From: Candidatus Melainabacteria bacterium
Lineage (GTDB): Bacteria > Cyanobacteriota > Vampirovibrionia > 2-02-FULL-35-15
DNA length: 39,527 nt
Assembly (NCBI GenBank): GCA_016193285.1
Contig: JACPSL010000019.1
Span: forward strand, 1-39,527
Reading direction: 5' to 3'
The notes under the pieces were generated by a model, which had not been told where the DNA came from, made no database searches, and was given only the letters and a program-made list of their open reading frames with translations. A program made the position numbers and the translations under genes. Positions within the stretch are counted from its first letter, which is position 1; each line of letters opens with the position of its first letter. This document shows, one piece after another, positions 1 to 39,527 of the stretch.

Positions 1-60
1 CTCATTCTTGTATAACTCTAAAAAATCATAATCGTTTAAATTGTGTTTTAATTTACTCAT
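1..60 (-). CDS. N-terminal fragment of an unidentified gene running off the left edge
   Basis: An ATG at 60 reads leftward out of the window for 20 codons without a stop (MSKLKHNLNDYDFLELYKNE). A strong ribosome-binding site, GGAGGTG, lies about five bases upstream at 66-72, which supports the start. Too little is present to name a family. The charged, tyrosine-rich start would suit a DNA-binding or transposase N-terminus, but that is a guess. It is the first gene left of an accessory patch with a C tract and a toxin-antitoxin remnant. Confidence 0.5.
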   Translation of the reverse strand, partial: MSKLKHNLNDYDFLELYKNE

Positions 61-119
61 AACTGCACCTCCAATCAAAGGCCAGCTATTTCTACCTATT
101 TGTTCCTATGTGTGTAAAC

Positions 120-176
120 TTATTTACTCAGCTTGGTATAAATTAAAACTATTAACATTGCAAAAATCTTTTTCAT
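120..176 (-). CDS. 18-codon micro-ORF with signal-like sequence
   Basis: ATG at 176 is preceded by TAAGGAG at a good distance and encodes MKKIFAMLIVLIYTKLSK before a TAA at 122-120. The peptide looks like the start of an exported or membrane protein: a Lys pair followed by a hydrophobic run. It could be a functional hydrophobic micropeptide, such as a type I toxin-like peptide, or the stump of a decayed secreted-protein gene. Nothing in the sequence decides between these. It lies between the left-edge gene and the C tract. Confidence 0.25.
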   Translation of the reverse strand: MKKIFAMLIVLIYTKLSK

Positions 177-219
177 ATCTTTTCTCCTTATCTTGAAGTA
201 AAACACTATTTTTGTTTTA

Positions 220-230
220 CCCCCCCCCCC
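220..230. repeat. C11 homopolymer tract
   Basis: Eleven consecutive C residues occur in an otherwise AT-rich intergenic region. On the minus strand this is a G tract about 44 bases upstream of the micro-ORF at 120-176. Such tracts are prone to slippage and to assembly error. No long ORF spans it, so classic coding phase variation is not supported here. A promoter-spacing role is possible but unproven. Confidence 0.9.
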
Positions 231-260
231 GAAAAATTGAAACAGGTTATTTGGTGGAGA

Positions 261-315
261 AATTAAAAAATTGAAAATTGAGAATTATTTTTATTTTAAA
301 TAGGGATAAGCCTGA
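261..315. repeat. 55-bp direct repeat, left copy (duplicate of wecB 3' end)
   Basis: This segment matches 808-862 at 53 of 55 positions by eye. The right copy contains the last codons and stop of wecB plus downstream sequence, so this left copy is a detached duplicate of that end. The two copies bracket the toxin-antitoxin-like pair at 336-793. The repeat itself includes a 7-bp word array (AAATTGA, GAATTAT type). Confidence 0.85.
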
Positions 316-335
316 AAGTGGTTAAGAGTAAATTT

Positions 336-536
336 TTAACTTGCTTGTTGCTTTTTTAGCTCTAAGAAAAATGTCTTTAAGTCTTTTGCAGGTTTTATCT
401 TTTTCATTTGTTTTTGGGCTTCTTCAGACTTTTTTCTATAATATTCTAAAAAGTCCTTATCAGATAGATGTTTTGTTTCTTCATACATCTTGTGACGTAT
501 GTCATGAATTTGTTTCATTGGCTCTGGTTCGCTCAT
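336..536 (-). CDS. putative small antitoxin-like partner of a PIN-domain gene
   Basis: This 66-residue, highly charged protein contains the motif KQIHDIRHKMYEETKHLSDK. I recall similar small proteins (EIH-IR-x-YEETK) beside PIN-domain genes in cyanobacteria and other prokaryotes, where they are assumed to be antitoxins; no search was run. The C-terminal half is lysine- and glutamate-rich and probably helical. Its start lies 5 bases after the stop of the PIN gene, so the two are co-transcribed in the order toxin then antitoxin, which is less usual for type II modules. The partner is truncated, so this may now be an orphan antitoxin. Codons run cleanly and it looks intact. Confidence 0.55.
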   Translation of the reverse strand: MSEPEPMKQIHDIRHKMYEETKHLSDKDFLEYYRKKSEEAQKQMKKIKPAKDLKTFFLELKKQQAS

Positions 537-541
537 AGCTT

Positions 542-793
542 TTACTCCTTTTTACCCACAAATTGTTGAGGTGAAACTATTTCTATTAATCCAAGTAAAT
601 TACTTTTCCTTGGTTCATGTGCATCTTCAATTTCTGCCATTACTGTATCAGAGACAATAACATCATGACTCTCTTTTATAATTAACTGTAAGAAGTCATC
701 TGTTAAAGTACTACCAGACCTATCAGTTTCAAGTGAAAAATTCCAGACAGAGGTATCAATATAAAGTTTTAATGTTTTTTTCATTCCAAACAA
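542..793 (-). pseudogene. C-terminally truncated PIN-domain (VapC-like) toxin
   Basis: This 83-residue product starts with KLYIDTSVWNF, the first acidic strand of PIN-domain ribonucleases, and has a second acidic site near residues 53-56 (AEIEDA). Full-length members of this DTSVWN-type group are usually about 140-160 residues and place the remaining catalytic aspartates in the second half (a D-A-x-H region). That half is absent: the ORF ends with VGKKE and the partner gene begins almost at once, so a deletion rather than a simple frameshift is likely. Without those residues nuclease activity is improbable. The likely start is ATG 793 or the internal Met at codon 4. It could be a dead toxin kept for the partner, or a shortened binding domain. 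Confidence 0.6.
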
Positions 794-807
794 TTATTTT
801 ACCAGTA

Positions 808-862
808 AATTAAAAAATTGAGAATTGAGAATTATTTTTATCTTAAATAGGGATAAGCCTGA
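808..862. repeat. 55-bp direct repeat, right copy (overlaps wecB 3' end)
   Basis: This is the right partner of 261-315, with two mismatches. Positions 843-862 are the final codons and stop of wecB; the rest is downstream sequence with 7-bp words of AAATTGA/GAATTGA type. The arrangement resembles an attachment-site or target duplication at a gene 3' end, with the toxin-antitoxin remnant between the copies. Confidence 0.85.
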
Positions 863-1985
863 TTAAAATCCTTGCTATCCTTTTAGCAGCATTACCATCT
901 CCATATGGATTTTTTACTTTTACCATTTTGTTATATGCTTTTTTGTCTGTTAGTAATTTTGAAACTTCTTTAAATATTTTTTCTGGATTAATACCAACTA
1001 ATTTTGCAGAGCCTGCTTTTATCCCTTCAGGACGTTCCGTTGTTGTACGAAGCACTAGTACTGGCTTTCTAAAGGTTGGTGCTTCTTCTTGTACTCCGCC
1101 TGAATCAGTTAAAATCAAATAACAATTTTTCATAGCATACACAAATGGTACATAATCAAGTGGTTCAGTTAAAAATGCTCTTTTATGTTTTCTTAAAATA
1201 GGACTTATTACGTTTCTAACTTTTGGATTCTTATGAAGAGGTAAAAGCACTGCAATATCAGGAAATTTATTTAAAATCTTTATTAATGTTTTTGTAATTT
1301 CCTTGTGTGCTTTACCAAAATTTTCACGGCGGTGCATCGTTACCAAAATCACACGATGTTTTTTAAAATTGATTTTGTCTGTAGAGACGCATGGCCATGC
1401 GTCTCTACAGTAATTTTTTATTGTATACAACAATGCATCAATAATCGTATTTCCTGTCTTAAAAACATTATTTTTTATATTTTCTTTTTTTAAATTTAAA
1501 ACTGCTTTATCTGTAGGTGCAAAATGAATTGTTGCAAGATGAGATACCATTCTTCTTGCCATTTCTTCTGGATATGGATTATAAATATTGTTTGTTCTAA
1601 GCCCTGCTTCAACATGTGCAATTGGAATTTTTAAATAAAACGCAGCTAAACTTGCAGCCATAACACTTGTTGTATCTCCTTCTACCATTACTAAATCAGG
1701 TTTTATTTTTTCAAAGACTTTATATGTACTCTCAATCACCCTTGCTGTAAGGTTTGGCAAGGATTGATTCTTTTCCATAAGATGTAAATTATAATCTTCT
1801 TTAATCCCAAGCCACTTAAGCATTTGATCAGTCATTTCTTTGTGCTGACCAGTGTTTATTAAAATTGGTTTTAATTTTTTAGATTTTTTTAATTCTAGAT
1901 AAACAGGGGCTAATTTTATTACCTCTGGACGTGTGCCTATAACGATGGCTATCTTCTTCATTGTTAGAAGGGCTTGGCTTGTCAA
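843..1985 (-). CDS. wecB: UDP-N-acetylglucosamine 2-epimerase (non-hydrolysing)
   Basis: This cytoplasmic enzyme interconverts UDP-GlcNAc and UDP-ManNAc for surface polysaccharide. Family motifs run in order: IGTRPEVIKLAP near the N-terminus, VEGDTTSVMA, HVEAGLRT, PEEMARR, MHRRENFG and LTDSGGVQEEAP near the C-terminus. Length is 380 residues, close to normal. The start is uncertain. A TTG at 1985 follows AGGAG at the lpxD end and adds MTSQALLT through a palindrome, while the family-like start is the ATG at 1961 (MKKIAIVIG), which lacks a visible ribosome-binding site. Residues about 192-203 (CRDAWPCVST) are encoded by a 32-bp palindrome and have no counterpart in the family, yet the frame stays open. 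It is last in the bamA-skp-lpxD-wecB operon. Confidence 0.93.
   Translation of the reverse strand: MTSQALLTMKKIAIVIGTRPEVIKLAPVYLELKKSKKLKPILINTGQHKEMTDQMLKWLGIKEDYNLHLMEKNQSLPNLTARVIESTYKVFEKIKPDLVMVEGDTTSVMAASLAAFYLKIPIAHVEAGLRTNNIYNPYPEEMARRMVSHLATIHFAPTDKAVLNLKKENIKNNVFKTGNTIIDALLYTIKNYCRDAWPCVSTDKINFKKHRVILVTMHRRENFGKAHKEITKTLIKILNKFPDIAVLLPLHKNPKVRNVISPILRKHKRAFLTEPLDYVPFVYAMKNCYLILTDSGGVQEEAPTFRKPVLVLRTTTERPEGIKAGSAKLVGINPEKIFKEVSKLLTDKKAYNKMVKVKNPYGDGNAAKRIARILIRLIPI
1379..1410. repeat. 32-bp perfect palindrome inside wecB (GTAGAGACGC family)
   Basis: The arms are CTGTAGAGACGCATGG and its exact reverse complement, 16 bp each with no spacer. A near-identical copy is at 3067-3094 and a half copy at 19197-19206. 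The insertion lies in frame within wecB and encodes an extra surface-loop-like peptide. Similar GTAGAGACG... palindromes are, from memory, common in filamentous cyanobacteria. Confidence 0.9.
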
Positions 1986-1993
1986 GCCCCTAC
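1968..1993. repeat. Palindromic element at the lpxD/wecB junction (GTAGGGGCTTG type)
   Basis: Read on the minus strand, GTAGGGGCTTG, a 6-base loop and CAAGCCC form a hairpin with a 7-bp core stem. It contains the lpxD stop codon and the TTG start codon of wecB, and separates the apparent ribosome-binding site from the family-like wecB ATG. It shares the terminal GTAG(A/G)G signature with the other palindromes here. Confidence 0.65.
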
Positions 1994-3048
1994 ACTCCTA
2001 TGCGTAATTTTTCTTCTAGTGATTTTAACCGTGCTTCAAGATTTTCAAATTTTCTTGGCAATCGTTTCATTTCTTTTTCATTCTTAAAATATTCTTTATA
2101 TGGTACTGCTGGCATTCCAATATAAATACTATTTGATGGAATATCACCATGAACTGCACTTCTTGCTACAAAAATCACATCACTTCCAATATTTATATTG
2201 TCTGCAAAACCAGTCTGCCCGCCAACTATAATCCTGTCGCCAGTCTGGACACTGCCAGCAAAACCAACCTGACCTACAATTAAACAATCTTTTCCGATTT
2301 TACAATTGTGAGCAATTTGTACTAGGTTATCTATTTTTGTACCTGCACCAATTATTGTAGATCCAATTGTCCCAGCATCAACACAACTATTTGCTCCAAT
2401 TTCAACATCATCCTCAATAATTACATTTCCAATTGATGAGATTTTATGTTGTATTTGACGACCTAGATTAAAATTAAAATTACCTTTTTTTGCTTTTTCT
2501 AAATTACTTTCTTCTTCTGTAACATAACTATAACCATCAGATCCAATTACAACACCTGGATGTAAAATTACATTATTTCCAATCTGTGAATTGTCTAAGA
2601 TAGTACAGTTTGGGTAAATTATAGTATTCTCGCCAACTATACAATTTGCTCCAATGTAAACATTTGCACCAATGCATGCAGTTTTAGAAATCTTGGAAGA
2701 TAAGTCAACAATTGCTTTTTCATGAATACCTGCTTTTGGAAAAGATTTTAGCTTACTAAAAAGATTAAGTAATTTTTTTAAAACTAATCTTGGTCTTTTT
2801 ACCCATATTTTTGGTAATTTAGTTTCAGAAAATTTTTCTTTTAAATCACAAGAAACTACTAAAGCTTTTGCTTTTAATTCTTGAATATTCTTTAAATACT
2901 TTTCTTCAAAAATAAGAAGTAGATCGTCACTGGTAGAACTGTCAGGAGATGTTGCTAAACTGTCTATAACTAGATCTTTTCTACCATCTAATTCACCATC
3001 TATAAAAGCTCTAATTTCATCTAATGTTTTTGGAACTACCTTAGGCAT
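1990..3048 (-). CDS. lpxD: UDP-3-O-(3-hydroxyacyl)glucosamine N-acyltransferase LpxD
   Basis: LpxD adds the second acyl chain in lipid A synthesis, in the cytoplasm. The first ~100 residues fit the uridine-binding N-domain. From about residue 105 there is a left-handed beta-helix of hexapeptide repeats (IGANVYIGANCIVGE, VIIEDDVEIGANSC). The catalytic His lies in LVQIAHNCKIG, and the C-terminus is helical (LEARLKSLEEKLR) as in LpxD trimers. Length 352 matches the family; an insertion near residues 180-200 (EEESNLEKAKKG) is typical of many LpxD proteins. It sits between skp-like and wecB genes, and the palindrome at 3067-3094 lies just upstream of its ATG. No clear ribosome-binding site is seen. 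It implies a lipopolysaccharide outer membrane. Confidence 0.95.
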   Translation of the reverse strand: MPKVVPKTLDEIRAFIDGELDGRKDLVIDSLATSPDSSTSDDLLLIFEEKYLKNIQELKAKALVVSCDLKEKFSETKLPKIWVKRPRLVLKKLLNLFSKLKSFPKAGIHEKAIVDLSSKISKTACIGANVYIGANCIVGENTIIYPNCTILDNSQIGNNVILHPGVVIGSDGYSYVTEEESNLEKAKKGNFNFNLGRQIQHKISSIGNVIIEDDVEIGANSCVDAGTIGSTIIGAGTKIDNLVQIAHNCKIGKDCLIVGQVGFAGSVQTGDRIIVGGQTGFADNINIGSDVIFVARSAVHGDIPSNSIYIGMPAVPYKEYFKNEKEMKRLPRKFENLEARLKSLEEKLRIGV

Positions 3049-3066
3049 GTTAATTTATGTTTTTTT

Positions 3067-3094
3067 GTAGAGACGTATGGCCATGCGTCTCTAC
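3067..3094. repeat. 28-bp palindrome between skp-like gene and lpxD (GTAGAGACGC family)
   Basis: The ends GTAGAGACG and CGTCTCTAC flank a TATGGCCATG centre; one position breaks perfect symmetry. It overlaps the skp-like stop codon (TAG at 3093-3091). A T run follows on the plus strand, which has no gene there, so a terminator role for the minus-strand operon is not supported. Confidence 0.88.
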
Positions 3095-3603
3095 TTTTTT
3101 AATTGATTTATGTTTGCTGGATCTCCATTAGCAAGTGGTGCTTTTTTCTTTAATTGAAGAGATACAGAATCAGTAATATCAGTTCCACCAACAAGGACAG
3201 CTCTCTTATCAAGAATAACATCAAGCCCTTTTTCTCCTGCAATTTTTTTAATTGCTTGTAAAATATCATTCTCAATCTGAGTTGATAACGTTTCAATCAT
3301 CTTTTTTGTTTCTTGAGCTTTTAAATCTATTTTTGCTTGAAGTTCTTTTTTCTTAGTTAATTTTTCAGAATCTGATTTTTTCTGTTTTTCAAATTCACTA
3401 TAAATTTTTTCAGTCTCACTAATGGTATCTTTTAATTCATCTTGAGCATCTGCAATTTTTTTAGTAGCATCTTGTGCACTAGGAAACTCATCAAAAAGCC
3501 TTTCCCCATCTACAACACCAATTTTTGAACTGCTTTGAGCTAAACCATAACTAGGCCAAGAAATAAAAGTAATCAGCACTAATAAACTCAATATTCTATT
3601 CAT
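3091..3603 (-). CDS. skp: Skp/OmpH-family periplasmic chaperone
   Basis: The 170-residue protein has a signal peptide (MNRILSLLVLITFISW...LAQ, cut near residue 22) followed by KIGVVDGERLFDEFPSA, the N-terminal strand of the OmpH/Skp family. A long lysine/glutamate-rich coiled coil (about residues 45-115) gives the tentacle arms, and the C-terminal strand region (KGLDVILDKRAVLVGGTDITD) closes the body domain. Skp-type proteins hold unfolded outer-membrane proteins in the periplasm, which fits its place between bamA and lpxD. It has a good ribosome-binding site (AGGAG upstream of ATG 3603). The stop codon is supplied by the palindrome, so the original 3' end may have been changed. Confidence 0.88.
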   Translation of the reverse strand: MNRILSLLVLITFISWPSYGLAQSSSKIGVVDGERLFDEFPSAQDATKKIADAQDELKDTISETEKIYSEFEKQKKSDSEKLTKKKELQAKIDLKAQETKKMIETLSTQIENDILQAIKKIAGEKGLDVILDKRAVLVGGTDITDSVSLQLKKKAPLANGDPANINQLKK

Positions 3604-3651
3604 TTTTATATCTCCTAAATAAAAGTATCTCTTTAATAATACCTGATAACC

Positions 3652-5712
3652 TCAGAATCTTTCACCTAATCCAAAATTAAACCTTCCAAATATATTTTTA
3701 CTATGCCATAAAGTTCTCATAAATGGTATACCATAATCAATTCTAATTGATCCAAGCATTGGAACATTTGCTCTAAGTCCAATACCTGTTGACAATGCAG
3801 TATCTAATCTGTTAAACAATCTGTTTATCCTGCTATTACCTCCTACATAACCTAAATCAGTAAAGAAAACAAGTTTTAAATTTTGACCAAGTGGTGTATT
3901 TTGAAAACCCGGTATAGTATCTAACAAAGGTGTTCTAATTTCAGCACTTGCAAGTAAGCTCCTTGAACCAATCCCTAAATCTGAAAAAGATCTGTAACCT
4001 CTAACTCCATAATAACCACCAGCTTTAAATTGATTGTACATTGGGATATCACCTAACAATCTCGAGGAGCCTTGTAAATTAAATGCAAGTGTTGTTTTTT
4101 GTCCTACTGGAATATATCGTCTTAAATCAACTCCAAGCTTTGTAAAACTACCATTTCCAATACCAATTGCTTGACCAAAATTAATTTTATTGTAAGAACC
4201 TTTTTTAGGATCTAATAAGTTGTCCCGGCTGTCAAATGCAAGTGTTGGACTAAAACTAAGATATCTTCCATCTTGTAATTGTTCTTCCCTGATTTTTTTT
4301 GCAAGCTCACCTGCTTGTGCTTTTTGTACTGATAATTCATGCTCAGAGATTGATTGCCCAGGTTTAAAAATATTTTTCTCAGTAATCCCACCTAAAAGCT
4401 TTCCATCATCAACATTTACTAGCTGATCTGTTAAAAAGTCAGTTGCTTGTGAACCATATTCTTTTAAGTCAACACTTTCTCCACTTAAATCAAAACCACC
4501 CAGCAAGTTCATACCAAGCGGTCTTGTTAAAGAAACTCCTAAACCAATATTTTTTTCCTGAGCCAAGTCAACCAAGTAACTATTAAATGTATAACCATGA
4601 GTAAAAAAGCTAACAGAATTATTTGTACCTAAAAAGTTAGGATCCAAATACCTTGCTTCAACTTGAGCTGTTTTTCTGTCTGCTAAGAATCTTTGATTAA
4701 TAATTGTGTTAGCTAAAATCCCTGTGCCAAACTGAGTATTAAGAGAAACACTTTTTCCTTCTCCAAAAAGATTATTATTACTAAATCCAAAGTTAGCAAA
4801 TACCCCATTTAAAGTATTTACCCCGCCACCAAAACCAAATGAAGTATTTCTTTTTTCTTCAACTTCAATACTTAAATCATATTTTCCTGGATTTTCTTTT
4901 GATGAAGTAAGTGTTCTGCGTACATCGTTAAATAATCCTGTGCCTTGAAGAGCTCTAAAGTCTTGAACTAATAAAATCTCATTGTAAGTTTCACCCCCTC
5001 TTAAGTTAGGAGTAAATCTCTTTATGTATTTTTCTTTTGTTTTTAAATTCCCTTTAATAACAACTTTATCTATGATTCCTTCGTTTAGGTTTATTGTTAA
5101 AGTACCGTCTGGATCAAGAGAAATATCACTAACTCTTGCTAAAACAAAACCACGTTCTCTGTATTTTCTTTCAATTAAATCTAATGCTTCTGATATCTTA
5201 GTTAAACTTTCTGGTAAACCAATTAAATCCTGAAAAGTTACTAAGAGTTCTTCAGAAGAAATTATTTTATTGCCAACAATTTGTACTCTTGAAATTGGAT
5301 TATTTTCTTCAATTCTAATTTTTAATAACACACCATCTTTTTCTTGCTCAGGATTTGCTTGAATACTGTCCCTGACAAAATAACCTAATCTGTCAATGGA
5401 CTCCAGATCATTTAAAACCTTATCTTTGTTAAATTCTGTGCCAACTTTAGAATCAATGGTATCTAATATTTGCTTTTCTGAAATTAATCTATTTCCTTGA
5501 ATTAAAACCTGCTTTATCAGGGCAGCCTGGTCTAAGTTTGCTTTTTCATTTTTACCACGTTCATCACTTTGTTTTAATTTATTAAATAAAGAACCAATAT
5601 TTGAAAACCCTGACTGGGCATATGCTGGAATAAATAGCTGAAAAAGAAAGCTATTAATTAATAAACAACTTAGAACTCCAGACAACCATTGATTTTTTTT
5701 TGTAATATTCAT
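3652..5712 (-). CDS. bamA: Outer-membrane protein assembly factor BamA/Omp85
   Basis: This is the central barrel that folds and inserts outer-membrane proteins. The ATG at 5712 gives a clean signal peptide (MNITKKNQWLSG...AYAQSG), so I prefer it to the TTG at 5748. About three POTRA domains follow (roughly residues 65-300), as in cyanobacterial Omp85. A 16-strand-type barrel then carries the GVRGYR motif of the family's loop 6, and a C-terminal aromatic end (GLGERF) acts as an assembly signal. Length is about 686 residues. It is first in the bamA-skp-lpxD-wecB operon, with an extended -10 promoter candidate just upstream. No strong ribosome-binding site precedes either start. Confidence 0.93.
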   Translation of the reverse strand: MNITKKNQWLSGVLSCLLINSFLFQLFIPAYAQSGFSNIGSLFNKLKQSDERGKNEKANLDQAALIKQVLIQGNRLISEKQILDTIDSKVGTEFNKDKVLNDLESIDRLGYFVRDSIQANPEQEKDGVLLKIRIEENNPISRVQIVGNKIISSEELLVTFQDLIGLPESLTKISEALDLIERKYRERGFVLARVSDISLDPDGTLTINLNEGIIDKVVIKGNLKTKEKYIKRFTPNLRGGETYNEILLVQDFRALQGTGLFNDVRRTLTSSKENPGKYDLSIEVEEKRNTSFGFGGGVNTLNGVFANFGFSNNNLFGEGKSVSLNTQFGTGILANTIINQRFLADRKTAQVEARYLDPNFLGTNNSVSFFTHGYTFNSYLVDLAQEKNIGLGVSLTRPLGMNLLGGFDLSGESVDLKEYGSQATDFLTDQLVNVDDGKLLGGITEKNIFKPGQSISEHELSVQKAQAGELAKKIREEQLQDGRYLSFSPTLAFDSRDNLLDPKKGSYNKINFGQAIGIGNGSFTKLGVDLRRYIPVGQKTTLAFNLQGSSRLLGDIPMYNQFKAGGYYGVRGYRSFSDLGIGSRSLLASAEIRTPLLDTIPGFQNTPLGQNLKLVFFTDLGYVGGNSRINRLFNRLDTALSTGIGLRANVPMLGSIRIDYGIPFMRTLWHSKNIFGRFNFGLGERF

Positions 5713-5755
5713 TAAGACAGGATTTGGTGAATCTTTCTTTTTTATCAAACGCAGT

Positions 5756-5764
5756 ATTTTAGCA
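5756..5764 (-). promoter_or_regulatory. Extended -10 promoter candidate for bamA operon
   Basis: On the minus strand the sequence TGCTAAAAT gives a TGn extended -10 with TAAAAT at 5761-5756. Initiation would fall near 5749, leaving a leader of about 36 bases to the ATG at 5712. A similar GCTAAAATA occurs before the TPR gene at 38210-38217. No well-placed -35 is obvious. Confidence 0.35.
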
Positions 5765-5959
5765 TATTATTATGACGCAACATGAGCTATTGAGAGCCCA
5801 GTTAGTGTTTTAATAACAATATACTTCCAAACCAATATGGATAAACCTTTTAAAATAGGCTTTTATTCCTATATTTTGACTATTGTATATAGGAAATTAA
5901 GAAATATTTTGATTTCTCATATTACTAGTCTAGGAAAAAACTATTACTGGCATCTTTTC

Positions 5960-5997
5960 AAGCTTTAACTTTCCAGGTAAAATATTAAAGCTTTTTA
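5960..5997 (+). promoter_or_regulatory. Leader hairpin with T-run upstream of tuf
   Basis: AAGCTTTAA (5960-5968) pairs with TTAAAGCTT (5985-5993), followed by a short T run, ending about 43 bases before the tuf start. A second stem, TTCCTATAT/ATATAGGAA (5866-5874/5887-5895), lies further up. Together they suggest a structured tuf leader, possibly attenuation or RNA stabilisation. The stems are AT-rich and the roles are inferred. The rest of 5749-6040 holds no ORF I would call. Confidence 0.35.
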
Positions 5998-6040
5998 CAA
6001 GTAAAGCATAAGTAAAAACAATTTAAAGGAGTCAAGCAAA

Positions 6041-7255
6041 ATGTCAAGGCAAAAGTTTGAAAGAACAAAACCTAATGTAAATATTGGAACCATTGGTCAT
6101 GTAGATCACGGGAAAACAACCTTAACAGCAGCAATTACAATGGCACTAGCTGCTACTGGTCAAGCACAACCAAAAAAATATGATGAGATTGATTCAGCAC
6201 CAGAAGAAAAAGCAAGAGGAATTACAATTAACACAGCACATGTTGAATATGAAACAAAAGCACGTCACTATGCACACGTAGATTGTCCTGGTCATGCTGA
6301 CTATATAAAAAACATGATAACTGGTGCAGCACAAATGGATGGAGCAATATTAGTTATCTCAACTGCAGATGGTCCCATGCCACAAACAAGAGAACACATA
6401 CTGCTTGCTCGTCAAGTAGGAGTACCTCATATTGTTGTGTTTTTAAACAAAATAGATATGGTTGATGATAAAGAATTAATTGACTTAGTTGAAGTTGAAA
6501 CAAGAGAGCTTTTAACTAAGTATGGATTTAAAGGTAGTGAAATTCCGTTTGTAAAAGGCTCAGCCTTAAATGCAATGGAAGCACTTGTAAAAAATCCAAC
6601 TATCAAAAGAGGTGAAAATAAAGATGTTGATTGTGTTCATGAACTCATGGATGTTATTGATAAAAGCATCCCAACTCCTGTAAGAGAGACTGATAAACCA
6701 TTCTTAATGGCAGTAGAAGATGTATTTTCTATTACTGGTCGTGGAACAGTTGCTACTGGTCGTGTTGAAAGAGGTAAGTTAAAAGCACAAGAAGAAGTTG
6801 AAATAGTAGGAATAAAAGAAACTACAAAAACCATAGCAACTGGACTTGAAATGTTTAGAAAAACATTAGATGAAATTCAAGCAGGAGATAATGCTGGTGT
6901 ACTTTTACGAGGGATTGAAAAAGATGGTGTAGAACGTGGTCAAGTTCTTGCAAAACCAGGTTCAATTAAGCCTCACACTAAGTTTAATGCTGAGGTTTAT
7001 GTTCTTACAAAAGAAGAAGGCGGAAGACATACGCCATTTTTCCCAGGTTACAGGCCACAATTTTATGTAAGGACTACAGACGTTACTGGCTCAGTTAAAC
7101 TCCCAGCTGGTGTTGAAATGGTAATGCCAGGTGACAACATTGCAATGGAAGTAGAACTTATTCAACCAGTTGCAATTGAAGAAGGAATGAGATTTGCAAT
7201 CCGCGAAGGTGGTAGAACAGTAGGTGCAGGAGTAGTAAGTAAAATCCTTGCCTAA
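6041..7255 (+). CDS. tuf: Translation elongation factor Tu
   Basis: EF-Tu is a GTPase that delivers aminoacyl-tRNA to the ribosome. G1 is GHVDHGKT (residues 19-26), switch II is DCPGH, and the guanine-specificity motif is NKID. Domains 2 and 3 are complete, ending [19 protein letters not shown]. The 404-residue length includes an insertion near residues 185-198 ([14 protein letters not shown]) of the kind seen in cyanobacterial and chloroplast EF-Tu. A strong AAAGGAG site precedes the ATG. rpsJ follows after 10 bases, which is the cyanobacterial arrangement. No fusA or rpsG lies upstream; the neighbour is divergent bamA. Confidence 0.99.
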
Positions 7256-7265
7256 TAACTTGTAA

Positions 7266-7598
7266 ATGACAAAAAAAACACTAGAACAACCATTAAAAAA
7301 TCGTATTCGTATCCGCTTAAAGGGATATGATCATAGAGCTCTTGATGCTTCTTGTGATCAAATTGTAGATTCAGCTGTTAGGACAGGAGCTGCAATAACT
7401 GGCCCAATTTATTTGCCAACTGACAGGCACATTTATTGTGTAAATAGATCTCCGCACGTAGATAAAAAATCAAGAGAGCATTTTGAAATAAGAATTCATA
7501 AGAGGCTTATAGACATTGAAAACCCTACAAATGAAACTACAGATGCTCTGACAAGATTAGATTTACCTGCAGGGGTAGATATTGAGTTAAAACTATGA
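7266..7598 (+). CDS. rpsJ: Small ribosomal subunit protein S10
   Basis: This 30S head protein has recognisable stretches [13 protein letters not shown] near the N-terminus, the loop [10 protein letters not shown], and the conserved [13 protein letters not shown] late in the chain. Length 110 is slightly longer than the usual 100-105 because of a short N-terminal extension. It lies between tuf and rplC; its stop overlaps the rplC start (ATGA), indicating coupling. No obvious ribosome-binding site lies before the ATG, so translation may depend on read-in from tuf. Confidence 0.98.
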
Positions 7599-8257
7599 CA
7601 AGGCCTATAAGGACAAGACTAGAAATATTAGCTAAAAAACTTGGAATGACTCAGTACTTTAGCAAGGATGGAGATGCTGTACCTGTTACTGTAGTAGAGC
7701 TTTCTGAAAATATTATTACTGAAATAAAAACATCATCTAAAAATGGTTACAGTGCTATCCAAATCGGAGCAAATGTAAAAAAGGAAAAGCATTTAAACAA
7801 ACCACTTTTAGGAAATTTAAAAAAGAAAAACTTACCAAATCTTAGTTTTTTAAAAGAAGTTAGAGTTGAGTCAAAAGACTTAGATACTTACAAGATTGGT
7901 GAAGCGATTGATCCTTTAAAAATATTAATTCCAAATGAATATGTTGATGTATCAGGAGTATCAATTGGTAAAGGCTTTCAAGGGATGGTAAAGCTTTACC
8001 AAAAAAGCCGTGGTGCTAAATCTCATGGTTCAAAATCTTACAGACAGCCAGGTTCAATTGGGGCACATACTTTCCCTGGAAGAGTTTTACCAGGCAAAAA
8101 AATGCCATCTAGAATGGGTAATGAAATTATCACAGTTAAAAAATTAAAAGTTATAGAAGTTGATAAAGAAAAAAATATTGCATTAATAAAAGGTGCACTT
8201 CCGGGTGCTGAAGGTACAATGCTTGTTATAAAACCATCGATTAAGAAGTGGAACTAG
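7595..8257 (+). CDS. rplC: Large ribosomal subunit protein L3
   Basis: L3 is an early-assembling 50S protein. Family features include the N-terminal [11 protein letters not shown], the central [14 protein letters not shown], and the extended loop [18 protein letters not shown] that reaches toward the peptidyl-transferase centre. Length 220 is normal. It overlaps rpsJ by four bases. The gene that usually follows, rplD, is not here: it lies at 18454-19062 on the opposite strand. The next gene is a convergent permease, so rplC is the last plus-strand gene before an apparent inversion breakpoint. Confidence 0.98.
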
Positions 8258-8261
8258 GATA

Positions 8262-8317
8262 GTTACAAGGTTGCAAGGTTACAAGGCTAGAACCTAGAAA
8301 CCCTGAAACCTAGAAAC
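8262..8317. repeat. 8-bp tandem-word array between rplC and the permease gene
   Basis: Seven 8-base words lie end to end: three of GTTACAAG type, then four of CTAGAAAC type. The second group is close to the reverse complement of the first, so GGTTACAAGG can pair imperfectly with CCTAGAAACC. A TTTTT run follows on the plus strand, so it could end rplC transcription. It sits exactly at the junction where the ribosomal cluster is broken. Confidence 0.7.
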
Positions 8318-8321
8318 CTTT

Positions 8322-9104
8322 TTAAATCCAAAGTGCCGTAATTATATAATCCAAAATTACAACGAGTGCAAAGTTTATTACAACAGAAAGCTTAGTTGAA
8401 TTACCAACTTCTTTAGAACCACCAGAAGTTAGAATCCCACATGTATAACTTACTAAAGTTACTACAAAACCAAATATACATGCCTTTACTAAACAAAGAG
8501 AAATATCTTTCATATTTACTGAACTAAAAATTGATGTTAAATATAAACTTGAAGTAATATTAATTAAAAATTTGCAAAATATAAAATTAATCAATAATGC
8601 CATTGCTATACAAAGCACCATGATTAGGGGAAAACCAACAAGTCCAGCAATAACCATAGGCACAAGTAAATATTCACTGCTCTGAACTTTTACAATTTTC
8701 ATTGCATCTAATTGTTCAGTAATTTTCATTGAACCAATTTGTGCTGTCATGCCAGAACAAAACTGAGTTACTAATGCAAGAGAACCTAATACAGGAACCC
8801 CTTCTCTAATAAGGGATAATGCAACTATTCCACCTAAATATATATTTAACCCTCTAAGAGAAAGTTCTGGTGCTACATGAATTGCATAAATTAGGGAACT
8901 AGCACTTACAGTAAGAGTTGCAATTGGTAAACATGTCCAAATAATTCTCTTCAAATATTCAAGCAGATTATTAATATAAAGATTCCCTGAAGGCAAGTCT
9001 CTGGAAATAACTTTAGCAGCTTCAATAAAGTTTTTTGCAAGAGTTGCTATAAAAATATTTGTTGGATTAATTTTTGAGAAAAGATTATCAATGTTTAACT
9101 TCAT
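8322..9104 (-). CDS. MlaE-family ABC transporter permease
   Basis: This 260-residue integral membrane protein carries the MlaE/YrbE signature around residues 95-140: LIREGVPVLGSLALVTQ followed by MTAQIGSMKITEQLDAM. Several hydrophobic segments precede and follow it. MlaE permeases act with an ATPase and an MCE substrate-binding protein to move phospholipid between inner and outer membranes; in cyanobacteria and chloroplasts the relatives handle lipid import. No ATPase or MCE gene is in this window. Its start overlaps the secY stop by four bases (ATGA), so it is translated with secY, an unusual partner. Family assignment is firm; substrate is inferred. Confidence 0.85.
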   Translation of the reverse strand: MKLNIDNLFSKINPTNIFIATLAKNFIEAAKVISRDLPSGNLYINNLLEYLKRIIWTCLPIATLTVSASSLIYAIHVAPELSLRGLNIYLGGIVALSLIREGVPVLGSLALVTQFCSGMTAQIGSMKITEQLDAMKIVKVQSSEYLLVPMVIAGLVGFPLIMVLCIAMALLINFIFCKFLINITSSLYLTSIFSSVNMKDISLCLVKACIFGFVVTLVSYTCGILTSGGSKEVGNSTKLSVVINFALVVILDYIITALWI

Positions 9105-10570
9105 AACAATGGTTTTTTAGCAAAAGAGCTTGTTAATATGCTTCTTGTTTGATATCTATGAGTTTGTGCATAGGTAATAATCTGATTTCTTGTATCTATA
9201 GCAACCCCAACTAAAATTATTAATGATGTACTGCCTAAACCGCCTAAAGTACTAACTTGGCAAAGCTGCTCAACATGAATTGGTAGGACAGCAACTAAAC
9301 CTATTGCTACTGCTCCAATAAAAATTAATCTGTTAATTATTAAATCAAGATACTCACTTGTTGCTTTGCCTGGTTTTACTCCTTGAATGGCTGAACCATT
9401 TTTCTTTAAGTTTTCAGCAATTTCCCTAGGGTTTAAAATTATTGAAGCATAAAAATAAGAAAATAACATGATTAGTAAAAAGTATATGAAAGAATGCTGC
9501 CAATGTCCACTTCTAAATAAATATTCAATTTGCAATGTCAGCCAGTTTCCAAGATCACTAAAAATATAATTGTCTTGTATTTTTACTTGCGACAAGGCAA
9601 AACTTAATTGTGCAAAACCAGGAGTATTAGTAAAAAAATCTCTTAAAGTTATAGAGATTGATTTATTTTGCAGACCTGCAAATGCAAGTAATTGCAATGG
9701 AAGAAACATTAAAGAGCTTGCAAATATAATTGGTAAGACTCCTGCAGGATTAATCTTAAATGGCATATAGTGATCAGGTGCACTAGTAACTCTTCCACCA
9801 ACAGTTTGTCTTCTAGCTCCTAAAACTAAAATCTTCCTAGCTCCTTCTTGAATAAATATAATTAAAATTACTAATATACAAAACACCAATAATAATGTTG
9901 CAACGCCCCATGCAGGTGATGAGCCAGTATTTAAAGCAGTAATTGTATCTTTAATCATTATAGGCATTCTTGAAGCTATTCCAATAAAAATAAGTATTGA
10001 TGCACCATTACCAATGCCGGATTCTGTAATAACTTCACCAAGCCACATAACAAAAATACTTGAACAAGTAAGAACTACTACTGTATTTAAATAAAATGCT
10101 GGTGTACCTGCATTTGCTACTCCAGTTACATCAAGGAATCTTGCTAATGCTAATGATTGAACCATTGCTAAAGCAACTGTAGTTCTTCTTGTAATTTGTT
10201 GAAATTGTTTCCTTCCTTGGTCGCCTTGTTCTCTTTGCATATTTTTTAGGGCAGGGATTACTTCAGTCATAAGCTGCATAATGATTGAGGAAGTTATATA
10301 TGGTCCAATACCAAGAGCAAAAATAGATAAAGCACTTAAAGCTCCACCTGCAAATAAATCTACTAAACCTAAAAGTCCACTGGTTAAAATATTTGACCTT
10401 TTTAAAAGATCATGATTTACACCTATTAAAGGAATATGTACTCCAAGTCTGTATATTGCAAGCATAAGAACAGTAAACATTAACTTTTGCATGAGGCCAC
10501 TAGCTTTAAACATTTCTGCAAAAGTTGAGATGCCTGCTTCTTTTCCAATTTTTCTAGCCTGGGTAGACAT
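9101..10570 (-). CDS. secY: Protein translocase channel subunit SecY
   Basis: This is the main pore of the SecYEG translocon, with about ten membrane helices. Family landmarks are the N-terminal GLMQKLMFTVLMLAIYRLGVH, the plug region LLGLVDLFAGGALS, GIGPYITSSIIMQL, the ARKI...RRQTVGG cytosolic loop, and the C-terminal ISTLGG-like QVSTLGGLGSTSLIILVGVAID. At 489 residues it is longer than the typical 430-440, mainly through an insertion near residues 305-350 before a periplasmic-side helix. It is downstream of rplO with a one-base overlap, as in normal spc operons, but adk and map do not follow; an MlaE permease does. Confidence 0.97.
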   Translation of the reverse strand: MSTQARKIGKEAGISTFAEMFKASGLMQKLMFTVLMLAIYRLGVHIPLIGVNHDLLKRSNILTSGLLGLVDLFAGGALSALSIFALGIGPYITSSIIMQLMTEVIPALKNMQREQGDQGRKQFQQITRRTTVALAMVQSLALARFLDVTGVANAGTPAFYLNTVVVLTCSSIFVMWLGEVITESGIGNGASILIFIGIASRMPIMIKDTITALNTGSSPAWGVATLLLVFCILVILIIFIQEGARKILVLGARRQTVGGRVTSAPDHYMPFKINPAGVLPIIFASSLMFLPLQLLAFAGLQNKSISITLRDFFTNTPGFAQLSFALSQVKIQDNYIFSDLGNWLTLQIEYLFRSGHWQHSFIYFLLIMLFSYFYASIILNPREIAENLKKNGSAIQGVKPGKATSEYLDLIINRLIFIGAVAIGLVAVLPIHVEQLCQVSTLGGLGSTSLIILVGVAIDTRNQIITYAQTHRYQTRSILTSSFAKKPLL

Positions 10571-11019
10571 TAGATCCTTATTATTTCACATTTACCACCA
10601 GCTGATTCTATTTTTTCTTTTGCTGACTTTGTAAAATAATGTGCTTTTATATTAGCAGAAAATTTAATTTCTCCATCACCTAAAACTCTAATCCCATCAT
10701 TAATGTCATTAATAATTTTTTTCTCCAGTAATAGCTCAGGAGTAATTTCTTTATAAGAAGAAAGTTTTTCCAAATTTGTTAAGTTTATAATTGTCCAATA
10801 CCTTTTATTTGGTCTTTCATTAGTTTGAAATTTTGGTAACCTTCTGTACAAAGGAGTTTGTCCACCTTCAAAACCAGCTCTTTTTCCTTTGCCAGATCTT
10901 TGACCTTGTCCGTTATTTCCTCTGCCACAGGTTTTTCCATTACCAGAACATCTACCTCGTCCTAAAAGTTTAGGTTTTCTTCTTGAACCTTTATTTGGTT
11001 TTAAATCCATTAGTTTCAT
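10570..11019 (-). CDS. rplO: Large ribosomal subunit protein L15
   Basis: Residues 1-60 show the basic, glycine-rich L15 N-terminus (MKLMDLKPNKGSRRK...GRGNNGQGQRSGKG, then GFEGGQTPLYRRLPK), which penetrates 23S rRNA. The C-terminal globular part ends in SAGGKCEIIR. Length 149 is normal. It sits between rpsE and secY in spc-operon order with one-base spacing on each side. Confidence 0.97.
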   Translation of the reverse strand: MKLMDLKPNKGSRRKPKLLGRGRCSGNGKTCGRGNNGQGQRSGKGKRAGFEGGQTPLYRRLPKFQTNERPNKRYWTIINLTNLEKLSSYKEITPELLLEKKIINDINDGIRVLGDGEIKFSANIKAHYFTKSAKEKIESAGGKCEIIRI

Positions 11020-11020
11020 T

Positions 11021-11779
11021 TTAAGACGCCCTTATTATTTCTCTTAAATTCATACCTCTTAATTTTGCAACTTCATCAAACTTTCTAAGTTCTTGTAAAC
11101 CAGAAATCGTAGCTCTTGCTACATTTAATGGTGACCTTGAACCAAGTGACTTAGATAAAATATCTCCAACACCACCTAATTCAAGAACAGTTCTTGCTGC
11201 ACCACCTGCTTTTATTCCTGTTCCTTCTCTGGCTGGCTTTAACAAGACTTTTGCAGCACATGCTTTACCACATACTGGATGTGGTATTGTTGAATTAATT
11301 AAAGGCACAGTAATTAAACTTTTTTTTGCATCTACAACACCTTTTTGAATTGCACCAATTACTTCTGTAGCTTTTCCAACTCCAACTCCAACTTGACCTT
11401 TTGCATTTCCAACTATTACAACAGCTCTAAAACTTAACTTCTTGCCACCTTTAACAACCTTTGTAACTCTTCTTATTTGTACAACTTTTTCTATCCATTC
11501 AGGAGCTTCAGATTTAGCAGAATCAGGGCCTTTGTCACCACGTCTTTTTCTTTTTCTTCTTGATTCTTTTTTAGTAACCTTTTGAACTATTTCCTGCTCT
11601 GTAGCTTCCTCAATACCAGTTAGTTCATCTTCTTCAGCCTCTTCTTGTGGAACAGCAGTTGGGGTTTCAGACTCTTCAACTGGTGCATCCATTTTTATTT
11701 CTTGTACTTCAGGTTGTACTTCAGGTAACTTTTCTAATTCATTTTTATTTTCAGTATTTTCTTTATTATCTTCTTCCAT
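11021..11779 (-). CDS. rpsE: Small ribosomal subunit protein S5 with long acidic N-terminal extension
   Basis: The C-terminal ~155 residues are a standard S5: [35 protein letters not shown], and the second domain [11 protein letters not shown]...[10 protein letters not shown]5 lines the mRNA entry path and affects decoding accuracy. The first ~95 residues are an added low-complexity segment, mostly Glu, Pro, Thr and Val, ending in a basic [11 protein letters not shown] stretch. The ATG at 11779 is chosen because GGAG lies 10 bases upstream inside the rplR end; a longer reading to 11821 overlaps rplR. Such extensions on S5 are uncommon; the function is unknown. Confidence 0.95.
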
Positions 11780-11783
11780 AGTT

Positions 11784-12152
11784 TTAAAACTCCAACCCTT
11801 CATTTCTTGCTGCTTCTGCAAAAGCTAAAATTTTTCCATGATATTTACTCCCACCTCGATCAAACACAACATTTTTTATACCAGCATTATCAGCACTTTT
11901 GGCAATTTTTTCACCTATTAGTTTTGCAGCTTCTTTAGTCCATGTGGTTTTTAATTCTTTTTTTACTTCAGGATGAAGAGTAGAATATGATAACAGTGTC
12001 CTGGCATTTATATCATCAATGATTTGAGCATATATGTGCTTGTTGGATTTAAATATAGATAACCTGGGTCTTTCTTGTGTACCAATAATTTTTTTTCTTA
12101 GCCTGAAATGGCGTTTCTTATTTCTTTCTTTTTTTGATGTTTTATTTATCAC
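11784..12152 (-). CDS. rplR: Large ribosomal subunit protein L18
   Basis: L18 binds 5S rRNA. The N-terminal basic arm ([15 protein letters not shown]) leads to [20 protein letters not shown], and the C-terminal [30 protein letters not shown] is the family signature. Length 122 is typical. It occupies the normal place between rplF and rpsE. Its last codons supply the ribosome-binding site for rpsE. Confidence 0.97.
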
Positions 12153-12164
12153 TTTTTTATTTTA

Positions 12165-12722
12165 CTACTTCTTTACTGCTGATTTCCCTACTTTTCTTCT
12201 TATCCTCTCATTAGAATATTTAATTCCCTTTCCTTTATATGGTTCAGGTAACCTTATAGATCTAATATGAGAAGAAAGATCACCAACAATTTGTTTATCA
12301 ATACCAGTAATTGTTATATGAGTTTGGTTTTTGTCTACCTCTATTTTAGTCTCTTTATTTGGAGTAACCTCTATTTGATTGCTATAGCCTACTTGTAAAA
12401 CTAACTTATTCCCCTGAAGCAAGGCACGATATCCTACACCAACTATATCTAACTCCTTCTTAAATCCTTGAGTGACTCCAAGAATCATATTTTGAAGTAT
12501 TGTTCTATAAGTTCCATGTAAACTTTTAAAAAACTTTTCATTGTTATTTCTTGTTAAAACAATCTTTCCATCTTGCTTCTCAACTTTAATATCTTTTCTA
12601 AATTGATTTTCTAGCTCACCCTTAGGTCCTTTTACTTTTACTAATTGATTAGTAGGAGATTCAGAAATAGTAACTTCGACTTTCTCTGGTATTTGTACTG
12701 GATTTTTTCCTACTCTTGACAT
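12165..12722 (-). CDS. rplF: Large ribosomal subunit protein L6
   Basis: L6 lies near the sarcin-ricin loop. The protein starts MSRVGKNPVQIPEKV and ends with the conserved RLPEPYKGKGIKYSNERIRRKVGKS. The two tandem alpha/beta domains and the length of 185 fit the family. It is between rpsH and rplR as expected for the spc operon. Confidence 0.97.
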   Translation of the reverse strand: MSRVGKNPVQIPEKVEVTISESPTNQLVKVKGPKGELENQFRKDIKVEKQDGKIVLTRNNNEKFFKSLHGTYRTILQNMILGVTQGFKKELDIVGVGYRALLQGNKLVLQVGYSNQIEVTPNKETKIEVDKNQTHITITGIDKQIVGDLSSHIRSIRLPEPYKGKGIKYSNERIRRKVGKSAVKK

Positions 12723-12732
12723 AATTTTTAAC

Positions 12733-13140
12733 CTACCAAATTTGACAAAGCACTTCTCCTCCTATACCTTCTTTTCTTGCTTGACGATCTGACATCAAAC
12801 CTTTACTAGTACTAATTATAGAAACCCCTAAACCACTTAATACTCTTGGAGCATTCTTAGACCTAGTATAAATTCTTAGGCCTGGACTAGATACACGCTT
12901 CCATTCCTTAATTAATTTTTCACCTCTTGGACCATATTTTAAATGTATCCTTAATATCTTTTTTACTTTCACTACATCAAGTTCAAGCATTTCATATGAA
13001 TTAATATATCCTTCTTTTTTTAATACTTCAGCAATTTTAACTTTTATTTTAGAAGCTGGTATATCAACGCTTTCATGCATAGCTTTAATTGCATTTTTTA
13101 TTCTTGAAATCATGTCACTAATTGGATCTGAATGTGTCAT
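12733..13140 (-). CDS. rpsH: Small ribosomal subunit protein S8
   Basis: S8 is a primary 16S rRNA binder and the usual spc-operon repressor. It begins with DPISDMISRIKNAIKA and ends with the family's STSKGLMSDRQARKEGIGGEVLCQIW. Length 135 is normal. It sits between rpsN and rplF. Whether it autoregulates this rearranged operon cannot be read from the sequence. Confidence 0.97.
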   Translation of the reverse strand: MTHSDPISDMISRIKNAIKAMHESVDIPASKIKVKIAEVLKKEGYINSYEMLELDVVKVKKILRIHLKYGPRGEKLIKEWKRVSSPGLRIYTRSKNAPRVLSGLGVSIISTSKGLMSDRQARKEGIGGEVLCQIW

Positions 13141-13181
13141 ATTTTATTCCCTTTTTAGACAACTGCAAGAGTTGCCACTAC

Positions 13182-13388
13182 TTACCAACTTGCCTTAACT
13201 ACACCAGGTAACAATCCTTGATGTGCCATTGCTCTTAAACAAAGTCTACAAAGTCCAAAATTCCTGTAATAACCACGAGACCTGCCACACTTTCTACAAC
13301 GGTTATGGAGTTTTACTTTTGGATATTTACCTTTTAAGACTAATATCCTTTTTTTTCTTTCTCTTTCAATCATGCACAGTTTTGCCAT
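13182..13388 (-). CDS. rpsN: Small ribosomal subunit protein S14, zinc-binding type
   Basis: ATG 13388 gives [14 protein letters not shown] and a 68-residue protein, the short S14 form. Two cysteine pairs (CRKC and CRLC) form the zinc knuckle. AAGGA lies eight bases upstream, supporting this start; a longer reading to 13445 would run into the tRNA gene and is rejected. S14 sits in the 30S head. In photosynthetic cyanobacteria rpsN is, from memory, usually outside the spc cluster, so its presence here follows the general bacterial pattern. Confidence 0.95.
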
Positions 13389-13412
13389 AGTTATATCCTT
13401 CTTATTATCCCA

Positions 13413-13484
13413 AGCGGGCAACGGGATTCGAACCCGCGACGTCAAGCTTGGGAAGCTTGCATTCTACCACTGAATTACACCCGC
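13413..13484 (-). tRNA. tRNA-Gly (anticodon CCC)
   Basis: The minus strand folds into a 72-base cloverleaf. The acceptor GCGGGTG pairs with TGCCCGC, with wobble at the sixth and seventh pairs; the D arm is ATTC/GAAT; the anticodon stem CAAGC/GCTTG encloses TTCCCAA, so the anticodon is CCC, reading GGG; the T arm carries GGGTTCGAATCCC. CCA is not encoded. It lies between rplE and rpsN inside the ribosomal protein operon on the same strand, so it may be cut out of the mRNA by RNase P and related enzymes. Confidence 0.93.
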
Positions 13485-13513
13485 ATTCTTCCATCCTCCA
13501 ATTCTCTAATCTC

Positions 13514-14065
13514 TTATTTTCTAAACGGCATCCCTAAAGCACTTAAAAGTTCTTTAGCTTCATTGTCTGTTTTAGCTGTAGTTACAAAAGCAATGTCCAT
13601 CCCTCTTATATTATCGACCTTGTCAAAGTTAATTTCAGGAAAAACAATTTGTTCTTTTAAACCTAAATTATAATTACCTTTCCCATCAAAACCCTTTGTT
13701 GAAACACCATGAAAATCTCGCAGCCTAGGTAAAATAAAATTAACAAGCTTACTGTAAAAATCATACATTCTTTTTGCACGTAAAGTTACCTTACAACCAA
13801 CAGGTCCACCTTTTCGGATTTTAAAAGTTGAGATTGATTTTTTTGCTCTTGTTATAAGAGGCTTTTGTCCTGTAATTAACTTTAAATCATTAATGCCACT
13901 ATCTAAGAACTTAGAATCTGACATTGCTTCACCCATGCCCATGTTTACTACAATTTTTTCAAGTACAGGAATCTCATGAACATTTTTATATCCAAGTTTC
14001 TTCATAAGACTATCTATAATCTCAGCCTTGAATCTTTCTTGTAAGTTTTTTATTTTCTTTGACAT
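13514..14065 (-). CDS. rplE: Large ribosomal subunit protein L5
   Basis: L5 binds 5S rRNA and contacts the P-site tRNA. Recognisable blocks are [45 protein letters not shown] and the C-terminal [30 protein letters not shown]. Length 183 is typical. It follows rplX. The next feature downstream is the tRNA-Gly, then rpsN. Confidence 0.98.
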
Positions 14066-14077
14066 ATAATGTTTCTA

Positions 14078-14542
14078 TTAATCTATTGGTTCTCCACTAA
14101 TTTTAAAAATACGAACTTTCTTGCCATCTTTTAAAATTTTATGTCCGCTTCTGCTTGGTCTTTTCTTTGTAGCATCATAGAGCATAACTTTAGATGCAAA
14201 GATTGGTGCTTCTTTTTCAATTATTTCACCAGCTTGTCCAACTCTTTTTGGTTTTTGATGTCTGTGAATCATATTTACAGACTCAACTATTACCTTACCC
14301 TCACGTGGAAATACAGCTAGGATTTTCCCAGTCTTTCCTTTATCATCTCCAGAAATAACCATTACAGTATCACCACGTTTAATACTTAATTTTGCTTTTG
14401 GATTTGTTACACTATCTTTTACAAATGCTTTTGAAACAATGTAAAAACCTTTTCTCTTAGGATGTCCTCCAATAGGAAGATTTGAGTATATAACTCTTCT
14501 TCTTTTATTCTTGTTATTTATTTTTATATATTGTTCGCTCAT
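14078..14542 (-). CDS. rplX: Large ribosomal subunit protein L24 with N-terminal extension
   Basis: The L24 core begins about residue 53 with KLSIKRGDTVMVISGDDKGKTGKIL (KOW motif) and continues through VNMIHRHQKP and APIFASKVMLYD. The whole ORF is 154 residues, against about 103-115 for most L24 proteins; the extra 50 N-terminal residues are basic (NKNKRRRVIYSNLP). No internal Met offers an obvious shorter start at the core. A 7-bp word array overlaps its start codon (about 14540-14561). It lies between rplN and rplE. Confidence 0.94.
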   Translation of the reverse strand: MSEQYIKINNKNKRRRVIYSNLPIGGHPKRKGFYIVSKAFVKDSVTNPKAKLSIKRGDTVMVISGDDKGKTGKILAVFPREGKVIVESVNMIHRHQKPKRVGQAGEIIEKEAPIFASKVMLYDATKKRPSRSGHKILKDGKKVRIFKISGEPID

Positions 14543-14559
14543 TTCTCAATTCTCAATTT

Positions 14560-14928
14560 CTATAATACCTCTGGTGCTAATGAAACAATTTTCATAAACT
14601 GTTTTTCTCTTAACTCTCTTGCAACAGGTCCAAAAACGCGGGTTCCTCTTGGGTTGTTTTGTTTATCAATTATTACTACAGCATTTTCATCAAATCTAAT
14701 TTTACTGCCATCATTTCTACTTAAAGTTTTTTTAGTCCTGACAATAACACAAGTAACAATTTCATGTTCTTTTACAAGCATATTTGGAAGTGCTTCTTTT
14801 ACAGAGCCAATAATAAGATCACCAACACCTGCGTAACGTGCATTACTTCCTTTTAAAACTCTAATGCATCTGACTCGTTTTGCACCAGTATTGTCTGCAA
14901 CTTCTAAATTAGTTTCTTGCTGTATCAT
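14560..14928 (-). CDS. rplN: Large ribosomal subunit protein L14
   Basis: The 122-residue protein starts [27 protein letters not shown] and includes [14 protein letters not shown] and the conserved [31 protein letters not shown] end. L14 contacts the 30S subunit across the interface. Position between rpsQ and rplX is standard. Confidence 0.98.
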
Positions 14929-14945
14929 TTTCTTTTAATAGACCT

Positions 14946-15191
14946 CTATTCTGTTTTTACCAAGACTTCGTTTAACTTCCACCTTTTTGTTTTACTAATT
15001 GGTGGATGCTCAATGATTTTTACAATATCTCCAATCTTACACTGATTAGTTTCATCATGTGCTTTAAACTTTTTTGTCCTTATCACTGTTTTTTTATATT
15101 TTGGGTGTGGGGTTTTGTTTTCAACTGCAACAACAATGGTTTTATCCATTTTATTGCTTACAACCTTCCCAGTTAAAATTTTCTTTGGCAT
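14946..15191 (-). CDS. rpsQ: Small ribosomal subunit protein S17
   Basis: This 81-residue OB-fold protein shows the family pattern [19 protein letters not shown], the HPKYKK and KFKAHDE blocks, [18 protein letters not shown] and a C-terminal strand. S17 is a primary 16S rRNA binder. It lies between rpmC and rplN. Confidence 0.97.
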
Positions 15192-15205
15192 AGGATTATT
15201 TAGCT

Positions 15206-15409
15206 TTATTTTTGCCCTCCCTTAGATTTAATTATAGTAAGCAATCTTGCAATTTCTTTTCTTTTTTTTCTTATTTGAGAGACATCTTCTAATTGTCTGC
15301 TTGCAAATTTCATTCTTAAGTCAACAAGTTCTATCCTAGATTTTTTTATCTGGTCTTTTAATTCACCAGATGTTAATTCTCTAATTTCTACTAGTTTCAT
15401 AAGTGCCAT
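15206..15409 (-). CDS. rpmC: Large ribosomal subunit protein L29
   Basis: This 67-residue helical-hairpin protein has the pattern [44 protein letters not shown]. The true start may be the internal Met at codon 4 (MKLVEIREL). L29 sits near the peptide exit tunnel and helps dock trigger factor and SRP. Neighbours rplP and rpsQ are in standard order. Confidence 0.96.
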
Positions 15410-15415
15410 AAAAAA

Positions 15416-15838
15416 TTATCCTTTTATATGTTCTTCTTTTTCAAGAATCCTACATTTTATTGGTAGCTTATGAGATGCCAAGAGTAACGATTCAATTGCT
15501 ATTTCTCTTGGAATGCCAGTCATCTCAAAAAGAATTCGACCTGGTCTTATAACTGTAACCCAAAACTCAGGATTACCTTTGCCAGAACCCATTCTAACTT
15601 CGGCTGGTTTTTTTGTTACAGGTTTATCTGGATAAACCATAATCCAGATTTTTCCGCCTCTTTTAATACTTCTTACCATGGCTTTTCTTGCTGCTTCTAA
15701 TTGCTTTGATGAAATCCAAGCTGGTTCCAGTGCTTGTAAACCATACTCACCATAATGCAATCTAACACCACGTGATTCCTTACCAGTCATTCTCCCACGC
15801 ATTTGTTTTCTAAATTTTGTTTGCCTTGGAACTAACAT
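15416..15838 (-). CDS. rplP: Large ribosomal subunit protein L16
   Basis: L16 organises the A-site region of 23S rRNA. The protein begins [17 protein letters not shown] and contains [17 protein letters not shown], the basic loop [21 protein letters not shown], and [12 protein letters not shown] near the middle. Length 140 is normal. It lies between rpsC and rpmC. Confidence 0.98.
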
Positions 15839-15844
15839 TACTTT

Positions 15845-16588
15845 TTACCTTTTTTTCCTTCTTCTCCCTTTTCTAAAATTAGTTTCACCTTCATCCTCAC
15901 TAACATCTGTTACTGGTTTTAGTGCTTCTTTATTTGACCCCACAGTTTCGCCAGGCATTAAATTGCCACGATAAATCCAAACCTTTACACCAATTACTCC
16001 AAATATAGTTCTTGAAATTGCAAGACCATAATCAATATCTGCTCTCAACGTATGTAATGGTATTGCACCTTCCCGAAGCCATTCTGTTCTTGCAATTTCA
16101 TTGCCTCCAAGCCTGCCTGAAACCATTACCTTAACACCTAATGCGCCAGCACGCATAGCTCTTTGCATTGCTTGTTTCATTGCCTTACGAAAAGCAACTC
16201 GCCTCTCCAACTGTTGAGCTACTGCTTCGCTTGTAAGTTGAGCATCTAAATCAGGCTTAGTTACTTCCATTACATTAATTTGTACAACAACATCTTTCCT
16301 GTTAATTAATTCAAGAATTTGATTTCTTAAAGTTTCTAAACCTTGTCCACCTTTACCTACAACAATTCCTGGTCTTATAGAATGAATATTAACTTGAATT
16401 AATTGAGCTTTTCTCCAAATCTCAATTTTACTTATACCTGCATTGTAAAGTTTTCTTTTTATAAACTCTCGTATTAGCCTATCTTCCATAACTAAGTCTG
16501 CATAATACCTTGGAGGTGCATACCATTGAGAATCCCATGTCTGGATAATTCCTAACCTAAAACCTTTTGGATGTGTTTTTTGACCCAT
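15845..16588 (-). CDS. rpsC: Small ribosomal subunit protein S3
   Basis: S3 forms part of the mRNA entry tunnel. It starts MGQKTHPKGFRLG, has a KH-type domain with VGKGGQGLETLRN (near residue 80), and a C-terminal domain with MVSGRLGGNEIARTEW and ISRTIFGVIGVKVWIYRG. Length 247 includes a charged C-terminal tail (RKGRRRKKR). Order rplV-rpsC-rplP is standard. Confidence 0.98.
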   Translation of the reverse strand: MGQKTHPKGFRLGIIQTWDSQWYAPPRYYADLVMEDRLIREFIKRKLYNAGISKIEIWRKAQLIQVNIHSIRPGIVVGKGGQGLETLRNQILELINRKDVVVQINVMEVTKPDLDAQLTSEAVAQQLERRVAFRKAMKQAMQRAMRAGALGVKVMVSGRLGGNEIARTEWLREGAIPLHTLRADIDYGLAISRTIFGVIGVKVWIYRGNLMPGETVGSNKEALKPVTDVSEDEGETNFRKGRRRKKR

Positions 16589-16590
16589 TA

Positions 16591-17001
16591 TTATTTTTTC
16601 TCCTCTTTTTTTTCTTTGTCTTTATGTTCATATTTAGTAGCTGCCTTTACTGGTTTTGAAGAAGCAAGATCTGAATCTGATACAACTTCTAGTGTTACAT
16701 GGCTTGTTCTTTTTAAAATAGGATACCCTCTTCCTCTTGAAACTGCTCTCCACCTGCGTAATGTTGGTGCTCCATCTACACATGCATATGAGATCTTAAG
16801 CTCTTTAGGATCTAGTTTTTCATTTTCTTTTGCATTAGAAACTGCTGATTTTAAAACTTTTTCAACAATTTTTGCTGCAGCATAGGGCATAAACTTTAAA
16901 ATAGTTTGTGCTTCAATTGTACTTTTGCCACGAATAACGTCAACTACTCTTCGTAACTTTCGTGGAGACATTCTAACGTATTTTACAATTGCTTTTGCCA
17001 T
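16591..17001 (-). CDS. rplV: Large ribosomal subunit protein L22
   Basis: The core reads YVRMSPRKLRRVVDVIRGKS at the N-terminus and, in the hairpin that reaches the exit tunnel, CVDGAPTLRRWRAVSRGRGYPILKRTSHVTL. The last ~20 residues are a lysine/glutamate tail (EHKDKEKKEEKK), making it 136 residues, longer than the usual 110-115. It lies between rpsS and rpsC. Confidence 0.97.
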   Translation of the reverse strand: MAKAIVKYVRMSPRKLRRVVDVIRGKSTIEAQTILKFMPYAAAKIVEKVLKSAVSNAKENEKLDPKELKISYACVDGAPTLRRWRAVSRGRGYPILKRTSHVTLEVVSDSDLASSKPVKAATKYEHKDKEKKEEKK

Positions 17002-17012
17002 AGCTTAACTGA

Positions 17013-17330
17013 TTAACCTTGTGTTGCCTTTCCTTGAGGTGGCGGACTACCTGTTGTGTCTTCTTTCTTTGCTATTCCAGAATGTGCTCTAAAAAACCTA
17101 GTAGGAGAGAACTCACCTAACCTATGACCAATCATTTGTTCTGTAACATAAACAGGTATAAATTTTCTGCCGTTGTGTACTGCAATAGTGTGTCCTATCA
17201 TTTCAGGTACAATCATTGACGCACGTTTCCAGCATTTTAAAACTTGCTTTTTGCCTGATTTATTCATATCAAGTATTTTTTTAATAAGTGAAGGATGAAC
17301 ATAAGGACCTTTTTTAAGTGATCTTCCCAT
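17013..17330 (-). CDS. rpsS: Small ribosomal subunit protein S19
   Basis: The sequence has [28 protein letters not shown]-like [36 protein letters not shown] and [10 protein letters not shown], all typical of S19. A short polar tail ([14 protein letters not shown]) extends it to 105 residues. S19 works in the 30S head with S13. Position between rplB and rplV is standard. Confidence 0.97.
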
Positions 17331-17332
17331 AA

Positions 17333-18154
17333 TTATTTCTTTCTCCTTGCAATTATATATTTATCTGAGAGTTTAGGTTTTCTTGTCTTTCCTACTGCAG
17401 GCTTACCATAAGCTGTCTTTGGTTGGCCACCAATAGGACTTTTACCTTCACCACCACCATGTCTATGATCAACAGGATTCATTGCAGCACCACGAACAGT
17501 TGGTCTTATGCCAAGATGTCGTTTTCTTCCTGCTTTACCTAAACTAACGTTCAGATGATCTACATTTCCAAGCTGACCTAAAGAAGCTCTACAATTTATA
17601 TTAATCTTTCTCATTTCACCTGAGGGTAATCTTAAAGTTGCATATTCATCTTCTTTTGCAAGTAACTGAGCACTAGCTCCAGCTGACCTAGCTATTTGTC
17701 CGCCACAACCAGGCTTCATTTCGACATTGTGTACAAACTCACCAATAGTAATATTTCTAAGTGGCATAGTATTACCAGCTTTTTGCTCAATATTATTACC
17801 TGATATTACAACATCATTTACTTTTAAACCTATTGGTGCAAGTATGTAATTTTTTTCTCCATCCTTATAATTAACTAGTGCAATCCTGCAATTTCTATTT
17901 GGATCATATTCAATTGCTACAACCTTTCCTGGAACATCATTTTTACTTCTTTTAAAATCAATTAACCTGTAATGTTTTTTATGTCCTCCACCTTTATGTC
18001 TTGTTGTAATCCTGCCCTGGTTGTTTCTTCCAGAGATTCTTTTTATCTTTGTTAATAAACTACGTTCAGGTCTGGATTTAGTAATGTCACTAAAATCAAT
18101 AAAGCTCATTCCTCTTTGTCCTGGTGTTAATGGTTTTCTTTCTTTTACTGGCAT
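17333..18154 (-). CDS. rplB: Large ribosomal subunit protein L2
   Basis: L2 is one of the most conserved 50S proteins and supports peptidyl-transferase centre assembly. Landmarks are [38 protein letters not shown], and the C-terminal [20 protein letters not shown] with the conserved His of the HGGGEG loop. Length 273 matches the family. It is between rplW and rpsS. Confidence 0.99.
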
Positions 18155-18160
18155 AATTTC

Positions 18161-18454
18161 TTACGATACCTCAGGGAAAAATTCTAGTTTAGCTCCACTT
18201 ATGGTAATGATTACTTTCTTTTTGTCAACCGGTAACTTATAGCCACCTTTTGTTCTTTTCTTATGTCCTTTTATTTTTAAGGTTTGGATATCTAAGACTT
18301 TTCTATCTGGGAAAATTTCTTTAAATACACTCTTAACATCATCTTTTGTAGCACCTCTTGCTATCAAAAAAGTATATTTATTATGCTTGCTTAAAGCAGT
18401 ACTTTTTTCAGTTATAACTGGCTTGAGGATTACATTTGATATGTTTTGATTCAT
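18161..18454 (-). CDS. rplW: Large ribosomal subunit protein L23
   Basis: This 97-residue protein has the family pattern ILKPVITEKSTALSKHNKYTFLIARGATKDDVKSVFKEIF and the loop KIKGHKKRTKGGYKLPVDKKKVIITI. L23 sits at the exit tunnel and recruits trigger factor and SRP. It overlaps the rplD stop by one base and precedes rplB. Confidence 0.96.
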   Translation of the reverse strand: MNQNISNVILKPVITEKSTALSKHNKYTFLIARGATKDDVKSVFKEIFPDRKVLDIQTLKIKGHKKRTKGGYKLPVDKKKVIITISGAKLEFFPEVS

Positions 18455-19062
18455 TATGTTACCTTTGGTAATCTTTCTTCAAGCTTCTTTAAAGCACTTT
18501 CAGTAATTCCTATTGAAACAGCTTTCATAATCTCATAAACACTAATAAATCTTTCATCTTCCATTTTTATATCTGGTATATTTCTAGATGCTCTAAGAGC
18601 TTCTTGGAAATAATGTTCATTAGGGTCTGCTATTAAAAGCAATGGCCTTTTTGTAAGACCTGATGATTTAATTAAACTTAAAAAACTTTTTGTTTTTCCA
18701 TCTGTAACTTCTGGTAATCCTTTTAATATTTCTATCTTTTCTTTACTTAAAGCAAGTGCTTGAGCAATTGCAATCTTTCTAGCCTTTTTAGGAAGGTTTT
18801 GTTTATAAGATCTTGGTTTAGGACCAAAAGTAACTCCTCCACCAACCCATAATGGCGATCTGCTTGAACCTGCTCTAGCTCTACCAGTACCTTTTTGTTT
18901 CCAGGGTTTCTTACCACCCCCTCTAACTTCTGCTCTTGTTTTAGTAGAAGCTGTACCAGCTCTCTTGTTATTTAAATGTCTTAAAACTGATAAATGTAAT
19001 AAATGAACGTTTGGTTCTACCCTTGTTTTTTTCTCAACATGTTGTACGCTTGTTTTTGACAT
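18454..19062 (-). CDS. rplD: Large ribosomal subunit protein L4
   Basis: The basic loop RHLNNKRAGTASTKTRAEVRG followed by GGKKPWKQKGTGRARAGSSRSPLWVGGG is diagnostic of L4, which lines the exit tunnel. Length 202 is normal. Here it is the first gene of the minus-strand ribosomal block, although in most bacteria rplC precedes it directly. The 149-base gap to the divergent gene at 19212 must therefore hold a promoter not needed in the ancestral order; I could not assign one confidently. Confidence 0.97.
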   Translation of the reverse strand: MSKTSVQHVEKKTRVEPNVHLLHLSVLRHLNNKRAGTASTKTRAEVRGGGKKPWKQKGTGRARAGSSRSPLWVGGGVTFGPKPRSYKQNLPKKARKIAIAQALALSKEKIEILKGLPEVTDGKTKSFLSLIKSSGLTKRPLLLIADPNEHYFQEALRASRNIPDIKMEDERFISVYEIMKAVSIGITESALKKLEERLPKVT

Positions 19063-19196
19063 TTTTTAAAAGCAACTCTAATATTTATATTTTTTGAAAG
19101 CATACTTAAAGATGCAAAGGTTAATTCTAACGGTCTTGTGATATTTTGGTCAACGGTACAAATTTATTTAACTAATCATATGCTATTTTAAATAAG

Positions 19197-19206
19197 TAGA
19201 GACGCG
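19197..19206 (+). repeat. Half copy of the GTAGAGACGC palindrome
   Basis: GTAGAGACGC here matches one arm of the palindromes at 1379-1410 and 3067-3094, but the second arm is missing. It lies at the right boundary of the apparent ribosomal-block inversion, just before the glycosyltransferase start. At ten bases, chance cannot be excluded. Confidence 0.4.
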
Positions 19207-19211
19207 ATACA

Positions 19212-20291
19212 ATGAGAGCTTTATTTATAAATCCTGGAGGTATTGGAGATCAAATATTACTTTTACCTACAGTGAAACTTTTAAAAGAGAAATATCCAAA
19301 CTGTATGATTGACTTATTAACTGAACCAAGAAGTGAATGTGTAGCAAACCTTACTAACTTATTTAGAAAAGTCAAGGTATTTGATTTTAAAGAAAAAAAT
19401 CCAAATATTCTTAGGTTAATAAAAATAATAAGAGCAAGAAACTATAAATATATTATTTCAACAGGTTCTTCTTATAAAGCAAATTTAGTTGCTTTCTTGG
19501 GTAACTCAAACACTAAGATAGGATTTTACAGTGGTGTTTTAAGCAACTTCTTTTTAACACAAAGCATAAAACTAAATACAAAACAATATGCAACAAATAT
19601 GTTTGCTGAATTACTACTACCAATATTTCCGGAATTAAAAAACTTAATTCAAAGTAAGGATCTAATACCAGAAATAAAATTAAACCCCGAAGCAATTCAA
19701 TGGGCTAAAGAAATCCTAGTTCCACGAATCCAAGAAAGATATTACGCAAAGAAAATCTTTATTCATCCAGGGGTAAGTAAACTTAGTATTCAAAAAAATA
19801 TTTTAAAAAGTTGGCCAGGAAAAAACTGGGCAGCTTTAATAGAAAAATTATTAGAAAATAAAGACAATAATGTCATTCTTTTAGGAGGAAAAGATGATAC
19901 TGATACAATAAACGAGATCCATAAAAGACTTACTTTTTTTGCTAGACCTAAAAACTTTTTTGATTTTAGTTCATTAGATCTCTCAATTGAAAAACTAGCT
20001 GCTTTAATTGGTTCATCTGATTTACTTGTTTGTGCAGATTCGGTTCCAATGCATATTGGTGTAGCACTAGGGAAAAAGATTGTCTCTTTTTTTGGTCCTA
20101 CTGATCCTAAAAAGCTCTTACCAAAAGATCCAAGGTTCATTGCTGTACATGTAAATGATCTTGAATGTAGACCTTGTTTATTTGACACAAGAAAAAAATC
20201 ATGTTCAAAACCAGAATGTTTAGGTGTATTGCCGGAAACAATGCTCAGTGCTATTAACAAAGTAATTCATAGCGAGACTTTACCTTGTTAA
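19212..20291 (+). CDS. Glycosyltransferase family 9 (heptosyltransferase-like)
   Basis: The 359-residue protein begins MRALFINPGGIGDQILLLP, the GT9 N-terminal motif that binds the acceptor side. The C-terminal Rossmann half contains IFIHPGVS, VILLGGKDD, a substrate-contact region LLVCADSVPMHIGVALGKKIVSFFGPTDP and late cysteines (CRPC...CSKPEC). GT9 enzymes add heptose or related sugars to lipopolysaccharide core from ADP-heptose in the cytoplasm. This fits lpxD and wecB in the window, but donor and acceptor cannot be named from sequence. No strong ribosome-binding site is visible before the ATG. The 3' end overlaps the convergent ORF at 20280 by 12 bases. Confidence 0.88.
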   Translation: MRALFINPGGIGDQILLLPTVKLLKEKYPNCMIDLLTEPRSECVANLTNLFRKVKVFDFKEKNPNILRLIKIIRARNYKYIISTGSSYKANLVAFLGNSNTKIGFYSGVLSNFFLTQSIKLNTKQYATNMFAELLLPIFPELKNLIQSKDLIPEIKLNPEAIQWAKEILVPRIQERYYAKKIFIHPGVSKLSIQKNILKSWPGKNWAALIEKLLENKDNNVILLGGKDDTDTINEIHKRLTFFARPKNFFDFSSLDLSIEKLAALIGSSDLLVCADSVPMHIGVALGKKIVSFFGPTDPKKLLPKDPRFIAVHVNDLECRPCLFDTRKKSCSKPECLGVLPETMLSAINKVIHSETLPC

Positions 20292-20492
20292 AAGCGGGAA
20301 ATCAACTACTTTTTCATCTTCACTAGCTTCTCTTGATACTTGTTTTAGCTGAGTAAGGATTTTTGCCAAGAAAAAAAGTTGTCTATCTTCTTTTTCAGTT
20401 AGGGTTTTAAACCTAGCAGAAAAATCTTTATGTAAAAAAAAAGAAAGCTCATCAATTATTTTGTCTAATTTATATTTAATTTGTTTCTTCAT
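20280..20492 (-). CDS. Small hypothetical protein, charged and helical
   Basis: This 70-residue protein (MKKQIKYKLDKIIDELSFFLHKD...) is rich in Lys, Glu and Leu and probably helical, with no recognised motif, signal or membrane segment. It is convergent with the glycosyltransferase (12-base overlap) and divergent from tpiA, from which it is 53 bases away. Codon use looks like its neighbours, and it fills a gap otherwise without genes, which favours reality. Function unknown. Confidence 0.5.
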   Translation of the reverse strand: MKKQIKYKLDKIIDELSFFLHKDFSARFKTLTEKEDRQLFFLAKILTQLKQVSREASEDEKVVDFPLLTR

Positions 20493-20545
20493 ACTTTTTT
20501 AAAATTATATTATGAAGTATAATGAATTAGGAAAAAAATAAGGAA

Positions 20546-21322
20546 ATGAGGAAGAAAATAATAATAGGTAACTGGAAAATGTACCTAAGTCTTTTGGAAG
20601 CTCAAGATCTTGTTTTTAAACTTAAAAATTATGCAAAAGAAAAAAATAATGTAGATATTGCTGTATGTCCTTCATTTGTTTATCTTCAAGCTATAAACAA
20701 AATTCTTACAGGAAGTAAAATTAAAATTGGCTCGCAAAACATGTTTTATAAAGAAGAAGGAGCATTTACAGGTGAGGTCTCGCCAAAAATGTTAAGAAAT
20801 TTAAACATTGAAATGGTAATTATAGGTCATAGTGAAAGAAGACAATATTTTAATGAAACAGATGAAAATATAAACTTAAAAATCAAGGCAGCTCTTAAGC
20901 ATGGTCTTATACCAGTTTTTTGTGTAGGAGAAAATTTAAACATAAGAGAAAATGGACAAGCTAAGGAATGGATAAAAAAGCAGATTTTATCAGGGGTAAA
21001 AGATCTTACAGAAAAAGAAGTAGAAAATTTAATAATAGCTTATGAACCAATCTGGGCAATTGGGACTGGAAAAATTTGTAGTGGTAAAGATGCAAATGAA
21101 ATAATTCAGATGATTAGAAATACTCTAAATAGTGAAAAAATAAGAATACTTTATGGAGGCAGCATAAAATCAGATAATTTTAGTGAACACATTAATTATC
21201 CAGATATTGATGGAGGATTAGTTGGTGGTTCTAGTTTAAAGCTTGAAGAGTTTACTAAAATTATTGACTTGGCAAGTTTGGCAAATACCTTACATGGACT
21301 TCCTCAAAGCCGTCCTGTATAA
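20546..21322 (+). CDS. tpiA: Triose-phosphate isomerase
   Basis: This cytosolic TIM-barrel enzyme interconverts dihydroxyacetone phosphate and glyceraldehyde 3-phosphate. Catalytic residues are visible: Asn and Lys in GNWKMY near residues 7-12, His in IIGHSERR, Glu in AYEPIWAIGTG, and phosphate-binding LYGGSIKSDN and GGLVGGSSL. The residue after KM is Tyr where nearly all TIMs have Asn. About 15 extra C-terminal residues (LANTLHGLPQSRPV) run into the convergent SPOR-like gene, giving a 62-base overlap. Length 258 is otherwise typical. It stands alone, without gap or pgk. Confidence 0.96.
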   Translation: MRKKIIIGNWKMYLSLLEAQDLVFKLKNYAKEKNNVDIAVCPSFVYLQAINKILTGSKIKIGSQNMFYKEEGAFTGEVSPKMLRNLNIEMVIIGHSERRQYFNETDENINLKIKAALKHGLIPVFCVGENLNIRENGQAKEWIKKQILSGVKDLTEKEVENLIIAYEPIWAIGTGKICSGKDANEIIQMIRNTLNSEKIRILYGGSIKSDNFSEHINYPDIDGGLVGGSSLKLEEFTKIIDLASLANTLHGLPQSRPV

Positions 21323-21809
21323 ATTTATTTGCTGTCAAATATGCTTTCTTTTTTGAACCAAATCTTTCAACCTCAAAGACATAAATACCAGTATTTAGTT
21401 GTTTTATATTAATTTGTTTAAACTGTGGTAATAACTTTATAGCTTCTTCTTTTGCAATTAACAAATCCCCATATTTTCCTATTGTTAAAACATAAGATTT
21501 ATCAAAGAGACCTCTATAAAATTCTTTTAACAAGCTAACTGACGTAGTAACAGTATTAATTATCAAAGGATCTAATTTTTTTAAAAAGAATGAATTAAAG
21601 AAAATACTTACACTTATTAAAGAAATAATTAAGAACATTAGCCAGAGATTATTTTTTTTAACCTTATTTTCTTTAAAAGCTAGTTTGTAAAATGGATTTT
21701 CTGTATTTTTATCAAAAGATAAATTTTTATTTAGAGATTCTAAGGTATCTTTAAGTAGAGGCAGGGTTACCCTGCCTCTACTACTGATTTTCCACTTAGT
21801 CCTACTCAT
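21261..21809 (-). CDS. Single-pass membrane protein with SPOR-like C-terminal domain
   Basis: The 182-residue protein has a cytoplasmic segment of about 50 residues, one hydrophobic helix (LWLMFLIISLISVSIFF, near residues 55-72) and a C-terminal ~75-residue domain. YVLTIGKYGDLLIAKEEAIKL at its start and YVFEVERFGSKKKAYLTANKF further on resemble SPOR repeats, which bind denuded peptidoglycan and localise proteins to septa. Family assignment is by pattern only. Residues 10-19 (RGRVTLPL) are encoded by a 27-bp palindrome inserted in frame. It overlaps tpiA convergently by 62 bases and follows the secreted-protein gene at 21828. A cell-envelope or division role is inferred. Confidence 0.65.
   Translation of the reverse strand: MSRTKWKISSRGRVTLPLLKDTLESLNKNLSFDKNTENPFYKLAFKENKVKKNNLWLMFLIISLISVSIFFNSFFLKKLDPLIINTVTTSVSLLKEFYRGLFDKSYVLTIGKYGDLLIAKEEAIKLLPQFKQINIKQLNTGIYVFEVERFGSKKKAYLTANKFIQDGFEEVHVRYLPNLPSQ
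21755..21781. repeat. 27-bp palindrome inside the SPOR-like gene (GTAGAGGCAGGG family)
   Basis: The arms GTAGAGGCAGGGT and ACCCTGCCTCTAC are exact reverse complements around a single central base. A near copy with one arm mismatch is at 27065-27091. The element is read through in frame by the minus-strand ORF. Confidence 0.9.
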
Positions 21810-21827
21810 ATAAGATAAAATTTACTT

Positions 21828-22646
21828 CTAATTCTCCAATTTCTCGTCTTCTAATTTCTCATTTTCTGATTGTACTTCTGGCTCTGGTTCTGGAACAAGA
21901 GCTTCTTCAGTTAATTCAATATTTAACTCATCACCTGCTTTAATATCCACCATATTTCCTCTTTGAAAGGCAAATAAAGCTATTCCAGCAACTGCACCAA
22001 CTATAGCACCAACAGTAGCACCAACTGCACTACCTTCAGCAGCAAGCCCAGCACCAAAACCAGCTGCAGCAGGTCCAACTATTGTTGCACTTGAGATCAA
22101 GGCTGTTTTCTTTGTAAATTTCCCTTTAAGTAATCCACTATGAGTTAAAACACTTGCTGATATTGGAATCTTTCTGCCATCAGGAATAGTTAAACCTTGA
22201 AACTCAATCCTAACATTTCCAGCCATATGAAGTCTCCTGGCTACATTTATCTCTGATATTTTACCTGTTACTGCACTACTAATAGGCACTACTATTTTTT
22301 CATCTACAATAATATTTTCTGATATCCTGGCTTTTATTTCATCTTCAACCATGCTTGTAATTTCATCAATTGGAGTTTCAATAATTATTTTTACCTTAGT
22401 CCCTCCAGGAATTTTACTTACATGTCCTTTTAATATCTTTGGATTGTCTGGATTAATAATGGCAGAGTCATCTTTTAAATCATTGTCTTCATTGAGGACA
22501 GGGCTAACTACTGGCTTTGATTCACTATCCGAAAAATCATAATTAATATCCTCTGCATAAGAAGGAAAGCAAGTAATTAACAAACATAATTGAAACAAAA
22601 GACTTAATAGCTTTAATTTAAGATTTTTAAATTTAAAATATTGCAT
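21828..22646 (-). CDS. Exported protein with VirB10/TrbI-like and glycine-zipper features
   Basis: The 272-residue protein has a signal peptide (KLLSLLFQLCLLITCFPSYAED, cut near residue 31). The middle section includes a PGGTKVKIIIETPIDE strand and VPISSAVTGKISEINVARRLHMAGNVRIEF, resembling the beta-barrel domain of VirB10/TrbI proteins, followed by DGRKIPISASVL. A Gly/Ala-rich stretch (AAAGFGAGLAAEGSAVGATVGAI) looks like a glycine zipper or membrane-inserting hairpin, then a short strand domain and an acidic tail. The tail (NEKLEDEKLEN) is encoded by a degenerate repeat of TCTAATTT words. Neighbours are the SPOR-like protein and an O-antigen ligase, which suggests an envelope role. No type IV secretion genes are nearby, so the resemblance may be structural only. 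Confidence 0.6.
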   Translation of the reverse strand: MQYFKFKNLKLKLLSLLFQLCLLITCFPSYAEDINYDFSDSESKPVVSPVLNEDNDLKDDSAIINPDNPKILKGHVSKIPGGTKVKIIIETPIDEITSMVEDEIKARISENIIVDEKIVVPISSAVTGKISEINVARRLHMAGNVRIEFQGLTIPDGRKIPISASVLTHSGLLKGKFTKKTALISSATIVGPAAAGFGAGLAAEGSAVGATVGAIVGAVAGIALFAFQRGNMVDIKAGDELNIELTEEALVPEPEPEVQSENEKLEDEKLEN

Positions 22647-22655
22647 GAACTAAGC

Positions 22656-23861
22656 TTACTCCTTTTTTAATTTTAAATCCAATGAATTACTTAAAACAAA
22701 ACCAATGAAATAAATCAACAAATACCTTACCTCAGTGTCTCCCCAATAAAATTCAAAAAATCCATGTACTAAAAATGCAATCATTACTGAAAACAAACTC
22801 AACACATATGTGTTTTTCCCAAGATTTTTAATAGAATAATACAATATTGAGAAGAATAGATTTATAAATGCAAAAAAACCAATCAAGCCTTTTGTAACTA
22901 ATATCTGCAAATATGTGTTATGTGCATGAGTTAATATTTGAGCAGGATGAGTACTACTCACTTCATGATATATAAGAGGAAATTCCTTTGTACCAAATAA
23001 AATATTTTTCTTCCATATACTTATTGCAATATCCCAAACTTTAAATCTAACATTACCCAGTAAACTGTCTGGAGCAAATAATATGTTTTCAACTCGTTTT
23101 AAAAATTTTTTATTGACGGTAAGAGCTAAAAGAATTACACCAAGCACACTTGCAACTGTTGCAAACAAAGCTATCTTGTGATTTTTTTGAATAATAAGAA
23201 ATAAAGCTAAACCAATAAATACACTCAATATAACTGAACGCTCTAAAGTACATAAAATACAAAAAAGGCACATAATTAAAAATATAATAGTAAAAACCTT
23301 CTTTTTACTACAAGTTAAAAACAAATTATTTAAGATTAAAAAGAAAAAAATAATTAACTGCCCACCATAAGAATAAGAGTTCTTGTGAAAGCCTGATAAA
23401 CGATTAATATCAGTTTGTCTATGAAGAATGTCCATATGAAAGAACTGAAGTAAACCATAACTAATTGAAATAATGGCTGCAATTAAAAGAGAATATTTAA
23501 TAAGTTTAAACTTGCTTTCATTCTGTGATAGAAAAAACAAAACCCACAAGAATACAAAATAATCCTGGCTACATCTAATAAAAGAATGAAAACCTTCTTC
23601 AAAGCCTGAATTAACAATTTTAGACAAAGTAAAAGCAAAAATATAAATTAAGAAGGCTCTGTGAATACTTAAAAAGTTCTGGAATATAATGCCTTTGTAA
23701 CTTGTAGAGCCAAAGAAAAATCTTAAAGCAAAAACAATTGCACCTAAATATATTAAAATTCCTGCTAAAGTTATTGATGTAACAAGGCTAACAGGAAATA
23801 AAAAAATGAAAATTGACTCTAGAAGTTTAAATGTATTGATTAAAATTAATGGTGAAGTCAA
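22656..23861 (-). CDS. O-antigen ligase/polymerase-like membrane protein (Wzy_C family)
   Basis: About 11-12 hydrophobic segments span the 401-residue protein. The family hallmark is a large periplasmic loop with THAHNTYLQILVTKGLIGFFAF near residue 320; the His in such loops is implicated in WaaL function. These proteins join or polymerise undecaprenyl-linked glycans on the outer face of the inner membrane, which fits the wecB, lpxD and GT9 genes. The start is a TTG at 23861 preceded by GAGGAA. It overlaps the divergent thiS gene by up to 56 bases, so promoters must lie within the opposing coding regions. Confidence 0.85.
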   Translation of the reverse strand: MTSPLILINTFKLLESIFIFLFPVSLVTSITLAGILIYLGAIVFALRFFFGSTSYKGIIFQNFLSIHRAFLIYIFAFTLSKIVNSGFEEGFHSFIRCSQDYFVFLWVLFFLSQNESKFKLIKYSLLIAAIISISYGLLQFFHMDILHRQTDINRLSGFHKNSYSYGGQLIIFFFLILNNLFLTCSKKKVFTIIFLIMCLFCILCTLERSVILSVFIGLALFLIIQKNHKIALFATVASVLGVILLALTVNKKFLKRVENILFAPDSLLGNVRFKVWDIAISIWKKNILFGTKEFPLIYHEVSSTHPAQILTHAHNTYLQILVTKGLIGFFAFINLFFSILYYSIKNLGKNTYVLSLFSVMIAFLVHGFFEFYWGDTEVRYLLIYFIGFVLSNSLDLKLKKE

Positions 23862-24033
23862 ATTAGTTCCTCAAAACATCTCTATTTTAAATCTCTTAAA
23901 ACTCTATAAAATAAATCCAGAAAGAGTTGTTATAGAGTTAAATAAAGTTGTTTTAAAAAAAGAGTATTATGAAAACACAAAACTTAAAGAAAATGATGAG
24001 CTAGAAATAATAACATTTGTTGGAGGGGGATAA
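23806..24033 (+). CDS. thiS: Sulfur-carrier protein ThiS
   Basis: This 75-residue ubiquitin-fold protein reads IKINGEVKLVPQNISILNLL, VVIELN near the middle and DELEIITFVGGG at the end; the terminal Gly-Gly is the thiocarboxylate carrier for thiazole synthesis in thiamine production. ATG 23806 has AGGAAA seven bases upstream; a TTG at 23836 would give the more usual ~65-residue form. No thiG, thiF or other thi gene is nearby. It overlaps the start of the divergent ligase gene and ends about 13 bases before the trpE ATG, so it may share a transcript with trpE. Confidence 0.8.
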   Translation: MKIDSRSLNVLIKINGEVKLVPQNISILNLLKLYKINPERVVIELNKVVLKKEYYENTKLKENDELEIITFVGGG

Positions 24034-24046
24034 TTTCTTATATAAA

Positions 24047-25516
24047 ATGAATGAATTATCTGTCTTTTCGCTTAATCATGAAATATTAGCTGACTTAGAA
24101 ACACCAGTTAGTACGTTTTATAAATTGTGTGAAGATAAGCCTCATTCCTTTTTACTTGAGTCTGTTGAAAGTAATGAAAAACTAGGAAGATATTCAATCA
24201 TTGGAACTGAACCTATTTTACTTTTTCATTCCAAGGGAAATGAAACATTATTAGAAAATAAGGTTACTAACAAAATAACTAAATTAGAAAATAACCCTTT
24301 CAATTCTTTAAAAAAGCTTCTTAAAGACATTAAAACATATGATAAAGAAAACTCTAGCTTTCAAGGATTTGTAGGTTACTTTGGCTATGAAAACATTCGT
24401 TGGATTGAACCAAGAACTAAACTAACTTATTCCAACCAAGCTCCAGATGTAAGTTTAATATATCCAGGGAAGGTAGTAATTTTTGATCATATACTCCATA
24501 AAGTAAATTTAATTGCAAATGTACTTTTACCTTCGGGAAATAAAACTGAATTAACTACAACACACTCACAAGCAAAAGAAAAACTTAACTTACTTTTAAG
24601 TGACTTTAAGAAACCAAAACAATTTAAATTATTATCACTTAACTATGAAAATAATAACGAGATTACATATACAAGTAACATAAAAAAAGAAAACTACATT
24701 AATACAATAACCAAGGCAAAAGATTACATAAAAAATGGTGATATTTTTCAAGTTGTTCTTTCTCAAAAGCTTTTAGTGCAAGGTAAGCACAATGGTTTTT
24801 TATTGTATAGAGCTTTAAGAAGCATAAATCCTTCACCTTATCTTTTTTATTTAAATTACAAAGACTTTGAGATTGCAGGCTCTTCACCAGAAGTTATGGT
24901 TAAAAGTGAAAAATTATTCCAAGAGAAGAACTCTGTCAAAAAAGCATCACTAAGACCAATTGCAGGAACTTATCCTAGAGGAAAAAATGATAAAGAAGAC
25001 TTAAATAATATTTCAAAACTTTTAAGTGATCCAAAAGAAAAAGCAGAACATTTAATGCTTGTTGATTTAGCAAGAAATGATTTAGGAAGAGTTTGTGAAT
25101 CAGGCTCAATTAAAGTTCCAGAGCTTATGACTATTGAAAAATATTCACATGTTTTACACATAGTAAGCCAAGTAGAAGGCATATTAAAACAAGATAAGAC
25201 ATCAATTGATCTTTTGTGTGCTTCATTTCCTGCAGGTACTTTAAGTGGAGCACCTAAAGTAAGAGCAATTGAAATTATAAATGAACTAGAAAAAGATCAA
25301 AGAGGACCATATGGCGGATGTATAGGATTTTTTGGACTAGATGATACTATAAACACGTGTATGACTATAAGAACATTTATAGTTTACAAAGATTACCTTG
25401 AAATTCAGGTAGGAGCAGGAATTGTAGCAGATTCAAATCCAGAAAATGAATACAAAGAAACTCTTAGAAAAGGTGCAGCATTATTTAAAGCTATAAAATC
25501 ACTAGAATGTATTTAA
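24047..25516 (+). CDS. trpE: Anthranilate synthase component I
   Basis: TrpE converts chorismate to anthranilate with ammonia from TrpG, the first step of tryptophan synthesis. The N-terminal EILADLETPVSTFYKL and SFLLESVE form part of the tryptophan feedback site. The catalytic C-terminal domain shows GDIFQVVLSQKL, SPSPEVMVK-like GSSPEVMVKS, RPIAGTYPRG, DLARNDLGRVC, FPAGTLSGAPKVRA and YGGCIGFF. ATG 24047 is preferred; an in-frame TTG at 24017 overlaps thiS. Length from ATG is 489. No trpG, trpD or trpC lies nearby, so pathway genes are dispersed. The stop overlaps convergent rnhB by 15 bases. PabB is an alternative, but the N-terminus favours TrpE. Confidence 0.92.
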   Translation: MNELSVFSLNHEILADLETPVSTFYKLCEDKPHSFLLESVESNEKLGRYSIIGTEPILLFHSKGNETLLENKVTNKITKLENNPFNSLKKLLKDIKTYDKENSSFQGFVGYFGYENIRWIEPRTKLTYSNQAPDVSLIYPGKVVIFDHILHKVNLIANVLLPSGNKTELTTTHSQAKEKLNLLLSDFKKPKQFKLLSLNYENNNEITYTSNIKKENYINTITKAKDYIKNGDIFQVVLSQKLLVQGKHNGFLLYRALRSINPSPYLFYLNYKDFEIAGSSPEVMVKSEKLFQEKNSVKKASLRPIAGTYPRGKNDKEDLNNISKLLSDPKEKAEHLMLVDLARNDLGRVCESGSIKVPELMTIEKYSHVLHIVSQVEGILKQDKTSIDLLCASFPAGTLSGAPKVRAIEIINELEKDQRGPYGGCIGFFGLDDTINTCMTIRTFIVYKDYLEIQVGAGIVADSNPENEYKETLRKGAALFKAIKSLECI

Positions 25517-26188
25517 TACTTTCCTTACAAATAATTTTCTATGTAATGGAGTCAGTCCGTGCTTTTTAATGGCAGTACGATGAAAGAGAGTCCCATATCC
25601 AACATTTCTGTTCCATCTATATAACTTAAACTTTTTATGCTTTGAAAGTTTTTTCATTAACATATCCCTGTAAATTTTTGCAATTATTGAAGCACTTGCT
25701 ATTAAAGCAGATTTAGCATCACCACCAATAATTGACAACTGCCTACAGTTTATATAAGGATTAAATTTATTACCGTCTATTAAAATAAAAGGCTCTAAAA
25801 AATTATTTTCAATGGATTTAATTAAACCATCAAAGGCTCTTTTCATAGCAAGAAAGGTTGCATTTAAAATATTTAATTTATTTATCTCAAGAACAGATGC
25901 ATATCCTAATGAAAAGTCACCAAGTTTAATTAGTGATTTATATAACTTTTTGCGTTCTTTGACATTTAATTGTTTAGAGTCATTTAACTTTAATAACACT
26001 TTCAAATTATGTAATTCTTCAAATGTATTTTTACAATTCTTCCAGCTAAAGGCACATGCAATAACAGGACCAGCTAATGCTCCCCTGCCTACTTCATCAA
26101 TACCAATAAAATGATTTTTATTTCTAACATTTGTTAAAGCATTAGTAACATAATAGTCATATTCAATTAACTTATTTTTCTCCATCAC
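25502..26188 (-). CDS. rnhB: Ribonuclease HII
   Basis: RNase HII cuts RNA in RNA-DNA hybrids, including single ribonucleotides in DNA. The active site is seen as Asp and Glu in FIGIDEVGRGALAGPV (near residue 30), Asp in LIDGNKF, and Asp in ASIIAKIYRD. The tyrosine-bearing region WNRNVGYGTLFHRTAI and HGLTPLHRKLF complete the fold. Length 228 is usual. Two Met codons begin the ORF; either may be used. It is convergent with trpE and has a 240-base intergenic region upstream. Confidence 0.95.
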   Translation of the reverse strand: MMEKNKLIEYDYYVTNALTNVRNKNHFIGIDEVGRGALAGPVIACAFSWKNCKNTFEELHNLKVLLKLNDSKQLNVKERKKLYKSLIKLGDFSLGYASVLEINKLNILNATFLAMKRAFDGLIKSIENNFLEPFILIDGNKFNPYINCRQLSIIGGDAKSALIASASIIAKIYRDMLMKKLSKHKKFKLYRWNRNVGYGTLFHRTAIKKHGLTPLHRKLFVRKVLNTF

Positions 26189-26244
26189 TCAACAAGCTAC
26201 TATAAGCAACAGTTATCTAAATACATAAGTTAAGAAAAATAAGT

Positions 26245-26395
26245 TACCGCCTACCTAGAGTAACATTTCAGAGCAATTTATTTACACAGTAAGATTTTAT
26301 CCGATTTATTCGGTAAAATCTGAACACGTTAGGTATAGCACACTAAGAGTACTTTGCAAAGCCTGACGAGCAAAGAATGAGCAAGGAAGGCGGTA
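26245..26395. ncRNA. Possible structured RNA or small palindromic element
   Basis: No ORF is convincing between rnhB and 26433. TACCGCCT (26245-26252) pairs exactly with AGGCGGTA (26388-26395), and three more pairs (CCT/AGG) follow after a mismatch, closing a ~150-base unit. Inside, AGATTTTA/TAAAATCT (about 26292-26320) with an inner CCGA/TCGG stem makes a strong hairpin. G+C is higher near the outer stem than in the flanks. It could be a stable RNA, an rnhB or rplS leader, or a MITE-like remnant. No known RNA family was recognised. Confidence 0.35.
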
Positions 26396-26432
26396 GGCAA
26401 AAACAAAAATAAGTTGTGTTATCATATAAACC

Positions 26433-26666
26433 ATGAGTGTACTTAAAAATTTAATTTCAAATATAAATACTTTTACATCTTTAAATGGAACAGCAGGAGT
26501 AAATCATAGTTCTATTGCCAGCATTAAAAAAGTTGCAGATATTTATAAGTTGATTTTTAGATTATTCTTGTATTCAGTTATTGGTTTCTTTGCAAAGATA
26601 GTCCTACGCTTTTTTAATAGGGGACAGATCTATAGATCTGTCCCCTACTCGCAGGTAAAGAAATGA
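26433..26666 (+). CDS. Small single-pass membrane protein, unknown function
   Basis: The 77-residue protein has a polar N-terminus and one hydrophobic helix (IYKLIFRLFLYSVIGFFAKI, near residues 38-57). Its last ~16 residues (NRGQIYRSVPYSQVKK) come from a 30-bp palindrome and flanking sequence, so the original end was probably shorter. The stop overlaps the rplS ATG (ATGA), indicating coupled translation. No ribosome-binding site is clear upstream. I do not recognise a family; reality is supported mainly by the tight link to rplS. Confidence 0.45.
   Translation: MSVLKNLISNINTFTSLNGTAGVNHSSIASIKKVADIYKLIFRLFLYSVIGFFAKIVLRFFNRGQIYRSVPYSQVKK
26618..26647. repeat. 30-bp perfect palindrome (TAGGGGACAG family)
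   Basis: The arms TAGGGGACAGATCTA and its exact reverse complement meet without a spacer. It is read in frame at the 3' end of the small membrane protein, just before rplS. Its outer bases (TAGGGG/CCCCTA) match the shared termini of the other palindromes. Confidence 0.9.
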
Positions 26667-27079
26667 ACCCGCTAATAAAAGAGATATCATTAAAAGCTTT
26701 AAAAAAAGACTTACCAAAAATACAAGTAGGTGATACTGTCAAAGTTACAGTAGTTATTAAAGAAGGAAGTAAAGAAAGAAATCAAAACTATGAAGGTGTC
26801 ATTCTTAAAATGAAAGGTGTGGGAATAAATAAAACTTTTACAGTAAGAAGAGTTTTCCAGGGAGTTGGTGTAGAAAGAGTCTTCTTTTTAAATTCTCCCA
26901 AAATTGTACAAGTGAAAATCATTAGGCGAGGTAAAACAAGAAGAGCTAAGCTTTACTTCTTAAGAGAAAGAACAGGGAAATCAACAAAATTAAGAGAAAA
27001 AATGGAAGGTTTCTCAGAAGAAGCAGATTCAATTAAAGAAATGATCCCTGAGGAAGGAAAATTAGTAGAGGCAGGGTAA
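26663..27079 (+). CDS. rplS: Large ribosomal subunit protein L19
   Basis: The core reads GDTVKVTVVIKEGSKERNQNYEGVILKMKG and FTVRRVFQGVGVERVFFLNSPKI, then IIRRGKTRRAKLYFLRERTGKSTKLRE, which are L19 signatures. L19 lies at the 30S-50S interface. The protein is 138 residues, about 20 more than usual, with an acidic tail (EEADSIKEMIPEEGKLVEAG) whose last codons and stop lie in a palindrome at 27065-27091. It overlaps the upstream small ORF by four bases. trmD and rimM, common partners, are absent. Confidence 0.96.
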   Translation: MNPLIKEISLKALKKDLPKIQVGDTVKVTVVIKEGSKERNQNYEGVILKMKGVGINKTFTVRRVFQGVGVERVFFLNSPKIVQVKIIRRGKTRRAKLYFLRERTGKSTKLREKMEGFSEEADSIKEMIPEEGKLVEAG

Positions 27080-27091
27080 CCTTGCCTCTAC
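27065..27091. repeat. 27-bp palindrome at the rplS stop (GTAGAGGCAGGG family)
   Basis: This is the second copy of the element at 21755-21781, with one arm mismatch. It supplies the rplS stop codon and extends to 12 bases before the cyclophilin ATG. No T run follows, so a terminator role is doubtful. Confidence 0.88.
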
Positions 27092-27102
27092 ATAAAAAAT
27101 GT

Positions 27103-27711
27103 ATGATAAAACACTATCAATGTTTAATAACACTGCTAACTACAATTATGTTTTTTTTAATTTTACCTATGCATCCTAATGAACCAATAAAATCAGAAAA
27201 AGATACAGTTTTAATTCAAACAGAAAAAGGACTTATTAAAATTAAGCTTTTTATTAAAGAAGCACCTATTACAACAAACAATTTTATTGATCTAGTAAAA
27301 AAAGGATTTTATGATGGAACTATATTTCATAGGGTAGTTGAAAACTTTGTAGTTCAAGGAGGTGATCCCTTGGGAGATGGAACAGGGAATTATGTAGATC
27401 CAGAAAGTGGAAAACCTAGATTTATAAAACTGGAAACCAGTCCAAATTTAAAATTTGACAAACCAGGCAAAGTTGGAATGGCAAGAACATCAAATCCAAA
27501 TAGTGCAAGTTGTCAATTCTTTATTGCATTACAATCTCTTCCATCATTAAATCCAGGAGGAGTTGATCCAAATGGATATGCAGTGTTTGGACAAGTAACG
27601 GATGATACTTTTGAAACAGTAAAAAAGATAGTAAGTGATTCAAAGCCTTCTGTTCCAGGCAGCGACAGGCCTGCTAAACCAGTAAAAATGATAAAAGTTA
27701 CATTGCAGTGA
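27103..27711 (+). CDS. Exported cyclophilin-type peptidyl-prolyl isomerase
   Basis: The ATG at 27103 starts a signal or anchor segment (CLITLLTTIMFFLILPMHP), so the protein is probably periplasmic. The cyclophilin domain follows: TVLIQTEKGLIKIKLF, APITTNNFIDL, GFYDGTIFHRVVENFVVQGGDP (catalytic Phe-His-Arg), GKVGMARTSNPNSASCQFFI and YAVFGQVTDD. Such enzymes speed proline isomerisation during protein folding. Length is about 202 residues. A TTG at 27082 lies inside the palindrome and is less likely. The stop is two bases before the hemL start, so they are probably co-transcribed. Confidence 0.92.
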   Translation: MIKHYQCLITLLTTIMFFLILPMHPNEPIKSEKDTVLIQTEKGLIKIKLFIKEAPITTNNFIDLVKKGFYDGTIFHRVVENFVVQGGDPLGDGTGNYVDPESGKPRFIKLETSPNLKFDKPGKVGMARTSNPNSASCQFFIALQSLPSLNPGGVDPNGYAVFGQVTDDTFETVKKIVSDSKPSVPGSDRPAKPVKMIKVTLQ

Positions 27712-27712
27712 T

Positions 27713-29029
27713 ATGCAAGAAACTATAGCTAACAAAACAAGATCACAAAAGCTATATAAGAAAGCACTTGAGCTTATATCTGGCGGAGTTAATTCACCTG
27801 TAAGATCATTTAAAGCTGTAGAATTAGAACCACTGTTTATTTCACATGCAAGTGGTCCATGTATTTGGGATGTTGATCAAAATAAATATATTGATTATGT
27901 TAACTCATGGGGAGCCTTAATTCATGGTCATGCTCATCCACAAATTATAGAAACTGTAGCCAAAGTCTTACAAAAAGGTACAAGCTTTGGTGCTCCACAT
28001 GAAAACGAGATAGAACTAGCACAAATCATAGTTCAAAATATGCCGAGCATTGAAAAAGTCCGCCTCGTTAATTCTGGTACAGAAGCAGTTATGACTGCAA
28101 TAAGGCTAGCAAGAGCTTATACTAAAAGAAATAAAATCATAAAATTCTCTGGCTGCTACCATGGACATTCGGATTCAGTTCTTTCTAAAAGTAGCTCAGG
28201 TCTTACTACATTAGGAATACCAGATTCATCTGGTGTTACAAAATCTACAGCAAGTGATGTAATCACCTTGCCATTTAATGATTTACATACATTTGAAATT
28301 ACATTAAACAAATTTCCTAAAGATATAGCAGCAGTAATAACTGAACCAGTAATTGGAAATTGTGGGGTAATACTACCAGATGAATCATTCCTTAGATTGT
28401 TAAAATCTCTATCAGGAAAATTTAACTACGTCCTAATTTTTGATGAAGTTATTACAGGCTTTAGATTATCTCTTGGTGGAGCTCAAAAAATTTACAAGAT
28501 AACTCCACATCTAACTACACTTGGGAAAATTATTGGAGGTGGAATGCCAGTAGGAGCAATTGGTGGTAAAAAGGAAATTATGGATTTACTTGCACCTCTT
28601 GGGCCAGTGTATCAAGCAGGAACACTTTCTGGAAATCCCATATCAGTTGCTTGTGGCATTGCAACATTAAATTTATTAAATGAAAAATCATATAAATATC
28701 TTGAGCATATAACTTCTTTACTTTGCACAGGAATTATAGAAATAAACAAGGAAAAAGGGATTCAACTTCAAGTTAATCAAGCAGGATCAATGTTTAGTAT
28801 TTTTTTTACTGAAAATAAAGTTAATAACTATGAAACTGCTAAGAAGTCAAACACTAAAAGTTTTGCAAAATTTTTTCAGTGTATGCTTTCAAATGGAATA
28901 TATATTGCCCCAAGTCAATTTGAGGCAAACTTTATTTCTACTTTACATACAGAACTAGATATAGAAAAAACATTAGATGCATACAAGAAAAATGCACAAA
29001 ACGAATTTCAGATAACAAATAACTCATAA
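27713..29029 (+). CDS. hemL: Glutamate-1-semialdehyde 2,1-aminomutase
   Basis: This PLP enzyme makes 5-aminolevulinate in the C5 tetrapyrrole pathway. Family blocks are SGGVNSPVRSFKAV, WGALIHGHAHP, VNSGTEAVMTAIRLARAYT, CYHGHSDS, LIFDEVITGFR and the PLP-lysine site TTLGKIIGGGMPVGAIGG, then AGTLSGNP. Length 438 is normal. It follows the cyclophilin gene by one base; hemA and hemB are not in the window. Alphaproteobacteria use a different route (HemA-type ALAS), so this agrees with the suggested lineage without proving it. Confidence 0.97.
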   Translation: MQETIANKTRSQKLYKKALELISGGVNSPVRSFKAVELEPLFISHASGPCIWDVDQNKYIDYVNSWGALIHGHAHPQIIETVAKVLQKGTSFGAPHENEIELAQIIVQNMPSIEKVRLVNSGTEAVMTAIRLARAYTKRNKIIKFSGCYHGHSDSVLSKSSSGLTTLGIPDSSGVTKSTASDVITLPFNDLHTFEITLNKFPKDIAAVITEPVIGNCGVILPDESFLRLLKSLSGKFNYVLIFDEVITGFRLSLGGAQKIYKITPHLTTLGKIIGGGMPVGAIGGKKEIMDLLAPLGPVYQAGTLSGNPISVACGIATLNLLNEKSYKYLEHITSLLCTGIIEINKEKGIQLQVNQAGSMFSIFFTENKVNNYETAKKSNTKSFAKFFQCMLSNGIYIAPSQFEANFISTLHTELDIEKTLDAYKKNAQNEFQITNNS

Positions 29030-29084
29030 ACCTCTGTGGAACTTAATTAACCTTATCTTCCGTCTAAATAAATGTTTTAAATAT

Positions 29085-30029
29085 ATGCAAAATATGCAAG
29101 TTGAATTGTTTGAATCTATAACAAGGTATATAGCAAGTTTAAACTTGGATGGAGATACTTTAAGAGCTTATACAATTGATTTACATAAGTTTGAAAGAAC
29201 CATTGGCAATATACCATTAAGCAGTATTACAAAAGAACAGCTCAAAGGTTATTTAGATAACTTGACTTCTAAATATGGTGAAAGGGTTTCACTAGCTACT
29301 CAAAACAGACACTATGCTTCACTACACAGATTTTTTGAATGGTGTGTTCAAGAAAAGATAACAGAAGAAAATCCAATGGAGAACTTACCTCGAAGAAGGC
29401 CAAATAAAGATTTAGGAGAAATTACGCCAGGTTCAGTTATTAGAGCATTAAAAAAAGAACAAGTTGATAAATTACTTAAATGTGCTCAAACTACAAGAGA
29501 AAAAGTTTTATTCACTTTACTTTATACAAGCGGGATAAGAATTAGTGAAGCATTAGACTTGAACATTCAGGACATTACTGAAGGAACAATATTTATAAAA
29601 CATGGAAAAGGTAATCAGCCAAGACAAGCATATTTGAGCAAGCAAACTGAAAAACTAATAATACAATACCTGGAAGAAAGAGGTAACCCAACAAGTGGGC
29701 CGCTTTTTGTCACAACTCACGGGCAAAGACTTTCATATGCTAGAGCAAGACAATTATTTATGGAAGCTGCAAGAAATATTTTAAATGCAGATGGCACACC
29801 AATTACTATTCACCAATTAAGGCACACATTTTGTACTGAAAGAGCAGGTCACATTGACTCATTTGTTTTACAAAGATTAGCAGGTCATAATGACATAAGA
29901 ACAACTCTTAGATATGCAAAAGTAAGTGATACTGTAGCAAAAGAAGCATTTGAAAATTTTGACGAATGGCAGGAATATAAAAAAAGAATCTCAGATGATA
30001 TTAAGCCAAAGCTACTTAAGTTTAATTAA
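29085..30029 (+). CDS. Tyrosine recombinase, XerC/XerD type
   Basis: The N-terminal SAM-like DNA-binding domain covers about residues 1-105 (LRAYTIDLHKFERTIG, NRHYASLHRFFEWCVQE). The catalytic domain has Arg in TSGIRISEALDL, Lys in KHGKGNQPRQAYL, His-x-x-Arg in IHQLRHTFCTE, His in LAGHNDIRTTLRY and the nucleophile Tyr in that last block. Length 314 fits chromosome-dimer-resolving Xer proteins, which act at dif near the terminus. No integron or phage genes adjoin, so a housekeeping role is likely, though an integrase role is possible. Start may be the ATG at 29085 or 29094. It is convergent with the gene at 30033 with three bases between. Confidence 0.9.
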   Translation: MQNMQVELFESITRYIASLNLDGDTLRAYTIDLHKFERTIGNIPLSSITKEQLKGYLDNLTSKYGERVSLATQNRHYASLHRFFEWCVQEKITEENPMENLPRRRPNKDLGEITPGSVIRALKKEQVDKLLKCAQTTREKVLFTLLYTSGIRISEALDLNIQDITEGTIFIKHGKGNQPRQAYLSKQTEKLIIQYLEERGNPTSGPLFVTTHGQRLSYARARQLFMEAARNILNADGTPITIHQLRHTFCTERAGHIDSFVLQRLAGHNDIRTTLRYAKVSDTVAKEAFENFDEWQEYKKRISDDIKPKLLKFN

Positions 30030-30032
30030 CCA

Positions 30033-31508
30033 TTAATCAACAACATCAATTATTCCTTGTGGATTTATTTCTTTACTATGTTTGTTTAATACAATTAGTG
30101 CAGAATATACAGCTAATATTATTTCTAATCTCATAGGACCATTAGATACTATAGCTACTTCTTCATCAATATCTGTAGCTTTGTATATTTCTTTTGTTAG
30201 TAAAACATTTAAGTCTGTTAATAAAGGAGGGTATTCAAACAAAGTCATACTTTCAGTTATAGCTCTTTCTAGCTCGTTTACTATATCTTTATTATTACTG
30301 GATGTTTCTATATTAAAACTAAATTCATCTTTGTTATTAAGCTGAAATTTAAGTAAAAATCTTCCTGTAGTTTTAGATACATAATAAATTTCACATGAAG
30401 CTACTACTGCTTCATAAACATCTTTTGTTTTAGGATCTTTTTTCTTCCACTTGGTTACAAAATCAATATCTTTCCTAACATATGGAAGTGGTAACGGGTA
30501 GTAAAGTAAAACTAATGGTAAAAGCACAGGATAATTTTCTTGATTCAACAATTGAGTAAAAGAAGAAATAGCACTATTAATATCCTTGTCTTGTCCAAGA
30601 CTTCGTTCTTGGACAAATTTTAATCTTTGCATAAAAAACAAATTAAAATCTTTGTCGTTTATTTCAAGTTTATCTTTAACTTCCTTTGCAAACAATCTTA
30701 AACATTCAGGAAACTCACGAGGTAAAGCAAATAACTGGCAAAGGCATTTTACTTTTGTTAAATCTACCTTGCTTAATTTAATTAATTCAAGAGGGAGAGG
30801 TGGTAAAAGTTTTTCCTCATAAGGATTGTCTTGCTTACCAGAGTTTTCTTCTTTTTTTAAGGAAGGACCAAGCTTTTTAAAATTACAAATATTTACTAAA
30901 AGTTCTGTGTTGCTATAACCTGATTGTTCTGGTGGAGAAAATATATGTGACAAAATAATTAGATTTTTATTTCTATTTTTACTTTCAGTACCACTGTCAA
31001 AGCCTTGGTAATTTTGTCTTAAAAATCCTTTAATACCAATATTTGTAGCTCTAAGTTCCTTAGCTTCAGTTTCTAGCTTTGCAAAGTTTTTATTATTATG
31101 TTCACTAATCCATGATTTTAATGACATATTTGGAACACCTGCATAAGCAGGCAGATCACTTGGGCCATGAAATTCAAGCTGAGAAGGTGAAGGTAAAGCC
31201 TGAGGATTTTTATTAAGATCAACTCTTACATCCATAGTTAATTTATTGTGGATTAAGGTTGCATTATTTAATACAGATTGATTTAGCAATGGACTTTCCT
31301 GAACTGGTTGGTTAATCAATACATTTGAATTAGTGTTTATCAGGCTTTCTCTAGAAGTGGTTTGAGTATCTTTAATATTCTTTACAACTTGATCTATTGG
31401 TTTATTGTCTTGTTGTTGATTTAAATTATTACTCTCGTTTCCCTTTGACAAATAGCCCTTTAGGCCTTGTAATAAATTCATTGATAAATTACTTTCTAAT
31501 CCAGACAT
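30033..31508 (-). CDS. Unknown protein of the flhB/sigma-28 operon, possibly FliK-like
   Basis: This 491-residue protein has no signal peptide. The first ~130 residues are Asn/Gln/Ser-rich and probably disordered. The C-terminal ~170 residues look folded: after ENYPVLLPLVLLYYPLPLPYV comes a strand-rich segment, SCEIYYVSKTTGRFLLKFQ and NKDEFSFNIETSSNNKDIVNEL, then helices. A disordered N-terminus with a strand-turn-strand C-terminal domain, downstream of flhB, recalls the hook-length regulator FliK, whose C-domain acts on FlhB. The likeness is architectural; no diagnostic motif is clear. Residues about 298-306 fall in a 26-base hairpin. It follows the sigma factor gene by 35 bases. Confidence 0.4.
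   Translation of the reverse strand: MSGLESNLSMNLLQGLKGYLSKGNESNNLNQQQDNKPIDQVVKNIKDTQTTSRESLINTNSNVLINQPVQESPLLNQSVLNNATLIHNKLTMDVRVDLNKNPQALPSPSQLEFHGPSDLPAYAGVPNMSLKSWISEHNNKNFAKLETEAKELRATNIGIKGFLRQNYQGFDSGTESKNRNKNLIILSHIFSPPEQSGYSNTELLVNICNFKKLGPSLKKEENSGKQDNPYEEKLLPPLPLELIKLSKVDLTKVKCLCQLFALPREFPECLRLFAKEVKDKLEINDKDFNLFFMQRLKFVQERSLGQDKDINSAISSFTQLLNQENYPVLLPLVLLYYPLPLPYVRKDIDFVTKWKKKDPKTKDVYEAVVASCEIYYVSKTTGRFLLKFQLNNKDEFSFNIETSSNNKDIVNELERAITESMTLFEYPPLLTDLNVLLTKEIYKATDIDEEVAIVSNGPMRLEIILAVYSALIVLNKHSKEINPQGIIDVVD
30591..30616. repeat. 26-base hairpin inside the 491-residue gene
   Basis: TTGTCCAAGA (30591-30600) and TCTTGGACAA (30607-30616) form a 10-bp stem around a 6-base loop, CTTCGT. 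It lies in coding sequence and lacks the GTAG terminus of the other palindromes, so it may be an unrelated element or chance. Confidence 0.55.
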
Positions 31509-31543
31509 TTTTACTTATCACTCACCTTACTTATTTCAACAGA

Positions 31544-32329
31544 TTACTCCCCAAACCCTTCTTGAGAAAGTGTTTGCCTAACTTTAGTAATTGCATCTTG
31601 AATCATATGAGAAACTCTAGATGGAGTTACCCCAAGCCATGACGCAATATCATTACCTCGTTTACCTTCATAAAAACGAAGTTCAATTACTCTTTTATGT
31701 TTTGGTGGTAGCTTATCAACTGCTCTTTTAACTGCTTCTTTAAGTTCCTGTAGTTCTAAACGAGCCAGCTCATCAGTTGTTAATTGTTCCTTGGTGGCTG
31801 TCTCTGTAGGAAAGTCTTCTAAATATAAAATAGTTTCAAATACTTTTTCATTAGCTTCTTCCTTGCTGAGATTGTTATAACTATCTTCTCCTGTTAATTC
31901 TTTTGGATATTCCCCTTCTTCTTCAAAAGCTTCTGAACTTTTATCCTTTAACTGATTTTGCTTTACTCCATACCAGTTGTACTTTACTCGTAATTCATCT
32001 TTTATGGCCCACTTTACTGCTTGTGCAATGTAACTTGAATTATATGTTTTTTTATTTGATATGACTTCATTTAGCAACTTATTTACTGTCAGAAGACCTA
32101 CATTAATAAGCTCACTGTATTCAGCTAAATATGACGGTATAGTTTTATATTCTTTTTTAACCACCATTTCTATAATTGGCAGATAACGCTTTAAGATATC
32201 ATCACTATTACCTGTTTCTGGCCCAATAAAAAGCTCCTTAGTTGACAAAGGAGGCTTTTCTTTTCCTAAACCTAAGAAATCTTTATTTACTTCTGAAGTT
32301 CTTTGAATATTTTCTTTGCTTTTTACCAT
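31544..32329 (-). CDS. Sigma-70 family factor, FliA/WhiG (sigma-28) type
   Basis: The 261-residue protein has region 2 near residues 48-118 (YLPIIEMVVKKEYKTIPSYL, ELINVGLLTVNKLL, YIAQAVKWAIKDELR), with the DELR end typical of FliA/WhiG factors. Region 4 is near residues 205-255 (AVDKLPPKHKRVIELRFYEG, IASWLGVTPSRVSHMIQDA), a helix-turn-helix for -35 binding. Between them is an acidic linker with weak region 3 likeness. It sits between flhB and a FliK-like gene, with a sigma-28-like promoter upstream of the operon, consistent with control of flagellar genes and autoregulation. A non-flagellar WhiG-like role cannot be excluded. Confidence 0.85.
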   Translation of the reverse strand: MVKSKENIQRTSEVNKDFLGLGKEKPPLSTKELFIGPETGNSDDILKRYLPIIEMVVKKEYKTIPSYLAEYSELINVGLLTVNKLLNEVISNKKTYNSSYIAQAVKWAIKDELRVKYNWYGVKQNQLKDKSSEAFEEEGEYPKELTGEDSYNNLSKEEANEKVFETILYLEDFPTETATKEQLTTDELARLELQELKEAVKRAVDKLPPKHKRVIELRFYEGKRGNDIASWLGVTPSRVSHMIQDAITKVRQTLSQEGFGE

Positions 32330-32351
32330 TTTTTTATTTTAAACTTTTAAG

Positions 32352-33431
32352 TTAACGAAATTGTCCCTTTCCTCGTAATTGATAAATAAATATTAGTATT
32401 TCAGCAACAGCTCTATAAAGTTCAGGTGGAATTATCTGATTAACTCTAACTAGTCTAAACAAAGCTCTTGCTAAAGGAACGTTTTCTATGACTGGAATTC
32501 CAAATTGTTCTGCTATTTCAATAATTTGTAGTGCAATAAGTTCTGTACCTTTTGCAAGAATCCTAGGAGCTGAGTCCATTTCTGGTTCATACTTTAATGC
32601 CATAGCAATATGATCTGGATTTGTTACAACAAAATCTGCTTCCTGGACTTGAACCATCATTTGACCATAAGCTACTTGTTGTTGTTTTTGTCTTCTAATT
32701 GCTTTAATTAAAGGATCACCTTCAGTTTGCTTAAACTCATCTTTTAATTCTTTAAAAGTCATTTTCTGATCACTTAGATATTTCCATCGCTGAAATAAAT
32801 AATCAAGGATTGTTACCACAAGTAAAAAAATCATACTTCTTACAGTAAAGTCATAAAATAAATCACCTAATACATAGATACTACTTAGTTTATTATTTAC
32901 TTCAATTAAACTAAGCACTTCCTCCATATGCTTGTTAAAGGTTATATAAGCAATGTAACCTAAAACACCTACCTTAAATGCTGACTTAAGGAGTTCAAAC
33001 AAGGAACGTACATTAAAAATAATTTTTTTAAATCCTTCAAAAGGATTTAACTTTTCTAGCGAAAACTTCATTGTCTCTGTAGTAAAAATCGGACCTACCT
33101 GAAAAAATTCAACTGCTACTGCAGTAATTAAAAGTGCAAGCAATAGAGGTAACATAATAATTGCTAAACAATAAAAAGTATTATAAAAAATAAATCCATA
33201 GCCTATAGTTGATAAAGATCTATGCGGAATTTGATTCCATAAACCATTAAATAACCTCGAACAATTTTCCCAAATAAAACCTGCACTATAAAAAATAATA
33301 AAAAAACCAACAATAAAAGTAACAAGCTGGGTTAAGTCCCTGCTTTTAAAGACTTGACCTTTTTTATGTGCTTCTCTTAATTTATGTGGTGTTGCATCAA
33401 ACTGCTTATCACCAGCATTTTCTTCTGGCAT
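32352..33431 (-). CDS. flhB: FlhB-family flagellar/type III export switch protein
   Basis: Residues 5-30 (DKQFDATPHKLREAHKKGQV) are the FlhB/YscU N-terminus; four hydrophobic helices follow up to about residue 215. The cytoplasmic domain contains the self-cleavage site, here VVTNPDHIAMALKYEPE in place of the usual NPTH, then PLARALFRLVRVNQIIPPELYRAVAEIL. FlhB sets substrate class during flagellar export, switching after cleavage between Asn and Pro. Length 359 is normal. It is first in an operon with the sigma factor and the FliK-like gene. No other export-gate gene (fliP, fliQ, fliR, flhA) is in the window. Confidence 0.92.
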   Translation of the reverse strand: MPEENAGDKQFDATPHKLREAHKKGQVFKSRDLTQLVTFIVGFFIIFYSAGFIWENCSRLFNGLWNQIPHRSLSTIGYGFIFYNTFYCLAIIMLPLLLALLITAVAVEFFQVGPIFTTETMKFSLEKLNPFEGFKKIIFNVRSLFELLKSAFKVGVLGYIAYITFNKHMEEVLSLIEVNNKLSSIYVLGDLFYDFTVRSMIFLLVVTILDYLFQRWKYLSDQKMTFKELKDEFKQTEGDPLIKAIRRQKQQQVAYGQMMVQVQEADFVVTNPDHIAMALKYEPEMDSAPRILAKGTELIALQIIEIAEQFGIPVIENVPLARALFRLVRVNQIIPPELYRAVAEILIFIYQLRGKGQFR

Positions 33432-33442
33432 TTTTTACATCC

Positions 33443-33500
33443 TATTTCCTAATTTCTGATTCTCTGATTCTCTGTTCCTCCAATTCTCTAAATTCGCCTC
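33443..33500. repeat. Degenerate 7-8 bp word array upstream of flhB
   Basis: Words such as CTAATTT, CTGATTC, TCTGATT and CCAATTCTC run nearly head to tail. Related words occur around 14540-14561, 13490-13520 and 21818-21860. This resembles cyanobacterial heptanucleotide STRR arrays in decayed form. It lies in the leader between the sigma-28-like promoter and the flhB start. Confidence 0.5.
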
Positions 33501-33574
33501 TCTAGAATAAAGTTAAATAGAGAAAGATATCGTTTGGTTAAATAGTAAAGGTTTTTAACCATACTTTAATATAC

Positions 33575-33601
33575 CCATCGGCTTTTCTTTACCAGGTCTT
33601 A
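33575..33601 (-). promoter_or_regulatory. Sigma-28-like promoter upstream of flhB operon
   Basis: On the minus strand TAAGACCT (33601-33594), exactly 11 bases, then GCCGATGG (33582-33575) match the flagellar consensus TAAAGTTT-N11-GCCGATAA: four of eight at -35, six of eight at -10, with exact spacing. Transcription would start near 33567 with a ~135-base leader. The operon encodes a sigma-28-type factor, so autoregulation is plausible. On the plus strand TAAAGGTT lies nearby but lacks a matching -10. Confidence 0.45.
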
Positions 33602-33639
33602 GTACTTATTCATAGAATTAGGGTTAACATATTTATATT

Positions 33640-34269
33640 ATGGGACTACAAAATCATACAACAGGATCTTTATTTCCACCACCAAAACCGGCCGGTGCGT
33701 CTGATGCTGATCCACAAAAAACTCAAAGTACACAGGCCATAAACCAACTTGAAAAAGTAAGTAGGATCCCTACTCAACAAGGTCAAACAACAACAAGCTC
33801 AGTACCAGTTAAATCTCCAGACAGTTTTGGAAGCACCAATAACATACCTAGAACAAGAACATTACCACCTGAGCAAACAGCATTTATTAACAATTCCATT
33901 GAAAAAGCAAAAAAAGACTCTTCTAATTACTCAATTGATGACGATGTCTTTGCTACAGCTGCAGAAATTATAGAGTTAGCTCTTACAAATAAAGGAGTTG
34001 TGGGTTTAGAAAAATTGTCCTCTATGGCTTGGGAAGTAGTACGAGATCCAAAAAAACGAAGAGATTTACTTGGTGCAGCACAAACAATTGTAGATAACTC
34101 AATTGGTGAATTTGAAAAAAATCCATCAAAAGAAAAATCTAACGAAGCTAATCCACGTTTTGCTTTTGTGAATAGTACACTTGATTTTGAAAAATCAGTC
34201 AGAGCAATGGATTTAGAATTATCAAAAGAACGATTTAGCTATGGCAATAATACCCTAGCTTATGCATAA
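33640..34269 (+). CDS. Unknown cytoplasmic protein divergent from flhB
   Basis: The 209-residue protein has a Pro/Gln/Thr-rich, probably disordered first half (residues 1-95) and a helical segment (ATAAEIIELALTNKGVVGLEKLSSMAWEVVRD, near 105-140). There is no signal peptide, membrane helix or recognised domain. It is transcribed away from flhB with a 208-base shared upstream region and converges on rsmA with a 10-base overlap. Its position suggests a link to the flagellar or export genes, for example a regulator or substrate, but this is inference from location only. Confidence 0.6.
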   Translation: MGLQNHTTGSLFPPPKPAGASDADPQKTQSTQAINQLEKVSRIPTQQGQTTTSSVPVKSPDSFGSTNNIPRTRTLPPEQTAFINNSIEKAKKDSSNYSIDDDVFATAAEIIELALTNKGVVGLEKLSSMAWEVVRDPKKRRDLLGAAQTIVDNSIGEFEKNPSKEKSNEANPRFAFVNSTLDFEKSVRAMDLELSKERFSYGNNTLAYA

Positions 34270-35060
34270 ATATTATTAGAAATATTTAGATATTGCTCAA
34301 ATGTAAGATTCTCAGCACGTAAGTTACTATCTAGTTGAAGTTCATTAAAAGTTTTAATTAACAGTTCTTTGTTACCAATTAATTTATTTAATGCATTAAT
34401 CACTTTTTTCCTTCTTTGCTGAAAGCTAGTCCGGATTATATTTTTTAATAATGTTGGATTTTTTACAACTTGCAATTTCTTTTTTACATTAAAAGAAACA
34501 AAAGCAGAATCTACTTTTGGTCTAGGGTAAAAAACAGAAGCTGGGGCCTTAAATAAAATTTCAGGAGAAGTAAAATACTGAACTAAGATTGTTAACGGAC
34601 TATATAATTTTGTGTTTGGCTTAGAAATAATACGCTTAGCTACTTCTAGCTGAAGCATTAAGTAAACCTTGTCAATATATTGCAGATGCTTTGCTGGAGC
34701 ATCTATTTCACCAAACACTTTTAAAAGTATTTTTGATGTGATGTTATAAGGGATGTTGCCAACAATATTTAAAGCTGAGAGCTGAGAACTGAAAGCTGAA
34801 AGCTCTAACTCTAAAAAGTCATTTTTAACCACCTCGATGTTCTTATTACTTTTTACGTTTTCTTTCAACTTTTTTAAAATATCTCTTTCAAGCTCTACAG
34901 CGTAAACTTTTTTTACTTTTTTAGCTAACAAACAAGTTAAAAGTCCTGTACCAGCACCAATTTCAAGAACTGTGTCGTTTGAATTCAAGTCTATTGAATT
35001 AATTATTTTATTTAAAAAATTTTTATCTGTTAATAAATGCTGTCCAAAGCGTTTTTTCAT
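34260..35060 (-). CDS. rsmA: 16S rRNA dimethyladenosine transferase RsmA/KsgA
   Basis: RsmA dimethylates two adjacent adenines near the 3' end of 16S rRNA, a late ribosome-assembly check. Motifs are RFGQHLLTDKNFL at the N-terminus, SAM-binding LEIGAGTGLLT, YAVELERD, and catalytic NIPYNITSKIL; the C-domain has FYPRPKVDSAFVSF and FQQRRKKVINAL. Residues about 86-97 (LSAFSSQLSAL) come from five tandem 7-base words and lie just before the catalytic motif. Frame is kept, so function may survive. Length 266 is normal. It converges on the gene at 33640 and precedes no obvious partner; rpmE is 20 bases upstream. Confidence 0.95.
   Translation of the reverse strand: MKKRFGQHLLTDKNFLNKIINSIDLNSNDTVLEIGAGTGLLTCLLAKKVKKVYAVELERDILKKLKENVKSNKNIEVVKNDFLELELSAFSSQLSALNIVGNIPYNITSKILLKVFGEIDAPAKHLQYIDKVYLMLQLEVAKRIISKPNTKLYSPLTILVQYFTSPEILFKAPASVFYPRPKVDSAFVSFNVKKKLQVVKNPTLLKNIIRTSFQQRRKKVINALNKLIGNKELLIKTFNELQLDSNLRAENLTFEQYLNISNNIYA
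34771..34805. repeat. Five tandem heptads inside rsmA
   Basis: Five consecutive 7-base words of the form A(A/G)A(G/A)CTG, starting AAAGCTG, fill 34771-34805 exactly. The array length, 35 bases, is not a multiple of three, but the flanks restore the frame. The encoded peptide is Ser/Leu/Ala-rich and absent from typical KsgA proteins. Confidence 0.85.
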
Positions 35061-35080
35061 TAGAAGCTAATCGCTGATAG

Positions 35081-35287
35081 CTATTTCTTTTTTTTTCCAT
35101 AACGTTTTTGAAATCTATCAACACGTCCTTCAGAGTCAATAATCTTTTGTGTCCCTGTATAAAAAGGATGACAAGCGCTACATATTTCTACTTTAATTTC
35201 TTTCTTTGTAGAACCAATTTCAATTTCATTGCCACACATGCAGGTGGCTACTATATTGTGATATTCAGGATGTATTTTTTCTTTCAT
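35081..35287 (-). CDS. rpmE: Large ribosomal subunit protein L31, zinc-binding type
   Basis: The 68-residue protein reads [22 protein letters not shown], then [30 protein letters not shown]. The Cys residues (C-x-C and C-x-x-C) form the zinc site of the C+ form of L31. L31 bridges the central protuberance and the 30S head. It stands apart from other ribosomal genes, 35 bases after the ispG stop and 20 bases before rsmA. Confidence 0.96.
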
Positions 35288-35322
35288 TGGAATCTAAATA
35301 GTACCTAAAAAGTAAAAATAGT

Positions 35323-36402
35323 TCAATGTAATACAGCTTCTTCCTTTGTCATCTTATCTATTTCTTCTAACAAGACACTTAGCAACTTGTCTTCTGGTAA
35401 GACTTTAAAAACTTTGCCTTTTTTATAGATAACACCTTTACCATTTCCTCCAGCAATGCCAATATCAGCAGCTTTAGATTCACCAGGACCATTTACTACA
35501 CATCCCATTACTGCAACAGTTATTGGCTTTTTAAGATTTTTTAATTTGTCTTCTATTGTTCTTGCCATTTCTTCAAAGTTGTTTAATTCCATTCGTCCAC
35601 AACTTGGACAACTTACCAAATTTAATCCTTCCTGCCTTAGACCTAATGATTTTAGAATACCTTTAGCAACTTCAATTTCATTTACAGGATCACCTGTCAG
35701 TGAAACCCTGATTGTATCCCCAATACCTTCTGCAAGTAATGTACCTATTCCAACACAGGATTTTATTGTCCCACCTTTTGGTGTACCAGCTTCAGTAACA
35801 CCTACATGGAGAGGATAATCAACCTTAGTAGCTATGAGTCTATATGCTTCAAGCATTACTGGAACATCTGATGCTTTTAAAGATATTTTTATTAGATTAA
35901 AATTTAAGTCTTCTAAAATTTTTACATGCTCTAAAGCACTTGCTACCATTGCTTCATGAACTTTGTCAGCGCCATAAATTGTACCCCACTTTGAATCAAG
36001 TGAACCTGCGTTTACTCCAATTCTTATTGGGATTTGTCTTTCTTTTGCTAAAGTAATTATTTCTTTTACATGTAAGTGCTCTCCAATATTTCCTGGATTT
36101 AATCTAAGCCCGTCAACACCTTGCTTTATTGCTTCAAGTGCTAATCTCCAATCAAAATGAATATCTGCAATTAATGGAATTGGAGAGTGTCTTTTTATTT
36201 CTCCAAGTTTACTTGCAGCTTCTTTATCAGGTACAGCAACTCGTACAATTTCACACCCAGCATCTCTTAATTCTTTAATTTGTCTTAAAGTAGCTTCTAT
36301 ATCTCTCGTATCTGTTGTAGTCATTGACTGAATTACAACTTGTGCATCTCCACCAACAGGTACAGAGCCTACATACAACTTGTGTGATTTTCTTCTTATC
36401 AT
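35323..36402 (-). CDS. ispG: 4-hydroxy-3-methylbut-2-enyl diphosphate synthase IspG
   Basis: IspG (GcpE) reductively converts MEcPP to HMBPP in the MEP isoprenoid pathway. The TIM-barrel half shows VVIQSMTTTDTRDIEAT, VRVAVPD, PLIADIHFDWRLAL and GLRLNPGNIG. The iron-sulfur half has CPSCGR near residue 270 and CVVNGPGES near residue 305, giving three Cys and a Glu for the 4Fe-4S cluster. Length 359 is typical of the bacterial form. Its start overlaps the stop of the TPR gene by four bases (ATGA), so the two are coupled. Confidence 0.97.
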   Translation of the reverse strand: MIRRKSHKLYVGSVPVGGDAQVVIQSMTTTDTRDIEATLRQIKELRDAGCEIVRVAVPDKEAASKLGEIKRHSPIPLIADIHFDWRLALEAIKQGVDGLRLNPGNIGEHLHVKEIITLAKERQIPIRIGVNAGSLDSKWGTIYGADKVHEAMVASALEHVKILEDLNFNLIKISLKASDVPVMLEAYRLIATKVDYPLHVGVTEAGTPKGGTIKSCVGIGTLLAEGIGDTIRVSLTGDPVNEIEVAKGILKSLGLRQEGLNLVSCPSCGRMELNNFEEMARTIEDKLKNLKKPITVAVMGCVVNGPGESKAADIGIAGGNGKGVIYKKGKVFKVLPEDKLLSVLLEEIDKMTKEEAVLH

Positions 36403-38198
36403 TTCAATGTCCTTAGATATGCAATCCTATCCTTAGCATCTTTTGCATAAGTACCAAGAGGTGCGTTTTGAAGATATTTTTGGTAGTAATCAATTGCAGT
36501 TTTATTAATTTTCTTTTCTTCAAATAGCGTACCTAAAAAGAAAAAACTATCTGCTTGTCCTTTTGGATCCAACTGAACTGCCTTTGTATAAGATTTTATA
36601 GCTTCATCGGTTTGTTTATTGGCTTGATATGCTGTGGCTAAATTAAAATATGTCTGAGCATCATCAGGTGTTAGTTCAAGTGCTTTGTTATAGTCAGTTA
36701 TAGCACCAGCAAGATCGTTAGAAGTTTGTTTATTAATGGCATTTTGTATTAAAGGGGAAGCAAGATCAATCTTAGCTAGTTTTAATGCATTTGGATATGT
36801 TTGATTAGTCTTATCGATATTTATAGCTTTCTCATATTGAATAGTAGCATTATTTAAGTCACCAGATGCTTGATAAGCTGTACCAAGATTATAAAACAAG
36901 GCAGCGTCATTTGTGTTTATTGACAGTGCTGCTAAATATGTAGAAATTGCTTCTTGATAGTTTCCTGAGTTTTGTAGTTCAACAGCTCTTGTAGATAGTT
37001 CTTGAACTTTTTTATTGTTTGCTTGTTTCGCCAGAAGTTCTAAAGCACTTTTTGCTTTTTCACTTCCAGGATCTAATCCCAGTGCCTTTTTATAAGCTTT
37101 TTCAGCATGTTCAAAATCATCTTTAGCTTGAAATGCTGTACCAACATTGTAGTGTAATTTTGAATCTTGTGGGTTTAGTTCTATTGCTTTAACATATTGT
37201 TCAATAGCTTCATCAAACCTGCCTTCAGTTTGTAGTTTTAATGCACCTTCAGCAATTTGTGAGGATTGTGCTTTTAATTTTTCCTTACTTAAATTCTCAA
37301 GAGATTTTTGAGCAAGCTCATTTTCTGGGTCTAATTTTAGTGCTTGATTAAATTCTTCTTCTGCATTTGTAAAATCTTTTTTCATTTGAAGAGCTAATGC
37401 TAAACCAACGTGATTGTCAGCAACAAGTGGAGCAAGCCTAACAACTTCATTCCAGCCTCTAACATTTGCGCCTAAGGCATCTTGTGAAGCAGGATCAAGT
37501 TGAATTGCTTTTTTATAATGCTCAATTGCGAGAGCAACATCCTTAAGTGCTAACAACCCATCTCCTAACTTTATATGTCCCTTTGAGGTTTCTTTTAATT
37601 CAAGTGACTTTTTATAAGAATCAATTGCTTTATTTATGTCATCTGTTCTTTGTCCTTCTCTTAAGTACAAAATATAATAAATATCTCCTATGCTAAGTAA
37701 AACATTTGGCTCAGCACCTTTAGCTAGGCTTAAAGCTTTTTGGTATTCAATAAGTGCAAGCTCAAAATTAGCATCAGCTCTTAGCTTATCTCCAAGTTGT
37801 GCTCTAGTTTGAGGGCTATTAGCTTTAACTCCTCTTTGAGAAAGCAAGGCATCTAAATTTGCATCTGCTGTTTTATTTTGAAGATCAAAGTAAATTGCTA
37901 ATCTGAATTCTTTTAAAGCACTTTCATAATCAGTTTTATCTGCCAGATATTTACCATAGTTATTATGGGCTATGCTAATATTTTGCCTAACAAGAATATT
38001 ATTTGGTTCAATTGACAATGCATCACTAAATAATTTTAGTGCTCCTTGGTAATCCTTGTTCTTATGTAGTTTTATTCCTTCATTTATTAAACTAACTATT
38101 TCTGGATTAGCTGTATTTGCTCCATCCTGGCAGTAAGCATTAAGTAATTGAATGATTAAAAAAACAATAAAAAGAAAATATATATATTTTTTTTCCAT
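36399..38198 (-). CDS. Exported TPR-repeat protein
   Basis: After a signal peptide (IYFLFIVFLIIQLLNAYCQDG, a Cys near residue 24 could allow lipid attachment) the 599-residue protein is almost all tetratricopeptide repeats of 34 residues; about twelve can be counted, with typical ends such as ALSIEPNN, AIQLDPAS, ALKLDPEN, AIELNPQD and AVQLDPKG. TPR arrays scaffold protein complexes, here probably in the periplasm or on the inner face of the outer membrane. The partner is unknown. It is coupled to ispG and only 33 bases from the divergent atpI-like start. Confidence 0.85.
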   Translation of the reverse strand: MEKKYIYFLFIVFLIIQLLNAYCQDGANTANPEIVSLINEGIKLHKNKDYQGALKLFSDALSIEPNNILVRQNISIAHNNYGKYLADKTDYESALKEFRLAIYFDLQNKTADANLDALLSQRGVKANSPQTRAQLGDKLRADANFELALIEYQKALSLAKGAEPNVLLSIGDIYYILYLREGQRTDDINKAIDSYKKSLELKETSKGHIKLGDGLLALKDVALAIEHYKKAIQLDPASQDALGANVRGWNEVVRLAPLVADNHVGLALALQMKKDFTNAEEEFNQALKLDPENELAQKSLENLSKEKLKAQSSQIAEGALKLQTEGRFDEAIEQYVKAIELNPQDSKLHYNVGTAFQAKDDFEHAEKAYKKALGLDPGSEKAKSALELLAKQANNKKVQELSTRAVELQNSGNYQEAISTYLAALSINTNDAALFYNLGTAYQASGDLNNATIQYEKAINIDKTNQTYPNALKLAKIDLASPLIQNAINKQTSNDLAGAITDYNKALELTPDDAQTYFNLATAYQANKQTDEAIKSYTKAVQLDPKGQADSFFFLGTLFEEKKINKTAIDYYQKYLQNAPLGTYAKDAKDRIAYLRTLK

Positions 38199-38231
38199 AT
38201 CAAGATACTATTTTAGCGTAGAGTATTTCCA
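38199..38231. promoter_or_regulatory. 33-bp divergent spacer with overlapping -10-like boxes
   Basis: The spacer between the TPR gene and the atpI-like gene contains TACTATTTTAGCG. On the minus strand GCTAAAATA supplies a -10-like TAAAAT only 11 bases before the TPR ATG, implying an almost leaderless message. On the plus strand TATTTT lies 17 bases before the atpI-like ATG. Any -35 boxes fall inside the opposing coding regions. Confidence 0.3.
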
Positions 38232-38576
38232 ATGGAAACCACTAAGCTGCTATTAAACAAAATTTCTTTCACACAATTAACCATACTTACCTTTTTAAGT
38301 TCCCCTTTCTTCTTTTTTAAAGATTATGAAATCTTTTCAGCAATTTTAATTAGTGCTGTAGCATCGTTTATATTCATCCAACTAATTAAAATTAGCACAC
38401 ACAATAAATTTTTTGTGCTGTTTGGTTTTCCCGTACGATTATTACTAATTGCACCACCTTCAGCTTTACTAGTTCACAAGCTACATTCCAATCTGATAGC
38501 ATTGTTTATTGGTTTTGTTATCAGTCAGGTAATTTATTTTATATTTGTTTATTCATATGCAAAAAAACGAATTTAA
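38232..38576 (+). CDS. atpI: AtpI/ATP synthase subunit I-like membrane protein
   Basis: The 114-residue protein has about four membrane helices (ILTFLSSPFFFF, IFSAILISAVASFIFI, FPVRLLLIAPPSALL, LIALFIGFVISQVIYFIFVYS). Basic residues before the third helix and the final helix pattern fit the AtpI/UncI family, which precedes atpB in many F-ATPase operons and may assist c-ring assembly. Sequence likeness alone is weak; position nine bases before atpB is the main support. Confidence 0.7.
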   Translation: METTKLLLNKISFTQLTILTFLSSPFFFFKDYEIFSAILISAVASFIFIQLIKISTHNKFFVLFGFPVRLLLIAPPSALLVHKLHSNLIALFIGFVISQVIYFIFVYSYAKKRI

Positions 38577-38585
38577 AGGAAAGTC

Positions 38586-39338
38586 ATGTTGCTAGGTGTC
38601 CATATTACTGGAGAAATTCTTGGACAAAAAGTCCACATGGATACTCTTATTTACTCATGGGCAATTATGGGTGGTATATTAGGAATCTCTTATTTGCTTA
38701 CAAGAAACTTAAAGATTGAAGCCCATAACTTGAAACAAACTTTATTAGAAACATTATGGGGGCTTATAAATGGATTAACCTCTTCACAAATACCAGGTGA
38801 CAAGGGTAAAAACTTTATTCCATTAATTGGAGGTATTTTTATTTTTACAATATTTGCTTATTGGTTAGGTTTAATGCCTTGGAAAATAGGAGAAGTTTTT
38901 AACTTTTGGCCAAAACTTGACAATGGGGAACCATGGGAAGGCTCATCTCCTGCAGCAAACATAAATGTTACTCTTGGAATGGCATTAATCTCATTAGTAA
39001 CTTATATACTTGCAGGAATAAAAAATGGTGGAGTTGGATACATACTAAATTATTTTAAGCCTTTAGGGTTTGTTGAATGGTTAGACTTATTGGTTAGACC
39101 ATTAACATTATCTTTGCGGCTTTTTGCAAATACTATTGCAGGAGAAGTTTTAGTTGTTTCAGTTTTAGGTTTAGTGGCATTAGTTGTACCTGCAGTTGCA
39201 CTTGCATTTGAACTTTTTGTAGGCTTGATTCAAGCATTAGTATTCTCACTGTTAACTACAGTTTATATTGGAACTGCAATGGCTCATTCAGAACATAGAC
39301 CAAAGACCAAAGACCATAGACCTTTCCTAGGTCTATAG
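38586..39338 (+). CDS. atpB: F-type ATP synthase subunit a
   Basis: Subunit a forms the proton half-channels beside the c-ring. There are five to six helices; the essential Arg is in LTLSLRLFANTIAGEVLV near residue 183, with later helix residues in LFVGLIQALVFSLLTTVYIGTAM. AAGGAAAG lies just before the ATG. The normal end would be about AMAHSEH; the last 13 residues (RPKTKDHRPFLGL) and the stop come from a heptad array at 39295-39364. Length 250 is usual. atpE should follow but no c-subunit start is seen in the remaining 189 bases. Confidence 0.95.
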   Translation: MLLGVHITGEILGQKVHMDTLIYSWAIMGGILGISYLLTRNLKIEAHNLKQTLLETLWGLINGLTSSQIPGDKGKNFIPLIGGIFIFTIFAYWLGLMPWKIGEVFNFWPKLDNGEPWEGSSPAANINVTLGMALISLVTYILAGIKNGGVGYILNYFKPLGFVEWLDLLVRPLTLSLRLFANTIAGEVLVVSVLGLVALVVPAVALAFELFVGLIQALVFSLLTTVYIGTAMAHSEHRPKTKDHRPFLGL

Positions 39339-39364
39339 TCTATAGTCTCTAGTCTGTAGTCTTT
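39295..39364. repeat. Ten-heptad array that inverts at its centre
   Basis: Four words of A(T/A)AGACC type are followed by one spacer word and five words of (A/G)GTCTNT type, each seven bases. The second group is the reverse complement of the first in its core, so the array is an inverted repeat built from direct repeats. It encodes the end of AtpB and may fold at the mRNA 3' end. Beyond it, up to 39464, I see no gene. Confidence 0.85.
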
Positions 39365-39464
39365 CTAAAAAACATCTACTTTTATGTTCTCGCAACTTTG
39401 AAAATTAATCTCGAGAAAAGGCGTAATTCTTGAAAATATTAAAGTTTAAACAAAAATAGATGGC

Positions 39465-39527
39465 CTACATATTAATTCCTGGCATTGGTAGTTGTAATTG
39501 CTTAAAGGCATACTCTGTTCCACCAAC
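39465..39527 (-). CDS. Possible C-terminal fragment of a minus-strand gene at the right edge
   Basis: From the right edge, 20 codons read VGGTEYAFKQLQLPMPGINM before a TAG at 39467-39465. The composition is protein-like, but the piece is too short to identify. If real, a gene converges on atpB and the ATP synthase operon is interrupted after subunit a. A plus-strand ATG at 39460 also opens to the edge but looks less protein-like. Confidence 0.3.
   Translation of the reverse strand, partial: VGGTEYAFKQLQLPMPGINM

Follow-up and report, generated by a model that had tools for sequence, protein, structure and literature searches.

A three-gene operon in the genome of a Candidatus Melainabacteria bacterium is probably the FlhB/sigma-factor node of an export apparatus that is related to the flagellum but is not one, and the other genes of which are dispersed. 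As far as sequence comparison can tell, this is a rod-bearing apparatus without a detectable filament or FliG motor domain, and it is conserved across much of the class.

The operon lies in the window, the whole stretch of 39,527 nucleotides that was analysed. The genome of the window, G000, is a Melainabacteria assembly of 1.81 Mb in 39 contigs, with a completeness of 96%. Melainabacteria are relatives of Cyanobacteria that do not photosynthesise. The public contigs related to this genome belong to Candidatus Melainabacteria, and one carries the name Caenarcanales. Families within the class are labelled f1 to f8, where f1 is the family of G000 itself and comprises 11 genomes; the survey set consisted of G000 and 25 relatives (26 genomes).

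The flhB operon

The locus has the following features:

30033-31508, minus strand: P491 (491 aa), third gene of the operon, specific to f1; 45-52% identity in nine relatives
31544-32329, minus strand: sigma factor of FliA/WhiG-like type; region 4 (PF04545, E = 5.7e-9), TIGR02479 at 70.4 bits
32352-33431, minus strand: flhB of the non-flagellar clade, by tree; 359 aa, Pfam Bac_export_2 (PF01312, E = 2.1e-112)
33577-33601, minus strand: TAAG-N15-GCCGAT, proposed as a sigma-28-like promoter; overlaps the conserved P209 element
33587-33621, plus strand: promoter-like element of P209 (CTTTACC-N16-(C)CATAAAC-like), conserved upstream of the P209 position
33640-34269, plus strand: P209, a divergent, fast-evolving protein; relatives have an ORF with the same place and orientation

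On the minus strand, 22 nt separate flhB from the sigma factor gene that follows it, and a further 35 nt lie between this gene and P491; P209 is transcribed divergently from this run (33640-34269, plus strand). The window and nine related Melainabacteria loci all have the order flhB-sigma-P491, an agreement well beyond chance. The operon and the divergent gene beside it had both been put forward in a preliminary description of the locus, and both stand. Most related loci whose contig extends far enough also share the wider neighbourhood, with xerC/D-like and hemL genes downstream of P491 and with ksgA, ispG and a TPR gene on the side of flhB; the exceptions are L005, which differs downstream, and L002, whose contig stops there. 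Among relatives, the differences in flhB and the sigma factor gene fall mostly at third codon positions, and in P491 the second codon positions are the least changed. Thus, all three genes encode constrained proteins.

FlhB is about 75% identical between the window and its relatives. It scores 346 bits with the flhB model and 328 bits with the SctU injectisome model (cut-off 358), each score lying under the cut-off of its own model. The canonical cleavage motif of FlhB is NPTH, and self-cleavage needs the N and P of this motif. Both residues are retained in the window protein, which has NPDH at residues 271-274 and no long C-terminal tail, and in its f1 relatives: the motif is NPDH or NPEH in all 10 f1 members read, with NPEH in two. 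In the FlhB proteins of three f6 genomes (L126, L127, and L131), an NPxH motif was not found by the pattern used.

Export genes elsewhere in the genome

Does flhB stand alone? No further flagellar Pfam match was found among the window proteins scanned, a subset of the window ORFs, and no stretch of window DNA matched the proteins of the rod/FliF/FliH cluster of relatives. The earlier statement that no other flagellar gene is present therefore holds for the window, as far as its ORFs were scanned, but not for the genome, where flhA-fliI, fliM/N-fliPQR, fliH, and fliJ-fliK lie elsewhere. A genome devoid of other export genes had been named in advance as an outcome that would speak against the preliminary description; several export loci were found in G000.

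Contig C25 carries FlhA (E = 7.5e-225) and then FliI. Contig C18 carries a FliM/N-domain protein and an 88-aa protein followed by FliP, FliQ, and FliR, and about 10 kb from fliPQR it encodes FliJ, a FliK-like protein, and an FlgE/F/G-like protein. On contig C38, a 130-aa protein and FliH adjoin purL. Flagellar models outscore injectisome models for FlhA, FlhB, and FliI; FlhA reaches 596 bits with the SctV injectisome model (cut-off 692) and likewise stays under the flagellar cut-off. FliQ is usually about 90 aa long. The f1 copies read (among them L040:8665-9435, minus strand, on C18 of G000) have 241-256 aa, and the Pfam match covers residues 7-75 only.

The FliF MS ring and the FlgB/C/F/G rod are present in the genomes of relatives. 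Their block encodes two FlgF/G-like proteins, a 251-aa protein, FlgB, FlgC, an SLT transglycosylase, FliE, and FliF, and then the 130-aa protein and FliH. In the G000 assembly FliF was not seen, and just one of the three FlgE/F/G-like proteins was found. Is FliF truly missing from this genome? LpxI precedes the fliF/rod block in three relatives, and in G000 contig C12 breaks off about 150 bases beyond it; the block is therefore probably unassembled and falls in an assembly gap, an explanation that has replaced a true absence of FliF. On C38 (L155:14524-17580) a penicillin amidase gene stands directly before the 130-aa gene, at the place of fliF in the relatives, so that a loss, a rearrangement, or an assembly misjoin in G000 is possible.

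Several proteins of these clusters have unusual features. The 251-aa protein (L018:6689-7444), encoded between the FlgG-like and FlgB genes, is rich in Gly, Asn, and Gln and has no Pfam match; it has counterparts in the clusters of relatives. The 130-aa protein (L018:11259-11657; L155:17158-17580) occupies the fliG position, between fliF and fliH. It is akin to the C-terminal part of proteins of 338-398 aa that are found at the same position in f3, f5, and f8 (hhalign 93%, E = 4e-7). The idea that it is a truncated FliG found no support (hhalign 6%), and no relation to FliG was detectable. Near the export clusters of other families there are proteins that start with MG(M/L)AASQAR or similar (L044:1586-2560 and 3871-4203; L022:4881-5210), and these are possible exported subunits.

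Two probable systems in one class

Flagellin (PF00669), FliG_C (PF01706), and FlgI (PF02119) occur in the same six of the 26 genomes (G012, G013, G017, G018, G022, and G023), and none of the three was detected in any of the 11 f1 genomes. The FlgI P ring is also missing from Gram-positive flagella. In each of the six flagellin-bearing genomes FliF, FliP, and FlhB are present twice; the other genomes with export genes have one of each, apart from G010, with two FliF-domain matches, and assemblies from which a gene is missing. Neither set is present in three genomes, which belong to f2 and f7. The non-flagellar set recurs in f1, f3, f4, f5, f6, and f8.

Trees separate six flagellar copies from 20-22 others, with support of 100/100 for FliP, 99 for FliF (a quick tree), and 100/99 for FlhB, where the window copy groups with the non-flagellar ones. 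The other copy from each of the six flagellin-bearing genomes clusters, in every one of the three trees, with the copies from f1. When the FliP of E. coli is included, it falls with the six flagellar copies against the 20 others (100/99). The flagellar member of each pair was assigned by this grouping and, in G012 and G022, also by a fliF gene that adjoins the gene for FliG. An export core and a rod thus occur in f1 without flagellin, FliG_C, or FlgI, and the trees of the paralogues are split, which argues for an apparatus distinct from the flagellum of the class. A distinct export system was one of two readings offered in the preliminary description, and it is the one supported by the 11 of 11 f1 genomes and by the phylogenetic separation of core and rod.

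Could these genes instead be the remnants of a lost flagellum, left over after deletion of the filament and motor genes and without a coherent function? Genome reduction or loss is the published explanation for the partial flagellar sets of Melainabacteria (Di Rienzi et al. 2013, PMC3787301; Soo et al. 2014, PMC4040986), and the non-detection of FliF and two rod proteins in the G000 assembly would fit it. However, FliF, FliP, and FlhB of the same type form a clade of their own and are second copies beside a flagellar set in six genomes, the f1 copies are intact and under constraint at the protein level, and the set is shared by the six families listed above. Decay of a flagellum is therefore quite unlikely. 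Soo et al. 2015 describe a complete flagellum in Vampirovibrio. The literature found, as far as its text was accessible and with preprints and most subscription journals outside its scope, held no report of a second system in Melainabacteria, Caenarcanum, or Vampirovibrionia.

It is very unlikely that the genes encode a core export complex for membrane nanotubes or similar structures, to which the rod genes would be incidental. FlhA, FlhB, and FliPQR are present, and such homologues have been reported in nanotube formation (in work cited in PMC9380563). By contrast, f1 has kept FliE, FlgB, FlgC, FlgF/G, the transglycosylase, and the FliK-like protein; a bare core would have no need of these.

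The sigma factor and the control region

The second gene of the operon had been described as a sigma-28-type factor. It is a sigma factor with a region 4, and FliA/WhiG is its best-scoring subfamily, but its 70.4 bits miss the cut-off of the FliA/WhiG model TIGR02479 (189.6). The protein is 65-74% identical in eight relatives. A homologue directly follows the non-flagellar flhB in f3 (two genomes) and f5 (three genomes), with E-values of about 1e-40 to 1e-43. Since the same type of flhB precedes the sigma factor in f1, f3, and f5, the factor is probably dedicated to the non-flagellar export system.

Which promoters serve the locus? A sigma-28-like promoter had been proposed for the operon, but the window has TAAG and not TAAA, and no TAAG-N15-GCCGAT-type site occurs upstream of flhB in eight relatives. 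Nor is a sigma-28-type site of the form TAAA-N15-GCCGATAA conserved at the flhB locus, where the comparison was made. A sigma-28 promoter driving the flhB operon was rejected, the site being present in the window but absent from the eight relatives. The other reading of the preliminary description was a regulatory hub serving a scattered flagellar regulon. The genes do lie at separate places, and it is plausible that the sigma factor is dedicated to them; the sigma-28 promoter is unsupported.

The window and nine relatives share the element that lies at 33587-33621 on the plus strand of the window, ahead of the P209 position; in the window and eight relatives, 18-51 nt separate it from the start of the gene at this position. 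The copy in L009 was left out of the motif model, yet it was detected. Across the family loci (520 kb) the model gave just two further weak matches, and 400 kb of random sequence yielded none. The element is read as the promoter of P209. Its use as a promoter for the whole regulon was rejected, as it is absent from every other apparatus locus examined.

P491 and P209

Both proteins had been described as unrecognised, and neither matches a Pfam, NCBIfam, or PHROGs family above cut-off. P491 is found in 11 of 11 f1 genomes and in none of 135 other sampled genomes of the class. Hydropathy indicates no transmembrane stretch. In a model of low confidence, residues 1-245 are predicted to be disordered and an alpha/beta domain lies near the C-terminus (about 368-477), the only part with a pLDDT of about 70-85. 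Sequence, PDB-sequence, profile, and fold comparisons returned no match, and the structure search with this model gave hits at chance level.

Is P491 the FliK of the system, acting in length control and switching? It is a neighbour of flhB, and a long disordered N-terminus before a predicted alpha/beta C-terminal domain is the layout that had suggested a likeness to FliK. However, the Flg_hook C-terminal domain is not matched, hhalign against FliK profiles gives at most 0.7%, and a match to Flg_hook is found for a separate gene, which belongs to the fliJ-fliK-flgE/G-like trio (E = 3.7e-6 in f5 and, weakly, E = 0.017 in f1). With no Pfam, PDB-sequence, or profile match to uphold the FliK-like layout and a FliK-like gene elsewhere in G000, this identity is unlikely and was rejected. 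Judged by its position only, the most likely role of P491 is that of a soluble protein working with the export gate, as a gatekeeper or a switch helper.

P209 of the window is 12-22% identical to the ORFs of relatives, and its homology to them is weak, resting on position, orientation, and the common upstream element. In three relatives (L005, L006, and L008) the P209 region consists of two ORFs, the second of which encodes a conserved 96-aa protein with a clear codon-position bias. The model of P209 is of low confidence overall, with a disordered N-terminus and helices within residues 77-199, mostly at pLDDT 70-86; a structure search with it gave chance-level matches only. A weak match to TyeA (E = 0.069) lies under the cut-off.

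That P209 is a FlgM-like exported anti-sigma factor of the adjacent sigma factor is doubtful. The gene has its own conserved element and diverges from the sigma factor operon, and helices are predicted after the disordered N-terminus; however, there is no match to Pfam FlgM at E <= 1 and no fold match, and in the flanks that were read in f3 and f5 the sigma factor has no P209 beside it. From position only, P209 is most likely a late exported product or a regulator of the sigma factor.

A proposed machine

How might such an apparatus work? The steps proposed here are inferred from the established flagellar homologues and applied to an observed gene content, phylogeny, and operon. The FliF membrane ring, the FlhA/FlhB/FliPQR gate, and a short rod would assemble, with FliH, FliI, and FliJ energising the gate. 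The rod would cross the peptidoglycan with the help of the transglycosylase. Since flagellin, FliG_C, and FlgI were not detected, it seems that neither a filament nor a FliG-type rotor would be added. FlhB might serve as the substrate switch together with the FliK-like protein, and the sigma factor could control part of the regulon, with P491 as a putative gate partner and P209 as a candidate late export product or sigma regulator.

The apparatus shares with the bacterial flagellum FlhA, FlhB, FliP/Q/R, FliH/I/J, FliF with its C-terminal domain, FliE, rod proteins of the FlgB/C/F/G type, and a FliK-like protein. It differs in that flagellin, the C-terminal motor domain of FliG, and the P ring were not detected, and in having a 130-aa protein at the place of fliG, its own sigma factor, P491, and a separate phylogeny. 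Injectisomes (non-flagellar type III secretion systems) have a homologous export gate and ATPase, and the motility parts searched for (flagellin, FliG_C, and FlgI) are likewise not found in the system described here; by contrast, its FlhA, FlhB, and FliI score higher with flagellar models, and its rod and FliF are of flagellar type.

The flagellar basal bodies of Buchnera aphidicola also keep the export gate, MS ring, and rod without flagellin and motor; they have been interpreted as a reduced flagellum, with a proposed role in secretion (PMC8109811). The Buchnera structure is thus seen as the reduced flagellum of one lineage, whereas the set in Melainabacteria spans several families and stands beside a flagellar set in six genomes. 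The partial flagellar sets noted earlier in Melainabacteria (PMC3787301, PMC4040986) probably comprise the same genes, read in those papers as reduced or lost flagella and here as a separate system. It is conceivable, although tentative, that this system represents a class-wide second lineage of flagellum-type secretion machines that predates the families, that it has a sigma factor of its own and a protein that replaces FliG, and that it delivers proteins to neighbouring cells or hosts through a short rod.

Partial sets counted as lost flagella have served arguments on ancestral motility, and this inference changes if they belong to a separate secretion machine. If the interpretation is true, export systems that are intact but lack the main motility parts would open the question of the kinship between flagellum and injectisome, and such systems would allow one to ask what a rod without a filament delivers.
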